64,000 nt of DNA from Bartonella taylorii (GTDB lineage Bacteria > Pseudomonadota > Alphaproteobacteria > Rhizobiales > Rhizobiaceae), in NCBI RefSeq assembly GCF_023920105.1, contig NZ_CP083693.1, forward strand, positions 575,001-639,000. The letters are read 5' to 3'. Each line of letters opens with the position of its first letter. Position 1 is the first letter of the stretch. This document shows, one piece after another, positions 1 through 64,000 of this stretch. A model generated the notes under the pieces. It ran no database searches. It was given only the letters and a program-made list of their open reading frames with translations, and was not told the DNA's origin. A program made the position numbers and the translations under genes.

Positions 1-55
1 CTCTGTAACAAATCCTGATGTTATTAATGCTGCCACTTTGCAAGTTGATAGATGA
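1..55 (+). CDS. C-terminal end of a peptidyl-prolyl isomerase (partial)
   Basis: An open frame enters from the left edge (codons from base 2) and stops at TGA 53-55. Its last 17 residues read SVTNPDVINAATLQVDR. They align with the C-terminal end of the complete cyclophilin that follows (VVEPDAIIKAAVAADIK), sharing the V-x-x-P-D-x-I core. This suggests the tail of a tandem cyclophilin paralogue; relatives often carry two such genes side by side, one of them exported. The stop lies 19 bases before the next start, so the two are probably co-transcribed. The identity rests on a short tail only. Confidence 0.55.
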   Translation, partial: SVTNPDVINAATLQVDR

Positions 56-74
56 GTGCGAGGAGTTTAGCCGT

Positions 75-587
75 ATGGCCGAGATTAAAGATTTAGAAAA
101 CACCTTAATCCTTGAAACAACGAAGGGGAGAGTTGTTATTGATTTTTTTGCTGATTTAGCACCTAGCCATGTTGCACGTATTAAAGAGCTCGTGCGTGAA
201 GGTGCTTATGATAATGTTATTTTTCATCGTGTTATTGATGGCTTTATGGCACAAACTGGTGATGTAGAATTTGGTAAAAAGGATGGTGACAAGTTTAATT
301 TATCGCGTGCAGGTATGGGTGGTTCAGAGAAGCCAAATTTGACAGCAGAGTTTTCAAATCTTTCTCATAAGCGTGGTACAGTTTCTATGGCACGCAGCCA
401 GAATCCGAATTCTGCTAATTCACAGTTTTTTATTTGCTTTGCCGATGCTCCTTGGCTTGATCGTCAGTATTCCATATGGGGGCATGTTGTTGAAGGTATG
501 GAAAATATCGATAAAATTAAACGCGGTGAGCCTGTTGTAGAGCCTGATGCAATTATTAAAGCTGCAGTTGCTGCCGATATAAAATAG
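75..587 (+). CDS. ppiB: Peptidyl-prolyl cis-trans isomerase, cyclophilin type
   Basis: A single-domain cyclophilin of 170 residues that would catalyse cis-trans isomerisation of X-Pro bonds during protein folding. The active-site segment F50-H51-R52 is followed by VIDGFMAQTGD, and the later SQFFICFADAPWLD block is the usual substrate-binding region. No signal peptide is visible, so it should be cytoplasmic. The frame is open further upstream, but ATG 75 is preferred: a GAGGAG ribosome site lies just before it, and the protein then starts MAEIKDLENT, as short bacterial cyclophilins do. It follows the tail of a probable paralogue. Relatives usually have queA and tgt next, but here a gene-free stretch of about 950 bases intervenes before tgt. 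Confidence 0.92.
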   Translation: MAEIKDLENTLILETTKGRVVIDFFADLAPSHVARIKELVREGAYDNVIFHRVIDGFMAQTGDVEFGKKDGDKFNLSRAGMGGSEKPNLTAEFSNLSHKRGTVSMARSQNPNSANSQFFICFADAPWLDRQYSIWGHVVEGMENIDKIKRGEPVVEPDAIIKAAVAADIK

Positions 588-1542
588 TATAGTTATATTG
601 ATTTCAGCTATAAGATCGCCAAGTGAAGGTATTCTGTCTGATTGTTGTTTTACGTTGATGAAGGATGATTGATGCGGATTGGATCTGTAAAAGGATTCTA
701 CGGTTATGTATTCATTCTCCACATTAAGCTTTGTCACCTTATTTTTATGCAAGTAGAATTTAGAGATTTCAATTGTTGAGTACAACAGTTTGCATAAAAC
801 CTTGTTGATCTGGATGAAAGAATTATTTTGCTTTGTGTTTCTCAAAAGCAGATATGAGGAGATTTCTGATGAAGGGGAGGTCTCAATTTGAATGATATAA
901 GATTATTGGGCTATAGTAGTATTTCAGGTGTATTGATATTGGCGATGATGTATTTTTTTAACATGTATATTTTTCTGTTATGCTGCTGTCAAAGCATGTT
1001 TAAGATATTGAAGATAAGAATGTGTAGCTCTTTTCACTTGTAAAAAGTGGTCAGGAGACTCCACTACTGGTTTACATTTTACAGGGAAGTTACTAGGCAG
1101 CTTTAGAAAATATTCAGATTCCCTGTAATTTTTATCTGTGAAAGTAATCCGTATCCGAGGTTATATAGTATATTTAGAGATTTTTTTATAAATGCTAAAT
1201 TCTCTAGGTATTATTGGTAGTGAAGGTTGAAGGTGAGTGGAAATAAGAGCGTTTCTGTTGAAAAAAACAGTTTTGCGGTTATTAAAATTATAGTCAATGA
1301 GCGTAGGTATCTTAAGATTTTGTGTTATCAGATATTTCAGTATTTTTATGAAATGAGATTATCATTTTTACTATGGTAATTACCTAAGAGCAAAACTTTA
1401 TTTATCTCGTTTAATTTTTTTATGCTAATTACAATATTCAGCGAATCGAAAATCAATCCGTAAAGTTTATGACGAATCTGGCAAGAGAGGCATAGCTTTT
1501 CTTTCTATAGCCATATGAGTTTATGGAATCAAAAAGACGAAA
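588..1542. other. Gene-free stretch between ppiB and tgt (expected site of queA)
   Basis: No convincing coding sequence is found on either strand; open frames here are short, of poor composition, or antisense to neighbouring genes. Related genomes commonly place queA (SAM:tRNA ribosyltransferase-isomerase) between the cyclophilins and tgt. One short in-frame stretch just before tgt (about 1482-1530) translates to [11 protein letters not shown], weakly like the FYSYGDAxLL tail of QueA. A compact hairpin lies at 1039-1076. The region is best read as decayed sequence. Confidence 0.6.
1039..1076 (+). other. Nested stem-loop in the ppiB-tgt spacer
   Basis: An outer stem TGTAAA (1039-1044) pairs with TTTACA (1071-1076). 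An inner stem AGTGG (1046-1050) pairs with CCACT (1061-1065), closing a ten-base loop. No T-tract follows, so it is not a typical terminator. It may be a small structured RNA or chance in AT-rich sequence. Confidence 0.3.
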
Positions 1543-2664
1543 GTGATGATAAAGACGTTTCATTATAGAAAAATTGCTCAAGATGGATGTGCGCGTCGTG
1601 GCGAAATTATAACGGATCGTGGGTGTATTCGTACACCCGCATTTATGCCAGTTGGGACGGCAGGAACCGTTAAAGCTATGTATATGGATCAGATACGTGC
1701 TCTTGGTGCAGATATTATTTTGGGCAATACTTATCATTTAATGTTGCGTCCGGGGGCTGAACGCGTTGCGCGTTTAGGAGGCTTACATGAATTTTCACGC
1801 TGGTCTGGGCCTATTTTAACCGATTCTGGTGGATTTCAGGTTATGTCACTGGCGGGAATTCGTAAAATTACAGAACAGGGTGTAATTTTTCGCTCTTATG
1901 TTAATGGAGCGTACTATGAAATGAGTCCAGAGCGTTCCATCGAAATTCAAGAGCTTCTTAATGCTGATATCCAGATGCAGCTAGATCAGTGTATTGCATT
2001 ACCTGCAAGTGAAAAAGAAATAGAAGCTGCTATGGAACTTTCATTACGGTGGGCACAGCGTTGTAAAACAGCTTTTGGCGATCATCCAGGCAAAGCACTG
2101 TTTGGTATTGTTCAAGGCGGTGATAATATGAAACTGCGTGAACGTTCTGCCCAAGCATTAAAAGAGATGGATTTGAAAGGTTATGCTATTGGAGGGCTTG
2201 CTGTTGGTGAACCACAGAGCGTTATGACTTCTGTGTTGGATGCTACGTGTCCGATTTTGCCAGAGGATAAGCCACGTTATCTTATGGGAGTAGGGACGCC
2301 TGATGATATTTTACAAAGTGTTGCTCGTGGTATTGATATGTTTGATTGTGTTATGCCGACTCGTGCAGGGCGTCATGGTTTAGCTTTTACACGCTTTGGT
2401 AGAATTAATTTGCGTAATGCACGTTATACAGAGGATCCATATCCTCTTGATTCACAGTCGCTTTGTCCTGCGGCAAATGATTATAGTTGCGCTTATTTGC
2501 ACCATTTGATCAAATCTGGTGAATCTCTTGGTGGTATGTTGTTGACTTGGAACAATCTCTTTTATTATCAGCAGCTTATGCAAGGAATTCGTGATGCGAT
2601 TGAAGAAGGATGTTATGCTGATTTTTGTGCTGAAACACGTGCTTTATGGATGCAAGGGCGATAA
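1543..2664 (+). CDS. tgt: tRNA-guanine transglycosylase with altered zinc site
   Basis: This enzyme would exchange guanine 34 of GUN-anticodon tRNAs for a queuine-family base. The 373-residue frame is intact. It keeps the general acid D94 (LTDSGGFQ), D148 (QLDQC), GGLAVGE, and the nucleophile D268 (FDCVMPTR). Compared with Zymomonas TGT from memory, the zinc ligands C318, C323 and H349 become S306, A311 and N337; only C308 (for C320) remains. The usual D-E-C motif reads D148-Q149-C150. The start is GTG 1543 or ATG 1546; no strong ribosome site is seen. There is no queA beside it. It may be a queuine-salvage enzyme, a zinc-independent variant, or a gene drifting towards loss. Confidence 0.9.
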
Positions 2665-3296
2665 GACATTGGTTGTAGCTTAATTTATTTTTGGTCAAGA
2701 GCTTTTGCTAAAATCAAATTAGAAATGTTTTTTAAAAGCATAAAATTGTACTGATTTGAAAGATGAATGCATAATTTTAACGGTTATATATTTTAATAGT
2801 AAACAGAAACTGTTACTCCGGTACGCGCTACCTGACCCGGAGATGAACAGTTTACTTCTGTTTCTGATGATTGTTTAGATCAACAATGTTAATGAGGGGT
2901 TAGCGAACTCTTAAAGAAGTATGAAAACTGCATTTTTATAGGGTGCTTTGTGCTTTTTTCATTTGAAAATGAAGTTTTAACAAAAGATGTTTCATTTAGG
3001 AGTGGATGTGAAGGAGAGTGGGTCTAAATTAAATTCTAGAAAATGCAAACTGTTAATATTGTAAAGTGCTAAGCTTATTTTTTCTAGTAAAGACATTCTA
3101 TTAACTGAAGTTCCATTTAAGTTACAGAATATTGCAACTGCTATGCAGTTAAAAAAATAAATTCTATTATACTACTATGAAAAAACGGAAGATGTTGTTC
3201 TTTTCATTGTGGAAAATATTTTAATGCTTCATTGGAAGTTTTTAGGCATAGATGTAAGAAGGATTCGCGTTCATTTATGCTATATCACGGATATTT
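2665..3296. other. Intergenic region upstream of the MFS transporter
   Basis: A gene-free stretch of about 630 bases between tgt and the transporter. It contains the long interrupted stem-loop at 2801-2863. No other feature is evident. Confidence 0.6.
2801..2863 (+). other. Three-segment stem-loop, possible structured RNA
   Basis: Three consecutive pairings share one axis: AAACAGAA (2801-2808) with TTCTGTTT (2856-2863), ACTGTT (2809-2814) with AACAGT (2846-2851), and CTCCGG (2816-2821) with CCGGAG (2837-2842). The 15-base apical loop is GC-rich in an otherwise AT-rich spacer. It lies 137 bases after tgt and about 430 bases before the transporter start. It has no clear T-tract, so it looks more like a structured RNA or protein-binding site than a simple terminator. 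I do not recognise it as a known riboswitch class. Confidence 0.45.
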
Positions 3297-4547
3297 ATGA
3301 TTATAGTGCACTATACAGAAATGATGACAATGAAGAATTCTCATAGGAAAAATATTCTTGCATCAGGAATTAATTCTAGCACACGGCGTTTGGCAATTTT
3401 AGCTCTTGCAGTGGGAAGTTTTGCTATTGGTACTGCAGAGTTCGCTGCAATGGGTTTACAGCCAGAGATGGCATGGAGTTCATCTATTGATATTCCTACA
3501 GCTAGTAAATATATTTCTGCTTATGCATTGGGAGTTGTGATTGGAGCACCTCTTTTAGCTGTTGCAACAGCTAAATTATCACGCAAAATTGTTCTCATAG
3601 GATTGATGTTTTTTTATGCGCTGGCAAATATTGCCAGTGCCTTTTTTTCTGATTTTAGCATATTAGTAGCGCTACGGTTTATCAGTGGTTTACCGCATGG
3701 TATCTATTTCGGGCTTGCAACGTTGGTTGCATCTTCAATGGTAGAAATGAATGAACGTTCCCAAGCTGTTGGTTATGTCATGCTGGGTTTAACAATTGCA
3801 ACGGTTTTGGGAGCTCCAGGTGCAACTTGGATTGGTCAGCTTGTTGGTTGGCAGACTGCTTTTATTCTTGTAGGTGCTATTGCTTTATTATGTTGTTTGC
3901 TTGTTTGGAAGTTTTTGCCTTCAGGTTTGAATATTTCAAAAACAAGCCCTCTACGCGAACTGGGTGCATTGAAGCAAAAGCAGGTGTGGTTTCTCTTGAC
4001 GATGGTTGCAGTTGGAGCATCGGGATTATTTTCTGTTTTTACTTATATTAAGTCAACATTAATGCATATTTCTGGTGTTCCACTTGATTGGGTGCCATTT
4101 ATTATGCCGTTAGTTGGATTGGGGATGGTGGTAGGTAATATTTTTGGACCTAAATTTGCAGTTAAAATTGGTACTTCACCGATGATATTTTTTTCTATGT
4201 TTTGGAGCGCGTCTGTTTTTTTTCTCTTTTTCTTTTTATCCTATACTCCATTAACGGCAGCATTAGGATGCTTTCTTGTTGGTACTTCTTTTGCAGCTAT
4301 GCCGTCTATACAGACGAAAATCATGGATGTTGCTCTTCATGGACAAATTTTGGCAGGAGCGTTAATGCAATCTGCTTTTAATATTGCCAACGCTCTTGGA
4401 GCAGAATCTGGAGCATGGGTTTTGAATTTGGGATATAGTTATGAATATACTGCTGTTCTTGGAGGTATTTTAACTCTATGTGGATTATTGATTTTTTGCT
4501 TTTCGTGGTATGTGGAAAAGCGTGCTCAACCTTTTTTTCGTTATTGA
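3297..4547 (+). CDS. MFS transporter, AraJ-like drug/sugar efflux family
   Basis: A 416-residue inner-membrane protein with about twelve hydrophobic segments, typical of the 12-helix DHA1 group of the major facilitator superfamily. The opening GSFAIGTAEFAAMGLQPEMA matches the helix-1 signature of AraJ/YdhP-type permeases. It would export a small molecule by proton antiport; the substrate cannot be read from sequence. The start is ATG 3297, preceded by CGGA at suitable spacing; ATG 3321, 3324 or 3330 would trim a poorly conserved tail. It converges on a second, unrelated MFS gene on the other strand. A long stem-loop lies upstream at 2801-2863. Confidence 0.85.
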   Translation: MIIVHYTEMMTMKNSHRKNILASGINSSTRRLAILALAVGSFAIGTAEFAAMGLQPEMAWSSSIDIPTASKYISAYALGVVIGAPLLAVATAKLSRKIVLIGLMFFYALANIASAFFSDFSILVALRFISGLPHGIYFGLATLVASSMVEMNERSQAVGYVMLGLTIATVLGAPGATWIGQLVGWQTAFILVGAIALLCCLLVWKFLPSGLNISKTSPLRELGALKQKQVWFLLTMVAVGASGLFSVFTYIKSTLMHISGVPLDWVPFIMPLVGLGMVVGNIFGPKFAVKIGTSPMIFFSMFWSASVFFLFFFLSYTPLTAALGCFLVGTSFAAMPSIQTKIMDVALHGQILAGALMQSAFNIANALGAESGAWVLNLGYSYEYTAVLGGILTLCGLLIFCFSWYVEKRAQPFFRY

Positions 4548-4571
4548 GAGAAAAAACATTTTTTCGTTTGT

Positions 4572-5999
4572 TTAGTTATTTGATTGTCCTGTTGGATTTT
4601 TAAATATGCTATAGGAAACACGTAGAGCAAATGGAATACCAAGACAAAATAAAAGACCGATGAGTGTTATAAGAAGAGTTTTTGCTGCTAAAATCATTCC
4701 TACTATCCCTCCAGGATTAAAGATTCCAGCTAAATTGGTGACTGTTCCTGCAAGTGTTGCGCTTAATGCAGCTGAAAATAGTTGTACAGAGGTAAGAGAT
4801 TCGCTGGCACGTAGAGCGTCCTCATTGTTTGCACATTGCAAGATTCGTGTTAGTAAATGTGGCCATGCTATGCCAGCGCTAATCCCTATAGCAAACAATG
4901 CTAAGCAAATAATAAAAATATGTTCAGATGTGGAATCTTTTGTTGGAATGAGCCATAAAAGACCGCTTATGCCGAAAAGGCTTAATATAGGAGAATACAC
5001 AATAACACTGCGAACTTTTTTTTTGGATACACCAGCACTGGATAGGGAACCACATGTCCATCCCAAGCTCATAAGTGATGCTATATAACCGGCAATAAGT
5101 GGGGTTTGTCCATGAAGCTCTTGAAGAAAAAGTGGAAAATAAAGCTCTATACTGTACACTACTGTTGTCATAACGAGTATCAATGCGTAAAGAGGAAAAA
5201 ACTCAGAGGAGAAGGAAAAGGAGTTGCGTGGTAACATAGGATAAAATGCAGATGATTCGATCTTTGCTAGAACAAAGAGAAGACTAAATCCGATAAATAG
5301 CCCGCAGATTTTTGCAACTGTAGTATCCATAGCCCCCCCAGCAGAAATGATAAAAATTAATAAAATGAGTGTGAGGAGTTGTGCGAGGGGGAGTGGGGGT
5401 GTTGGAACAAAACTTTCATTTTCTTTTGGTAAAGTTTTCAGGGCTATGAGCGAAAAAATTATTGCTAATGCGCCAATGATCCAAAAGGATGCTCTCCATA
5501 CGCCATAGTACACAGAAATGCCACCGATAGCTGGCCCTAACAGGGTTGATATTCCCCACATTCCAGAGATAATGCTCAATGCGTGCGACCAAATAGATGG
5601 GCTGAAAACAATACGTACCATAGAATAAGATAGGGATAGTAAGGAACCGCTTCCGAATCCTTGAACAAAGCGTCCTATTAAAAATAACGGCATAGTTGAA
5701 GCTATGCTGCACATAAAGGTTCCAACGGTAAAGATAAGTCCAGAGATAGCATAAGCTCTGCGAGGACCTATTTTTCCTAATACTTTTGTTGCAAGTGAAG
5801 TACCTAGAAGTGATGCTGTAATAAAAACAGTCGCTACCCAAGAGTAATAAAATTCACCGCCAAGATCACTCATAAGAGAAGGCAAAATAGTAACAACAAT
5901 GTAAACGTTGGTGGCATGCAATACAACACCGCCTATAAACGTTAAAAAGCGGATACTATTCTTATCCAATAAAAGCGCAGACCAGCTTTGTTTTTTCAC
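4572..5999 (-). CDS. MFS transporter, DHA2-like multidrug efflux family
   Basis: A 475-residue polytopic membrane protein with about fourteen hydrophobic segments, as expected for the DHA2 drug/proton antiporters. The segment GRFVQGFGSGSLLSLSYSMV corresponds to helix 4 and the following signature region, and GPAIGGISVYYGVWRASFWI matches the motif-C region of exporters. The start is GTG 5999 without a strong ribosome site; no better start is seen before the first helix. It lies downstream of icd on the same strand, with a terminator-like hairpin between them at 6070-6102, and converges with the AraJ-like exporter. The substrate is unknown. Confidence 0.82.
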   Translation of the reverse strand: MKKQSWSALLLDKNSIRFLTFIGGVVLHATNVYIVVTILPSLMSDLGGEFYYSWVATVFITASLLGTSLATKVLGKIGPRRAYAISGLIFTVGTFMCSIASTMPLFLIGRFVQGFGSGSLLSLSYSMVRIVFSPSIWSHALSIISGMWGISTLLGPAIGGISVYYGVWRASFWIIGALAIIFSLIALKTLPKENESFVPTPPLPLAQLLTLILLIFIISAGGAMDTTVAKICGLFIGFSLLFVLAKIESSAFYPMLPRNSFSFSSEFFPLYALILVMTTVVYSIELYFPLFLQELHGQTPLIAGYIASLMSLGWTCGSLSSAGVSKKKVRSVIVYSPILSLFGISGLLWLIPTKDSTSEHIFIICLALFAIGISAGIAWPHLLTRILQCANNEDALRASESLTSVQLFSAALSATLAGTVTNLAGIFNPGGIVGMILAAKTLLITLIGLLFCLGIPFALRVSYSIFKNPTGQSNN

Positions 6000-6069
6000 G
6001 GTTTTTGCTATTTAGTAAAGAGTTGACCTCTTTTACTTATAAGGCAGTTATTTGAATTTGCCAAGAGAA

Positions 6070-6102
6070 GATTCAAAGCTCTCCTTTCGCAGAGCTTTGG
6101 AA
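6070..6102 (-). terminator. Terminator-like hairpin downstream of icd
   Basis: CAAAGCTCT (6074-6082) pairs perfectly over nine bases with AGAGCTTTG (6091-6099), with an eight-base loop. It sits 19 bases beyond the icd stop on the minus strand. The following T-tract is poor (AATCTTCTCTT), so termination may be incomplete and the downstream MFS gene may receive some readthrough. Confidence 0.5.
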
Positions 6103-6120
6103 TTTAAATTAAGTTATAAC

Positions 6121-7335
6121 TTAGTAGCCCATTGCTTTTTTGAGATTTTCATCAATTTTATCAAGGAACCCTGTTGTAGAAAGCCATTTTTGTTTAGGTC
6201 CAATCAAAAGTGCAAGATCTTTGGTCATAAAACCTTCTTCAACGGTTTCAATACAAACTTCTTCTAATGTTTTGGTGAAGTTTTTTAATTTCTCGTTGTT
6301 ATCTAGTTTAGCACGGTGCGCCAGTCCACGTGTCCATGCGAAAATAGAGGCAATAGAATTTGTTGATGTTTCTTCGCCTCTTTGATGCTGACGGTAATGG
6401 CGTGTTACTGTACCATGTGCAGCTTCTGCTTCAACAATTTTACCGTCTGGTGTCATGAGAACAGAAGTCATTAGACCAAGAGAACCAAAGCCTTGAGCAA
6501 TGATATCAGACTGAACATCACCGTCATAGTTTTTACATGCCCATACGTAGCCACCTGACCACTTAAGCGCAGAAGCAACCATATCATCAATTAAGCGATG
6601 TTCGTAATATAATTTACGATTTTCAAATTCAGCTTTAAATTCTGCATCAAATATTTCTTGAAAAATGTCTTTAAAACGGCCATCGTAAGCTTTCAGTATT
6701 GTGTTTTTTGTTGAAAGATAAACTGGTAGATTCCGCTGTAATCCGTAATTAAAGGATGCTCGGGCAAAGTCACGAATTGATTCATCAAGGTTATACATAG
6801 CCATGGCAACGCCTGAGCTTGGGGCGTCAAAAACGTCATGCTCGATAACTTGATCGTCATCGCCGACAAATTTAATACTTAACTTTCCTTTGCTAGGAAA
6901 TTTAAAATCTGTTGCTTTATATTGATCACCAAAAGCGTGACGTCCAATAACAATTGGTTTTGTCCAGTTAGGAACGAGGCGTGGAACATTTTTGCAGATA
7001 ATAGGTTCACGAAAAATGACCCCTCCTAAAATATTGCGAATCGTACCATTGGGTGATTTCCACATTTTTTTTAGATTAAATTCTTTAACCCGTGCTTCAT
7101 CCGGCGTGATAGTTGCACATTTTATACCAACACCATATTCTTTAATAGCATGAGCAGAATCGACAGTTATCTGATCCTTTGTTGCATTTCGATTTTCGAC
7201 AGAAAGATCATAATATTTGAGATCAATGTCGAGATAGGGGTGGATCAATTTATCTTTGATATATTTCCAGATGATACGGGTCATTTCATCCCCATCGATT
7301 TCAACAACGGGGTTTTCCACTTTTATCTTTATCAT
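6121..7335 (-). CDS. icd: Isocitrate dehydrogenase, NADP-dependent
   Basis: This TCA-cycle enzyme oxidatively decarboxylates isocitrate to 2-oxoglutarate, producing NADPH. At 404 residues it is the eukaryotic-like homodimeric type common in alphaproteobacteria, not the E. coli type. The N-terminal [17 protein letters not shown], the substrate segment [13 protein letters not shown], and the C-terminal [20 protein letters not shown] are all present and intact. A ribosome site AAGGA lies before ATG 7335. Upstream is a long gene-poor region; downstream is a hairpin and then an MFS exporter. Identification is secure from end-to-end family resemblance. Confidence 0.97.
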
Positions 7336-8115
7336 TAGAAGTCCTTTTTGTTTAAGTGATATTATTTTTTATAACACTTTCAAGTTTATTATGAAAAGTA
7401 AAAACAGGGATGATAGAGGGGTATCTGAATAAGATATCGATGATATATCATTACAAGATGTAAAAAATTTATTGAGAAACGGACTCATTGAAAAACCAAT
7501 ATATATTATCGTGTAGTTGAATGAAAATCCTATGCAACAAAAGGATTAAGTGAAATTTATCGAGGATATAGGCAGGATTTATTGTTTCTCAGAGATTTTA
7601 TTTTAATTCTGGCTTCTTGAGATATCGTATTGGGGGGGAATAAAGTGGTAAATGAAACTATAAATCTTTGTGTTGTTATTTTAGTTCTAGGCTTGCATCC
7701 TGTTTGTCTAGATAAAAACCAAATGTTAATAGATAAGAAGCTGTAATCAGGGAGGGAGCATGTAAGCTGATTTTTGGATGAGTTTTTCAGGATTTATTGG
7801 AAATTCTTAAAATTCTTTTGGGTTTAAAGAAACTCATAAAGGTTGGGGTTACGTTTGACTAAAAAATAATGGCATATGCGCTGGCATGGCTTACAAATTC
7901 TAACTTATTACGAAATAATATTTTTGAGAGATTTTATATCTAATGGATCTCCATTTTTGTGTGCTAAAGCAATCTTCTTAGAAAGGAAAATCAATAACAT
8001 AACAACTTCGATAATTCTCTGTATTCAGGTGCAATTTTGAAAACATTCATCTATATGCTTTACACGTTAAAAAAGGGTATAATAATCAATACATTACTTG
8101 TAATAAAAAATAACA

Positions 8116-8190
8116 TGGTACGCCCAAGGGGAATCGAACCCCTGTTTCCGCCGTGAAAGGGCGGCGTCCTAACCGCTAGACGATGGGCGC
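8116..8190 (-). tRNA. tRNA-Glu (anticodon TTC)
   Basis: Read on the minus strand, a full cloverleaf of 75 bases runs from GCGCCCATCGTC to an encoded CCA end. The acceptor GCGCCCA pairs with TGGGCGT, including a G-U pair at the first position. The anticodon stem CCGCC/GGCGG encloses the loop CTTTCAC, giving anticodon TTC. The T arm is AGGGGTTCGATTCCCCT. A good promoter lies 15 bases upstream. Confidence 0.96.
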
Positions 8191-8205
8191 AAACCAATGA
8201 TGAGG

Positions 8206-8234
8206 CTTATAGAGAGGATCTTTTTACTTCGCAA
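8206..8234 (-). promoter_or_regulatory. Promoter of tRNA-Glu
   Basis: On the minus strand, TTGCGA (8229-8234) and TATAAG (8206-8211) are separated by exactly 17 bases. This is close to the sigma-70 consensus of alphaproteobacteria, and it ends 15 bases before the tRNA 5' end. Confidence 0.6.
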
Positions 8235-9008
8235 GCCCTCTGCGTAATTTTTTTGAAAAAAAACGTGTTTTATTGAATTATTTACTTGTTTTTCTGAAAG
8301 GTCTGTTTGGTACTTTACTTTCTCAAAGATCTTCTATGAAAGAGAGAGGTTATCTAGATTTTCGGTAAAACTACAAGCTACTACAGAGCAGTTTGTGGAA
8401 ATAGAACGATAAATACTCATTGATAAGCTAAAAAATGATTCGAATCACCTAAAAATTGCCTTTACAATGTAGACTTATTTCATTTGATAGAATGAAAGAA
8501 AGTCCACACCGTAAAAATGAGAACAATATTGCATCATATCCAAAGAAAAAGGGAAGTTAATTATCGCTTTTTCTCATTTTCATTTTTACGTGGTTGAATA
8601 AGAAAATTTTGGAAAAAATGAAAGTTTACTGCTTGTTTTTTTACATATCTGAAACAATTTCTTTTTAAAAACTGTTATGTTTATGAGAAACGATGTAGGT
8701 GTGTTTAATCGTAATGCGTCAGCATTTTAAAGTGTTGATGATAAGGTGATATGAAGCGTTTGAGTTAGTAAATGTTGTCGTTACGCTATAGTGCGCAATA
8801 CTTTAGAATTGGGTTGTGGTACAAACCAAATTTTGTGACCTCTGCTTTGTTTAAGGTTTCATTTAGATATATAGAGTGTTAAGGCTGAATTAAAGAGAGG
8901 GTATTCCTAATATCTCTCAAGGAGTGAAACGCTAGCAAGAGATATGATTTTATTTTCTAATCTAGTTTTTTTTATTTTGTTCTCTTAATTCATCATGTGT
9001 AAGAATGT

Positions 9009-9045
9009 TGTTTCCTCAATATGCGTTGTTAGAGGAAACATTTTT
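9009..9045 (+). terminator. Orphan Rho-independent terminator-like hairpin
   Basis: TGTTTCCTC (9009-9017) pairs over nine bases with GAGGAAACA (9032-9040), followed directly by TTTTT (9041-9045). This is the classical intrinsic terminator layout on the plus strand. No annotated plus-strand gene ends nearby, so it may end an unannotated transcript starting between 8235 and 9008. Confidence 0.55.
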
Positions 9046-9721
9046 CCGTGCACTTTACCAAATCTTCAATAGCCAGTTGTTGATTGTTCTTTGGAATTTT
9101 TTGTTTCTATGCTTTATTTATTGAGTTTTTCCTTTATGAAAAGGCTTTTGTTTTTGCTAAAAATAAAACTATCCTTTTGTATAATTTGTTGATGATAATC
9201 TGCACCTATAAGTTTTGGATGTTTCCATCGAGAGATTCTGCAATAATTTAGTTTATATGTAAAACATCTTTAATGTTAGGAAAGCAGATAAGTTTTTCTA
9301 TTGGAAATCGATGGTTTATAGTTTTTGATATATATAAAGTTTTGTTAAGGGTTATGGCACACTTCTATTTTCATAAAAGTTATCATTACGAATGATACAA
9401 AATAATGTCTCTTTATGGTGCTATTTTTTGAAAGGTGTATAAAAAGCAATATGACGTTTGTAATTGAAAGTTTTTCGTGTGCTTATTACTAATCTTTAGT
9501 ATCTGCAGAAGTAGCTTTTATGAAGGCTATTATTTTTTGAAAGAGATAAATATTTATGTTCTTAGAGGGGTATTGAACGCGTGCTGTTGTTGTATTAAGG
9601 GAAAAATTGGGTTGAAGAGAGTTGGGGATTTCTCTAGATTGTATTTATTTGTAAGTATTATTTACGTTGGGTTACGCGTCTTTTAAGTATTTTTCAGAAG
9701 ATAGGGATAAGTAGTTAGATA

Positions 9722-11032
9722 ATGGCAGAAGCTTTAAAAGTTGGCATTGCCGGTCTTGGTACGGTTGGTACTTCAGTTATTAGAATTCTACGTGAAAAAG
9801 CTAGTGATTTGGCTTGCCAATGTGGACGACCAATCAAAATTGTTGCTGTTAGTGCGCGTGATAAGGGGCGTAATCGTGGCATTGATCTGAGTGATGTGAA
9901 ATGGTTCGATTCACCTGTGGATATGGCTGCTTCTAATGAGATTGATGTTTTTATTGAATTAATTGGTGGTGAATTAAATGTTGTATATGAAGCTGTTAAA
10001 AAGGCGCTTGAAGTGGGACATCATGTTGTTACTGCCAATAAGGCGCTTCTTGCTCGACATGGGGTGGAATTTGCTGTAACTGCAGAAAAAAAAGGTATTT
10101 TTCTTCATTTTGAAGCTGCCATTGGAGGGGGGATTCCTATCATCAAAGCGATGAGGGAATCGCTTGTCGCTAATCGTATATCGCGGATTTATGGCATTCT
10201 CAATGGAACTTGCAATTATATATTAACACGCATGTTTACTGAAGGTCTTTCCTTTAAAGATTGTTTGGCAGATGCGCAGAAACTTGGTTATGCTGAAGCT
10301 AATCCCACTTTTGATATTGGAGGCCATGATACCGCTCATAAATTAGCTTTATTGACAAGTTTGGCATTTGGAACTGCGGTTTCGTTAGATGACGTTTATG
10401 TTGAGGGAATTAGCAATATTTCGCAAATTGATATCTGTGCAGCGGATGAGTTGGGTTATCGGATTAAGCTTTTAGGAGTTGCATTAGAAACCGATTCTGG
10501 AATCGAACAACGTGTTCATCCAACAATGGTACCAACATCATCAATGATTGCGCAGATTCACGGTGTAACGAATGCTCTTTCTATCCAAAGTGATTTATTA
10601 GGTGAATTATTGTTTTCTGGTCCTGGTGCTGGAGGAGCGGCAACAGCATCAGCGGTTATTGGCGATTTGGCTGACATAGCGAAAGCGCGTCCTGGTTTTC
10701 AGTATGCACCTGTTTTAAGAAGTCCTGCATTGGGGCTTTCTCCTCATAAAAAAGCACGTATTTCTCAACATGCAGGTGGTTATTTTATTCGTTTGAATGT
10801 TCATGATCGTGCTGGTGTTTTTGCGGCAGTTGCAAGGCATATGGCTGATAATCACATTTCATTAGAGTCAATTGTTCAAAGGTCTTTTATAGAGAGTCAG
10901 ATTATAAAAACAATCATTTTAATAACGCATGAAACAACGGAAGTGAATGTACGACAAGCACTTGCAGCAATTGAAAAAGATGGTCATCTTGTTGCAAAAT
11001 CTCAATTTATTCGTATCGAACCTATGGCGTAG
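9722..11032 (+). CDS. hom: Homoserine dehydrogenase
   Basis: This enzyme reduces aspartate semialdehyde to homoserine with NAD(P)H, a step towards threonine and methionine. The 436-residue protein has an N-terminal Rossmann fold (VGIAGLGTVGTSVI, residues 7-20), a catalytic domain with GILNGTCNYILTRM, and a C-terminal ACT domain starting near residue 355 (YFIRLNVHDRAGVFAAVARH). This ACT-containing form is usually feedback-inhibited by threonine. ATG 9722 follows AGGGATAAG. glpX follows 150 bases downstream, a neighbour pair conserved in rhizobial genomes, where recJ often comes third; here recJ is not next. Confidence 0.96.
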   Translation: MAEALKVGIAGLGTVGTSVIRILREKASDLACQCGRPIKIVAVSARDKGRNRGIDLSDVKWFDSPVDMAASNEIDVFIELIGGELNVVYEAVKKALEVGHHVVTANKALLARHGVEFAVTAEKKGIFLHFEAAIGGGIPIIKAMRESLVANRISRIYGILNGTCNYILTRMFTEGLSFKDCLADAQKLGYAEANPTFDIGGHDTAHKLALLTSLAFGTAVSLDDVYVEGISNISQIDICAADELGYRIKLLGVALETDSGIEQRVHPTMVPTSSMIAQIHGVTNALSIQSDLLGELLFSGPGAGGAATASAVIGDLADIAKARPGFQYAPVLRSPALGLSPHKKARISQHAGGYFIRLNVHDRAGVFAAVARHMADNHISLESIVQRSFIESQIIKTIILITHETTEVNVRQALAAIEKDGHLVAKSQFIRIEPMA

Positions 11033-11181
11033 AATTGATAATTTGATTTATAATAGTAAGGGGAGAAGCTTGAATACTTTTTTCTCTTGTGGAAAGTTCT
11101 TATCTTTGTCAAAAGCTTTCTTCTTAATACTTAGCAATAAATGCTAGTTTCTGCTAGCACTCATTCGGTAGGATTTTTCAT

Positions 11182-12168
11182 ATGCCCACAACCCAGAAAA
11201 TTTTAAATGGACTTGATCGTATTTTAACACTTGAATTGGTCCGTGTAACTGAACGTGCTGCTGTTGCAGCTGCACGCTGGCGCGGGCGTGGTGATGAAAA
11301 GGCTGCTGATCAAGCTGCTGTAGATGCGATGCGTCGCGAACTTAATCGGTTGCCTATTGATGGTACAGTGGTGATTGGCGAAGGTGAACGTGATGAAGCT
11401 CCTATGCTTTATATTGGAGAGAAAGTAGGTCTTCAAAATGGGTTGGCAATTGATATTGCACTTGATCCACTTGAGGGCACAACGATTTGTGCTAAAAATC
11501 TTGCTAATTCCCTAGCGGTGGTTGCAATTGCTAAAAAAGGTAATTTACTTTATGCCCCTGATGTTTATATGGAAAAAATTGCTATTGGTCCTGGTTATCC
11601 AAAGGGGATTGTTGATATAGATGCCTCTCCTACGGATAATATTCACGCTCTTGCAAAGGCTAAGGGAGTTGCGGTTAATCAGGTAACTGTTTGTATTATG
11701 GATCGTCTTCGCCATGAAAAACTAATTAATGAAGTGCGAACAACGGGGGCGTCAATTCGTTTAATTGGTGATGGAGATGTTGCTGCCGTTATTGATACAA
11801 CTCATCCAGATGAAACGGGTATTGATATCTACATGGGGATTGGGGGAGCACCAGAGGGCGTGCTAGCGGCTGCAGCTTTACGCTGTATTGGTGGGCAGAT
11901 GCAAGGACGTTTGCAGCTTGATACAGAAGAAAAAATTGTACGTGCGGCCAAAATGGGAATCGATAATCCCAATAAAGTTTATACAATGGAAGAACTGGCA
12001 AAGGGTGATGTGTTGTTTTCTGCAACGGGTGTAACGGATGGCAATATGCTTTCTGGTGTTAAATTTACTCCTCGTTATATCCAGACGGAAACTCTTGTGA
12101 TGCGTTCACATACCGGTACAATCCGTAATATTAAAGCACAGCATAGGGATTATTCAAAATTTGATTAA
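11182..12168 (+). CDS. glpX: Fructose-1,6-bisphosphatase, class II (GlpX)
   Basis: It would hydrolyse fructose-1,6-bisphosphate to fructose-6-phosphate in gluconeogenesis. The length of 328 residues is normal for GlpX. The metal and phosphate-binding elements are present: VVIGEGERDEAPML early on, IDIALDPLEGTTICAKN with the lithium-sensitive phosphatase-type D-P-x-E-G-T motif, and YMGIGGAPEGVLAAAALRC. ATG 11182 follows GGTAGGA. It sits downstream of hom and converges with ilvE; a hairpin in the gap probably ends both transcripts. A second class of FBPase cannot be excluded elsewhere in the genome. Confidence 0.95.
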   Translation: MPTTQKILNGLDRILTLELVRVTERAAVAAARWRGRGDEKAADQAAVDAMRRELNRLPIDGTVVIGEGERDEAPMLYIGEKVGLQNGLAIDIALDPLEGTTICAKNLANSLAVVAIAKKGNLLYAPDVYMEKIAIGPGYPKGIVDIDASPTDNIHALAKAKGVAVNQVTVCIMDRLRHEKLINEVRTTGASIRLIGDGDVAAVIDTTHPDETGIDIYMGIGGAPEGVLAAAALRCIGGQMQGRLQLDTEEKIVRAAKMGIDNPNKVYTMEELAKGDVLFSATGVTDGNMLSGVKFTPRYIQTETLVMRSHTGTIRNIKAQHRDYSKFD

Positions 12169-12220
12169 TGCTTTTTTCTGTCGTAGTTACTTAAGAAATA
12201 AAAGAATATCGTTGAAAGTG

Positions 12221-12258
12221 TGCTTCCATAAAAACTTTAAGAGGACTTTATGGAAGCA
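12221..12258. terminator. Bidirectional hairpin between glpX and ilvE
   Basis: TGCTTCCATAAA (12221-12232) pairs perfectly over 12 bases with TTTATGGAAGCA (12247-12258), leaving a 14-base loop. It lies in the convergent gap, so it can serve both strands. Flanking T-tracts are weak. Confidence 0.55.
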
Positions 12259-12288
12259 TTGATGATAGTTTAGAAATATCTTTTATTG

Positions 12289-13395
12289 TTATGAGAGCTG
12301 GACAGCATGCACCCAGCCATTTTTATCTTCTATATTGCCTCTTTGAAGGTCAACCAGTTGGGTGCGAAGTTGTTTTGTGATCTCACCAATCATTTCATTT
12401 CCAATAACGAACTCGCCACCTTTGTATTTGAAACGGCCAATTGATGTAATAACGGCTGCTGTACCACAGGCAAAGACTTCTTTAAGGTGACCACTTCGTG
12501 CATCTTCCTTGAGCGCTTCAAAAGAATAAGCACGCTCTTCTATTGTTAATCCCATTTGTTGTGCTAACTGTAAAATTGAATGACGTGTTATTCCTGGAAG
12601 GATAGTGCCATTAAGTGCAGGTGTTACAAGTGTATTATTTGCCATAATAAAGCAAACATTCATGCCGCCGAGTTCTTCAATCCACTTATGTTCAAGCATA
12701 TCAAGAAAAAGTACTTGGCTACAATTATTTTGTGTTGCACTGTTTTGTGCAAGTAAGCTTGCTGCATAGTTGCCCCCACATTTGGCAGCGCCTGTACCCC
12801 CTGGACCAGCACGGCTATAATCTGTTTCGATCCATACGCTAACAGATTTTTCTTCTCCTTTAAAATATGATCCAACAGGAGATGCTATGATACAGAAAAT
12901 ATATTCTTCAGAAGGGCGAACTCCCAAAAAGCTTTCATTGCCAAACATGAATGGGCGTATGTAAAGGCTTGCATTTGGAAGATCAGAAACCCATTTTTGA
13001 TCGATTTTTACCAATTGATGGACTGCATTCAAAAAGATATCCTGTGGTAATTCCGGCATAGCTAAACGCTTCGCCGATTCTATAAAGCGTTGTGCATTGG
13101 CATCAGGGCGGAATAACAAAATGCGTCTATCTTTTGCACGATATGCTTTTAACCCCTCAAAAATTTCCTGCCCATAATGCAAAACGGTACTTGCTGGGTT
13201 AATCTCTAAAGGTTTGTATGGAGAAATAACGGCGTTATGCCAACCTTTGGGTTTAGACCATTGGATGGTACACATGTGATCTGTAAAAAATTGACCAAAA
13301 CCAGGACTTTTTAGAATTTCTTCACGGTTCCCGTCTGACAGAGGTGATGGGTGCTTTTCTATTGTAAACGGAAGCGGTGATGTAGGAGATTTCAT
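12289..13395 (-). CDS. ilvE: Branched-chain amino acid aminotransferase
   Basis: A PLP enzyme that exchanges the amino group between glutamate and the 2-oxo acids of Leu, Ile and Val. At 368 residues it belongs to the longer, eukaryotic-like BCAT group rather than the roughly 310-residue E. coli type. The PLP-binding lysine is K205 in GTGAAKCGGNYAASL. Substrate and cofactor segments include LHYGQEIFEGLKAYR and GTILPGITRHSILQLA. The start MKSPTSPLPF is at ATG 13395, preceded by AAAAGG. It is a single-gene unit convergent with glpX. A catabolic as well as a biosynthetic role is possible. Confidence 0.94.
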   Translation of the reverse strand: MKSPTSPLPFTIEKHPSPLSDGNREEILKSPGFGQFFTDHMCTIQWSKPKGWHNAVISPYKPLEINPASTVLHYGQEIFEGLKAYRAKDRRILLFRPDANAQRFIESAKRLAMPELPQDIFLNAVHQLVKIDQKWVSDLPNASLYIRPFMFGNESFLGVRPSEEYIFCIIASPVGSYFKGEEKSVSVWIETDYSRAGPGGTGAAKCGGNYAASLLAQNSATQNNCSQVLFLDMLEHKWIEELGGMNVCFIMANNTLVTPALNGTILPGITRHSILQLAQQMGLTIEERAYSFEALKEDARSGHLKEVFACGTAAVITSIGRFKYKGGEFVIGNEMIGEITKQLRTQLVDLQRGNIEDKNGWVHAVQLS

Positions 13396-13695
13396 AAGTA
13401 AAACCTTTTGGGATGTGCTCTATTTCTACGTGTTTTTTTATTATAAAAATAATGAGATACATTTATTACAACTTTATTACTAGTGAGTCATTTATGTCAA
13501 TGACCTTATTATAGAATTAAAAGGAAGGGCTCTTAAGAGATATTTTTGTTTCTGTTTTATAATCCTTCTTTTCAATTTTATCATGTAATCTGGAACCTTT
13601 ATACATAGTTATCGTTTTTCAAAATAAGTGTCTGAATAATTTAAAACGCATATCTTATAGCTTAAAGGCAGGGGGATTGAGAAAAGGAACTTACT
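13396..13695. other. Divergent spacer between ilvE and a small membrane protein gene
   Basis: Three hundred AT-rich bases that must hold the two divergent promoters. I see no strongly conserved promoter or operator. An AAAGGAA ribosome site precedes the start at 13696. Confidence 0.5.
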
Positions 13696-14004
13696 ATGAT
13701 TGATAGAAATTACCACACATACGAGGAACGTATAGCTGCAGAAAAGAAAGATCGTGAACAGCGTAATTCGATTGGTAAAGGTATTCTTGCTATTCTTCTT
13801 GGACTTTTTATTATCTGGTTTATTTTTGGTTTTTTAGGATCTTTTTTTGAAAAATCTCCTGAGCGTATCTCTCACTATAATAGTACAGAATCAAATCAAA
13901 TGATAACAAGTCCGAGGAAAGATTTAAATCCAACATCTCCAGTACCTTATACCTATAAGGGTACGGGTTCACCTTTAACTCATGAACAAAACTCTTCAGA
14001 GTAA
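13696..14004 (+). CDS. Small single-pass membrane protein, unknown function
   Basis: A 102-residue protein I do not recognise. The charged N-terminal 25 residues are followed by one strong hydrophobic segment, about residues 30-52 (ILAILLGLFIIWFIFGFLG), and then a polar, serine- and proline-rich tail of about 50 residues. That pattern suggests a single inner-membrane anchor with the tail on one side. ATG 13696 has a good AAAGGAA ribosome site, which supports real translation. It is alone on its strand and converges with the SPOR-domain gene; a shared hairpin lies between them. Confidence 0.65.
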   Translation: MIDRNYHTYEERIAAEKKDREQRNSIGKGILAILLGLFIIWFIFGFLGSFFEKSPERISHYNSTESNQMITSPRKDLNPTSPVPYTYKGTGSPLTHEQNSSE

Positions 14005-14120
14005 AGAATCTAATCTAGTATGGATTAAGGAATAAAATTACTTCACGTGTATGAGATAGAAAAATATAATAGGATTTTAACTCCTGAAGTTAATCAATAA
14101 GTTAATTAAATGGCAACACA

Positions 14121-14163
14121 ATAAATAGTGCAGCGGTTTTAAAAGCCGTCGCATTATTTATTT
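14121..14163. terminator. Bidirectional terminator hairpin before the SPOR gene end
   Basis: A long stem combines AATAAATA with TATTTATT on the outside and GCAGCGGTTTT with AAAAGCCGTCGC inside. The GC-rich core is flanked by A- and T-rich arms, so it can act on both strands. It lies right at the stop codon of the minus-strand SPOR gene and about 120 bases after the small plus-strand gene. Confidence 0.55.
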
Positions 14164-16654
14164 AGCGTGTAATGAAACAACTTCCTCCAGAATTTTTTAT
14201 GTTTTCACAAAGGTTTATGGCGTCATTGCGATTTTGCGTTTGAATACGAACACGATAATAGATTCCTTTTCCTGGTATGAGAGCAGACTGAATATTTAAA
14301 GGACGAGTGCCGATAAGGAATCCAAATCTGGACTTCATGTTTTTCAAAGAATCTCTAGCTAGTGCTTGGGTTGGTTGGGATGCAAGTTGTACGTAATAAC
14401 TTTCTGAATTTTGTGTGGCTACTTGGCTTGATGATGTTGGGTGAGAAGCAGCATGTGTTTGTGGTTCTAAACTTCTCTCTGCATGCGAAGGAAGTGGTAT
14501 AACTTTTCCTTTAATACTAGAGGTAGAAGTATTCTCAGCTATTATTTTATCAATATCCCTCATGAGATTATCTTCTGTTGCTTTGTTATTTATATCGGAA
14601 TCGTGCGAAGAAACAGGGGGAGAGTCTTGAAATTTCTCTACAATAGTTTGATCAGTTGTTTCTTCTGTTTCATAAGAATTTTTTTTCTCTGTGTGATGCA
14701 TTGGCGCCAGTACAACTGTGCCATCTTGGTTTACAATAACAGTCTGTACTTCTCGCGTTGGAATGGTGTGATTGATGGCTTCTGTCACGGCATCTTCAAC
14801 GTCAGATTCATTAAGAGAAGAGGATGAAAAACTCGTAGATTCCTGTTGGTTTAATTCTGCTAACTTTTCAGGTTGTTCAGAATTATCAATAAGAGATTGT
14901 TGCATGTTTTCTTGTTTTTCATTTTCTTCAGTTGTTTGTTTATAAATATCTAAATTATGTCCAACATCATTCTTCGTTTCAGTTGTTTCGTGTTTGAATT
15001 TGAAGGGCGTATTATCAGCATGGATAATGGGTGTGTTTTCATTTTTTGATGGCATAAAAAAGTAGGAATAACCGGCAAAGCCAATTGCTATTAAGATAAG
15101 AAGAACAACACTTTTTGTAAGAGTTTTGCCAACAATAAAACTTTTTAAAGGAGGAGTGGCTGATATATGGGTAGGGATTTTATTTGCAGCTTTGTATAAA
15201 GAATCCTCGGGAAAAGAGGAGGAGTCATATCTCATATTGTCGGCGGGAAAATAGTTAGCATTTTGATCTTGAGAATTTGTATATGCATCGTCTTTTGGAT
15301 TTTGCATGGTTTGATGAAAGATTTCATTGAGGACTTCATTTTGCTGTTGTTGTTGCGAAAAATCCGCTTCTGTAATATTTCCTACATTGAATACATCAGC
15401 AAACTCTTCTTTTAAATTATCTGTTGGTACATCATATTCTGGGGCTTCATACGGGACTTCAGGAACCATAATTGGTCCAGTTTTTTCTACGATTTCCTCT
15501 GCAAATCTATAAGTATCGACATTTGGAGGGGGGGTATCCCTGTGTGTGTAGTTATGAGAAAAAAAACTATCCTTTTGTATTGTACGAGGGATTTCTGAGG
15601 AAGGACGTATACTATTTAAATTGTTTTGATCAGAGATATTTTGAGCATTATTGATGTATTGGGCTTGTGCTTCACGATATTCTGGAATTTCTGCAGCATA
15701 AACTTCTTGTTCTAAGAATTTTTCTTCGTAAGACTGCGGATAATCGGTAGTATGGCTTTTTTGCGAAAAGCTTTTTAAATCAGATTGTTTGTCGATGTAT
15801 GTTGAATCTAAAGATAATGGGAAATTACTTGCTGGTTCATTTCTTGCGGTGTTCTTTCTCTCTGAAATAATATCAGAAGGTGAGAAAAATATGTTTGTAT
15901 CCGTAGAAGGGAGAGGAACATCAGTATAATATTCTTTAACCCAATTTTGTTGATCATTTGAAACTTTAGATGGAGGGTTTACAGGAGTGTCGTGGAAGCT
16001 TTGATTATCGTCATAATTTCGTTGTATATTAGGAGTATCTGCTTGTTGTGAGGCTGTTTGTGAAAAACGGTCGGATTGTTCAGCCGGTTCTGTAGTGACA
16101 CCTTTATTATTGCGTTTATCAGTTTCATCAAAAAAGAATTTTTCTGATTGTATACTAAAATCGCTTTCTTCAAAAAAAGGATCGCTACTGATTGGTGTAG
16201 CACTATTTTGAGGTGATTGATTCTTTTGAATAGGTAATGGGGAAAGTGAGTCTAAAATTTTTTCCTCATCATGACTTATAGGTAAAGAATGTGCTTCTTC
16301 AGACAAAAAACCACTTTTTTCTCGATAGTTAAAAGAAGTAGTTGGTGTAACGTTTGAAATTTGCTCATTGGTGACTGTGCGTAAATTCTGTTGCTTTTTT
16401 TGATCATCAAATGGCAAGTCATGCGTTAAACTATTTTCAAGCTCTGTTTCTAGAAAGGATAAATCAAAGTCGTCATCATGAGATGAAGTTTTAGGGGGAT
16501 GAGGTACTGATCGATCAGTTTGTAAAGAAGATTGATCGTTTTGGTTTTCGTTTTGTTTGTACGGATGAAAAATTCGTGTAAGCCTCTCTAAAGGATCATG
16601 GTGTTCATGAACTTTTTTCATTTCGTGCGGATTTTTGCGATCGTTATCGCTCAT
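14162..16654 (-). CDS. SPOR-domain membrane protein
   Basis: A protein of 830 residues with three parts. Residues 1 to about 510 are polar, low-complexity and rich in Ser, Gln, Asn and Asp, probably disordered and cytoplasmic. One membrane segment follows near residues 512-532 (VVLLILIAIGFAGYSYFFMP). The periplasmic part ends in a SPOR domain (about 750-830, from YYVQLASQPTQALARDSLKN). SPOR domains bind denuded glycan strands at division sites, so a role in division or envelope upkeep is likely. ATG 16654 (MSDNDRKN) is preferred over an in-frame ATG at 16690 because GAGAAAAGCT precedes it. The position after argS and dgt is conserved in alphaproteobacteria. The cytoplasmic part is unusually long. 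Confidence 0.85.
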   Translation of the reverse strand: MSDNDRKNPHEMKKVHEHHDPLERLTRIFHPYKQNENQNDQSSLQTDRSVPHPPKTSSHDDDFDLSFLETELENSLTHDLPFDDQKKQQNLRTVTNEQISNVTPTTSFNYREKSGFLSEEAHSLPISHDEEKILDSLSPLPIQKNQSPQNSATPISSDPFFEESDFSIQSEKFFFDETDKRNNKGVTTEPAEQSDRFSQTASQQADTPNIQRNYDDNQSFHDTPVNPPSKVSNDQQNWVKEYYTDVPLPSTDTNIFFSPSDIISERKNTARNEPASNFPLSLDSTYIDKQSDLKSFSQKSHTTDYPQSYEEKFLEQEVYAAEIPEYREAQAQYINNAQNISDQNNLNSIRPSSEIPRTIQKDSFFSHNYTHRDTPPPNVDTYRFAEEIVEKTGPIMVPEVPYEAPEYDVPTDNLKEEFADVFNVGNITEADFSQQQQQNEVLNEIFHQTMQNPKDDAYTNSQDQNANYFPADNMRYDSSSFPEDSLYKAANKIPTHISATPPLKSFIVGKTLTKSVVLLILIAIGFAGYSYFFMPSKNENTPIIHADNTPFKFKHETTETKNDVGHNLDIYKQTTEENEKQENMQQSLIDNSEQPEKLAELNQQESTSFSSSSLNESDVEDAVTEAINHTIPTREVQTVIVNQDGTVVLAPMHHTEKKNSYETEETTDQTIVEKFQDSPPVSSHDSDINNKATEDNLMRDIDKIIAENTSTSSIKGKVIPLPSHAERSLEPQTHAASHPTSSSQVATQNSESYYVQLASQPTQALARDSLKNMKSRFGFLIGTRPLNIQSALIPGKGIYYRVRIQTQNRNDAINLCENIKNSGGSCFITR

Positions 16655-16811
16655 AGCTTTTCTCACATGATGATTTGCATTCGCGTGCAATAAAAAATGG
16701 TTAATTTTAATGTATTATATTTTGAAATTATAAAATTTCCCCCTCCTATGACAAGGATATATGAAAAAGTTTATCAATAAAGTACTTATTTTATGTATTT
16801 AGAGAACTTTT

Positions 16812-18575
16812 TCAACGCATTTCTGTTGATGCTTCTACTCCTACAATTGTAAGCCCTGATGATAAAATATTCATGATAGCTTGTATTAATCCCAGTCTGG
16901 CAAGTGATAGTTCCTTGTCACCGGGCTGAATAAAGCGTAAATGGGGATTGTTACTCCCTTTATTCCAATGAGCATGGAAATTGGAAGCAAGGTCATAGAG
17001 ATAAAACGCCAATCGATGTGGTTCTTTATGAATTACAGCTTGTTCAATGATGCGTGGATATTCAGTAAGTTTGCGTATTAGGGATATTTCATTATCATCT
17101 GTTAATCTATTAAGGTGGAGGATCATTGTGTCTTTTGAGAAATTTTTAATATGAAGGGTTTCTTGCGCTTGACGAAAGACTGAATGACAACGTGCACTTG
17201 CATATTGTACGTAAAAGATGGGATTATCTTTTGATTGTTCTGTTACTTTCGCAAAATCAAAATCAAGAGGTGCTTCACATTTACGGTATAGCATCATAAA
17301 ACGCACAGGGTCACGACCTACTTCTTCCACAACATCACGCAAGGTGACAAATGATCCTGCTCTTTTTGACATGCGCACAGGCTGATCGTTGCGAAAGAGC
17401 CTTACTAATTGACATAAGAAAACACTCAATTTGGCTTTATCGTCAGAAATCGCTTTTGCCATCGCTTCTAGCCGCTTTACATAACCAGCATGATCTGCAC
17501 CTAAAATATAAATCATTTCATCAAAATGACGATTGAATTTATCACGGAAATAAGCAACATCAGCAGCAAAATAAGTGTAAGAACCGTCAGATTTGACTAA
17601 AACACGGTCTTGATCATCTCCAACATCTGTTGAACGGAACAAAGTTTGTTCGCTTGGTTCCCAGTCTTCTGTGTTCTGTCCTTTTGGAGGAGGGAGCTTG
17701 CCCTTGTAAATATAACCATTTAAAGTAAGGTCATTAATTGTGTTACGAATAGCACGCGCATTATCTGCATAAAGCATACGTTCAGAAAAAAAGATATCGT
17801 GATAAATATTAAGAGCAGCCAAATCTTCGCGAATCATTGACATCATTGCATGAATTGCACGCTCTTTCACGATAGCTAAAGCTTCATTTTTATCCATAGT
17901 TAGTAATTTATCGCCAAATTCTTGAACAAGCGATTGTCCCAATGGAATCAAATATTCACCAGGATAGAGTCCTTCTGGAATTTCATTAGTTTTTTGTCCA
18001 AGAGCTTCGCGATAACGCAACAGTACGGAGTGGGCGAGAACTTCAATTTGTTTACCAGCATCATTGATGTAATACTCTTTTGTAATGTTATAGCCGACAA
18101 ATTGTAGCAAATTGCAGAGAACATCCCCAACAACGGCACCTCGGCAATGTCCTACGTGCATCGGTCCTGTCGGATTTGCTGATACATATTCAACATTGAT
18201 GCGTTTTCCCTGTCCTATTGGTATACGACCGTAAGAGATTCCTAATTCAAGCATGGATTTTATTGCATCTTGCCAAAATGATTTTGTAAGCTTGATATTG
18301 ATAAAACCAGGACCGGCTACATCAATACAATCGATAGAGGGATCATTTTTGAGAAGTTCTACGATCTTTTCTGCAAGTGCACGGGGGCTCAGTCCAATAG
18401 ACTTTGCAAGCACCATAGCAGCATTGGTTGATAAATGGCCGTGTGAAGAATCACGTGGGGGGTCAACGGTGATTTTTGATAAATCTAAATATTCTCCATT
18501 TTTTCCTTTTATATCAGATAGTTCAAGTGATTTTTTAATTTTTTTTTCGAAGTTTTTAAAGACATTCATATTCAA
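16812..18575 (-). CDS. argS: Arginyl-tRNA synthetase
   Basis: A class I aminoacyl-tRNA synthetase that charges tRNA-Arg. At 587 residues it matches the family. The HIGH motif appears as HVGH in [18 protein letters not shown], and the KMSKS region as [20 protein letters not shown]. The N-terminal additional domain and the C-terminal DALR anticodon-binding domain (from about residue 465) are complete. ATG 18575 is used. It sits between dgt and the SPOR-domain gene on the same strand, the usual alphaproteobacterial arrangement. Only 25 bases separate it from the dgt stop, so they are likely co-transcribed. Confidence 0.97.
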
Positions 18576-18600
18576 CTTCCATCATGGTATTCAAAAGCAA

Positions 18601-19803
18601 TTAAATGAAATTACCTGTATGGTCAAATAAACGGTGATATTCGCGTAGAGCATAGTGATCGGTCATACCTGATAGAAAGTCAGCAATAAGACGTGCTAAC
18701 TCTTGATTCGTCAAGTGAGCTGTTTTGCTGCACCAGCTTTCAGGCATTGTATTTGGATTTTCATAATAACAGTCGAATAATTTTTGTACAATGCATTTTG
18801 CTGCATTGCGACGGCTGAGGACTTGATCATGGTAATAAAGATTTTTAAACAGAAAGTCTTTTAGTTCTTTTTCATAAACGCTCATTGTGGGCGAAAAGGT
18901 AATAATGGTTTGTTTTGCTTGGTGAACATCCTTTATGCTTGTTGGTTTGAGACGAGTTAAGTTTTCTTGTGATTGTTTGATAACATCTTCAACCATGGTT
19001 GTTATCTGTCTTCGTACAAGTGTGTAACCGCGCCGATCTTGATCGAGTTGTGGATGTTCATCTGTTATATCTTTTAATAATGTTGCTGTCAGTGAAATAT
19101 GTTCGAACTGATCGAGTGTTAAAAATTGCGAACGTAAACCATCATCGATATCATGCGCATTGTAAGCAATATCATCAGCAATAGCAGCACATTGTGCTTC
19201 TAGACCAGCAAAACAGTCTAGCTCAAGATCCTGCTTTGCATTGTATTGTAGAATATCGATTGGAACATCTTTGCTGTTTGCATAGGGACCTAAAAGGGGA
19301 CCATTATGCTTTACAAGTCCTTCGAGTGTTTCCCAAGTAAGGTTAAGTCCATCAAAATTTGCATAACGCTGTTCCAGCTTTGTGACAATGCGTAACGCTT
19401 GTACATTATGGTCAAAACCGCCATAAGGTTTCATTGCTTCATTAAGGGCATCTTCTCCTGCGTGGCCGAAAGGCGTATGCCCAAAATCGTGAACAAGAGC
19501 AATGGCTTCGGCAAGGTCTTCATCAAGACAGAGTGCACGGGCTAATGTTCGTGCAATTTGAGAAACCTCTATTGAGTGTGTCAGTCGCGTACGATAATGA
19601 TCGCTTTCATCAGCAATAAACACTTGAGTTTTATGTTTAAGGCGCCGAAATGCATTAGAATGAATAATACGATCTCTGTCTCGTTGAAAAGGTGATCGCA
19701 TAGTATTCACAGCTTCATGGAATAATCTACCACGGCTTGTTTGCGGGTTAGCACTATAGACCGCTCGAGATTGGTAATTGAAATTGATATTGTTTATATC
19801 CAT
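18601..19803 (-). CDS. dgt: dGTPase-like dNTP triphosphohydrolase
   Basis: An HD-superfamily enzyme that removes triphosphate from deoxynucleotides, so it would control dNTP pools and fidelity. Its 400 residues match the shorter type-2 subfamily of deoxyguanosinetriphosphate triphosphohydrolase-like proteins. The metal-binding histidines and aspartates are in [17 protein letters not shown] and in [20 protein letters not shown], with a further D in [19 protein letters not shown] 19803 opens [16 protein letters not shown]. It is followed by argS on the same strand and diverges from the ErpA-type gene. The preferred substrate cannot be read from the sequence. Confidence 0.93.
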
Positions 19804-19909
19804 TGCAAGCTGTCCATTCTCATCCTAAATTAGGATTGGTTTATAATTAATAAACTTTTCTTGAGTTGGGGATACTCTTTCTTGATAGTTTAATGCAAGG
19901 ATATATAAG

Positions 19910-20233
19910 ATGGGTGTGAATATTTCAGATGTTGCTGCCAAACGGATTGCACAGATACTTTTGAATGAACCCGATAAAATAGGATTACGTATTTCTGTTG
20001 AAGGTGGTGGGTGTTCGGGTTTTTCTTATAAATATAATTTGGTTTCTGAAATGAGCGAAGATGACCTCATTCTTAAAAAAGATGGGGCGATTGTCTTTAT
20101 TGATTCACTATCACTTCCCTTCATGGAAGGAGCTGAAATTGATTTTGTTGATGATCTTATGGGACAGTCTTTTCAAATTCATAATCCTAATGCTGTTTCA
20201 TCATGCGGTTGCGGTGTAAGTTTTTCAATTTAG
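19910..20233 (+). CDS. erpA: A-type iron-sulfur cluster carrier (ErpA/IscA family)
   Basis: A 107-residue HesB/IscA family protein that carries Fe-S clusters to apo-enzymes. The three ligand cysteines are C35 (GGGCSGFSY), C99 and C101 (SSCGCGVSF), in the standard C-x(n)-C-G-C arrangement. The ATG at 19910 follows AAGGATATATAAG. It diverges from dgt and is followed 12 bases later by an exported repeat protein, so the two may share a transcript. Assignment to ErpA rather than IscA or SufA is based on typical rhizobial context and is less certain than the family. Confidence 0.9.
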   Translation: MGVNISDVAAKRIAQILLNEPDKIGLRISVEGGGCSGFSYKYNLVSEMSEDDLILKKDGAIVFIDSLSLPFMEGAEIDFVDDLMGQSFQIHNPNAVSSCGCGVSFSI

Positions 20234-20245
20234 AATAGTGGTTTT

Positions 20246-21262
20246 GTGATATTGCTTCTTGAAAAGATTATTACTTTGGTCAACAATGCAAAAATGGGAA
20301 CTATTACGAAAATATTAGGCCGGTGTGTGTGGTTATGTGTGGCGCTTATCCTATTATTTTTTAATGATTGTGCGTTTTCAGAAGAGGGGAGAGAGCAATA
20401 TTATTCACAAAAACAATCAACAAATATTATTTTAAAATCTCAAGATCACGAAAAAGAGGATTTAGTTTCTCAGTCTAGACTCATATTGCATGCTCGCTTA
20501 AAAAACAGCAATGAAGATATTGTGAAGGGGCTCGTATGGCGGATTTATGCCCCTATCTTAGGGGTTGATAATAAATTACCATTGATTGCAACTTATGAAG
20601 GAGGGAGCGCGCGTTTTGATTTAGAACCAGGGAGTTATCTTATTCATCTCTCATTTGGTCACGTTGGTGCGGTAGATCATGTAAATTTAGAAAGTGGGCA
20701 AAGTCTTGTTAAAAATTTTAATCTTGATGCTGGGGGGGTTATTTTAAATGCTACACTGTTGAATGGCACAATCAATGAAAAGGAGCTCCATTTCACTATC
20801 TATGAAGATGAAAAAGAAAATGATGATACTGGCGTAATTTTATCAAATGTTAAACCTCAGTCAATTGTGCGTTTGAAAGCTGGGCACTATCATGTTGCTT
20901 CGCATTATGGTTCTATTAATGCTATTGTTCGTTCGGATATCCAAGTGGATGCGGGTAAAATTACAGAAGTTATTCTTGAACATCAAGCGGCTCAAATTGT
21001 TTTAAAGTTGGTACGGCAAGAAGGAGGGGAAGCGCTTGCAGATACAAGTTGGTCTATTACAAATGATTCTGGTGATATCATTTACGAAACAGTTGGTGCT
21101 TATGTTTCGCTCGTGTTAGTGGAGGGGGAGTATATTGCGATTGCTAAAAATAAAGATAAAATTTATCAAAGGGTTTTTTCAGTTGTTTCTGGCCATGATG
21201 AAGACATAAGTGTTGTGGCGGATGCGCAAAATATGCAAAAAATTGATGAAGAAATGGATTGA
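20246..21262 (+). CDS. Exported protein with three diverged beta-rich repeats
   Basis: I do not recognise a named family. A hydrophobic N-terminal segment (CVWLCVALILLFFNDCAFS) ends near a plausible signal-peptidase site, so the protein should be periplasmic or membrane-anchored. The remaining 280 residues form three repeats of about 80-85 residues, starting near ILHARLKNSN, GVILNATLLN and QIVLKLVRQE. Each has a central W/F-x-I strand, then LEPGSYLIHL, LKAGHYHVAS or LVEGEYIAIA, then a segment ending in a G plus polar stretch. This resembles small beta-sandwich repeats. The start is GTG 20246 or ATG 20294; the latter gives a more usual signal peptide. It follows erpA by 12 bases. Confidence 0.8.
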   Translation: MILLLEKIITLVNNAKMGTITKILGRCVWLCVALILLFFNDCAFSEEGREQYYSQKQSTNIILKSQDHEKEDLVSQSRLILHARLKNSNEDIVKGLVWRIYAPILGVDNKLPLIATYEGGSARFDLEPGSYLIHLSFGHVGAVDHVNLESGQSLVKNFNLDAGGVILNATLLNGTINEKELHFTIYEDEKENDDTGVILSNVKPQSIVRLKAGHYHVASHYGSINAIVRSDIQVDAGKITEVILEHQAAQIVLKLVRQEGGEALADTSWSITNDSGDIIYETVGAYVSLVLVEGEYIAIAKNKDKIYQRVFSVVSGHDEDISVVADAQNMQKIDEEMD

Positions 21263-21306
21263 TAATTGTGCGTGGATATGACTGGTAATGGGAAGCGGAT
21301 AGAGAT

Positions 21307-22095
21307 TTGGTTGTAGAAATTTCAACAGTTGGTGTATTTTTTGCTGGTGCATTATCTTTTTTATCACCATGTGTCTTGCCGTTAGTTCCTCCTTATTTGT
21401 GCTATATGGCAGGGATTGGTATTAACGATTTTCGTTCAGAAAAGCAGAATGAGAAAGTATTTATACGGCGGGCGCTTTTATCTTCTGTTATTGCTTTTGT
21501 GCTAGGTTTTACAACCGTTTTTGTTGCTTTAGGTGCTAGTGCAAGCACAATCGGTAAGTTCATTGGTTATTATCGTGATTGGTTTGCTCTTGCTGCTGGT
21601 GTTATCATTATTATTTTTGGTTTAAATTTTTTGGGTTTTTTTAAGATTGCTTTTTTGTTTCGTGAAGCGCGTTTTCAAACACGCAATACGCCTGCTGGAC
21701 CTTTAGGAGCTTACATTATTGGTTTAGCTTTTGCATTTGGTTGGACACCGTGTATTGGTCCGATTTTAGGACCTGTCATAACTCTTGCTGGAACAAAAGA
21801 AACTGTAGGCGAGGGTGCTGTCCTTTTAGGGATTTATGCGTTAGGTCTTGGCGTGCCTTTCGTGCTGGCGGCTTTATTTTCAAGCAGTTTTATGAAATTT
21901 TTGGGAGCTTTTCGTATTCATTTAGGAAAAGTTGAAAAAGTTATTGGAATTTTTTTGGTTGTCACGGGTATTTTGTTTTTGACAGGTTCTATGCAGGATC
22001 TTTCATTTTGGCTTTTGGAACATTATCCTTCGTTGAATGATATTGAAGGCATTCGTTGGCATGATATTGTGCATTTTTTTGGATTTTCTCGTTAG
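21307..22095 (+). CDS. ccdA: Cytochrome c biogenesis protein CcdA
   Basis: A 262-residue inner-membrane protein with six hydrophobic segments. It would pass electrons from thioredoxin across the membrane to keep periplasmic thiols, such as the haem-binding CxxCH of c-type cytochromes, reduced. The two redox cysteines are in the symmetric motifs [12 protein letters not shown] and [12 protein letters not shown]. The start appears to be TTG 21307 after GGATAGAG; no ATG fits before the first helix. It is followed 14 bases later by glmU. The family includes DsbD-like proteins; the six-helix length favours CcdA. Confidence 0.93.
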
Positions 22096-22109
22096 TTTTA
22101 TGTGGTTTT

Positions 22110-23459
22110 ATGGTTAGAAATTGTCTTTCTATTATTCTTGCAGCAGGTGAAGGGACGCGTATGAAGTCGTCTCTTCCTAAAGTGCTTCATAAAATTGCTG
22201 GTTTGCCCCTTATAGGACACGTCATAAAACAAATAGAATTGGTAGGCGTTTCACAATTAGCAGTCGTTGTAGGATTTGGTGCTAAAGATGTTACGGAAAC
22301 TGTTCAGTCATTTGTAAAAAATGCGATGATTTTTGAACAAAAAGAACGTTTTGGAACTGCGCATGCGGTTCTTTCTGGGCGTTTAGCTTTGCAAAAAGAG
22401 GTTGATGATGTGCTCATTGTTTTTGGTGATACTCCTTTAATTGAGCAAGACTCATTGCTACAAATTCGCGCGCAACTTGCTAAAGGAGCAGATGTTGTTG
22501 TTGCTGGTTTTCATGCTCCAGATCCAAAGGGTTATGGTCGTCTTCTTGAAAGAAATGGGAAACTTATCGCGATTGTAGAAGAAAAAGATGCTAGCGATGA
22601 AGAAAAAAAGATCTCTTTTTGTAATGGTGGCATATTTGCTCTTAACGGAAAACATGCACTTTCTCTTTTAGAGAAAGTTAGTAATAATAATATGAAGAAA
22701 GAATATTATCTGACAGATATTGTATCTATTGCAGCGCGGGAAGGGTTAGATATTCGTATTGTTGAAGTGCCTGTTGATAATATTGTAGGAATTAATAATT
22801 GTTTTGAGCTTTTTGAGGCTGATTCTTTGTGGCAAAAACGCAAAGCGCGCGATTTAATGTTGTCTGGTGTTACCATTCTTAAACCGGATAGTGTTTATTT
22901 TTCTTATGATACTGAGATTGAACCGGGAGTGGTGATTGAGCCAAATGTTTATTTTGGGCTTGGAGTAAAAGTACAATCTGGTGCAGTTATTCATGCCTTT
23001 AGTTATTTGGAGGGCGCTGTTGTTGGTGTGAATGCGCGGATTGGACCTTATGCGCGTTTGCGTCCTGGAACAGAGTTGGCATCCTCAGTAAAGATTGGAA
23101 ATTTTTGTGAAGTCAAAAAGGCGAAGATAGGAGAGGCTTCTAAAATTAATCATTTGAGTTATATTGGTGATACAGAAATTGGTGTACATACCAATATTGG
23201 GGCCGGTACTATTACTTGTAATTATGATGGATTTCACAAATATAAAATTACAATTGGTGACCATGCTTTCATTGGCTCTAATTCAGCACTTGTTTCTCCA
23301 TTGGTGATAGGGAGTGGTTCTTATATTGCTTCAGGAAGTGTTATCACTGAAAATGTTCCTAAAAATAGTCTGGCTTTAGGACGTGCGCGACAAGTGATAA
23401 AAGAGAATTATGCAACAAAGTTGCGCGCACGCTTATCAGCAAATAAAAAGAAAAAGTGA
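22110..23459 (+). CDS. glmU: Bifunctional GlmU (N-acetylglucosamine-1-P uridyltransferase / glucosamine-1-P acetyltransferase)
   Basis: It makes UDP-GlcNAc for peptidoglycan and lipid A: the C-terminal domain acetylates glucosamine-1-P and the N-terminal domain attaches UMP. Of its 449 residues, about 1-230 form the nucleotidyltransferase ([20 protein letters not shown] with the G-x-G-T-R-M-x(5)-K signature). Residues 250-449 form a left-handed beta-helix of hexapeptide repeats, with the acetyltransferase segment [12 protein letters not shown] and [11 protein letters not shown]. It lies 14 bases after ccdA and 174 bases before glmS, so two steps of the same pathway are adjacent. Confidence 0.97.
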
Positions 23460-23633
23460 TTATTTTTGTTCATTTCTTTGCTTTATGTTGACCTAATAAT
23501 TGTGTAGGCGGCTACTTCTTAAGTATTGCCTTACTCTATATTTGGTTTATCTGATACCTTAATGTTTTGAATGAAGAGTTATTGAATTATTTTATGGGAT
23601 ATATAAATCTGGGATGTGAATTGGAGCTTTTTA

Positions 23634-25457
23634 ATGTGCGGAATTATCGGAATTCTTGGAAATAGATGTGTTACATCTTCTTTGATTGATGGTTTGAAGC
23701 GCCTTGAGTATAGGGGGTATGATTCATCTGGTATCGCGACAGTGCATGAGGGGCGTCTTTATCGTATGCGTGCTGAGGGGAAGCTCACTCATTTAGAAGA
23801 AAAATTAAAAAAAACACCTCTGCAAGGAAATTTAGGGATTGGTCATACGCGTTGGGCTACACATGGAGCTGCGGTAGAACGGAATGCTCATCCTCATGTA
23901 ACTGAACGGCTTGCAATTGTTCATAATGGTATTATTGAAAACTTTGTAGAATTGCAACGAGAACTCATTGAAGATGGTTATATCTTTGAAACAGAAACGG
24001 ATACGGAGGTCATTGCCCATTTAATTACGCGCGCATTAAAAAATGGTCTTTCTCCCCAAGAAGCAGTGCATACAAGTTGGAAAAGGTTGCAAGGTGCTTT
24101 TGCTATTGCTCTTATTTTCGAAGGTGAAGACAATCTTATGATTGCTGCTCGCTCTGGTCCACCGCTGGCAATTGGCTATGGAAAAGATGAATTTTTTGTC
24201 GGATCGGATGCAATTGCTTTAGCTCCATTTACAGATCGTATTAGCTATATGGAAGATGGGGATTGGGCTGTTCTGACACGGGAAGGTGTAACAATTTACG
24301 ATGCCAAAAATCAACGGGTAAAACGTCCTCTTACAACATTGTTTGAAGAAACTTTGTTGGTTTCTAAGGGGAATCATCGTCATTTTATGCAAAAGGAAAT
24401 GTTTGAACAACCTGAAGTGATCTCTCATAATTTAGCGCATTATCTTGATCTTGGAAATTATACAGTTCGCCCACTTGAAAATTTGATTGATTGGAAAAGT
24501 ATTAATCGAATACTCTTTGCAAGTTGTGGAACGGCTTATTATTCGGCTTTAGTTGCACGCTATTGGTTTGAGAGATTGGCTGCTTTAAGTGTTGATAATG
24601 ATGTCGCTTCGGAGTTTCGTTATCGTGAACCACCCATGACATCCGATGTGCTATCAATGTTTGTTTCTCAATCTGGTGAAACAGCTGATACATTGGCTTC
24701 TTTGCGTTATTGTCGCGAACGTGGTGTGAAAACAGCAACAGTTGTGAATGTTGAGCAATCGACAATGGCAAGGGAAGCTGATTTTGTTTTACCAACACTT
24801 GCTGGGCCGGAAATAGGTGTTGCCTCGACAAAAGCTTTTACCTGCCAATTGGCAACGCTTGCTGCAATGGCGCTTAATGCTGCTAAGCAACGTGGGTATC
24901 TTTCTGAGAAAGAAGAGCATCAGTTTGTCCAACAATTGGCAGAAATTCCTCGGATTTTAAATGAGGTTTTAAAACTAGATGACAAGATTGAACGGATTTG
25001 TCGTAATTTAGTAAATGTAAAAGGTGTTCTTTATCTCGGGCGAGGGACTTCTTATCCAATTGCATTGGAGGGAGCACTTAAACTGAAGGAGCTTTCTTAT
25101 ATTCATGCTGAGGGTTATGCGGCGGGTGAGTTAAAACATGGGCCGATTGCACTGGTGGATGAGACAATACCAGTGATTGTTGTGGCACCTTATGATCGGT
25201 GGTTTGAAAAGACTTTTTCTAATATGCAAGAAGTGGCGGCGCGCAATGGTCGTATCGTTTTGATAACCGATAAAAGAGGGGCAGAAGCAGTACGTTTTGA
25301 TACCTTGTCAATTATTGTTTTACCAGATGTTACAGAATTTATTGCGCCTATTATTTATGCTTTACCTATTCAGTTAATCGCTTACCATACAGCTGTTTTA
25401 TTAGGAACAGATGTTGATCAGCCTCGTAATTTAGCAAAATCAGTCACTGTGGAATAA
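23634..25457 (+). CDS. glmS: Glutamine-fructose-6-phosphate aminotransferase (isomerizing)
   Basis: It makes glucosamine-6-phosphate from fructose-6-P and glutamine, the first committed step to UDP-GlcNAc. ATG 23634 is chosen although the frame is open from 23616, because the enzyme needs Cys2 as N-terminal nucleophile after Met removal (MCGIIGILGN). That gives 607 residues. The class II glutaminase domain has RWATHGA and HNGIIENF, and two SIS domains follow (SQSGETADTLASLRY; GRGTSYPIALEGALKLKELS). The tail ends LAKSVTVE, as in the family. No glmS ribozyme-like structure is evident upstream. It follows glmU. Confidence 0.97.
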   Translation: MCGIIGILGNRCVTSSLIDGLKRLEYRGYDSSGIATVHEGRLYRMRAEGKLTHLEEKLKKTPLQGNLGIGHTRWATHGAAVERNAHPHVTERLAIVHNGIIENFVELQRELIEDGYIFETETDTEVIAHLITRALKNGLSPQEAVHTSWKRLQGAFAIALIFEGEDNLMIAARSGPPLAIGYGKDEFFVGSDAIALAPFTDRISYMEDGDWAVLTREGVTIYDAKNQRVKRPLTTLFEETLLVSKGNHRHFMQKEMFEQPEVISHNLAHYLDLGNYTVRPLENLIDWKSINRILFASCGTAYYSALVARYWFERLAALSVDNDVASEFRYREPPMTSDVLSMFVSQSGETADTLASLRYCRERGVKTATVVNVEQSTMAREADFVLPTLAGPEIGVASTKAFTCQLATLAAMALNAAKQRGYLSEKEEHQFVQQLAEIPRILNEVLKLDDKIERICRNLVNVKGVLYLGRGTSYPIALEGALKLKELSYIHAEGYAAGELKHGPIALVDETIPVIVVAPYDRWFEKTFSNMQEVAARNGRIVLITDKRGAEAVRFDTLSIIVLPDVTEFIAPIIYALPIQLIAYHTAVLLGTDVDQPRNLAKSVTVE

Positions 25458-25563
25458 AAATTTATCTAAGGTTTTGTCGAAAAATAATGAGAGGTATAAA
25501 TTCATAATAGAATGTGCAATCAACAGTAAGGCTTTTAATTTTTATTTGATTGCTTTTTTATTG

Positions 25564-27672
25564 TTATCCTGCTCGTAACAGACGTGTAGCGTCGTCGCGT
25601 CCAAAAAGGTAAAGGAGCAAACGTAAAGCTTGTCCTTGTTCTGAAGAAAGGTTAGGATCATGTTGCAAAAATAAACGTGCATCTCTTCTTGCCATTGATA
25701 AAAGATCACTATGGACTGCAAGGTTTGCTATGTGGAACTCGGGCATACCGGATTGTTTGGTTCCTAAAAGCTCTCCTTCTCCTCGCAGGCGCCAGTCTTC
25801 TTCAGCAATTTTAAAACCATCTTCTGTATTGCGTATAATATTAAGGCGTGTTGCAGCCATTTTTGTTAGTGGGTCTTTGTAAAGCAAAATACAGGAAGAT
25901 TTTTTTTCTCCTCGTCCAACACGCCCACGCAATTGGTGTAGTTGTGAAAGGCCAAAATGTTCGGCATGTTCGATAACGATGATCGAAGCATCTGGAATAT
26001 CGACTCCTACTTCAATGACTGTAGTTGCAACTAAAATACCTATATTTCCGCATTTAAAGGATGCCATAGCTGCTTCTTTTTCATCTGTTGACATTTTCCC
26101 ATGTATCATACCAACACGTGTTCCAAAATGCTCTTGGAGAATAGCAAAACGAGTTTCAATTGAAGTGAGCTCAAGAATTTTAGATTCTTCCACTAAAGGG
26201 CAGATCCAATAGAGTTTCTCTCCTTTTTCTAATGCAATGGCAATTCGTTCTATGAGTTCATCAATACGTTTCAAAGAAAGCGTTGCTGTTGTAATTGGTT
26301 GGCGTCCCATTGGTTTTTCGGTAATTTTGGAAACATCCATATCACCAAATGCTGTCAGGACTAACGTACGTGGAATCGGAGTGGCTGTCATGACCAGCAT
26401 ATCAGGTTTATGGCCTTTTGCTGTAAGGGCAAGACGTTGATGCACGCCAAAACGATGTTGTTCATCTATAATGGCTAAAGCAAGATTATTGTAAATGACG
26501 TTATCTTGTATAAGAGCATGTGTTCCGATAATAATAGAAGCTTGGCCTGATAAAATATCGTTCAAAATATTTGTGCGCAATTTTCCTTTTTCTCGCCCTG
26601 TTAAGAGAACTGTTTGTAATCCAACCTTTTCGGCAAGAGGTGCAATTGTCGCAAAATGCTGGCGGGCAAGAACTTCTGTTGGAGCCATTAATGCTGACTG
26701 TCCTGCATTTTCAGCAATTTGTGCCATAGCTATTAGTGCAACAACAGTTTTTCCTGCTCCTACATCACCTTGGAGAAGTCTTAGCATTGGTTCTGGCGAA
26801 GCGAGATCGTTGGCAATATCTTTTATTGCCTCCCTTTGTCCATTTGTAAGTTGAAAGGGTAGGGCTTGCAGCAATTTTTTAGTGTATATTTCTGTTGGTG
26901 GGCGAGAAGCTCCTGAAAAAGATTTAGTCTTTAAGCGTACAAGTCCAAGAGCTAATTGGCTAGCGAGAAGTTCATCATATGCAAGACGTTTACGTGCTAG
27001 ACTTTCTAAGGTTAGATCATCGGGATTTATGGGAGTATGGATGCGACGTAAAGCAACAGAAAAAGAAGAAAAGTTTTGTTGTTTTTTAACGCTTTCCTCT
27101 ATCCATTCTGGCAAGAGAGGAATATAATCGAGGGCGTTTTGTATTGCATGCCTTAGTGTTTTTGCTGATAACCCCGCAGTAGAGGGGTAAACGGGTTCGA
27201 TCAGCGGTATCTGATTTGATTGTTCGCTTGGTGTGATATGATCTGGATGCACCATTGAAAGTTGCCCATTAAACCGTTCAGCTTTACCTGATATGATGAC
27301 TTTTTTTCCTTCCGGTAGTTGTTTTTTTAGCCAAGAAGGTTGTGCGTGAAAAAAGACTAAATTTATTTTTCCTGTTGGATCATGTGCAACGACCTTATAG
27401 GGTAATCGGCTACGGCCAATTGGGGGTGGTTGATGCTGATCGATAATAATTTCGAGGGTAATGGTGACTCCTTCTTGTGCACAAGCAATGTTGGGACGTA
27501 TTCTCCGGTCTATAACGGAATAGGGCATTAATTGAAGAAGATCAATAAGGGTAGGCTCACGTTGTGTAGGGTTAATGTTTAAGACTTTGGCTAGTAAGCT
27601 ATATACTTTAGGTGTTACCCCAGAAAGGGTATGGATAGAATTAAAAAGAGGGGCAATAAGGCTTGGATGCAT
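25564..27672 (-). CDS. recG: ATP-dependent DNA helicase RecG
   Basis: A 702-residue helicase that reverses stalled replication forks and branch-migrates Holliday junctions. The N-terminal wedge domain with an OB fold is followed by the SF2 motor: Walker A in LQGDVGAGKTVVALIAM (about residue 300), the DEQH box in AIIDEQHRFGVHQR, motif III MTATPIPRTL, and motif VI QLRGRVGRG. The C-terminal helical hairpin with the TRG-like segment is intact. ATG 27672 opens MHPSLIAPLF. It diverges from dnaE. Confidence 0.96.
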   Translation of the reverse strand: MHPSLIAPLFNSIHTLSGVTPKVYSLLAKVLNINPTQREPTLIDLLQLMPYSVIDRRIRPNIACAQEGVTITLEIIIDQHQPPPIGRSRLPYKVVAHDPTGKINLVFFHAQPSWLKKQLPEGKKVIISGKAERFNGQLSMVHPDHITPSEQSNQIPLIEPVYPSTAGLSAKTLRHAIQNALDYIPLLPEWIEESVKKQQNFSSFSVALRRIHTPINPDDLTLESLARKRLAYDELLASQLALGLVRLKTKSFSGASRPPTEIYTKKLLQALPFQLTNGQREAIKDIANDLASPEPMLRLLQGDVGAGKTVVALIAMAQIAENAGQSALMAPTEVLARQHFATIAPLAEKVGLQTVLLTGREKGKLRTNILNDILSGQASIIIGTHALIQDNVIYNNLALAIIDEQHRFGVHQRLALTAKGHKPDMLVMTATPIPRTLVLTAFGDMDVSKITEKPMGRQPITTATLSLKRIDELIERIAIALEKGEKLYWICPLVEESKILELTSIETRFAILQEHFGTRVGMIHGKMSTDEKEAAMASFKCGNIGILVATTVIEVGVDIPDASIIVIEHAEHFGLSQLHQLRGRVGRGEKKSSCILLYKDPLTKMAATRLNIIRNTEDGFKIAEEDWRLRGEGELLGTKQSGMPEFHIANLAVHSDLLSMARRDARLFLQHDPNLSSEQGQALRLLLYLFGRDDATRLLRAG

Positions 27673-28068
27673 AAGGAAATCTAGCTTGCTCTTTTTGTTT
27701 TTTCTAGTGCTTCAAAAGAGCTTTTTGGGGATAAGTTATAGAAGAGAAAGTTGCTTTATTTACGCTTTGAGTTTTAGATAGAAAAATAAATATTTCGATC
27801 ATGTGTAAAATAAAAATAGTGCAAAAATAGAGTGTTAATATGTGTAATACTCTATATGATTTTTTCCTTTTTGTTTTTGTATGTTTATTTGCTGTGAATA
27901 GAGATAGTTTCTTGATGGAAGTCTTTTATGAATAACAATAGAACTGGAATGCCATCGATATGCGGAGGATAATAAATTTATAGATTGAAAGGTACAATAA
28001 ATTATAGATTTTTTTATTATAATACAGTTAAAGGTGGCGATTTAGTATTTATTTTGTAGTGGGAAATT
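27673..28068. other. Divergent spacer between recG and dnaE
   Basis: About 400 AT-rich bases without a gene, which must hold promoters for both neighbours. No clear operator, hairpin or ribosome-site-linked small frame is seen. Confidence 0.5.
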
Positions 28069-31000
28069 GTGAGAGTGGCGGAAGATAAAATTAAAATACG
28101 AGATGAAAAAAAATCTCTCCCTCGCTTTATTCATTTAAGGGTACATTCTGCTTACTCACTACTTGAAGGAGCTTTAAAAATCTCACAAATTATTCAACAT
28201 GCAATTTCAGATCATACACCAGCAGTTGCTATTACTGATACGAATAATTTATTTGGTGCTTTGGAGTTTTCGCAATATTGTTTTTTGCATGGGATCCAAC
28301 CTATTATTGGTTGTCAGCTTACAGTTGATTTTGGTGATGGAAATGATAACCTGCCTTTTGTTAAAGCGCGCTCTTCTTCTGATTTTTGCTCTCTTGTTTT
28401 CTTAGCTGCTAGCGAGAGTGGTTATGCGCATTTGGTTCGTCTCGTTAGTCGTGCTTATCTTGATAAGTGTGATACTGATCCTCCTCATATCAAAGTCGAT
28501 TGGCTGTTGTCACACAGTGAAGGAATAATTGCTTTGACGGGTGGCAAGGGAGGACCTATTAATTTTTCTTTGGCAGAAGGTAGAAAAGAACGTGCTGTTG
28601 AGCGGTTAACTTATTTAAAAAAAATTTTTGGAGATCGTCTTTATGTAGAACTACAGCGGCATGGTACCTATGACCGGAAAATAGAGGCTGCACTTATTGA
28701 GTTGGCTTATGCACATGAAATTCCTCTTGTTGCAACCAATGAGGCCTTTTTTCTGAATAGGCAGGGATATGAAGCACATGATGCGTTGATGGCGGTTGCG
28801 GAGGGACAAATTGTCTCTAATCCAGAACGCACACGTGTGACGCCAGATCATTATTTAAAGTCACAAGATGAAATGGTTGCGTTGTTTTCTGATTTGCCAG
28901 AAGCTTTGGAAAACAGTGTTGAAATTGCATTACGTTGTCATGCTGCTACTCCGACTCACAAACCAATTTTACCTCGTTTTATAGAGCAATCTGTTGATTC
29001 AAATTTTACTTTAGAAGTAGAAGATAGTGAATTGTTGAATCAAGCTAAAGCTGGTTTAAAGAAGAGGCTTGAAACAATTGGATTGGCTGAAGGATATACG
29101 ATTGCAGATTACGAGCAACGACTTGATTATGAAATTTCAGTTATTACGCGTATGCAATTTTCTGGTTATTTTCTTATCGTTTCAGATTTCATAAAATGGG
29201 CGAAGTCCCATGGTATCTCTGTTGGTCCAGGGCGTGGTTCTGGTGCTGGTTCGCTTGTTGCTTATGCATTGACTATCACTGATATTGATCCATTGCGTTT
29301 TTCTCTTCTCTTTGAACGTTTCCTTAATCCAGATCGTGTTTCTATGCCGGATTTTGATATCGATTTTTGTCAGGAGCGACGCGAAGAAGTTATTCATTAT
29401 GTTCAAAAAAAATATGGACGTGATCAAGTTGCCCAAATTATTACGTTTGGTAAATTACAAGCACGTGCGGTGTTGCGTGATGTTGGGCGTGTTTTAGAAG
29501 TACCTTATCGTCAGGTGGATTATCTTACGAAATTAGTTCCTGCTACGCCTGGAAGTCAGGTTGAATTAGCTGATGCTATCAAGAATGAACCAAAATTTGA
29601 AGAAGAAAAGAAAAAAGATCCCGCTGTTGCACGTACATTAGATATAGCGCTTCAGTTGGAGGGGCTTTATCGTCATGCATCAACCCATGCAGCAGGGATT
29701 GTTATTGGTGATCGACCACTTTCAGAGCTTGTCCCGATGTATCGTGATCCTCGTTCCAATATGCCTGTTACACAATTTAATATGAAATATGTTGAACAAG
29801 CTGGGTTGGTAAAGTTTGATTTCCTTGGGTTGAAAACGCTTACTGTTTTGAAAATGGCAGTAGATTTTGTTGCGCGAAAGGGTATCAAAATAGATTTGTC
29901 GAATATCCCCCTGAATGATGAAGAAACCTATGCTATGATGGCACGTGGTGAAACGGTTGGAGTATTTCAAGTTGAAAGTTCTGGGATGCGTAAGGCGCTG
30001 ATTGGGATGAAGCCAGATCGTATTGAAGATATTATTGCTCTTGTCGCGCTTTATCGTCCTGGACCGATGGAGAATATTCCGACGTATAATGCACGCAAAC
30101 ATGGAGAAGAGGAAATCGCTTCTATTCATCCTAAAATAGATTATCTGATTAAAGAAACACAAGGTGTTATTGTCTATCAGGAGCAGGTGATGCAGATTGC
30201 TCAGGTGCTTGCTGGTTATTCGCTTGGGGAAGCGGATTTATTACGTCGCGCTATGGGTAAAAAGATTCACAAAGAAATGCAAGAACAGCGTACACGCTTT
30301 GTGAATGGAGCTGTTGCTGGCGGCGTTGATAAGGGTCAGGCCGATATTATTTTTGATCTTTTAGCAAAATTTGCAGATTACGGTTTTAATAAGTCGCACG
30401 CCGCTGCTTATGCGATTGTTTCTTACCAAACAGCTTATATGAAAGCACATCATCCCGTTGAGTTTTTAGCTGCTTCAATGACATATGACATGGCAAATAC
30501 GGATAAGTTAAATGATTTTCGGCGTGAAGCATTAAGATTGGGTATTAAAGTTGTTGCACCTTGTGTGCAAACATCACATCGTGTTTTTGAGGTTGGTGAT
30601 AATTGTATTTATTATTCTCTTGCTGCCATTAAGGGTGTTGGAGAAGCGGTGGTTGATCATATTGTAGCTTGTCGTGGAAATAAACTTTTTAAGGATCTGG
30701 AAGATTTTTGTGAGCGTATTGATCCTCGTATTGTTAATAAGCGTGCGATGGAAAGTTTGGTTTGTGCTGGTGCGTTTGATTGTTTTAATATTGCACGTGA
30801 GATTTTATTGGCGAATCTTGGAACTCTTCATGCGTATGCACTTCGTATTCTTGATAATAACTCTAGTGGGCAGATTGATATATTTAGGATGACGGGTGGG
30901 TTAAAAGCCCCCTTGATTTTATCGCAAACATCTCCTTGGTTACTGGATGAAAAACTTTATCGAGAATTTCAAGCAATAGGTTTTTATTTTTCTGCTCATC

Positions 31001-31563
31001 CTCTGGATGAGTATCGGGCTATGCTGGAGAAAAAGCGTGTACAGACTTGGGTTAATTTTGCCAATGCCGTTAAAGGAGGAGCAACTGCTGCTAGGCTTGC
31101 TGGAACTGTTGTGGCAAAACAAGTGCGCAAAACAAAATCTGGTAAAAAAATGGGGATTATTCATTTTTCTGATATGAGTGGGCAGTATGAAACAATTCTC
31201 TTTTCTGAGGTACTTGCGGATTATGAGGATATACTAGAACTTGGAAAATCTTTTATCATTACCGTGAGTGCAGAAAATCGCTCTGAGGGCGTTAGTTTGC
31301 GACTTGAAACGGTTCAATCTTTGGAACAGGAGGCGTTACAGCATCATAAAATGATGCGTCTCTTTATAAAAACAGTTGATATGCTTCCTCAAATTGAGCA
31401 AAATTTAATTCCTAGTGGCAATGGAGAAGTAGGGCTTATTCTCATTCAAGAGGATGGATTACGGGAAGTCGAAATTACCCTTCCAAAGCGGTACAAGGTT
31501 AATTCACATGTGGCGAATGCTATGAAATCGATACAGGGTGTTGTTGATGTGGAGTTGACTTGA
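28069..31563 (+). CDS. dnaE: DNA polymerase III alpha subunit
   Basis: The replicative polymerase, 1164 residues, full-length for the DnaE1 type. An N-terminal PHP domain starts at RFIHLRVHSAYSLLEGALK. The C-family polymerase core has the catalytic acidic residues D428 and D430 in MPDFDIDFCQERREEVI, with GPGRGSGAGSLVAYAL just before. The fingers segment FNKSHAAAYAIVSYQTAY, the tandem HhH region and an OB domain (RLAGTVVAKQVRKTKSGKKM) follow. The start is GTG 28069, with a second in-frame GTG two codons later. It stands alone on the plus strand. No disruption is seen. Confidence 0.97.
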   Translation: MRVAEDKIKIRDEKKSLPRFIHLRVHSAYSLLEGALKISQIIQHAISDHTPAVAITDTNNLFGALEFSQYCFLHGIQPIIGCQLTVDFGDGNDNLPFVKARSSSDFCSLVFLAASESGYAHLVRLVSRAYLDKCDTDPPHIKVDWLLSHSEGIIALTGGKGGPINFSLAEGRKERAVERLTYLKKIFGDRLYVELQRHGTYDRKIEAALIELAYAHEIPLVATNEAFFLNRQGYEAHDALMAVAEGQIVSNPERTRVTPDHYLKSQDEMVALFSDLPEALENSVEIALRCHAATPTHKPILPRFIEQSVDSNFTLEVEDSELLNQAKAGLKKRLETIGLAEGYTIADYEQRLDYEISVITRMQFSGYFLIVSDFIKWAKSHGISVGPGRGSGAGSLVAYALTITDIDPLRFSLLFERFLNPDRVSMPDFDIDFCQERREEVIHYVQKKYGRDQVAQIITFGKLQARAVLRDVGRVLEVPYRQVDYLTKLVPATPGSQVELADAIKNEPKFEEEKKKDPAVARTLDIALQLEGLYRHASTHAAGIVIGDRPLSELVPMYRDPRSNMPVTQFNMKYVEQAGLVKFDFLGLKTLTVLKMAVDFVARKGIKIDLSNIPLNDEETYAMMARGETVGVFQVESSGMRKALIGMKPDRIEDIIALVALYRPGPMENIPTYNARKHGEEEIASIHPKIDYLIKETQGVIVYQEQVMQIAQVLAGYSLGEADLLRRAMGKKIHKEMQEQRTRFVNGAVAGGVDKGQADIIFDLLAKFADYGFNKSHAAAYAIVSYQTAYMKAHHPVEFLAASMTYDMANTDKLNDFRREALRLGIKVVAPCVQTSHRVFEVGDNCIYYSLAAIKGVGEAVVDHIVACRGNKLFKDLEDFCERIDPRIVNKRAMESLVCAGAFDCFNIAREILLANLGTLHAYALRILDNNSSGQIDIFRMTGGLKAPLILSQTSPWLLDEKLYREFQAIGFYFSAHPLDEYRAMLEKKRVQTWVNFANAVKGGATAARLAGTVVAKQVRKTKSGKKMGIIHFSDMSGQYETILFSEVLADYEDILELGKSFIITVSAENRSEGVSLRLETVQSLEQEALQHHKMMRLFIKTVDMLPQIEQNLIPSGNGEVGLILIQEDGLREVEITLPKRYKVNSHVANAMKSIQGVVDVELT

Positions 31564-31767
31564 ATAGGTATCTACAGAGGCTTTTTGTTTTGAGTGGAAG
31601 TATTGTTTTTATTAGCGATTTAAATTGGTGATTTGAATCGAGCTTGACATTCTGAAAGATTTTCTTTTCAGATATGCTGCATTTCTCATGTAACAAAATT
31701 AAAAAAATGAGCCTATTTCGTTTATGAATATTCAAAGTGATTTGGGGATTAAGGATTTTATAAGTTT

Positions 31768-33021
31768 TTATAGCATAGCGCTTCGTATCATTTTTGCTAA
31801 GTTTATAGCATTATAACTATAAAGCCAATCAAGGCTCGACATAATAGTTTCTGGTGTGCGAATTTTCATTACGAAATTGCGTGCGATTGCTATGGGGCCA
31901 GTTGCATGATAAGCTATTTTATTAAAATCTCCACGTTTTTTTACCGCAGTAATGCGGGGCTTGCGTATTTTTTCGTAAAATGAAAGGGCTTCAGTGAATG
32001 AAAGATCTTCCATAGAGAGTGTTTCTGCTAATGTGGCAGCGTCTTCTATTGCCATAGCAGCACCTTGTGCAGCGAAAGGCAGGGCAGCGTGCGCACAATC
32101 ACCAACAAATACTTGTCTTTCTAACCCTAAAAAACGGTTCTGTTTCATTTGAAATACTGGCCAATAGCTCCATTCGTCAATATGGTCAAAGATTTGCAAA
32201 ATTTGCAGATTCCAATCTTTAAAAAGAGATTTCAAATTTTCTTTATTTCCTTTATGTGCCCACCCTTCTTTTGAATTTTCGCCATGGGTAATGGCTACAA
32301 AATTAAAAATTTTTTCGGATGATTGAATGGGATAGACAACAAGATGATTTTTGGGGCCCATCCAAGTAGTAATTGTCTTCACATTTTGCAATAATGAACG
32401 AAAGCCTTTAGGGAGATGTTCGAATTCTGTTGTTGCGCGCCAAGCAATAAAGCCACTAAAATCTGCCGTTTCATGCAAAGGAGACAATTTCCGTAATGTG
32501 GACCAAACTCCATCACATCCGATAAGGAGCGGCGTTGAATAAAATTGGTGTTGTTGTGTTTCAGTTGGTACATCTGCTTTTATTGTTTTTATATGAATGT
32601 TGTTTGTTGTCGTTTGGGTGGCTGCTACAACAGTTTCTCCTGTTTTATATTTAATAAAAGGATTTTCAATAACAGCATTGTATAAAATTTTTTGTAAGTC
32701 GGCACGATGGATCGTAATATAAGGAGCTTTCCAGTTTTTTTCTGATAAATTGATAAGCTCAGCACGCAGTCGCGTTTTTAAAGATACTCCTTCTCTTAAT
32801 TCAAGAAAGTGCGGTGTTGTACCTACTTTAGTAAGCTTACTAAGAATTCCCCAATGAGCAAGTATACAGGTTGCATTTGGGGTGAGCTGAATACCAGCGC
32901 CTATAGCATTAAGCTGTTTACGCTTTTCAAAAATGGTACTTGCAATTCCTTTATGGGCAAGTGCTAAAGCAGTGCTTAATCCAGCAATACCTGCTCCAAC
33001 TATTATTGGCGATTGATCCAT
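31768..33021 (-). CDS. FAD-dependent monooxygenase, salicylate hydroxylase-like
   Basis: A 417-residue group A flavoprotein hydroxylase. The FAD-binding Rossmann motif IIVGAGIAGLSTALALAHKG (residues 6-25), the ring-hydroxylase segment with a conserved arginine (HRADLQKILY), and the second FAD motif VFVGDCAHAALPFAAQGAAM are present. Such proteins are often labelled salicylate hydroxylase in rhizobial genomes. Aromatic degradation seems unlikely in a host-restricted bacterium, so a role in ubiquinone ring hydroxylation or another cofactor path is an alternative; this is inference. It lies 33 bases downstream of the small zinc-finger gene on the same strand and is probably co-transcribed with it. 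Confidence 0.85.
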   Translation of the reverse strand: MDQSPIIVGAGIAGLSTALALAHKGIASTIFEKRKQLNAIGAGIQLTPNATCILAHWGILSKLTKVGTTPHFLELREGVSLKTRLRAELINLSEKNWKAPYITIHRADLQKILYNAVIENPFIKYKTGETVVAATQTTTNNIHIKTIKADVPTETQQHQFYSTPLLIGCDGVWSTLRKLSPLHETADFSGFIAWRATTEFEHLPKGFRSLLQNVKTITTWMGPKNHLVVYPIQSSEKIFNFVAITHGENSKEGWAHKGNKENLKSLFKDWNLQILQIFDHIDEWSYWPVFQMKQNRFLGLERQVFVGDCAHAALPFAAQGAAMAIEDAATLAETLSMEDLSFTEALSFYEKIRKPRITAVKKRGDFNKIAYHATGPIAIARNFVMKIRTPETIMSSLDWLYSYNAINLAKMIRSAML

Positions 33022-33054
33022 AAGTTACTTCATATTGAAAAAGCCGAGAATACA

Positions 33055-33303
33055 CTATAGTGAATTGCTTGGATAATAGAGACATCCTGTGGGGTTTGTT
33101 TGATTGTAGGATAGTGAGGGAACATAGCGATAAAGTGTTGAACAATAAGGGCAAATTTTTTCATCAGCTGATCCCATGTCGATAAAAATATGAGGATGAT
33201 CGAATGGTTGTGTAGCACCTACACACATAAATTCCTTCACACCAATTTCGATTGTGCTATATCCAAGGTCATTTTGGAAATGGGGAATGTTGTTATCAGC
33301 CAT
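33055..33303 (-). CDS. Zinc-finger (CHCC) protein, NDUFS6-like
   Basis: A short 82-residue cytoplasmic protein of the zf-CHCC family. The core has C27 (FMCVGATQPFDHPHIFID), a downstream histidine, and the paired cysteines in KICPYCSTLYRY. The mitochondrial homologue NDUFS6 is a zinc-binding accessory subunit of NADH dehydrogenase; alphaproteobacterial versions are associated with complex I. The C-terminal tail beyond the domain (QTNPTGCLYYPSNSL) is not part of it. ATG 33303 starts MADNNIPHFQ. It precedes the FAD monooxygenase by 33 bases. A complex I role is inferred from family knowledge. Confidence 0.85.
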   Translation of the reverse strand: MADNNIPHFQNDLGYSTIEIGVKEFMCVGATQPFDHPHIFIDMGSADEKICPYCSTLYRYVPSLSYNQTNPTGCLYYPSNSL

Positions 33304-33634
33304 GGTATAAAAACTCCCGATAAATTACCTTAATCAGGTATGATTTTGATCCTCTATTCTATATGTATCAGTTTATAATTTTGTAATAAAGCTTATAATA
33401 ATGCAAGGTGCTTTTTAAGAAAACTTAATTGTCTTTTATGTTATGCTGGTTTTTTTGCGTTTTCTTAGCATTTCGTGCATAGAAAAAGTTTCAAGTGTGT
33501 TGAAATATTAAATGTAAATAACATAAGAAAAACTGACCATTATATATTATTATACGGTAACATATCGTAAAACGTTTTGTGAAATATCTATCCAATAAGG
33601 GTTTCAGAAAGTATAAGAAGATTAGCTAGAATAT
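33304..33634. other. Divergent spacer upstream of ppk
   Basis: About 330 AT-rich bases without a gene between the NDUFS6-like gene and ppk. Both are read outward, so two promoters must be here. No clear phosphate-box-like direct repeats are seen before ppk. Confidence 0.45.
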
Positions 33635-35818
33635 ATGGAACAAATGGTGGCAGATCAGAGTTTGTTGTCGGATATAATGATGAAAAATCCGGCACGGTTT
33701 ATTAATCGAGAATTTTCATGGCTACAATTTAATAATCGTGTATTGATGGAAGCTGCTAATCCGAAGCATCCTTTATTGGAGCGGCTAAAATTTCTTTCGA
33801 TTTCAGCAACAAATCTTGATGAGTTTTTTATGGTTCGTGTTGCTGGCCTTGTTGCACAAATTCGTGCTGGAGTTACATCGTGTAGTGCAGATGGACGTAC
33901 ACCACAAGAACAACTTGATTTTGTGTTAGCTGAGATTTCACATTTGCAGGTTAATCAACTACAAGAATTGAGTCTTTTACGTTATGAGTTAAAACAGAAT
34001 GATATTGAAATTGTTTGTCCTAGTAGGCTTTCAAAAATTGAAAAATTATGGCTCGAAAAATATTTTCTTGATACGATTTTTCCTGTTTTAACACCTTTAC
34101 CTGTTGATTCTGTTCATTCTTTTCCATTTATTCCTAATTTAGGGCTTTCACTTGCTCTTCAGTTGTCTCGGTGTACTGATCAACAATCACTCATAGTGTT
34201 GTTGCCTATTCCAATTGTTTTAAGACGTTTTATTCTGCTTCCTCGAGAAGAGGGCAATTGTTTTCGTTTTATCGCGTCTGAAGATATTGTTAGCCTTTTT
34301 ATAAGTCATGTATTCCCTACTTATAAAGTTGATGGAATTGGTACATTTAGGGTTATTCGCGATAGTGATATTGAAGTAGAAGAAGAGGCTGAAGATCTTG
34401 TTCATTTTTTTGAAGCAGCGCTTAAAAGGCGTCGTCGCGGGCAGGTTATTCGAATTGAATTTGATGCGAAGATGCCAAAGAATTTACGCCAATTTATAGC
34501 GAATGGACTTGCTGTTCCTGATAATTGTATCAGTGTTCTCAATGGATTTTTGGCGCTTAATATGATATCAGAGATTGTTTCTGTTCCACGCGATGACCTA
34601 AAATTTGTTCCTTATAATCCTCGTTTTCCTGAATGTATTCGTAAGCATAATGGTGATTGTTTTGCAGCTATTCGTGAAAATGATATCGTGCTTCATCATC
34701 CTTATGAGTCATTTGATGTTGTGGTACAGTTTTTACGTCAGGCTGCTAGGGACCCTGATGTTGTTGAAATCAAACAAACTCTTTATCGTACATCGAATGA
34801 TAGTCCAATTGTTAGCGCTTTGATTGAAGCTGCTGAACAAGGTAAGTCGGTGACCGCTTTGGTGGAACTTAAAGCGCGTTTTGATGAGGAAGCGAATATT
34901 CGTTGGGCGCGCGATCTTGAGCGTGCAGGTGTTCAAGTTGTTTTTGGTTTTATTGCATTAAAAACACATGCTAAGATGTCACTTATCGTGAGGCATGAAG
35001 GAAAACGCCGTTGCTCTTACGTGCATCTTGGAACTGGAAATTACCATCCAATTAATGCTAAAGTTTATACTGATCTTTCTTTTTTTACTACGGATGATGA
35101 TATTGCGCATGATGTTACTTTATTGTTTGATTATATTGCGCAGTATGCGCGTCCAAATGAAGTAATGAAAGTTGCTTTTTCACCCTTAACATTGCGCAGT
35201 CGTATTCTTAAGCATATTGAAGGAGAAATTACTAATGCACAAAAAGGGCGGCTTGCTGCTATTTGGATGAAAGTCAATGCATTGGTTGATCCTGAAATTA
35301 TTGATGCTTTATACCGCGCTAGCCAAGTAGGAGTGCAGATTGATTTAGTTGTACGTGGTATCTGTTGTTTACGTCCTGGTATTGTAGGGATTTCAGATAA
35401 TATTCGTGCAAAATCAATAGTAGGACGTTTTCTTGAACATAGTCGCATTTTTTGCTTTGGTAATGGTAAAGATTTGCCTAATGAGAATGCACTTGTTTAT
35501 TTAGGGTCCGCTGATATGATGCCGCGTAATCTAGATTATCGTATTGAAATATTGGTTCCAGTTTTTAATAAAACGGTTCGTCAGCAGATTCTTTTACAAA
35601 TTATGTTAGCTAATATCATTGATAATCAGCAAAGCTTTGATATACTAGATGACGGGACATCAAAACGTATAACGCCGCAAAGAGGTGAGAGACCGTTTAA
35701 TGCACAGGAGTATTTTATGGCAAATGCAGGTCTTTTGAGTGGGGAAAAATCTTTTGTGTCTTCTGCTTCGCGTTTAATTATGTTGCATCGGCAACAAGCT
35801 GAAGTGCATAAAGACTGA
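33635..35818 (+). CDS. ppk: Polyphosphate kinase
   Basis: It reversibly polymerises the gamma-phosphate of ATP into polyphosphate. The 727-residue protein has the PPK1 layout: an N-terminal helical domain ([20 protein letters not shown]), a head domain, and two phospholipase D-like catalytic domains. The autophosphorylated histidine lies in [20 protein letters not shown], and the second domain ends with [22 protein letters not shown] 33635 is used; ATG 33644 is also possible. ppx starts six bases after the stop, so they form a make-and-degrade operon. In many alphaproteobacteria hdaA precedes ppk; here hdaA lies 25 kb away. Confidence 0.96.
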
Positions 35819-35824
35819 AATCCA

Positions 35825-37336
35825 ATGACATATATAAATGCTCAAGGTCGGCTAAAAGGGTGCAAGCCTATCGCTGTTATCGATATTGGCTCAAATTCTG
35901 TTAGGCTTGTTGTTTACGAAGGTCTTCTTCGTTCACCAACAGTTTTATTTAATGAAAAAGTTCTCTGTGGTCTTGGTCAAGGAGTTGCAAAAACTGGATT
36001 TTTAGAAGAAAAATCAATGGAAATGGCATTGCGAACACTGAAACGGTTTCGTGCACTTTGTCGACAAATTGGAGCAGATGAGGTTTATACTCTAGCAACA
36101 GCAGCAGCGCGGGACGCAAAAAATGGGTTAACATTTATTCAAAATGCTGAAAATATTTTGCAAGATAAAATATATCTTCTTTCAGGAAATGAAGAGGCTT
36201 TTTATTCAGCGTATGGAGTTGTTTCTACCTTTTACCGGCCAAAAGGTATTTCTGGTGATCTTGGGGGAGGGAGTCTCGAGCTTATTGATGTTGATGATTC
36301 TGATGTAGGTGAAGGGATAACTCTTCCATTAGGTGGTTTGCGGTTACAGTATATGTCCAATAATGATATTGCTGTCGCTGAAAAAATTGCACATGAGCAG
36401 TTTTGTAAATCTTCTGTCCTTCGTAAAGGCATGGCACGTTATTTTTATGCAGTAGGAGGAACTTGGCGTAATTTGGCAAAGCTTCATATGGCAACAAAAC
36501 ACTATCGGCTACCTGTGATGCATGGCTATGAAGTTGATGCAGTTGAGATGGAGGATTTTTTGCGTTTTGTCGTGAGTGGCAGTATTGATGATATGAAAGG
36601 GATTTCAGCTGTTTCAAAAAATCGCCGTCAGCTTTTGCCTTATGGGGCAATCATTCTTATTGAACTTATTCGCTGTATGGGTTTTGAAAAAATAATCTTT
36701 TCTGGAGCTGGAGTCCGTGAAGGCTTTCTTTATTCACGTTTATCACAAAAGATTCGTCTTTCAGATCCTTTAATTGCTGCGTGCACGGAAGTGGCTATTT
36801 TACGGGCACGTTCACCAAAGCAAGCAGAGGAACTCATTGATTTCACGTCCAATGCTTTTGAAACTTTTGGAATTTCAGAAACAGAAAATGAATGTCGTTA
36901 CCGTAAAGCTGCCTGTCTTCTTGCTGATATTGGTTGGCGTATACATCCAGATTATCGAGGCAATGAGGCGGCTCATCAGATAGCATTAGGATCTTATCCG
37001 GGAATTTCTCATGAAGGGCGTCTTTATGCTGCGCTGGCTGTTTTTTTTCGCAACACGAGTTTGCTCATTGATGAAGAATCCTTGCCCATTTTTCAATTGG
37101 CTACCAAAAATATAATTGAAAAAGCACGCATTCTTGGTGCAACTATGCGTATTGCTTATCTTTTTAGTGCTTCTACTACTGGTATTTTGCCTCATTTATC
37201 ATGGCGTAAAAAAACAGATCACGTTGTATTGTATATCCCAAGGCGTTACGCTGATTTAATGGGAGAACGGCCTCTCGGGCGGTTGAAAAAATTATCAAAA
37301 ATAATAAAAATACCCCTTGCTTTTGAAACTTTCTGA
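35825..37336 (+). CDS. ppx: Exopolyphosphatase / guanosine pentaphosphatase family
   Basis: It removes terminal phosphates from polyphosphate and may hydrolyse pppGpp. The 503-residue protein has the ASKHA ATPase-fold domain with phosphate loop 1 in AVIDIGSNSVRLVVYEG (residues 18-34) and loop 2 in ISGDLGGGSLELIDVD. A C-terminal HD-like helical domain follows (from about residue 310). ATG 35825 is six bases after the ppk stop, implying co-transcription. It converges with rnd. Assignment to PPX over GppA rests on the ppk neighbour. Confidence 0.94.
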   Translation: MTYINAQGRLKGCKPIAVIDIGSNSVRLVVYEGLLRSPTVLFNEKVLCGLGQGVAKTGFLEEKSMEMALRTLKRFRALCRQIGADEVYTLATAAARDAKNGLTFIQNAENILQDKIYLLSGNEEAFYSAYGVVSTFYRPKGISGDLGGGSLELIDVDDSDVGEGITLPLGGLRLQYMSNNDIAVAEKIAHEQFCKSSVLRKGMARYFYAVGGTWRNLAKLHMATKHYRLPVMHGYEVDAVEMEDFLRFVVSGSIDDMKGISAVSKNRRQLLPYGAIILIELIRCMGFEKIIFSGAGVREGFLYSRLSQKIRLSDPLIAACTEVAILRARSPKQAEELIDFTSNAFETFGISETENECRYRKAACLLADIGWRIHPDYRGNEAAHQIALGSYPGISHEGRLYAALAVFFRNTSLLIDEESLPIFQLATKNIIEKARILGATMRIAYLFSASTTGILPHLSWRKKTDHVVLYIPRRYADLMGERPLGRLKKLSKIIKIPLAFETF

Positions 37337-37488
37337 TTTTTTCCTCCTGGGTTATAAAAATCTATTCATATATTATATTGCTGTGTATTTTAGATACTGT
37401 ATTATCATATAGAGGTTATTTCCATTTATATTGAGACATAATGAGGTTGAAAAGTTTTGGTCTTTTGATTTTCGATCAGTTTTTGCAA

Positions 37489-37529
37489 CAACAAAAATGG
37501 GTAGTTTTCTTCTTTAGAAAATTTTGTTG
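37489..37529. terminator. Hairpin in the convergent ppx-rnd gap
   Basis: CAACAAAA (37489-37496) pairs with TTTTGTTG (37522-37529), and an inner TTTTCT/AGAAAA stem encloses a five-base loop. It lies between the ends of ppx and rnd, so a bidirectional terminator is plausible, though the stem has little GC. Confidence 0.35.
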
Positions 37530-37571
37530 CGAAATGCTTAGTATACAAATGGTTAAATTTTTCTTTGTATA

Positions 37572-38726
37572 TTAGAACTGTTTTATGCTTATTTCTCCGT
37601 TGCTAAAATAAAACCCTATTTGACCTTTTAGCATTTTTTCGGCTTTCTGCCCGAATATTTCATAACGCCAACCATTCATAGCAGGGATATTTTTCTTTAC
37701 ACATCCATTTGCAATTTTTTCTAAATCACTGGAAGTTGCAATAATTTTTGGTGCAATATTATTTTCATTAGCAACAAGTTTTAAGAGTACTTTGAGAAGA
37801 TCGACAGCAGCGGTTGTCGTATCATTAAGTGGTTTATGCTTAGGCAGGGCAGGTAAAGTCGCAAGATCGACTGCTAAGCCTTCGTGAACAGCTGTGATTA
37901 ATGTTTGCGTGATTGAGAATTTATCCCAGTTTTTGTTAAGACTGCGCAAACGTTTTAGTGCAGTTTCATCTTTTGGTTGTTGCGTTGCGATTTCGATAAG
38001 GCACTCATCTTTCATAATATGGCGACGTGGAATATTATATTTTCGTGCTTTACGTTCACGCCAAGCCGCTATTTTTTGTAATACAGCAAGCTCACGAGGT
38101 TTTTTGACTTTTCCTTTCACTTTTTTCCATGCTTCATCTTCTGGCATATCATAAGTTTTTGGTGATAATAAGATTGCTATTTCATCATCCATCCAGTGTA
38201 TGCGTTTGTTTTTTTCTAACTGTTTTTTCAATAAGAGGTAAATATCTCTCAGATAGGTTACATCGGCAAGTGCATAAAGCAGTTGTTTTTCAGAAAGAGG
38301 TCTGCAGCTCCAATCTGTAAAACGAGATGATTTATCAAGTTGATGCCCTGTGCAGCGTTGTACAATTTGATCATAGGAGATAGAATCACCAAATCCACAG
38401 ATTGATCCTGCTATTTGCGTGTCGAAGAGAGGGGAGGGAATAATTCCTCCGAGATGATAAATCGTTTCGATATCTTGGCGTGCAGCGTGGAAAACTTTGA
38501 CAATTTTGTTATCTACCATTAGATCAAAAAATGCTTGTAAATCAATATCTTGTGACATTGGGTCAATTAGAACGGTAGTGTCTGGTGATGCAAGCTGGAT
38601 TAAACACAGTTGCGGCCAAAAAGTTGTCTCGCGGATAAATTCAGTATCGACTGTTATAAAATCTGATGTACGTAAAGTGGCAAGTGCAATTTCAAGATCT
38701 GTAGTTTGTGTAATAGGATTCATCAT
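37572..38726 (-). CDS. rnd: Ribonuclease D
   Basis: A 3'-to-5' exoribonuclease that trims tRNA and other stable RNA precursors. The DEDD-type exonuclease motifs are FITVDTEFIRE, the middle HAARQDIETIYHLGG, and DVTYL with its tyrosine (LLYALADVTYLRDIYLLL). An HRDC domain follows (about residues 210-290). ATG 38726 or 38723 (MMNPITQTTD) gives about 384 residues, the usual alphaproteobacterial length; the longer frame would need a TTG start at 38804 and adds an atypical basic tail. It diverges from aspS, a conserved neighbour, and converges with ppx. Confidence 0.93.
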   Translation of the reverse strand: MMNPITQTTDLEIALATLRTSDFITVDTEFIRETTFWPQLCLIQLASPDTTVLIDPMSQDIDLQAFFDLMVDNKIVKVFHAARQDIETIYHLGGIIPSPLFDTQIAGSICGFGDSISYDQIVQRCTGHQLDKSSRFTDWSCRPLSEKQLLYALADVTYLRDIYLLLKKQLEKNKRIHWMDDEIAILLSPKTYDMPEDEAWKKVKGKVKKPRELAVLQKIAAWRERKARKYNIPRRHIMKDECLIEIATQQPKDETALKRLRSLNKNWDKFSITQTLITAVHEGLAVDLATLPALPKHKPLNDTTTAAVDLLKVLLKLVANENNIAPKIIATSSDLEKIANGCVKKNIPAMNGWRYEIFGQKAEKMLKGQIGFYFSNGEISIKQF

Positions 38727-38862
38727 TATTTTATTATAACCAGATAAATTAAATTTGTCTTTTATTGACTTTTTTTTTGAGTCTTTATCCTCATATCTTG
38801 ACAAATGGTTGTTAAAAAGCGTTTGTAGCGCATATAGAATGTTATAATTAAAGGCAAAAGCT

Positions 38863-40656
38863 ATGCACCGTTATCGCAGTCATCATTGCGCTGCTCTTCG
38901 TAAATGTGATGTAGGGACAAACGTTCGTCTTTCGGGATGGGTTCATCGTGTCCGTGATCATGGAGGAATCCTTTTTGTAGACTTGCGTGATCATTTTGGA
39001 ATTACACAGATTGTTGCTGATCCTGCTTCGCCAGCTTTTAAAATTATCGAAAAAGTGCGTTCTGAATGGGTTATTCGTGTAGATGGCGAAGTATGCGCAC
39101 GTTCTGATGAAGTTATTAATACATCTCTTCCAACAGGCGAGATTGAAATTTTTGCAAAAGAGGTGGAGATTCTTTCGAAGTCTGATGAGCTTCCTTTACC
39201 TGTTTTTGGCGAACCTGATTATCCAGAAGATATTCGGTTGAAGTATCGCTTTCTTGATTTACGTCGTGAAACTATGCACAGAAATATAATGCGTCGTTCT
39301 GAGATTATTGCTGCTATCAGACGCTTTATGCAAGATAATGGTTTTACGGAATTTACCACGCCGCTTTTGACAGCGTCATCACCGGAAGGGGCGCGTGATT
39401 TTTTGGTTCCAAGTCGTATTCATCAAGGAAAATTTTACGCGTTGCCACAAGCACCACAACAATACAAACAGTTGTTGATGATGTCAGGTTTTGATCGTTA
39501 TTTTCAGATTGCTCCATGTTTTAGAGATGAAGATCCACGGGCTGATCGTCTTCCAGGAGAATTTTATCAATTAGATGTTGAAATGAGTTTTGTTGAACAG
39601 GAAGATGTTTTTATAACAATGGAACCCATTATGCGCTCTCTTTTTGAAGAGTTTGCAAATGGAAAGCCTGTAACACAAAACTTTCCTCGTATTTCTTATG
39701 ATGAAGCAATGCGAAAATATGGCTCTGATAAGCCTGATTTACGTAACCCGATCATTATGGAAGATGTCTCTCAGCATTTTTATGATTCTGGTTTTAAAGT
39801 TTTTGCTCAAATTTTAGCAAATAATGAGAAAGCACAGGTATGGGCTATTCCAGCTAAAACTGGTGGAAGCCGCGCTTTTTGTGATCGTATGAACGTATGG
39901 GCACAAGGTGAAGGACAACCAGGGCTTGGTTATATTTTCTGGCGTGAAGAAGGAGGAAAGTTTGAAGGAGCAGGGCCTATTGCTAAGAATATTGGTGAGC
40001 AGAGGACCGAAGCACTTCGTATACAGCTTGGACTTGAAAATGGTGATGCTTGTTTTTTCGTGGCAGGAGATCCAAAGAAATTTGCATCTTTTGCAGGATC
40101 AGCACGTACGCGGGTAGGCGAAGAATTAAACCTTATCGATCGGGAATGTTTCTCTTTAGCATGGATTGTTGATTTTCCATTTTTTGAATGGAATGAAGAT
40201 GAAAAAAAACTTGATTTCGCTCATAATCCTTTTTCTCTTCCTCAGGGGGGGCAGGATGCGCTTGAATGCCAAGATCCTCTTACTCTTAAAGCTTTTCAAT
40301 ATGATCTTGTATGCAATGGTTATGAGATTGCTTCGGGTGGAATCCGTAATCATTCACCAGAAATGATGCTTAAAGTTTTTAATCTTGCTGGTCTTACTAA
40401 GGAAGTTGTAGAAAATCGCTTTGGTGCTCTTTATCGTGCATTCCATTATGGGGCACCACCGCATGGTGGTATGGCGGCGGGTGTTGATCGTATTATTATG
40501 CTTTTACAAGGTGTCAAAAATTTACGTGAGGTTGCTTTATTTCCTATGAATCAGCAAGCGCTTGATCTTTTGATGAGTGCTCCGTCTGATGTCGCAGCTG
40601 TACAATTACGTGATTTAGGAATCCGAATTGCTCCTGCTGACAAAAAGAGTTCATAA
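38863..40656 (+). CDS. aspS: Aspartyl-tRNA synthetase
   Basis: A class IIb synthetase of 597 residues. The N-terminal OB anticodon-binding domain ([20 protein letters not shown]) is followed by the class II core: motif 2 in [20 protein letters not shown], the bacterial GAD insertion, and motif 3 in [16 protein letters not shown] 38863 opens [18 protein letters not shown]. Many alphaproteobacteria lack AsnRS or GlnRS and use relaxed-specificity enzymes with GatCAB, so this enzyme may also charge tRNA-Asn; the window does not settle that. It diverges from rnd. Confidence 0.97.
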
Positions 40657-41324
40657 AGTTGGTGGATTTTGAACGTTGATGACACGTTTACTGTGTTATA
40701 AAATTTTAATGTTTTCAATGATATGAGAGTATATACTGTTGATAACAGGCTTAGGGCTATGCTTTTTAGATTTTCAACGATGTAGAAAATAACACGTGTC
40801 TTAGTGTTTATGAGAATAAGGTAGTGTTGCTAAAGGTTGAGATATTCTAGAAAGTTTGAATTTTATAATCTTTAAATGCTCTGTAAAGCTCATCACATAA
40901 AAACTGGATGTAGTTGTTATGCAATATGGTTGCTTTTTAAAGAGTTATGAGGTTAGATAACTTATTTATCGTTAGATTTTCCGTTTATCCTGAAAGTGTT
41001 CATTTCTAAGTATAACGATGGATGTGTTTTTCACTTCCTTTTATCTATTTATTTTTTGCGTTAAGTTTTTAAAGACGATGTTTTATCATTCCTTCAAAAG
41101 CTTTTGAATTAATTCGTTAAGCATTTCCATGTATTGTTTTAAATGCGCATATAAATTTTTCAAATTGATATAATTTTCTGTTCATGTTTTAATCATAACG
41201 TTTATTTTTATATAGTCGATTTTTGATAAAAATATTCGACTCATAAAAGATTGTACTGAAGAAAGCTTATGAAATAATTTCTCATTATTTTGAGAATTGT
41301 TATTCTAATATTGTGTCTGATAAA
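40657..41324. other. Intergenic region between aspS and parC
   Basis: About 670 AT-rich bases with no recognisable gene on either strand and no clear terminator or promoter. It reads as non-coding, possibly decayed, sequence. Confidence 0.5.
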
Positions 41325-43562
41325 ATGAATTTACCTTTTGATAAAGAACATATTGAGCCAATAGAATTACGGTCTGCTTTACAAGAGCGTTATTTGGCTT
41401 ATGCGCTTTCTACTATTACACACCGTGCGTTACCTGATGTACGTGATGGTTTGAAACCTGTGCATCGGCGTATTGTCCATGCAATGCGTTTGCTCAAACT
41501 TAATCCAGGACAGTCCTATGCAAAATGTGCACGGATTATTGGTGATGTGATGGGAAAGTTTCATCCGCACGGTGATGCATCTATTTATGATGCATTAGTG
41601 CGTTTGGCGCAGAATTTTGCTGTTCGCTATCCATTGATTGATGGACAAGGTAATTTTGGTAATATTGATGGTGATAATGCTGCTGCTATGCGTTATACGG
41701 AAGCACGTATGACTGAAGTGGCAGCGTTGCTGCTTGAGGGTATTAATGAAAACGCCATTGATTTTCGTTTAACCTATAATGAGGAAGATGAAGAGCCTGT
41801 TGTTTTGCCTGGGGCTTTTCCTAATCTTTTAGCAAATGGTTCATCAGGTATTGCTGTTGGTATGGCAACATCTATTCCACCCCATAATGTTGCTGAGCTT
41901 TGTGATGCGGCACTACATTTAATTACACATCCTGATGCACATGATGAGGAATTAAATCAATTTGTGCTTGGACCTGATTTTCCAACAGGTGGCATTTTAG
42001 TTGAGCCTAAAAAGAGTATTGAGGAATCTTATCGGACAGGGCGTGGTTTTTTTCGGTTGCGTTCACGTTGGCATCAGGAAGCCGGCAGTCGTGGTTCTTA
42101 TGTGATTATTGTTACTGAAATTCCCTATCAAGTTCAAAAGTCACGACTTATTGAAAAAACAGCAGAATTATTGCTTGCTCGGCGATTACCAATGCTTGAA
42201 GATATTCGTGATGAATCGGCAGAAGATATTCGTATCGTACTTGTTCCTAAAAATCGTACAATTGATCCTGAACTCCTCATGGAATCCCTTTTTAAATTGA
42301 CTGATTTTGAAGTAAGATTCCCTCTAAATCTCAATGTTTTGTCTTTGGGAAAGATACCGAACGTTCTTTCTTTGCGCAAAAGTTTGCAGCAATGGCTTGA
42401 ACATCGTCAAGAAGTACTTATTCGTCGCTCTCATTATCGTCTTGATGAAATTGATCGTCGATTAGAAATTCTTCACGGATATCTTATCGCATATTTAAAT
42501 CTTGATGAAGTGATTCAGATTATTCGAGAAGAGGATGAACCCAAAAAAGAACTGATCGACCGTTTTGAATTAACGGAAAATCAAGCTGAAGCGATTCTTA
42601 ATATGCGGTTACGGTCTCTCCGTAAGCTTGAAGAATTTGAAATTCGTAAAGAATTTGAAACTCTGAAGGCTGAAAAAGAAAAATTGCAGAGTCTGTTAGC
42701 TTCTCATACAAAGCAATGGGAAATAATTTCAGAAGAAATCATAAAGGTTCGTAAAATTTTTGGTCCTGATACTTTCTTAGGGAAAAGGCGTACAACATTT
42801 GAAGAAGCACCAAGACATGATATTAGTGATATTCATCAAGCAATGATCGAAAAAGAACCAGTCACGATTGTTATTTCTGAAAAGGGGTGGATGCGTGCTT
42901 TAAAAGGACATTTAAGTGATTACAAAGCACTTTCTTTCAAAGAAGGGGATTGCTTAAAGTTAGCATTTCCGGCTTTCACTACAGATAAGATTGTGGTGGT
43001 AAGTACTGGCGGAAAATTTTTTGCTATTGGTGCAAATAGCTTGCCTGGAGGGCGTGGACATGGTGAACCAATTCGTATTTTAGTTGATATGGATGATGAA
43101 CATGATGTTCTTACAGCTTTTGTGCACAATGCAGAGGAAAAACTTCTCTTGGTTTCATTTCATGGAAATGGTTTTATTGTACCTGCAGCTGAAGTAATTG
43201 CTAATACACGAAAAGGCAAGCAGATTATGAATGTGAAGTCCCCTGATAAAGTAAAGCTTTGTGTTCCGGTAAAAGGTGATCATGTTGCAGTGGTTGGTGA
43301 AAATCGTAAAATGCTTATTTTTGCCATTGAACAAATCCCAGAAATGAATCGTGGTAAAGGTGTTCGTTTGCAACGTTATAAAGAGGGTGGTATTCTCGAT
43401 GCCAAAACTTTTAATTTATCAGAAGGTTTAACTTGGCAAGATACAGCTGAACGCTGCTTTAATCGTCAAGTTAATGATCTCATTGAATGGATGGGAACGC
43501 GTGCTGGGGGAGGGCGTTTGGTTCCAAAAGGTTTTCCTAAATCAGGAAAATTTACCAATTAA
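41325..43562 (+). CDS. parC: DNA topoisomerase IV subunit A
   Basis: This subunit cleaves DNA to decatenate daughter chromosomes. From ATG 41325 it has 745 residues; an in-frame GTG at 41313 would add four. The breakage-reunion domain has the catalytic tyrosine Y124 ([11 protein letters not shown]), and the C-terminal beta-pinwheel starts near residue 490. The quinolone-resistance region reads [16 protein letters not shown], so alanine (Ala85) stands where E. coli ParC has Ser80. I recall alanine at ParC position 85 as a natural Bartonella trait linked to low quinolone susceptibility, which also supports this start. It converges with an MFS exporter gene. Confidence 0.94.
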
Positions 43563-43621
43563 ATTGTACTGCATATTTAATCTTTGGTAAAGGTGGCTTT
43601 TAACCTTCTTTATCACGATAT

Positions 43622-44872
43622 TTATTCAGGATTATTTTTTTGCCTAAAGAAATGCCCACGTTCGGCCCATAAAACTAGAACTATGGCAATGAGACTAAGA
43701 AAGAAAAAACCTGCCGAATTAGGGATGGTTGTTTCATTAAATTGTTGCGCAATAAAAAAGCTAAGGCCTGTTCCGATAGATGTTTGAAGAAAGCCAGATA
43801 CAGAAGATGCTGTTCCTGCGATTTTTCCTACAGATTCGAGAGCAAGTGTATTGAAATTTGCCATAATACCGCCGCATGCAAACATTAGTATGCAGAACAA
43901 CAGCATGAAAAAAGGAAAAGGGATAACGCCATCTGCTAAGATGGATCCGACAAACCAGATGAATGAAGTGGCACAAAAGAGTAAAAGCATTGTGTGTGCG
44001 ATACGGCGCATTCCGAGACGTCCGACAAGTTGAGAATTAAAGAATGAGGATAGAGCTTGAAACGCAGCACCAAGAGCAAATGCAAGGGGAAACCAGAGAC
44101 CTAGGTTATAAATCCCCTCATATGTTTGTTGTGATGTATTAACGGCGGTAAAAATGCAACCTAGAATGATAGAAGTTGCCAGTGTGTAGCAAAGTGTTGT
44201 GCGATTGGTTATAACGATCCATAGATTATGTCTGATCGAAGAAAAAGAAAGAGAGCGTTGTGCATAAAGAGTTTCAGGCAAGCGCAATTGAATCCAAATC
44301 ATGAGACCAAAACCGATCATTGCCATGAATATAAAAATAAATTGCCAGTGCCCGAATAGTAGAATAACTTGTCCTGTTGCGGGTCCAATCATTGGTGCGA
44401 TAAGAAAAACCATCATGACGATAGACATGACTTCTGCCATTTTTCGACCACTATAAAGATCACGTACAATGGAAACAGTGAGTACACGCATAGCGGCACC
44501 TCCCATGCCTTGCAAGATACGTAAAATAAGCAATAAAGAAAAATTGGATATAAAAGCACAACCAATCGCCGTAAATGAATAAAAAGCAAGACCAATGAGA
44601 AGGATCTTACGTCGCCCATAACGATCACTTATTGGACCAAAAAATATTTGTGTGATACCATAGCTAATAAGATAACAAGAAATGATATAATGCTGATCAT
44701 TTTCATTAATGACATGTAAGCTGTTTAAAATATCAGGCATAGCCGGCAGCATAATGTCAACGGCTATAGAATTGATGGCCATAAGCGAACCAATGAGGAC
44801 AACAAATTCTTTATAGCCGATTTTTTTTCTAATCGTATCACTATGCGTTTGTTCGTCGATTGAATGTGACAT
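43622..44872 (-). CDS. MFS multidrug transporter, Bcr/CflA family
   Basis: A 416-residue inner-membrane protein with about twelve helices. The segments LPAMPDILNSLHVINENDQH (after helix 1), GPISDRYGRRKILLIGLAFY (the loop 2-3 MFS motif A) and LRILQGMGGAAMRVLTVSIV are diagnostic for the Bcr/CflA drug-proton antiporters. Family members export bicyclomycin, chloramphenicol, sulfonamides or dipeptides; the substrate here is unknown. ATG 44872 starts MSHSIDEQTH. It is the last gene of the minus-strand block after grxD and converges with parC. It is the third MFS exporter in the window. Confidence 0.88.
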   Translation of the reverse strand: MSHSIDEQTHSDTIRKKIGYKEFVVLIGSLMAINSIAVDIMLPAMPDILNSLHVINENDQHYIISCYLISYGITQIFFGPISDRYGRRKILLIGLAFYSFTAIGCAFISNFSLLLILRILQGMGGAAMRVLTVSIVRDLYSGRKMAEVMSIVMMVFLIAPMIGPATGQVILLFGHWQFIFIFMAMIGFGLMIWIQLRLPETLYAQRSLSFSSIRHNLWIVITNRTTLCYTLATSIILGCIFTAVNTSQQTYEGIYNLGLWFPLAFALGAAFQALSSFFNSQLVGRLGMRRIAHTMLLLFCATSFIWFVGSILADGVIPFPFFMLLFCILMFACGGIMANFNTLALESVGKIAGTASSVSGFLQTSIGTGLSFFIAQQFNETTIPNSAGFFFLSLIAIVLVLWAERGHFFRQKNNPE

Positions 44873-44940
44873 ATGCGTCCTTGAAATAAAAGTTTCGACT
44901 GAACACGGTTCTATAAAAGACTGGATAAAATAAGAGATGC

Positions 44941-45273
44941 TTATGATTTATTGCAGGGAATGTCTTTTTCTTTTAGCAGTTCTTGCAATTCATTGTTTTG
45001 AAACATTTCTTTAACAATATCACAGCCTCCAACAAATTCACCTTTTATATAAAGTTGCGGAATTGTTGGCCAATTTGAATAGTCTTTGATTCCTTGACGC
45101 AATTCATTAGAAGTTAAAATATTAATTCCTTTATAATTTAACCCTAAATAGTCAAGGATTTGAACAACTTGACCTGAGAATCCGCATTGTGGAGCATCAG
45201 GTGTTCCTTTCATGAATAAAATGACATCATTTGTTTTAATTTCGTTGTCAATAAAATTATGAACAGTAGTCAT
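44941..45273 (-). CDS. grxD: Monothiol glutaredoxin, Grx4/GrxD type
   Basis: A 110-residue single-domain CGFS glutaredoxin with the ligand cysteine at C30 (APQCGFSGQ). Such proteins bind a [2Fe-2S] cluster as homodimers with glutathione or as heterodimers with BolA, and take part in Fe-S trafficking and iron sensing. Further family elements are [17 protein letters not shown] with the glutathione-binding G-G-C-D. ATG 45273 is used. bolA lies 98 bases upstream on the same strand. The pair downstream of purL is a common alphaproteobacterial arrangement. Confidence 0.95.
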
Positions 45274-45371
45274 CTCTATTCCTCGATATTGCAGATTTTA
45301 TAAGTGTGCATTTATGTTCGTACTATTTTCTAATCGTATTGAGTGAATGAATGCAAGAAGAAATTTTTAAA

Positions 45372-45605
45372 TTATTTGGGAATATTGGTTTGTAGTGCTA
45401 AAGCATGGAGGTCGTTTCCCATATTGCCTTTAAGAGCATCATAGACCATTTTATGTTGCTGAACACGGCTTTTACCGCGAAAACTTTCGGAAATAACTTC
45501 TGCAGCGTAATGTTCTCCATCGCCAGCAAGATCATGAATTGTTACAGTTGCATCGGGAATGCCTTCGCGAATAAGTGCTTCAATTGCACTGGCACTCATT
45601 GCCAT
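45372..45605 (-). CDS. bolA: BolA family protein
   Basis: A 77-residue BolA-like protein with the class II KH-like fold. The segments VTIHDLAGDGEHYAAEVISE and GKSRVQQHKMVYDALKG hold the conserved histidines used to bind an Fe-S cluster together with CGFS glutaredoxins. ATG 45605 follows AGGAGAACAATC. It is directly upstream of grxD, its known partner, and downstream of purL by about 70 bases. Of the BolA subtypes this short form resembles IbaG/BolA2; the partner relation is inferred from adjacency and family knowledge. Confidence 0.93.
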   Translation of the reverse strand: MAMSASAIEALIREGIPDATVTIHDLAGDGEHYAAEVISESFRGKSRVQQHKMVYDALKGNMGNDLHALALQTNIPK

Positions 45606-45675
45606 GATTGTTCTCCTGTGTTTGTTAATTTGTTAGTAAGATTAGCATAAGGTCCAAGAGAAATGAAAAAAATCT

Positions 45676-47886
45676 TTATTTTTCGCCCATAAATTCTGGA
45701 AACCAGCTTTCATAGGCTTGTATGAGCTCATCTACAGAAAGTTTTAATATCCCATCTATATTAAGCAAAGTGCCTTCAACTATACCAAGCTTTGTTAAGG
45801 AAATTGCACTTATTTGTGCAAGTTCTTTAAGGCTATTCAGTGCTTCAGGTTTGATTGCTAAGAGATAACGCCCTTGGTCTTCTCCGAAAAGTTCTGCATG
45901 CTCTGGTGATTGATTGCTTAATTTTGCTTTGATTCCTTTACCTGCTTTCATGACCATTTCTGCAAGTGCAATAGCTAATCCTCCATCAGAAATGTCATGC
46001 GCGGCATGAACAAAACCACGATGAATGACATCTCGAACAAATTGTCCATGCTTTTTTTCAAGTTGTAAATCGACATGAGGTGGTGCACCTGTATCAATAT
46101 TTAAAATGTCCCGTGCGTAGATTGATTGTCCTAGATGAGAGCCGCAAGCTCCAATCAGAACAATATTATCTCCATGTTGCATACCGCTGATTGTCACCAT
46201 TTTAGACCAGTCGTCAAGAAGACCAATACCAGCGATTGTGGGGGTAGGAGGAATTGCTTCTCCATTGGTTTCATTATAAAGAGAGACATTGCCTGAAACG
46301 ATAGGAAAATCGAGAGCTTTACAAGCTTCACCTATGCCTTTAATAGCAAAAACGAACTGTCCCATAATTTCAGGCTTTTCAGGGTTACCAAAATTGAGAT
46401 TATCTGTAGCGGCTAGTGGTTTTGCGCCCGTAGTGCTAATATTTCTCCAGCATTCTGCAACGGCTTGTTTTCCTCCTTCGTAGGGATCAGCTTCACAATA
46501 TCGAGGTGTCACATCAGAAGAAAAGGCAAGAGCACGTTTGTCGTTATTGCTTACACGGACGACTCCTGCATCGCCTCCTGGGCGAACAAGCGTATTACCT
46601 TGTATAAAAGTGTCATATTGTTCATAAATCCATCGCCGTGAACTTTGATTGGCAGAGTTTAGCAGTGTAAGGAGTGCATCACCAAGATTTTCGACTTTCT
46701 CAACGTCTTCTGCTTTAAGAAGTGTTTTTTTAGCAGGCTCACTCCAAGGACGATCATAAACAGGTGCTTCATTCCCCAGTTCTTTTATAGGAAGATTAAC
46801 AACTTCTTCCCCTTGATGCTTTACGCGAAAACGTAAATCATCTGTTGTTTTGCCAATAATGGAAAAATGAAGTCCCCATTTATGAAAAATTTTAGCTGCT
46901 TGTTGTTCCATTTCTGGTTTCAGAACCATGAGCATACGCTCTTGGCTTTCAGAAAGCATCATTTCGTAGGCTGTCATGTTTTCTTCACGAACAGGAACTT
47001 TATCGAGGTTAAGCTCTATACCCAAATTTCCTTTTGCTCCCATTTCAACTGCAGAAGATGTTAAGCCTGCTGCTCCCATATCTTGGATAGCAATGACAGC
47101 TCCTAGCTCCATGAGTTCTAAGCAAGCTTCAAAAAGGCATTTTTCCGTAAAAGGATCACCCACTTGAACGGTTGGGCGTTTTTCACTGATTGAATCATCA
47201 AATTCGGCAGAAGCCATTGTTGCTCCACCGACACCATCACGTCCTGTTTTGGCACCAAGATAAACGACAGGAAGCCCTACTCCTTGCGCTTTAGAGTAAA
47301 AAAGAGAGTTTGTTTTTGCAATACCAGCGGCAAAAGCGTTGACAAGGATATTGCCATTGTAACGCTTATCAAAATTCACTTCTCCTCCAATGGTTGGAAC
47401 ACCAAAAGAATTTCCATAGCCACCAATTCCAGAAACGACACCAGCAACAAGATGGCGTGTTCGAGGATGATCAGGAGAACCAAATCGCAATGCATTCATG
47501 GTTGCGATAGGGCGGGCACCCATTGTAAAGACATCTCGTAAAATGCCACCAACACCTGTCGCCGCACCTTGATAAGGCTCAATGTAGGAGGGATGGTTAT
47601 GACTCTCCATTTTGAAAACTACGCATTGACCTTCACCAATATCCACAACACCAGCATTTTCACCAGGTCCTTGAATAACACACTTTCCTTTTGTTGGGAG
47701 AGTTTTAAGCCACTTTTTAGATGATTTATAAGAACAATGTTCGTTCCACATTGCAGAAAAAATTCCCAGCTCAGTAAATGTTGGCTCTCTCCCAATTAAG
47801 GTTAGGATATGTTGATACTCATCATCTTTTAAGCCGTGTTGTGCAATTAATTCTGGTGTAATGGCGATATTATTATTGCAAGGATT
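45676..47886 (-). CDS. purL: Phosphoribosylformylglycinamidine synthase subunit PurL
   Basis: It converts FGAR to FGAM with ATP and ammonia in purine synthesis, in a complex with PurQ and PurS. The 736-residue form is the small PurL, which needs those partners. Signature segments are [33 protein letters not shown] and [19 protein letters not shown] [15 protein letters not shown], plus [14 protein letters not shown] in the second half. ATG 47886 ([10 protein letters not shown]) is preferred over an upstream in-frame TTG at 47916 without a ribosome site. A spacer of 305 bases separates it from purQ, longer than usual in this cluster. bolA follows. Confidence 0.96.
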
Positions 47887-48191
47887 CATGAGTAGTTTAT
47901 CCGTAAAATTAATCAAAATTTAGCATTTTTATTCTTTTAAATCTAGCAGCTTAGATCATAAATGGTTGTATTGTTTGATAAGGCAGAAGTGCACAAACCA
48001 TTAACTGAGACTCTAGTGATTTATTCGGTGATTCAAAGACCAGAAACGGCTTTTGAATAAATCTTTGTGTGTTTTTAGAGAAATACCATCCACTGGGTCT
48101 GTAAAGTCTTTGATTCGTAAATTTACTGCATAGGAGATGATAGAGATTTTTGACTTTAAAAAAGTTAAATAACATAATTTCTCTTTTATTA
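47887..48191. other. Spacer between purQ and purL
   Basis: 305 bases without a supported gene inside an otherwise tight purine cluster. An 84-codon minus-strand frame (47951-48205) overlaps the purQ end but has no recognisable content. A separate purL promoter may lie here. Confidence 0.45.
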
Positions 48192-48863
48192 TTACCCATT
48201 TGCAAATTCTAAAGCACTTTGGAAAAGTAAGCGGCCATCAGTACCACCATGTGCTGGTTCAATGAAATTTTCAGGGTGAGGCATCATACCAAGAATATTA
48301 CCAGCTTTATTGGTAATACCAGCAATATTATTAAGTGAACCATTAGGGTTTGTATTTTCTGCGTAGCGGAAAACAATTTGCTCATTATCTTCCATTTGTT
48401 TTAATATTTCACTGTTAACAAAATAATTTCCATCATGATGTGCAACAGGACAACGAATGATTTGTCCTTTAGAATAATATCGAGAAAATTTTGTATTGGT
48501 ATTGGTTACTTCAAGCTTTATTTCACGACAAACAAATTTCAATGAAGCATTACGCATTAAAGCACCGGGTAATAATCCAGCTTCCAATAGAATTTGAAAT
48601 CCATTACATATACCGATTATTGTAATACCTTTTTCTGCTTTCTCACGAACGGCTTGTAAAACTGGTGTTCGTGCGCCAATAGCGCCACATCTTAAGTAAT
48701 CCCCATAAGAAAAACCACCAGGAATAACAATGACATCTACATCTGGAATTGTTGAATCTGTTTGCCAAATTTTGAATGGTTCAACGCCTGTTATATGATG
48801 TAATGCTGCGACCATATCTCGATCGCGATTTAGTCCAGGCAATTGAATGATGGCAGTTTTCAT
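48192..48863 (-). CDS. purQ: Phosphoribosylformylglycinamidine synthase subunit PurQ
   Basis: A class I glutamine amidotransferase that supplies ammonia to PurL. From ATG 48863 ([10 protein letters not shown]) it has 223 residues, the standard length. The nucleophile cysteine is in [20 protein letters not shown], and the catalytic His/Glu pair in [20 protein letters not shown] lies at proper spacing before ATG 48863; an ATG four codons upstream abuts the purS stop and is less likely. The gap to purS is only 12 bases, so translational coupling is probable. Confidence 0.96.
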
Positions 48864-48875
48864 GGAAAGTTCCAT

Positions 48876-49115
48876 TTAAAGGAGTTCTATAGTGTAATTT
48901 TCAATAACAGTATTTGCAAGTAACTCTTCACACATCTTTTCGAGTTTTTGCTTTGCCGTTTCAGCAGGTTGATCATCAAGCACAACATCAAAAACCTTCC
49001 CTTGGCGAATAGAGTGAATGCCTTTGAAAGCTAAACTTTTTAAAGCATTAACAATCGCTTCTCCTTGTGGATCAAGAACGCTGCTTTTTAGGGTAACTGT
49101 AACGCGTGCTTTCAT
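48876..49115 (-). CDS. purS: Phosphoribosylformylglycinamidine synthase subunit PurS
   Basis: The small 79-residue structural subunit that bridges PurL and PurQ. It starts MKARVTVTLKSSVLDPQGEA, with the typical LDPQGEAI segment and a C-terminal CEELLANTVIENYTIEL stretch. ATG 49115 follows GGAAATAAG. It lies between purC and purQ on the same strand, in the standard order. Identification is firm despite its small size because of sequence and context together. Confidence 0.96.
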   Translation of the reverse strand: MKARVTVTLKSSVLDPQGEAIVNALKSLAFKGIHSIRQGKVFDVVLDDQPAETAKQKLEKMCEELLANTVIENYTIELL

Positions 49116-49201
49116 TTCTTATTTCCTGTTGCTAAAATCTCTCTCTTTGAGGAGATCTACTTACCAATGTCAAGGAAGGTGATATAACGTCATCTTATTG
49201 T

Positions 49202-49966
49202 TTATTTTACTAAAACGGGACCACTTGGTCGTGGAGGCTCATTTTCATTGATGATTCCGAGACGTTTGGCAACTTCTTGATAAGCGTTAATAAGTCCTCC
49301 CATATCATGCCGAAAACGATCTTTATCCATTTTTTCTCGTGTTTGCATATCCCATAGTCGGGCAGAATCAGGTGAGATTTCATCAGCAAGAACAATGCGC
49401 ATCGTTTCATCTTCCCACAAACGACCAAATTCCATTTTAAAATCAACTAATTGAATATTAACACCTGCAAAAAGTCCAGAAAGAAAATCATTAATACGAA
49501 TCGCAAGTTGCATAATGTCTTCTATCTCTTGTGGAACAGCCCATCCAAAGGCAGTGATATGTTCTTCAGTTACCATTGGGTCATCAAGAGAATCATTTTT
49601 ATAATAAAATTCAATGATGGATTGCGAAAGAGCGGTTCCTTCTTCCAATCCCAAACGTTTAGAAAGAGAGCCAGCGGCAATGTTTCGAACAACAACCTCC
49701 AACGGAATAATTTCAACGGCTTTAATGAGTTGTTCGCGCATATTTATACGCTTGATAAAATGTGTTGGGATACCCAAACGGCTAAGATGGCTGAAGATAT
49801 GTTCCGAAATACGGTTATTTAAAACCCCTTTTCCGTCGATAACTTCATGCTTTTTTGCATTAAAGGCAGTTGCGTCATCTTTAAAAAATTGAATATAGGT
49901 CCCTGGTTCAGGTCCTTCATATAAAATTTTGGCCTTGCCTTCATATATACGGTGGCGACGATTCAT
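49202..49966 (-). CDS. purC: SAICAR synthetase
   Basis: It couples CAIR with aspartate, using ATP, to form SAICAR in purine synthesis. The 254-residue protein is full-length. Signatures include [20 protein letters not shown], then [19 protein letters not shown], and the metal/ATP part [10 protein letters not shown] with [18 protein letters not shown] 49966 ([10 protein letters not shown]) follows a GAGA-type ribosome site. It heads the purC-purS-purQ-purL run on the minus strand. Confidence 0.97.
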
Positions 49967-50139
49967 TATAGTTCTCTATTGGTTTGAGAGGTTTTAAATA
50001 GCGTTGATAAGTGATACTATCCTAATTGGCAGAAATTCTCAATGATTGCTATAACACTTCTTATAACTTTTGTCATTGTGGGGCTGCAAAAGAAAAATGG
50101 AACTGCGTAGATAGGGTAAAGACGATTATCTTTTTTGGA

Positions 50140-50688
50140 TCAGATTTTTGCAAGGAAATGGGAGAGAACCATAAGCCCTTCAGGCCAAGGTCCATATCCA
50201 GATTCTGCATTAATATGGCCTGACTGACCAGCGTCAACAAAGAGAGCTCCCCAATCATTGGCAAGATTCTCTGCTACTGAGAATTGACAAAATTCATCGT
50301 TTCGGCTGGCTACAACTACAGAAGGAAAGGATAACTTTTTGCAATAATAGGGGCCAAATGTCATTAAATGTTTGGGGCGTATTTTTTTATTACTTACATC
50401 TGGAGGTGCAACAAAAAAGGCACCACAAATTTTTTCTGCGTTTTGTAGCGTTGCTTGAATAGCCGTTGGAACTCCTAATGAATGGGCAATAATCATAACG
50501 GGTTTTTGAGCTTGTGCAATGGCGATTTCAACCTCATTAACCCATTCTTCACAAACAGGTTTTGACCAATGGGCTTGTTTAACGCGGCGGGCTGTAGACA
50601 ATTTTTTTTCCCATCGTGTTTGCCAATGATCAGGACCAGATCCTTTGTAGCCAGGAACAATAAGAATATCGAGTTGATTTGCTTTCAT
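50140..50688 (-). CDS. RBBP9/YdeN-family serine hydrolase
   Basis: A small alpha/beta hydrolase of 182 residues. The N-terminal LDILIVPGYKGSGPDHWQTR is diagnostic for the RBBP9/YdeN family. The catalytic triad can be placed as Ser in IIAHSLGVPTA, Asp in ASRNDEFC, and His in GQSGHINAESGYGPWPEG. The natural substrate of bacterial members is unknown. It lies between purB (77 bases upstream) and purC on the same strand, probably a passenger in the purine block. The start at ATG 50688 (MKANQLDILI) is likely, as GAAAG precedes it. Confidence 0.88.
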   Translation of the reverse strand: MKANQLDILIVPGYKGSGPDHWQTRWEKKLSTARRVKQAHWSKPVCEEWVNEVEIAIAQAQKPVMIIAHSLGVPTAIQATLQNAEKICGAFFVAPPDVSNKKIRPKHLMTFGPYYCKKLSFPSVVVASRNDEFCQFSVAENLANDWGALFVDAGQSGHINAESGYGPWPEGLMVLSHFLAKI

Positions 50689-50765
50689 GAACTATTTCTT
50701 TCATTACAATAGGTTTTGTCTCATAGGTGGAAGACAATAACTCTGTTCCTGATATGCAATCTTCG

Positions 50766-52070
50766 TCATTCCCCAAAAACGCGTTTAAAAATCGTGTTGA
50801 TATGTTTGGTGTGGTAAGAAAGGTCGAATTTTTCGCGAAGTTCCGCTTCACTTAAGACTTTTGTAATATCGCCGTCATTGAGCAGTTCTTCTAAAAAATC
50901 TTTTCCTTGTTCCCAAACCTTCATCGCATTTCGTTGTACAATCCGATAAGAATCTTCACGACTAATCCCAGCTTGCGTGAGTGCTAAAAGCACTCGTTGT
51001 GAATGAACAAGCCCGCGGAATTTATTAAGATTTTTTTGCATATTTTGGGGATAGACAATTAGGTTTTCAATGACAGATGTGAGTCTGGCAAGAGCAAAAT
51101 CAAGTGTAATGGTAGCGTCAGGGCCAATATAACGCTCAACAGATGAATGAGAAATATCTCGTTCATGCCAAAGTGCTACATTTTCCATGGCAGGTATTGC
51201 GTATGCACGTACCATACGCGCTAACCCAGTTAAATTTTCTGTTAAAACTGGATTACGTTTATGGGGCATAGCAGATGAGCCTTTTTGCCCAGGTGAGAAA
51301 TGCTCTTCTACTTCAAGTACTTCTGTTCGCTGTAGATGACGTATTTCTATAGCTAGCCGTTCAATAGATGAAGCAATAACACCAAGCGTTGCAAAGAACA
51401 TAGCATGACGATCACGTGGTATAACTTGGGTAGAAACGGGTTCAAAACGCATACCCAATGCTTTTGCTACATGTTCTTCAACGCGTGGATCAATGTTAGC
51501 AAAAGTTCCTACGGCTCCTGAAATAGCACAAGTAGAAATTTCTTCACGTGCTGCAAGAAGGCGTTTGCGGCAACGGGAAAATTCAGCATATGCAAGGGCG
51601 AATTTGACTCCAAATGTTGTCGGTTCAGCATGAATGCCGTGACTTCGCCCAATGGTGATTGTTTCTTTATGTTCAAAGGCACGTTTTTTTAACGCTTCAA
51701 GAAGTTGGTCTATGTCTTTTAGCAAAATATCACTGGCACGCATCAACTGAATATTTAGCGTTGTATCTAGAACATCTGATGATGTCATACCTTGGTGGAT
51801 GAAGCGTGCTTCTGGTCCAACAAATTCAGCTAAGTGGGTTAGGAATGCGATAACATCATGCTTGGTGATTGCCTCAATTTCATTAATGCGATTAACATCA
51901 AATTCGGCTGCGTCCCCTTTTTCCCATATAATCTTTGCTGCTTCTTTTGGAATAATTCCTAGTTCAGCAAGTGCATCACAGGCATGTGCTTCAATTTCAA
52001 ACCAAATACGATATTTCGTTTTTGCTGACCAAATTGTTACCATTTCAGATCGGGAATAACGTGCTATCAT
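50766..52070 (-). CDS. purB: Adenylosuccinate lyase
   Basis: It cleaves SAICAR to AICAR plus fumarate, and adenylosuccinate to AMP plus fumarate. The 434-residue protein has the fumarase/aspartase superfamily fold with the signature loop GSSAMPHKRNP, the catalytic-histidine region TIGRSHGIHAEPTTFG, and FIHQGMTSSDVLDTTLNIQL. It starts MIARYSRSEMVTIW at ATG 52070. rpe ends nine bases upstream of this start on the same strand, so these genes are probably co-transcribed. Confidence 0.97.
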   Translation of the reverse strand: MIARYSRSEMVTIWSAKTKYRIWFEIEAHACDALAELGIIPKEAAKIIWEKGDAAEFDVNRINEIEAITKHDVIAFLTHLAEFVGPEARFIHQGMTSSDVLDTTLNIQLMRASDILLKDIDQLLEALKKRAFEHKETITIGRSHGIHAEPTTFGVKFALAYAEFSRCRKRLLAAREEISTCAISGAVGTFANIDPRVEEHVAKALGMRFEPVSTQVIPRDRHAMFFATLGVIASSIERLAIEIRHLQRTEVLEVEEHFSPGQKGSSAMPHKRNPVLTENLTGLARMVRAYAIPAMENVALWHERDISHSSVERYIGPDATITLDFALARLTSVIENLIVYPQNMQKNLNKFRGLVHSQRVLLALTQAGISREDSYRIVQRNAMKVWEQGKDFLEELLNDGDITKVLSEAELREKFDLSYHTKHINTIFKRVFGE

Positions 52071-52079
52071 GATTTTTCC

Positions 52080-52754
52080 TTATTGTGAGAGAGCTGCTGC
52101 TTGGCGCAGTGCGTTAATACGTGTTTTGTAAAGTTCTTTGTTTCCATCTTTATAAATTGCAGAACCTGCAACAAATACATTTGCACCAGCTTTTGCAGCT
52201 ATTCCAATTGTATCAACTGTGATACCACCATCTACTTCAAGATCAATAGGCCTGTTAGCGATCATACTTTTAACGCGTTTGATTTTATCTTTCATTTCTG
52301 GAATGAAATTTTGTCCACCAAAACCAGGATTGACTGTCATGATGAGGATAAGATCTAATTGATCAAGCAAATATTCAAGCACATGTTCTGATGTACTTGG
52401 ATTGATTGCAATTCCTGCTTTTTTTCCTGTTGCTTTGATTATTTGTAGTGAACGATGAAGATGGGGACTTGCTTCAGCATGAATAGTTATAATATCTGAA
52501 CCAGCTTGTGCAAAAGCTTCAAGATAAGGATCTACAGGTGCGATCATCAGATGAACGTCAAATATTGCTTTGGTTAATGGACGAAGTGTCTTGACGACAT
52601 CAGGACCAAAAGTGATATTAGGGACAAAATGGCCATCCATTATATCAAGATGCAACCAATCTGCACCTGCATCAACAACATCTAATACTTCTTTGCCAAG
52701 TTTGGAAAAATCAGAAGCCAAGAGTGAAGGTGAAATGAGATGAGAATGAGGCAT
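52080..52754 (-). CDS. rpe: Ribulose-phosphate 3-epimerase
   Basis: It interconverts ribulose-5-P and xylulose-5-P in the pentose phosphate pathway, which provides ribose for the neighbouring purine genes. The 224-residue TIM barrel shows SLLASDFSKLGKEVLDV, then HLDIMDGHFVPNITFGP, MTVNPGFGGQNFIPEM and LEVDGGITVDTIG, which hold the metal-binding His and Asp residues. ATG 52754 follows AGGAGATTTTA. It is the first gene of the long minus-strand block and diverges from the flavin reductase gene. Confidence 0.97.
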   Translation of the reverse strand: MPHSHLISPSLLASDFSKLGKEVLDVVDAGADWLHLDIMDGHFVPNITFGPDVVKTLRPLTKAIFDVHLMIAPVDPYLEAFAQAGSDIITIHAEASPHLHRSLQIIKATGKKAGIAINPSTSEHVLEYLLDQLDLILIMTVNPGFGGQNFIPEMKDKIKRVKSMIANRPIDLEVDGGITVDTIGIAAKAGANVFVAGSAIYKDGNKELYKTRINALRQAAALSQ

Positions 52755-52885
52755 TAAAATCTCCTAGGTTGGCCTTTTTAGCATGTAGTTTTGTATACTA
52801 AAACATCATTTGTATTGTAGAGTATATGAATAGATCTTTTTATGGAAAGATCACTTGGAATTTTAAAACTGTATAAGTGAGAGAT

Positions 52886-53419
52886 ATGTCAAACCATACA
52901 ACACATTTAATGCCTGAACTTCAACATAATATTACTGTTTCTTCGCAAGAATATCGAGATGCTATGAGTCATTTTGCAGGAGCTGTGCATATTGTGACAA
53001 CAAATGGCATTAAAGGAAGGCGCGGGGTGACAGTTTCAGCGTGTTGTTCTTTATCTGATGATCCCCCAACACTTCTTGTTTGCCTCATGCGGCATAACCT
53101 CAAGAATCATTTGTTTATGGAAAATGGAAATTTTTGTGTTAATAGTTTAGCAGGAAAACATCGTTCATTAGCAGATATTTTTTCTAGGTCTTGTAATTAT
53201 ACACAAAATGAACATTTTAGTATAGCACAATGGAGAACTTTGCAGACTGGTGCACCTAGTCTTTCAAGCGCCTTAGCGTCTTTTGATTGTCGTTTAATTT
53301 GTTGGCATGAACATGCAACCCATTTTGTTTTGATTGGTGAAGTTGTTGCAATCAACCGTAATCAAGAAAAAGACGCTTTGATGTATTTGAATCGTGAATA
53401 TCACACTCTGCTTTTGTGA
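52886..53419 (+). CDS. Flavin reductase-like domain protein
   Basis: A 177-residue FMN-binding split-barrel protein of the flavin reductase (HpaC/RutF-like) family. Family features are the N-terminal YRDAMSHFAGAVHIVTTNG, then GVTVSACCSLSDDPPTLLVC and FCVNSLAGKHRSLADIFS, which line the flavin site. Such enzymes reduce FMN or FAD with NAD(P)H and hand it to a partner oxygenase. No partner gene is adjacent; the FAD monooxygenase at 31768-33021 carries its own NAD(P)H site and is unlikely to need it. ATG 52886 lies just after GTGAGAG; a GTG at 52877 is possible. Confidence 0.85.
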   Translation: MSNHTTHLMPELQHNITVSSQEYRDAMSHFAGAVHIVTTNGIKGRRGVTVSACCSLSDDPPTLLVCLMRHNLKNHLFMENGNFCVNSLAGKHRSLADIFSRSCNYTQNEHFSIAQWRTLQTGAPSLSSALASFDCRLICWHEHATHFVLIGEVVAINRNQEKDALMYLNREYHTLLL

Positions 53420-53741
53420 AAATTTTTATTTTTTGCATATTGAGATGATTTGTTGTTAGTAGATTTGAGTCTTGCTCAATAATTCAGTAAGGTTGTTGCG
53501 TATGATGATGAATGTCTGCATTTTTTATGCTTTTAGATAGATTAGAAAGGGGATTTATGGATAAGCCTTGATTTTAGTTATTATGTCAAGGGAATAATGT
53601 GCTGTGCAGAAAGAATAGCTGAAGACTTAAACAGTGATTTTAAACATATTATAGGGTGTATAAAAAAATATTTTATACTTGTGTTGATCAGTGTTGGACA
53701 ATATATAGACCGCACATACCATATGTGGAGGTTTTTATGGC
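53420..53741. other. Intergenic region upstream of dksA
   Basis: About 320 AT-rich bases without a gene. TTGATC near 53684 and TATATA near 53702 could be parts of a dksA promoter, but the spacing is not ideal. A GGAGG ribosome site lies at about 53726. Confidence 0.4.
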
Positions 53742-54158
53742 ATGAGCGAAGAGATTGATGATCAGTATCGCCCTAGTGAAGATGAGCCTTTTATGAATGA
53801 GCGACAAAAGGCGTATTTTCGTGCTAAATTAGTTTCTTGGAAGAATGATATATTAAGAGAAGCGCGTGGGACTTTGGAAAATTTGCAAGAAGAGAATGTT
53901 GGTCAACCCGATTTAACTGATAGAGCATCCTGCGAAACTGATCGTACAATCGAATTACGTGCTCGTGATCGTCAGAGAAAACTCATTTCAAAGATAGATG
54001 CTGCTTTGGAGCGCATCGATAATGGAACTTACGGTTTTTGTGAGGAAACTGGTGAGCCTATTAGCATAAAGCGTCTTGAAGCTCGACCGATTGCAGTTTT
54101 ATCGTTGGAAGCACAGGAACGCCACGAACGACGGGAAAAAGTTTATCGTGACGATTAA
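53742..54158 (+). CDS. dksA: RNA polymerase-binding transcription factor DksA
   Basis: A 138-residue DksA/TraR-family protein that enters the RNA polymerase secondary channel and, with ppGpp, adjusts rRNA and amino-acid promoters. The coiled coil spans about residues 25-95, with the DRASCETDRTIELRARDR tip segment. The C-terminal zinc-ribbon region reads YGFCEETGEPISIKRLEARP with only one cysteine, so the four-Cys zinc finger of E. coli DksA is absent. This cysteine-poor form is usual in alphaproteobacteria. It starts at ATG 53742 after TGGAGG. It lies upstream of a convergent FliO-like gene and then cckA. Confidence 0.94.
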   Translation: MSEEIDDQYRPSEDEPFMNERQKAYFRAKLVSWKNDILREARGTLENLQEENVGQPDLTDRASCETDRTIELRARDRQRKLISKIDAALERIDNGTYGFCEETGEPISIKRLEARPIAVLSLEAQERHERREKVYRDD

Positions 54159-54210
54159 AGTCGATTGAGATGATGAGCAAATGAGATGTACGGCGCTAGA
54201 GTCGCGTATT

Positions 54211-54726
54211 TTATTTTTTTGCGGCAGGGATAAATAAGGATGGCTCCTGCCGTCCTTCAATTTCAGCAGTAATTGCTGAATCTTCTACGTTTTGCTTCAT
54301 AAAAGAGCTAGGGGAAGTGTTTTGTGTATGTTTTCTTTCATTTCTGGAAAAAGATATTTTTTCTGTGAGATCTGGATTGATTTCTGTTGTTGTTAATGTT
54401 GGCTGTGTTTCGTTCTTTTGTATCATGGATGTAGTGGTAATATTCGATTCTACAACAACATCTGTCAGTCCGCCAATAAGAAGCAAATGCTCTTTATCAT
54501 CACAACGTACCAAAATAAGACGACGTGCGCGATCGATAGAAAGTGTATCACATAAAGTTAATCGTGATAGATGCTTTTTTTTGTTGATACTGAATCTTCC
54601 TGTATTTAAACGACGCACAAATAGGATGATTGTAGCAAGAGCTGTGATTGTTATTATAAAAAACACAACGCTTGTGGTTATGTTCGCGGCAGATGTGCCT
54701 ATTTGGTTTGATAACCAGATATACAT
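54211..54726 (-). CDS. FliO-like single-pass membrane protein
   Basis: A 171-residue protein with one membrane segment near residues 17-40 (TTSVVFFIITITALATIILF). A conserved cytoplasmic domain follows (LCDTLSIDRARRLILVRCDD, HLLLIGGLTDVVVE), resembling the FliO/MopB flagellar-biosynthesis domain. The remaining tail is polar and probably disordered. FliO assists FliP assembly in the flagellar export gate, but no other flagellar gene is in the window, and similar orphan FliO-like genes sit beside cckA in rhizobial genomes. It is therefore probably not simply a flagellar part. It converges with dksA and diverges from cckA. Confidence 0.7.
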   Translation of the reverse strand: MYIWLSNQIGTSAANITTSVVFFIITITALATIILFVRRLNTGRFSINKKKHLSRLTLCDTLSIDRARRLILVRCDDKEHLLLIGGLTDVVVESNITTTSMIQKNETQPTLTTTEINPDLTEKISFSRNERKHTQNTSPSSFMKQNVEDSAITAEIEGRQEPSLFIPAAKK

Positions 54727-54915
54727 GGAGTTTCTCTCATTTTGAAATGGAAATATTATTTTTTATTGAGATAAGTTTGTAAATATACCCTTAAAAGGTT
54801 TGCTTATAACATAAGATGAGTGATTTTTCTTAAGGAGATATTATCATGGTATATACTTTATAACAATGATTATGGAGGTAATTTGTGGTAACAGCTCTAA
54901 TCAAGGCAAAGTGAG

Positions 54916-57447
54916 ATGGATAAAAGTTTTGAGAATAGTGGGAAATCATCGTCTTCTTCTGTAAATCGAGGAGGTGTTGTTTTTGTAATAGCTTTTCTCT
55001 TCATTGTAGGTATTCTAGATTTTTTTTATCCGCAAAGCTATTTGCAAAAGATTGGATTGATTTCTTTTTGGGCTTTAGCGATTATAGGGGTTGCTTCACT
55101 CGTTCTTATTGGAATGGGGGTTTTAAAATGTAATGTATTACAGTTTCATGAAGATTTTGATCTTAGCATCTTTAATAGTAGCGATGATGCAATTATAGTC
55201 TCCGATTTGTCTGGTTTTGTTTATTACTCTAATCAAAATTACCAAAAAATTCTTACCTATAAGCCTGAATCCACTTGTTATGTGGTTATTGCTGATCTTC
55301 CAGGGGCTGGTGCACTTGCGTATCGCTTAAAGGTTGCGGCACGTAGTCATCTTGCAGCGCAAGAAGAATTAAGGGTAGAGCAACCGATTTTTGCCCATTC
55401 TACACAAAAAAAATCTGCTTGGTATAATATTTCTGTTCAACCAATTACAAGGAGGAGAAAAAAACTTTTATTTTGGCGTATTGCCGATATTTCGCATCTG
55501 CAAGAATGTCGTGAAGTTTTTTTCTCGAATCTCCAAGAAGCTATCAATCATTTAGATCAAGCTCCTGTTGGTTTTCTATCCATTAATACCCAAGGGAATG
55601 TTCTTTATGCAAATACAGTTTTTGCTGAATGGTTTTCAATTGACTTGGCTAACTTTACTATTGGGCAATATAGTTTTGATCAATTATTTGGTAGTGTTGG
55701 AGTTAATAGCGCGTGGCGTGATATTTGTTTGCAATACGACAAACATCAAAGTTCAGGGTACTCTTTACCTTATATGTTTTCGTTATGTTTAAATTCAGAG
55801 ACCGGTATTAAGAAAATATTGAATTGTTTTATGTGTGTTTCTTCTCTCTTAGAAGGTGAAGCTATTTATCGTATTGTCGTAATTCCACAGCAGGTACAAA
55901 AGGAAGAGGACGGTGATCAATCAAAATTACCTAGTGCACTGGTAGCGTATTTTGATGCAAGCCCTTTTGCAATAGCAGTGGCGGATCAGAAAGGATATTT
56001 GATTCACATGAATAATGTCTTTTCATTACTCACGGGATGTACGGGAAAAACTATCAATCTTTATGATGTTATATTTCACCATGATCGTGCACAGTTAGAG
56101 CGTGCCTTTCAGAAAATCATGACAAATAAAAATTATTCAGTCTCTCTAGAAACAGTTTTAGAAAATAATGAAGAACGCCATTTACGTCTCCATATTATGC
56201 CTATATTGTCCTATCACGGCGAAGCATTGCGAGATTTGGTCATTATCTCTGTTATAGAAACAACAGAACAAAAAGCGCTTGAAGATAAAATGATGCAAAG
56301 CCAGAAAATGCAAGCTGTTGGGCAATTAGCTGGCGGTATTGCTCATGATTTTAATAATGTTTTAACAGCAATTTTGATGTCATGCGATCTTCTTTTAAAT
56401 ACACATCGTAGTTCTGATCCTGCCTATGCTGATCTTATCAATATCAAAAATAATGCTAATCGTGCAGCTGCGCTTGTACAACAATTACTAGCTTTTTCTC
56501 GGAAGCAAACACTCCGTCCTGAAGAGGTAGATTTTACAGAGGTTTTATCAGATATTCGCAATCTTATTTTACCCCTTTTAGGCAATAATGTTCAGTTAAA
56601 AATTATTCATGGAAGAGATTTGTGGAGCGTTGAAGTTGATCAAGCATCTTTTCAGCGTGTTATTATGAATTTGGTTATTAATGCGCGTGATGCTATGCCT
56701 GATGGAGGGGTTGTAACGATTGCAACAAATAATATTACAAAACAACAGAGTGCTGCATTTGATCATGTTGGTTTTGCAATTGGTGAGTATGTGCAATTGA
56801 CTGTTTCAGATACAGGGACTGGTATATCAGCTGCTATACAAGAAAAGATGTTTGAACCATTTTTTACAACAAAGGAAGTTGGACAAGGAACTGGGCTTGG
56901 GTTGTCCATGGTTTATGGAATTATTAAACAAACAGGTGGTTACATTTACTGTGATAGCAGAGAGGGAGAGGGAGCAACATTTCATATTTTTCTCCCCCGT
57001 TATATTCCTCATAATAAGGGAAAAATTTTTCCGCTGATTGAAAAAGGTGAAGAGCAAGAAAAAAATACAGATTTAACAGGATCGGCGACTGTTTTGTTGG
57101 TTGAAGATGAAGATGCTGTCAGAATGGGTGGGGTAAGAGCGCTTCAAATGAGAGGATATACTGTTTTAGAGGCAGCAAGCGGGGTAGAAGCACTTACCAT
57201 TCTTGAGGAAAATAAGGGGGCTATTGATATTATTGTTTCTGATGTGGTGATGCCAGAAATGGATGGGCCTACTTTGCTTAAGGAAGCACGTAAAAAATAT
57301 CCTGATATCAAATTTATTTTTGTTTCTGGATACGCAAAAGATGCTTTTGCTAAAAACCTTCCACAAGATGCTGTTTTTGGTTTTTTATCTAAACCATTTA
57401 CACTCAAACAGTTAGCACTAATAGTTAAAGAAACACTTGCACAATGA
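54916..57447 (+). CDS. cckA: Hybrid histidine kinase CckA
   Basis: The essential cell-cycle kinase that sends phosphate through ChpT to CtrA and CpdR in alphaproteobacteria. The 843-residue protein has two N-terminal membrane helices (about 18-35 and 45-65), two or more PAS-type domains (about 80-420), the HisKA domain with the phosphorylated H477 (GGIAHDFNNVLTAIL), HATPase with NLVINARDAMPDGG and GTGLGLSMVYGI, and a receiver domain with D776 (IIVSDVVMPEMDGP). The receiver also holds the switch T/S and K (FVSGYAKDAF; LSKPFT). ATG 54916 follows AAAGTGAG. It diverges from the FliO-like gene, as in related genomes. Confidence 0.95.
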   Translation: MDKSFENSGKSSSSSVNRGGVVFVIAFLFIVGILDFFYPQSYLQKIGLISFWALAIIGVASLVLIGMGVLKCNVLQFHEDFDLSIFNSSDDAIIVSDLSGFVYYSNQNYQKILTYKPESTCYVVIADLPGAGALAYRLKVAARSHLAAQEELRVEQPIFAHSTQKKSAWYNISVQPITRRRKKLLFWRIADISHLQECREVFFSNLQEAINHLDQAPVGFLSINTQGNVLYANTVFAEWFSIDLANFTIGQYSFDQLFGSVGVNSAWRDICLQYDKHQSSGYSLPYMFSLCLNSETGIKKILNCFMCVSSLLEGEAIYRIVVIPQQVQKEEDGDQSKLPSALVAYFDASPFAIAVADQKGYLIHMNNVFSLLTGCTGKTINLYDVIFHHDRAQLERAFQKIMTNKNYSVSLETVLENNEERHLRLHIMPILSYHGEALRDLVIISVIETTEQKALEDKMMQSQKMQAVGQLAGGIAHDFNNVLTAILMSCDLLLNTHRSSDPAYADLINIKNNANRAAALVQQLLAFSRKQTLRPEEVDFTEVLSDIRNLILPLLGNNVQLKIIHGRDLWSVEVDQASFQRVIMNLVINARDAMPDGGVVTIATNNITKQQSAAFDHVGFAIGEYVQLTVSDTGTGISAAIQEKMFEPFFTTKEVGQGTGLGLSMVYGIIKQTGGYIYCDSREGEGATFHIFLPRYIPHNKGKIFPLIEKGEEQEKNTDLTGSATVLLVEDEDAVRMGGVRALQMRGYTVLEAASGVEALTILEENKGAIDIIVSDVVMPEMDGPTLLKEARKKYPDIKFIFVSGYAKDAFAKNLPQDAVFGFLSKPFTLKQLALIVKETLAQ

Positions 57448-57644
57448 AATGAAAAATTGTGTAATAGAAATATTGTTTATTTTAAAATTTTTTAGACGAA
57501 AATGAGTATCTTGAAAAGATAAGCATTGCACATTTTCTATAAAAATATTCATGAAGATAATGTGACTTTATCCTATTCAAACTTTATAAGAGAGGAGGGT
57601 ACAGGAAATTTTTTTACAAGGTTGGAAAGTGCTGGTTGATATAT

Positions 57645-58256
57645 TCAAAAGGATAAAAGCTGTTGTTGAGCATCTATCATTTTTTTGTTTCCATCAATGA
57701 AGGCTTTTAAGGCTTCGGGGTAGAGTTTATGTTCCGCTTTAAGGACTCTCTCTGCTAAGCACTCAGCGGTATCATTTGGACACACTGGAACAGCTGCTTG
57801 GGCAAGAATTTTTCCTGCATCCATATCTTCTGTAACAAGATGAACAGTGCAACCAGTGATTTTAACGCCTGCTTGTAAAACTCTTTCATGTGTTTTTAAA
57901 CCTTTAAATGAAGGTAAAAGAGAAGGGTGAATATTTAAAATTCGGCCTTCATAAAGTTTTACAAAACGCGATGAGATAAGGCGCATATAGCCAGCAAAGC
58001 AGAGAAGATCTGGCCTATATTGAGCTAAAACCGTAAAGATAGCTTCTTCGTGTGCTTCTTTCGTTGGATAGTTTTTGCGATCAATAATGTGCGTAGGCAA
58101 GTTATTGTTACGCGCTTTTTCAATGCCCGCAGCATAAGGATTATCGCAAATAACTGCGATGATTTCAGCCGGATATTCTTTTTGTTTACTTGCTTTGGCA
58201 AGGGCAACCATATTAGATCCGTTGCCAGAAATAAAAATAACAATTTGTTTTTTCAT
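57645..58256 (-). CDS. purN: Phosphoribosylglycinamide formyltransferase
   Basis: It transfers a formyl group from 10-formyl-THF to GAR, the third step of purine synthesis. The 203-residue protein has [17 protein letters not shown] near the start (phosphate binding), the catalytic H in [20 protein letters not shown], and the D in [18 protein letters not shown]. Its ATG at 58256 overlaps the purM stop by four bases (ATGA), so the two are translationally coupled. It converges with cckA. Relatives place purN, purM, the PerM gene and hdaA together, as here. Confidence 0.96.
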
Positions 58257-59338
58257 AAGTGCAGTACACCTTTATAGAGTATTTCTTTATCTTGGCGTTT
58301 TGTTAAAATGCCGAGGGGGGTAACGGTTTCTCCTTGTATTTCAAGTGATTGCGTAATTTTTTTAACTGCGTGTTGCGCTACGATAATAACCATGCCAATG
58401 CCGCAATTAAATGTTCGCAGCATTTCTGTTTCTTCTATTTTACCTTGCTTGGCAATCCATGAAAAAACTGATGGAACATGAATGGCAGAAAGATTAATTT
58501 CAGCGCACAGAGAAGATGGAAGTACTCGTGGAATGTTTTCAGAAAAGCCTCCACCTGTGATATGGGCAAGAGCTTTAATTCCTTCATAATTTCGCATAAT
58601 AGATAGAAGCGATTTTACATAAATACGTGTTGGTGTGAGCAACGCTGTACCAAGGCTGATTTGAGGATTAAATGGAGCAGGATTTTCCCATTTTAGGTTA
58701 TTTTGTTGTATGATTTGTCTTATAAGAGAAAAGCCGTTGGAATGGACTCCGGAAGCGTTAAGTCCTAAAATAATATCGCCTTCTGTAAGATTTTTTGAAG
58801 GGAGTAATGCGCTGCGTTCACATGCTCCTACAGCAAAACCTGCTAAATCATAATCTCCTTCTGCATACATGCCTGGCATTTCTGCAGTTTCTCCTCCAAT
58901 AAGAGCCGCGCCTGCTTGTTTACATCCTTTTGCTATACCAGAAACGATTGTAGCACCCTGTTCAGGGTTCAGCTTACCAGTTGCAAAGTAATCAAGAAAA
59001 AAGAGAGGTTCAGCACCTTGTACGAGTAAATCATTAACGCACATGGCTACGAGGTCAATACCCACAGTGTCATGTATACCTACTTCAATGGCAATTTTTA
59101 ATTTTGTTCCTACGCCATCATTGGCCGCTACAAGAATAGGATCTGTGAAGCCGGCTGCTTTTAAATCAAAGAGGCCACCAAAGCCGCCAATTTCTGCATT
59201 TGTTCCTGCTCGTTTTGTTGAGCGTATAAAGGGTTTAATTTTTTTTACCATGGCATTACCCATATCGATGTTTACACCGGCTTCTGCGTAGGTAAGAGCA
59301 CACTTGGATTTATTATTTATGAGATCTTGATTGCTCAT
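58253..59338 (-). CDS. purM: Phosphoribosylformylglycinamidine cyclo-ligase
   Basis: It closes the imidazole ring of FGAM to give AIR, using ATP, just after the PurL/Q/S step. The 361-residue protein starts [20 protein letters not shown] and shows [18 protein letters not shown] and [14 protein letters not shown], plus [16 protein letters not shown], all typical of the PurM/PurL ATP-grasp-like superfamily. ATG 59338 follows AAGGAAGACTCCA. It is the first gene of a purM-purN operon and diverges from the PerM-like gene. Confidence 0.97.
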
Positions 59339-59519
59339 TGGAGTCTTCCTTATGGAAAATCAGATTTTGGTGTTATGCAATGCCATGATAAAGTTACCTC
59401 TGCAAGAGATATTGATATTTAGTATTTAATAAATAAGCCATTTTGCTTGACCTATGTATTTTCTTGACCCATGTAAAAGAAGTTTATAATCTTTTGTGAA
59501 GAATTTTTTAGGATATTTT

Positions 59520-60728
59520 ATGAGCAAGGTAGATAATCACGATCATTTTGCTTCGCAGCTTGTGAACAAGAAGGTGAGTCAGAGTGGGTCTCGTGACCGT
59601 TATAAGACTTATGTACCAGCTTATACTCAAGTACCGTTACCGAACAATATGAAAAAACAAATTTTTTTCTGGCTTGGTACGCTGATTTTTTTCATTCTTT
59701 TTATGTTTGTTTTTGGATCCGTTTTGCTTCCTTTCGTAGCAGGAATTGTGTTGGCTTACTTTCTTAACCCCATTGTTCAATTGTTTGAAAAATTTGGTAT
59801 TCGTCGTGTTTTTGGTACTATCCTCATTAGTTTGTTTATTGTTGTTATTTTTGTTGCTGCTTTAGTTATTTTAATTCCTATTATCAGTTGGCAAATACAG
59901 CAGTTTATGAGTGATGGTTTACCTATCTATATTAATCGTATTCAAACTTTTTTTGTTGAGCATGATTTTGATTGGGTTAGGCGCTATTTTGGTAGTGATC
60001 CAAATGAATTACAGAGTAATATTAAAGGGCTTTTGGGAAAAAGTTCTGATTTTATTACATCTCTTTTGAATTCACTTTTGAAGTCAGGAAAATCTATCGT
60101 TAATCTTGTGAGCCTATTTGTTGTGGCACCTGTGGTGGCATTTTACATGTTATTAGATTGGCCGCGTATGGTTGCAGCAGTTGATTCGTTAATACCAAGG
60201 GATCATCTTGAGACTGTTCGCAGTATTTTTTATGAAATGGATAGAGCTATTGCTGGCTTTGTTCGTGGACAAGGAACAGTTTGTTTAATATTGGGAGGGT
60301 ATTATGCTATTGGTTTAACTATCACGGGACTTAATTTTGGTCTTTTGATTGGTATGTTTATTGGTCTTATAAGCTTTGTTCCTTATATTGGTACAATGAG
60401 TGGTTTTGTGCTTTCTGTTGGTGTTGCATGGGTTCAGTTTTACCCCAATAATTGGGGTTGGATCGTCGTTGTTATGGTTCTCTTTTTAATTGGTCAGTTT
60501 ATTGAAGGTTATATTCTTCAACCAAAACTTGTGGGGTCATCAGTGGGATTGCATCCGGTGTGGCTGATGTTTGCACTTTTTGCTTTTTCTTCACTCTTTG
60601 GTTTCACTGGTATGCTTGTTGCGGTTCCTGCTGCGGCGGCTGTTGGTGTTTTGGTTCGTTTTGCTCTTCATACTTACCTTAATTCTCAGATGTATTCACG
60701 AAGTGGAAATTCGGAGTTGCTAGAATGA
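59520..60728 (+). CDS. AI-2E family (PerM-like) membrane transporter
   Basis: A 402-residue membrane protein with about eight helices, of the AI-2E exporter/PerM family. The C-terminal part carries the family segments FVPYIGTMSGFVLSVGVAWV, EGYILQPKLVGSSVGLHPVW and GMLVAVPAAAAVGVLVRF. Members export quorum signals or sodium ions in some bacteria; the substrate here is unknown. ATG 59520 is preferred to an in-frame GTG at 59496, because TTTAGGATATTTT gives an AGGA site at proper distance. Its stop overlaps the hdaA start by four bases, so the two are coupled. Confidence 0.88.
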   Translation: MSKVDNHDHFASQLVNKKVSQSGSRDRYKTYVPAYTQVPLPNNMKKQIFFWLGTLIFFILFMFVFGSVLLPFVAGIVLAYFLNPIVQLFEKFGIRRVFGTILISLFIVVIFVAALVILIPIISWQIQQFMSDGLPIYINRIQTFFVEHDFDWVRRYFGSDPNELQSNIKGLLGKSSDFITSLLNSLLKSGKSIVNLVSLFVVAPVVAFYMLLDWPRMVAAVDSLIPRDHLETVRSIFYEMDRAIAGFVRGQGTVCLILGGYYAIGLTITGLNFGLLIGMFIGLISFVPYIGTMSGFVLSVGVAWVQFYPNNWGWIVVVMVLFLIGQFIEGYILQPKLVGSSVGLHPVWLMFALFAFSSLFGFTGMLVAVPAAAAVGVLVRFALHTYLNSQMYSRSGNSELLE

Positions 60729-61414
60729 AGGGGCGTGAAACGCAATTACCCTTAAACTTTTTTTATAATCCAGCTTTCCAATTTGATGACTTGGTAGTAA
60801 CGGAAAGCAATCGTATGGCTTTTCAGCTTATTGATCATTGGCCAAATTGGGTCTTACCTATTGCAGTTTTGGTTGGAAAAGAAGGATCTGGGAAAACGCA
60901 TTTTTCTAGCGTATGGGTGCAGAAAGCTGATGCTTTAAGTTTTCATCGCAATGAAGTTGATCAGGCTATTGCTGTGGCTTCTTCAGGAAGATCACTTTTA
61001 ATTGAGGATATTGATGCGGATGAAATTAGAGAAACAGAGCTTTTTCACTTAATTAACAGCGTTAAGCAAGCGAATCTTGATGTACATCATGCTACTTTGT
61101 TGATAACGGCACGTACAGTACCTTCAGCGTGGAATTTAAAGTTAAATGATCTCAAAAGTCGCCTTAATTCGGTTATGTTAGTTGCGATTAATCAGCCTGA
61201 TGATGCATTGTTAACAGCTGTTGCTTTTAAACTTTTTTCTGATAAGCAGATTATTGTTCATCCGGATACTATTGCGTATCTTGTAAGCCGTTGTGAGCGT
61301 TCTTTATTTTCATTAAAGCGTGTTATTGATTCCGTTGATCAGTTAGCGTTACAAAGAAAAAGCAAAATAACGCGGGCTGTTATTGCTGAAGTCCTTAATA
61401 TGCAAATACAGTAA
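60725..61414 (+). CDS. hdaA: DnaA-related replication regulator HdaA
   Basis: A 229-residue DnaA-like AAA+ protein. With the DNA sliding clamp it promotes hydrolysis of DnaA-bound ATP and so limits re-initiation. The N-terminal clamp-binding segment TQLPLNFFYNP (QLPL-x-F) is visible at residues 6-16. Walker A is VGKEGSGKTHFSS and Walker B is SLLIEDIDADEI. The DnaA DNA-binding domain IV is absent, as expected. The start overlaps the stop of the PerM-like gene. In many relatives ppk follows, but here it is tRNA-Pro after a long spacer. Confidence 0.92.
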   Translation: MKGRETQLPLNFFYNPAFQFDDLVVTESNRMAFQLIDHWPNWVLPIAVLVGKEGSGKTHFSSVWVQKADALSFHRNEVDQAIAVASSGRSLLIEDIDADEIRETELFHLINSVKQANLDVHHATLLITARTVPSAWNLKLNDLKSRLNSVMLVAINQPDDALLTAVAFKLFSDKQIIVHPDTIAYLVSRCERSLFSLKRVIDSVDQLALQRKSKITRAVIAEVLNMQIQ

Positions 61415-62149
61415 ATATTTTTTATATGGCCCAAATTTCTCAATAGAAAGTGCTTGTGTTCTATTGTTGTTATAATGCTCAGATAGAATGGTTTTTTTAA
61501 GTTTTTTCCTTTTTGGTATAATGGCATTTTTATTTTTTTGTAATTTGCTTAATACGTTTTTTGAATGACTTTGCAGTTTTTAATTTATGACGATTGTTTT
61601 CATGACTTATCCAAGCACATTTAAGCGTTTGAAAGTGATTTTTGAAAAGAAGGTTTTTTCTCTATTGAGAATAGTGTTTGTTCTTTAGTTTATGCATTTG
61701 CATTGTAGGTGAGTATAGAATTAAAAAATAAAAGTGATGGGGAAGATAGAATAGCAGGGGAACTTAATCAGTTTTCTTCATGTTGTATATTGGATTTTAT
61801 ACGAATCAGGTGAGAATGTTGGAGGTTTATACTATTTGGAATTTTTTTGTGATGTTCAAGTTATTTTGTTATTAAAATTATGTTCGTTATATGTTTTGTT
61901 GTCATGAAAGATTTTTGAAAGTAATATAAAAATTGTGTGCTTATGAAAAAATTAGTTGTCTGTTAATGTAAAGTGGATTTTTTAGTATCGTTTGCTTATT
62001 TCTGTCAATGAATGTGTTATTTAGCAAAAAGAATTTTAAAAAAGTTTTTTTTCTGTAAAGAAAAGCAATAAAATTAAAAAAAGTGTGTTTTTCTCTTGCA
62101 CTTCTGTTGTGAAAATTTTAGGGAAGGTGCATCAAATAAATGTGAATGA
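61415..62149. other. Intergenic region between hdaA and tRNA-Pro
   Basis: About 735 strongly AT-rich bases with no gene. In many alphaproteobacteria ppk would follow hdaA here. A promoter for tRNA-Pro lies at its right end; nothing else is supported. Confidence 0.5.
62096..62124 (+). promoter_or_regulatory. Probable promoter of tRNA-Pro
   Basis: TTGCAC (62096-62101) and TAGGGA (62119-62124) are 17 bases apart and end 25 bases before the tRNA. The -35 element fits; the -10 element is weak. Confidence 0.4.
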
Positions 62150-62226
62150 CGGAGCGTAGCGCAGCTTGGTAGCGCACCTGATTTGGGATCAGGGGGTCGT
62201 AGGTTCGAATCCTATCGCTCCGACCA
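62150..62226 (+). tRNA. tRNA-Pro (anticodon TGG)
   Basis: A complete 77-base cloverleaf: the acceptor CGGAGCG pairs with CGCTCCG, the anticodon stem CCTGA/TCAGG encloses TTTGGGA (anticodon TGG), and the T arm is GTAGGTTCGAATCCTAT. An encoded CCA end is present. Confidence 0.97.
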
Positions 62227-62318
62227 TATTTGATAGGATGTGGAAGATAGTTCAAGTAGGGGTGTGTGGCGAGAAATTATCATTTAAATGTTTATGTATC
62301 GTCTAAAGGAAAGTAACC

Positions 62319-62624
62319 ATGATCGCACGTATTTATAATCCTGCGAAGACAGCGATGCAGTCAGGTAGGAGGAGTACTGGTGTTTGGATTTTGCAATATG
62401 AGCCGTTACAGGCAAAAATGCTTGAGCCTCTTATGGGATATACGGCGACATCTGATATGAATAATCAAATAAAAATCCAGTTCAATAGGAAAGAAGAGGC
62501 AGTTGCTTTTGCCCGCAAGAATGCTATTCCTTATCGTGTAGAAAAAACACATAGATCGATTCGGCGTGCTGTTTCTTATTCTGATAATTTTCGCAGTGAT
62601 AGGCAACAACCTTGGACGCATTGA
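62319..62624 (+). CDS. NDUFS4-like complex I accessory protein
   Basis: A 101-residue protein of the ETC complex I subunit (NDUFS4) family. It begins MIARIYNPAKTAMQSGRRST and contains TGVWILQYEP and the central MGYTATSDMNNQIKIQFNRK, which match the conserved GWTSSxDMxxQVxLxF-type core of the mitochondrial 18-kDa subunit. Alphaproteobacterial homologues associate with NADH dehydrogenase. ATG 62319 follows AAAGGAAAG. It lies between tRNA-Pro and tRNA-Arg, alone. Together with the NDUFS6-like gene it is the second mitochondrial-type accessory complex I protein in the window. Confidence 0.9.
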   Translation: MIARIYNPAKTAMQSGRRSTGVWILQYEPLQAKMLEPLMGYTATSDMNNQIKIQFNRKEEAVAFARKNAIPYRVEKTHRSIRRAVSYSDNFRSDRQQPWTH

Positions 62625-62662
62625 GTTAAAGACACTTTTTGGAATTGAGAAAATGATCAGTT

Positions 62663-62739
<77 letters not shown>

Positions 62740-63033
62740 TGTTTGATTAACATCACTGGGTTATGTAAAAGTTCAAAAATTTTGATTTCTTTTAATTCTA
62801 TTGGTTTGTTTTCTTATGTGAGTTTTTATATCAGTCGTTTTGATATAGAGCTACGCTTACTGTTTATCATTTGCTAAAAAATATTCTTTCATTTTTGAAG
62901 TATATAGCGTCTGCGTTAGCACTCTGGGCTGTTACTTATTTTCTTAATCCTTTGGCTGTTTTTTTATTTTTACTGCTTTAGTATCTCACGAACTAGGTTG
63001 GCAAAATTTTCTTAATGGGCTTATTTGATTTTA
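62740..63033. other. Stretch between tRNA-Arg and the integrase remnant
   Basis: Just under 300 AT-rich bases. A short hydrophobic frame (62871-62981, TTG start, about 36 codons) is visible but has no ribosome site. No repeat of the tRNA-Arg 3' end was found in the window. Confidence 0.4.
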
Positions 63034-63432
63034 CTACAAGTTAACATCCTTATCGTTAATAAAACTCGTTTTAAGGATTGATTCTATTTCAGGAAAAATC
63101 AAGAGGAAGGTTCCTATTTTAATTTTTTTTGTTTTGATCATGAATAATATTATCTTTAACGTCTTTCCAGCCAATACGAACCGCATCACTACGACGCAAG
63201 CCCGTATACAGAAGAACATCAATCCATACGCGTTTATGTGTACCGATAGATCGTTTTTGATAATATTTCTCAACGTCTTTTTTCTCCTGCTGTTGGATTG
63301 TTTTCTAAAAGCCCTTGTTCAATTGCCCAATTCAAAAGTCCATTAAGTGTTTTAAGAAAGTTTCTAGCCATTGCTGGCGTTTTTTCCGCCGTTCAACACT
63401 GGCTGGCATAGTGTTTGTAGCCAAGCGTTTTC
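63034..63432 (-). pseudogene. Tyrosine recombinase (phage-type integrase) remnant
   Basis: Minus-strand pieces of one integrase fall in different frames. An N-terminal part around 63345-63430 reads RRKKRQQWLETFLK. A middle part around 63280-63350 reads GLLNWAIEQGLLENNPTAGE. The best piece (63131-63277) contains VLLYTGLRRSDAVRIGWKDV, the box I region with the first catalytic arginine. A last piece (63034-63120) reads TFLLIFPEIESIL. The A-run near 63278 and the region near 63345 hold frame shifts, and the box II H-x-x-R and the catalytic tyrosine are missing. The gene is therefore dead. It points to an integrated phage or island at the adjacent tRNA-Arg. Confidence 0.8.
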
Positions 63433-63605
63433 GGGAGCAACGCTTATGATTTTTGGGCTCAGGAAATATTCCCTCATGTTTACAGCGGCTTTAGCCGTTT
63501 TTTTATGGCTTTAGCGAAAGCCTTTCACCTTTGCAAGAAAAGTGAACGGCATAAGCAAACAGAGAATGCGTTAAAAATGGTAACAACACGTTTTGAGGTT
63601 GAAAA

Positions 63606-63863
63606 TTGAAGTTAATCGAAAAAGTGATGCTGGTGTGTGCACTGAATTTTCTCGCTGGGTGCGTGGCAAATAGGTCTGTTTCTTGTGGTGGCTGGTTGCT
63701 CATTTATTTGGATATGCAAGATGTTGAGGTTACCCGTTACTACCTTGCAAGAGATATTTTGAAGCGTAACAGCAGAGAGCACATTTATGTGATTGGAAAG
63801 ACGGTCAAGAAACGAAGCAACAAAGATAAAGATCTCACAAAAAGAACAACAGCTGCTTCATGA
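63606..63863 (+). CDS. Phage-like small lipoprotein, possibly frameshifted
   Basis: An 85-residue frame starting at TTG 63606, or ATG 63627. A lipoprotein signal is clear: ALNFLAGC places the lipidated cysteine after L-A-G. The following SCGGWLLIYLDMQDVEVTRY resembles small lysis-associated or Rz1-like lipoproteins of phages, by my recollection. Its basic C-terminal tail looks unnatural; another frame from about 63789 reads CDWKDGQETKQQR and stops, which would be a more typical ending, so a frame shift is likely. It lies beside an integrase remnant, which supports a prophage origin. It may be a pseudogene. Confidence 0.5.
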   Translation: MKLIEKVMLVCALNFLAGCVANRSVSCGGWLLIYLDMQDVEVTRYYLARDILKRNSREHIYVIGKTVKKRSNKDKDLTKRTTAAS

Positions 63864-64000
63864 GATGATCAACACCTATCAAGGTTTGAAGATGATGGCA
63901 TGCTTCATGAAGTAGAGTGCGTTTTTTATCTTTATGTTTATTATTGATTTTGCACCTCTCATGGACGCACTAGACAATATCTTTTCACACCTCAAAAATG
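63864..64000. other. Right edge of the window, probable prophage sequence
   Basis: Short plus-strand fragments such as KEQQLLHEMINTYQGLKMM (ending in TAG near 63915) look coding-like but are broken. They may be further phage remnants. The rest holds no gene. Confidence 0.35.

Follow-up and report, generated by a model that had tools for sequence, protein, structure and literature searches.

The tRNA-guanine(34) transglycosylase (TGT) gene located in the 64,000 nt stretch of Bartonella taylorii DNA analysed here (the window) lacks three of the four ligands of the structural zinc site, and very probably encodes a working TGT of a zinc-independent form which, judged from the genes compared, is the norm in the order Hyphomicrobiales. 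The best reading of these comparisons is that the loss of the zinc site is ancient, and that the enzyme is functional and zinc-independent. The open reading frame at positions 1543–2664 of the forward strand encodes a full-length Tgt of 373 aa from the GTG codon at 1543, or 372 aa from the ATG codon at 1546 (1546–2664), with the ATG as the likelier start since the nearest relatives among the matches listed are mostly 372 to 378 aa in length, and the closest is 372 aa. Residues are numbered from the GTG throughout, except where the pocket is given as 216–222 or the 372-residue model is cited. In profile searches the protein scored 454.6 bits with TIGR00430 (cut-off 306.75) and 495.2 bits with PF01702 (cut-off 26.3), and tgt is single copy, being the sole PF01702 match in the whole genome (1,939,282 bases). 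The codons of the catalytic acid/base D94 (1822–1824, Z. mobilis D102), of D148 (Z. mobilis D156) together with Q149, a position usually occupied by Glu (1984–1989, with the Q149 codon at 1987–1989), and of the nucleophile D268 (2344–2346, Z. mobilis D280) were all read on the forward strand, and the three aspartates are invariant in the alignments of same-genus genes, of family/order genes outside the genus, and of named loci. The base pocket GGLAVGE at residues 217–223 is of the preQ1 type, with C150 at the position of Z. mobilis residue 158; the residues that we take to be the aromatic cluster of the dimer interface are kept, and the predicted model contains both the barrel and the C-terminal subdomain of the TGT fold. 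By its profile scores, aspartates, pocket and predicted fold, the protein is assigned to the bacterial tRNA-guanine(34) transglycosylase family.

Comparison with the Z. mobilis TGT (TIGR00430, PF01702; PDB 1ozm), which shares 57% identity as well as family, fold, length, catalytic aspartates and the GGLAVG pocket, showed that the two enzymes differ in the zinc site and in the Gln for Glu at position 149. A phmmer alignment placed C318, C320, C323 and H349 of Z. mobilis opposite S306 (TCG, 2458–2460), C308 (TGT, 2464–2466), A311 (GCA, 2473–2475) and N337 (AAC, 2551–2553), so that only C308 is kept. This is exactly the residue pairing given in the initial annotation of this DNA, which was also correct in listing D94, D148 and D268 as kept and residue 149 as Gln. 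The structural site CxCx2C...H thus reads S-C-A-N, with the remnant of the zinc loop at 2458–2475 and the replaced histidine codon at 2551–2553, both on the forward strand and within the former zinc subdomain (approximately residues 297–345, 2431–2577, forward strand), for which a confident fold was predicted, with no metal in the prediction. Since other features place these proteins in the TGT family, the zinc site is, on the sequences compared, unusable as a membership criterion for TGTs of Hyphomicrobiales.

We searched 121 genomes, drawn from the genus, the family and the order, for tgt and obtained a match in 117. Within the 71 Bartonella genomes, one had no tgt match, two had broken copies and 68 intact genes were extracted (including the window gene itself), none of which has the CCCH site: 62 read S-C-A-N and six S-C-T-N, and the substitutions are thus neither a sequencing error nor chance. 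The CCCH site was equally absent from 43 named Hyphomicrobiales loci (among the best 80 named loci listed) and from 33 further family/order genomes, consisting of 22 from the family/order search (out of 47 matching genomes outside the genus), one (L256) that came with the class sample and ten that came with the phylum sample. In contrast, among the same best 80 named loci listed, CCCH was present in 27/27 Rhodobacterales and 2/2 Rhodospirillales, with the sole Geminicoccales locus reading S-C-A-N and 2/7 unplaced loci being CCCH. The class sample comprised 110 genes (30 best and 80 chosen) from 136 genomes with a match, and the 109 of these from Alphaproteobacteria outside Hyphomicrobiales have four ligands in 86 cases, three in two, two in 11 and one in ten. 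In the phylum sample (70 of 119, 30 best and 40 chosen, with some genomes repeating the earlier samples), all 60 genes from other classes of Pseudomonadota were CCCH, versus 0/10 from Hyphomicrobiales. The initial annotation had presented the loss as a peculiarity of this gene and taken the zinc site to be a constant feature of bacterial TGTs; neither holds for this order, as no Hyphomicrobiales TGT examined is CCCH. It had also asked whether the same substitutions recur across active TGTs of the order, and this is the case for the substitutions, with activity published for B. henselae and extrapolated to the others.

The residues replacing the ligands vary within the order. Most rows have Ser, Cys and Ala/Ser/Thr followed by Asn or a small or branched residue in fourth place, with Ser-Cys-Ala/Ser/Thr-Asn in many families. 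The four places read Ser-Trp-Ala/Thr-Ile in Bradyrhizobium and its near relatives and Ser-Asn-Cys-Val/Ile in the two Devosia rows, while four Rhizobium/Agrobacterium rows read S-C-S-H, thus keeping two ligands. The zinc-site residues of the window gene were also found in Mesorhizobium, Brucella and Sinorhizobium, and S-C-A-N is presumably present in S. meliloti itself. Outside Hyphomicrobiales, 16 of the 23 zinc-less genes keep the histidine, which suggests that it is often the last ligand lost, but this was rejected as a rule, as the two Devosia rows have lost the histidine yet keep C311.

The age of the loss was investigated using a 94-row tree calculated without the site columns and rooted on other classes, which includes 28 Hyphomicrobiales, 37 CCCH alphaproteobacterial and ten other-class rows, and from which L256 was excluded along with seven zinc-less rows on long branches (L241, L244, L252, L261, L262, L276 and L281). 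A 162-row tree was also used, for which 13 genes were taken from the 67 other Bartonella genes and some of the CCCH rows were omitted. In the 94-row tree, a single clade (SH-aLRT 98) holds 27/28 Hyphomicrobiales rows, with L091 just outside, and adjoins zinc-less rows from other alphaproteobacterial families. The zinc-site label requires at least 7 to 8 changes on the trees (at least 8 on the 94-row tree), but the AU test did not reject a single clade for the 45 rows that have at most two ligands (p 0.339), and we therefore do not claim several independent losses. By these sequence comparisons, the loss of the zinc site is older than the genus Bartonella and than the loss of the queuosine pathway within it.

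The queuosine pathway is reduced in the genome containing the window, where a genome-wide search gave no QueA match, a QPTR family match in one 262-residue frame, and QueC matches that were weak, partial and within longer frames (E about 1e-4), and were not counted as queC. The gene order in a queA-carrying same-genus locus (L282) is ppi-queA-tgt, and the corresponding queA slot in the window is empty, with 955 bases (588–1542) between the peptidyl-prolyl isomerase gene (18–587) and tgt, in which tblastn detected no queA remnant at E up to 10. Salvage of preQ1 is the likely role of this Tgt, by analogy with that published for B. henselae, of which strain Houston 1 retains tgt and QPTR without QueA (PMC11570991). 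Thirteen same-genus genomes (2.2–2.9 Mb; loci L282, L283, L286 and L287 among others) do keep queA, and in 11 of these queC also has a strong match, whereas of the 65 Bartonella in the earlier study just one (sp. HY038) was described as having the canonical de novo pathway (PMC11570991). All 13 have both the zinc-less site and Q149, and hence neither is a consequence of the loss of the queuosine pathway. We also observed broken tgt copies in two other Bartonella genomes, G015 and G051, and as the QPTR match is missing only in G051 and kept in G015, these two species seem to be undergoing separate decay of the pathway; fragmented tgt genes have been described in B. quintana strains (PMC11570991).

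The broken copies, the reduced pathway in the window's genome and the very low preQ1 levels in B. henselae (PMC11570991) would fit a decay specific to Bartonella, in which tgt drifts after the loss of the pathway and sheds its zinc site while the frame is still open; decay of a still open gene was one of the possibilities named in the initial annotation. We calculated dN/dS for three same-genus sets from pooled pairwise counts, with no correction for relatedness and with a dS of about 1.1 in the queA-carrying set, and obtained gene-wide values of 0.05–0.08, indicating purifying selection. Residues 296–345 evolve slightly faster than residues 2–295 in all three sets, and the 13-residue loop at 303–315 gave pooled values of 0.117 and 0.153 in the queA-less sets versus 0.037 in the queA-carrying set. 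In this calculation on the zinc region, proposed as a check in the initial annotation, the faster loop in queA-less genomes counts in favour of decay, and the gene-wide value, far from neutral, counts against it. The window tgt has an open frame and a low pooled dN/dS (0.06–0.08), as opposed to the broken frame and near-neutral dN/dS of a pseudogene, and ongoing decay is not supported for this gene, although two other copies in the genus are broken. With the same residues present in Mesorhizobium, Brucella, Sinorhizobium and the 13 queA-keeping Bartonella genomes, and dN/dS far from 1, the sequences already contradict the idea that the zinc site was lost through decay, and we consider this explanation extremely improbable.

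A changed substrate, for example host queuine, was another possibility named in the initial annotation. In known TGT structures the zinc site is located away from the base pocket. The pocket of the window Tgt is unchanged, and when counted from the ATG it comprises residues 216–222, as in the numbering published for the B. henselae TGT. Queuine-salvaging TGTs have the pocket GG[LS][AS]G (PMC11570991), instead of which the window Tgt has GGLAVG. The queuine-inserting TGT of Chlamydia trachomatis (PMC11570991) is likewise a salvage enzyme in an intracellular bacterium, but belongs to the type with the GG[LS][AS]G pocket, unlike the preQ1-type pocket found here. In favour of a new substrate are the published use of queuine above 500 nM by the B. 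henselae TGT with its transporter (PMC11570991) and the fixation of Q149, adjoining D148, in the Bartonella genes examined. Q149 is present in 68/68 intact same-genus TGTs, including the 13 from genomes with queA, whereas residue 149 is Glu in 21/22 family/order rows outside the genus and in 77 of the best 80 named rows listed. The zinc loss and Q149 both occur in Bartonella genomes in which queA, and mostly also queC, is retained, and with the GGLAVG pocket unchanged, a change of substrate is not supported as the cause, and an adaptation of the enzyme to the insertion of host queuine is highly improbable. Q149 is nonetheless a candidate for the relaxed preQ1/queuine specificity of the B. henselae TGT. 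The same residue was found in Candidatus Tokpelaia (P0017) and is rare outside the genus, and a zinc-less S-C-S-N TGT from the class sample outside Hyphomicrobiales (L259) has Trp at this position.

The B. henselae TGT is active with preQ1 in E. coli, with partial complementation, and B. henselae tRNA contains about 1000-fold less preQ1 than is typical of a sample from E. coli (PMC11570991), because of which the activity of such a TGT may be poor. By extension from this published enzyme, the window Tgt would be expected to catalyse base exchange on tRNA with a GUN anticodon. We propose that the zinc-less enzyme would still dimerise, bind such tRNAs and exchange G34 for preQ1, and that in the window's genome, where QPTR but not QueA has a match, its substrate would be salvaged preQ1 or, with poor efficiency, queuine, in line with the published data on B. 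henselae. The main text of the B. henselae TGT paper makes no mention of zinc, cysteine, ligand, Zn2+ or Cys (PMC11570991).

The suggestion in the initial annotation that the protein may fold without zinc is supported by the loss in every Hyphomicrobiales gene examined, purifying selection, the published activity of the B. henselae TGT and a confident predicted fold, with a pLDDT of 96–98 per block of ten over residues 291–350 of the 372-residue model, bearing in mind that AlphaFold places no metals and that an apo-protein could be folded in the same way. The subdomain that is held by zinc in other TGTs would here be held by ordinary packing and hydrogen bonds, and the Ser-Trp-Ala/Thr-Ile of Bradyrhizobium and near relatives suggests a hydrophobic refill of the zinc knot. 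Alternatively, zinc or another metal could still be bound through a rearranged site, for instance C308 and C316 with the H320/H321 pair, as 82% of the Hyphomicrobiales set retain C308 and 48/68 same-genus genes have C316. However, C316 is Arg in the other 20, several Hyphomicrobiales rows have Trp, Asn, Ser, Val or His in place of C308, and H320 and H321 are also present in 91% and 97% of CCCH TGTs, versus 100% in the Hyphomicrobiales set. Furthermore, within residues 285–372 we detected no new Cys/His column conserved at ≥30% in the Hyphomicrobiales set alone when compared with the CCCH set, and the new binding mode raised in the initial annotation thus lacks support; we regard a rearranged site as very unlikely. 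Hyphomicrobiales and CCCH rows differ sharply at several columns, among them 365, 369, 146, 278 and 252, which were considered as possible compensating residues. At 365 and 369, however, the letters of the Hyphomicrobiales are absent from most zinc-less rows of other orders, and so these columns look like shared ancestry rather than compensation. In a metal-free fold as favoured here, the structural zinc appears to be dispensable in the TGT of this order.

Two more structural zinc sites seem to be absent in this organism, as the sole matches for ribosomal proteins L36 (locus L358, C1:56427–56549) and L31 (locus L359, C1:1918150–1918356) in the window's genome have no Cys. Cys-free variants of L31 and L36 have lost a structural zinc site while the protein is kept, as for the window Tgt, but they are often zinc-regulated second copies, whereas tgt is single copy. 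It is possible, and we put this forward tentatively, that throughout the order queuosine is inserted by a TGT without metal, whose zinc knot has given way to metal-free packing of at least two kinds (Ser-Cys-Ala-Asn and Ser-Trp-Ala/Thr-Ile), and that this belongs to a broader economy in structural zinc, of which the Cys-free L31 and L36 would be further instances. If so, partly stripped relatives (CCSH, CCLH and SCSH) would record the order of ligand loss, with histidine usually last, and zinc in TGT would be a dispensable stabiliser and not a requirement.

In published passages, TGTs are described as having a zinc-binding domain as their hallmark (PMC6165067), and as belonging to the enzymes that require zinc for activity (PMC9508795, where a 1995 mutagenesis study in E. 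coli is among the sources cited). Among the best-ranked open-licence papers, we found no mention of a zinc-less TGT, nor one treating TGT, zinc and Rhizobiales together, although a subscription paper could have noted such an enzyme. Part of the TGT dimer interface, a target of inhibitor work, is placed within the zinc subdomain in a passage of another paper (PMC4425180), and a zinc-less subdomain may therefore bear on inhibitors aimed at this interface. If an order including Rhizobium, Brucella, Bradyrhizobium and Bartonella works without this zinc, the statement that TGT requires zinc would need a limit, the role of zinc could be tested directly on enzymes that naturally bind zinc and on those that naturally lack it, and any connection of zinc starvation with queuosine would be unlikely to run via TGT in these bacteria.
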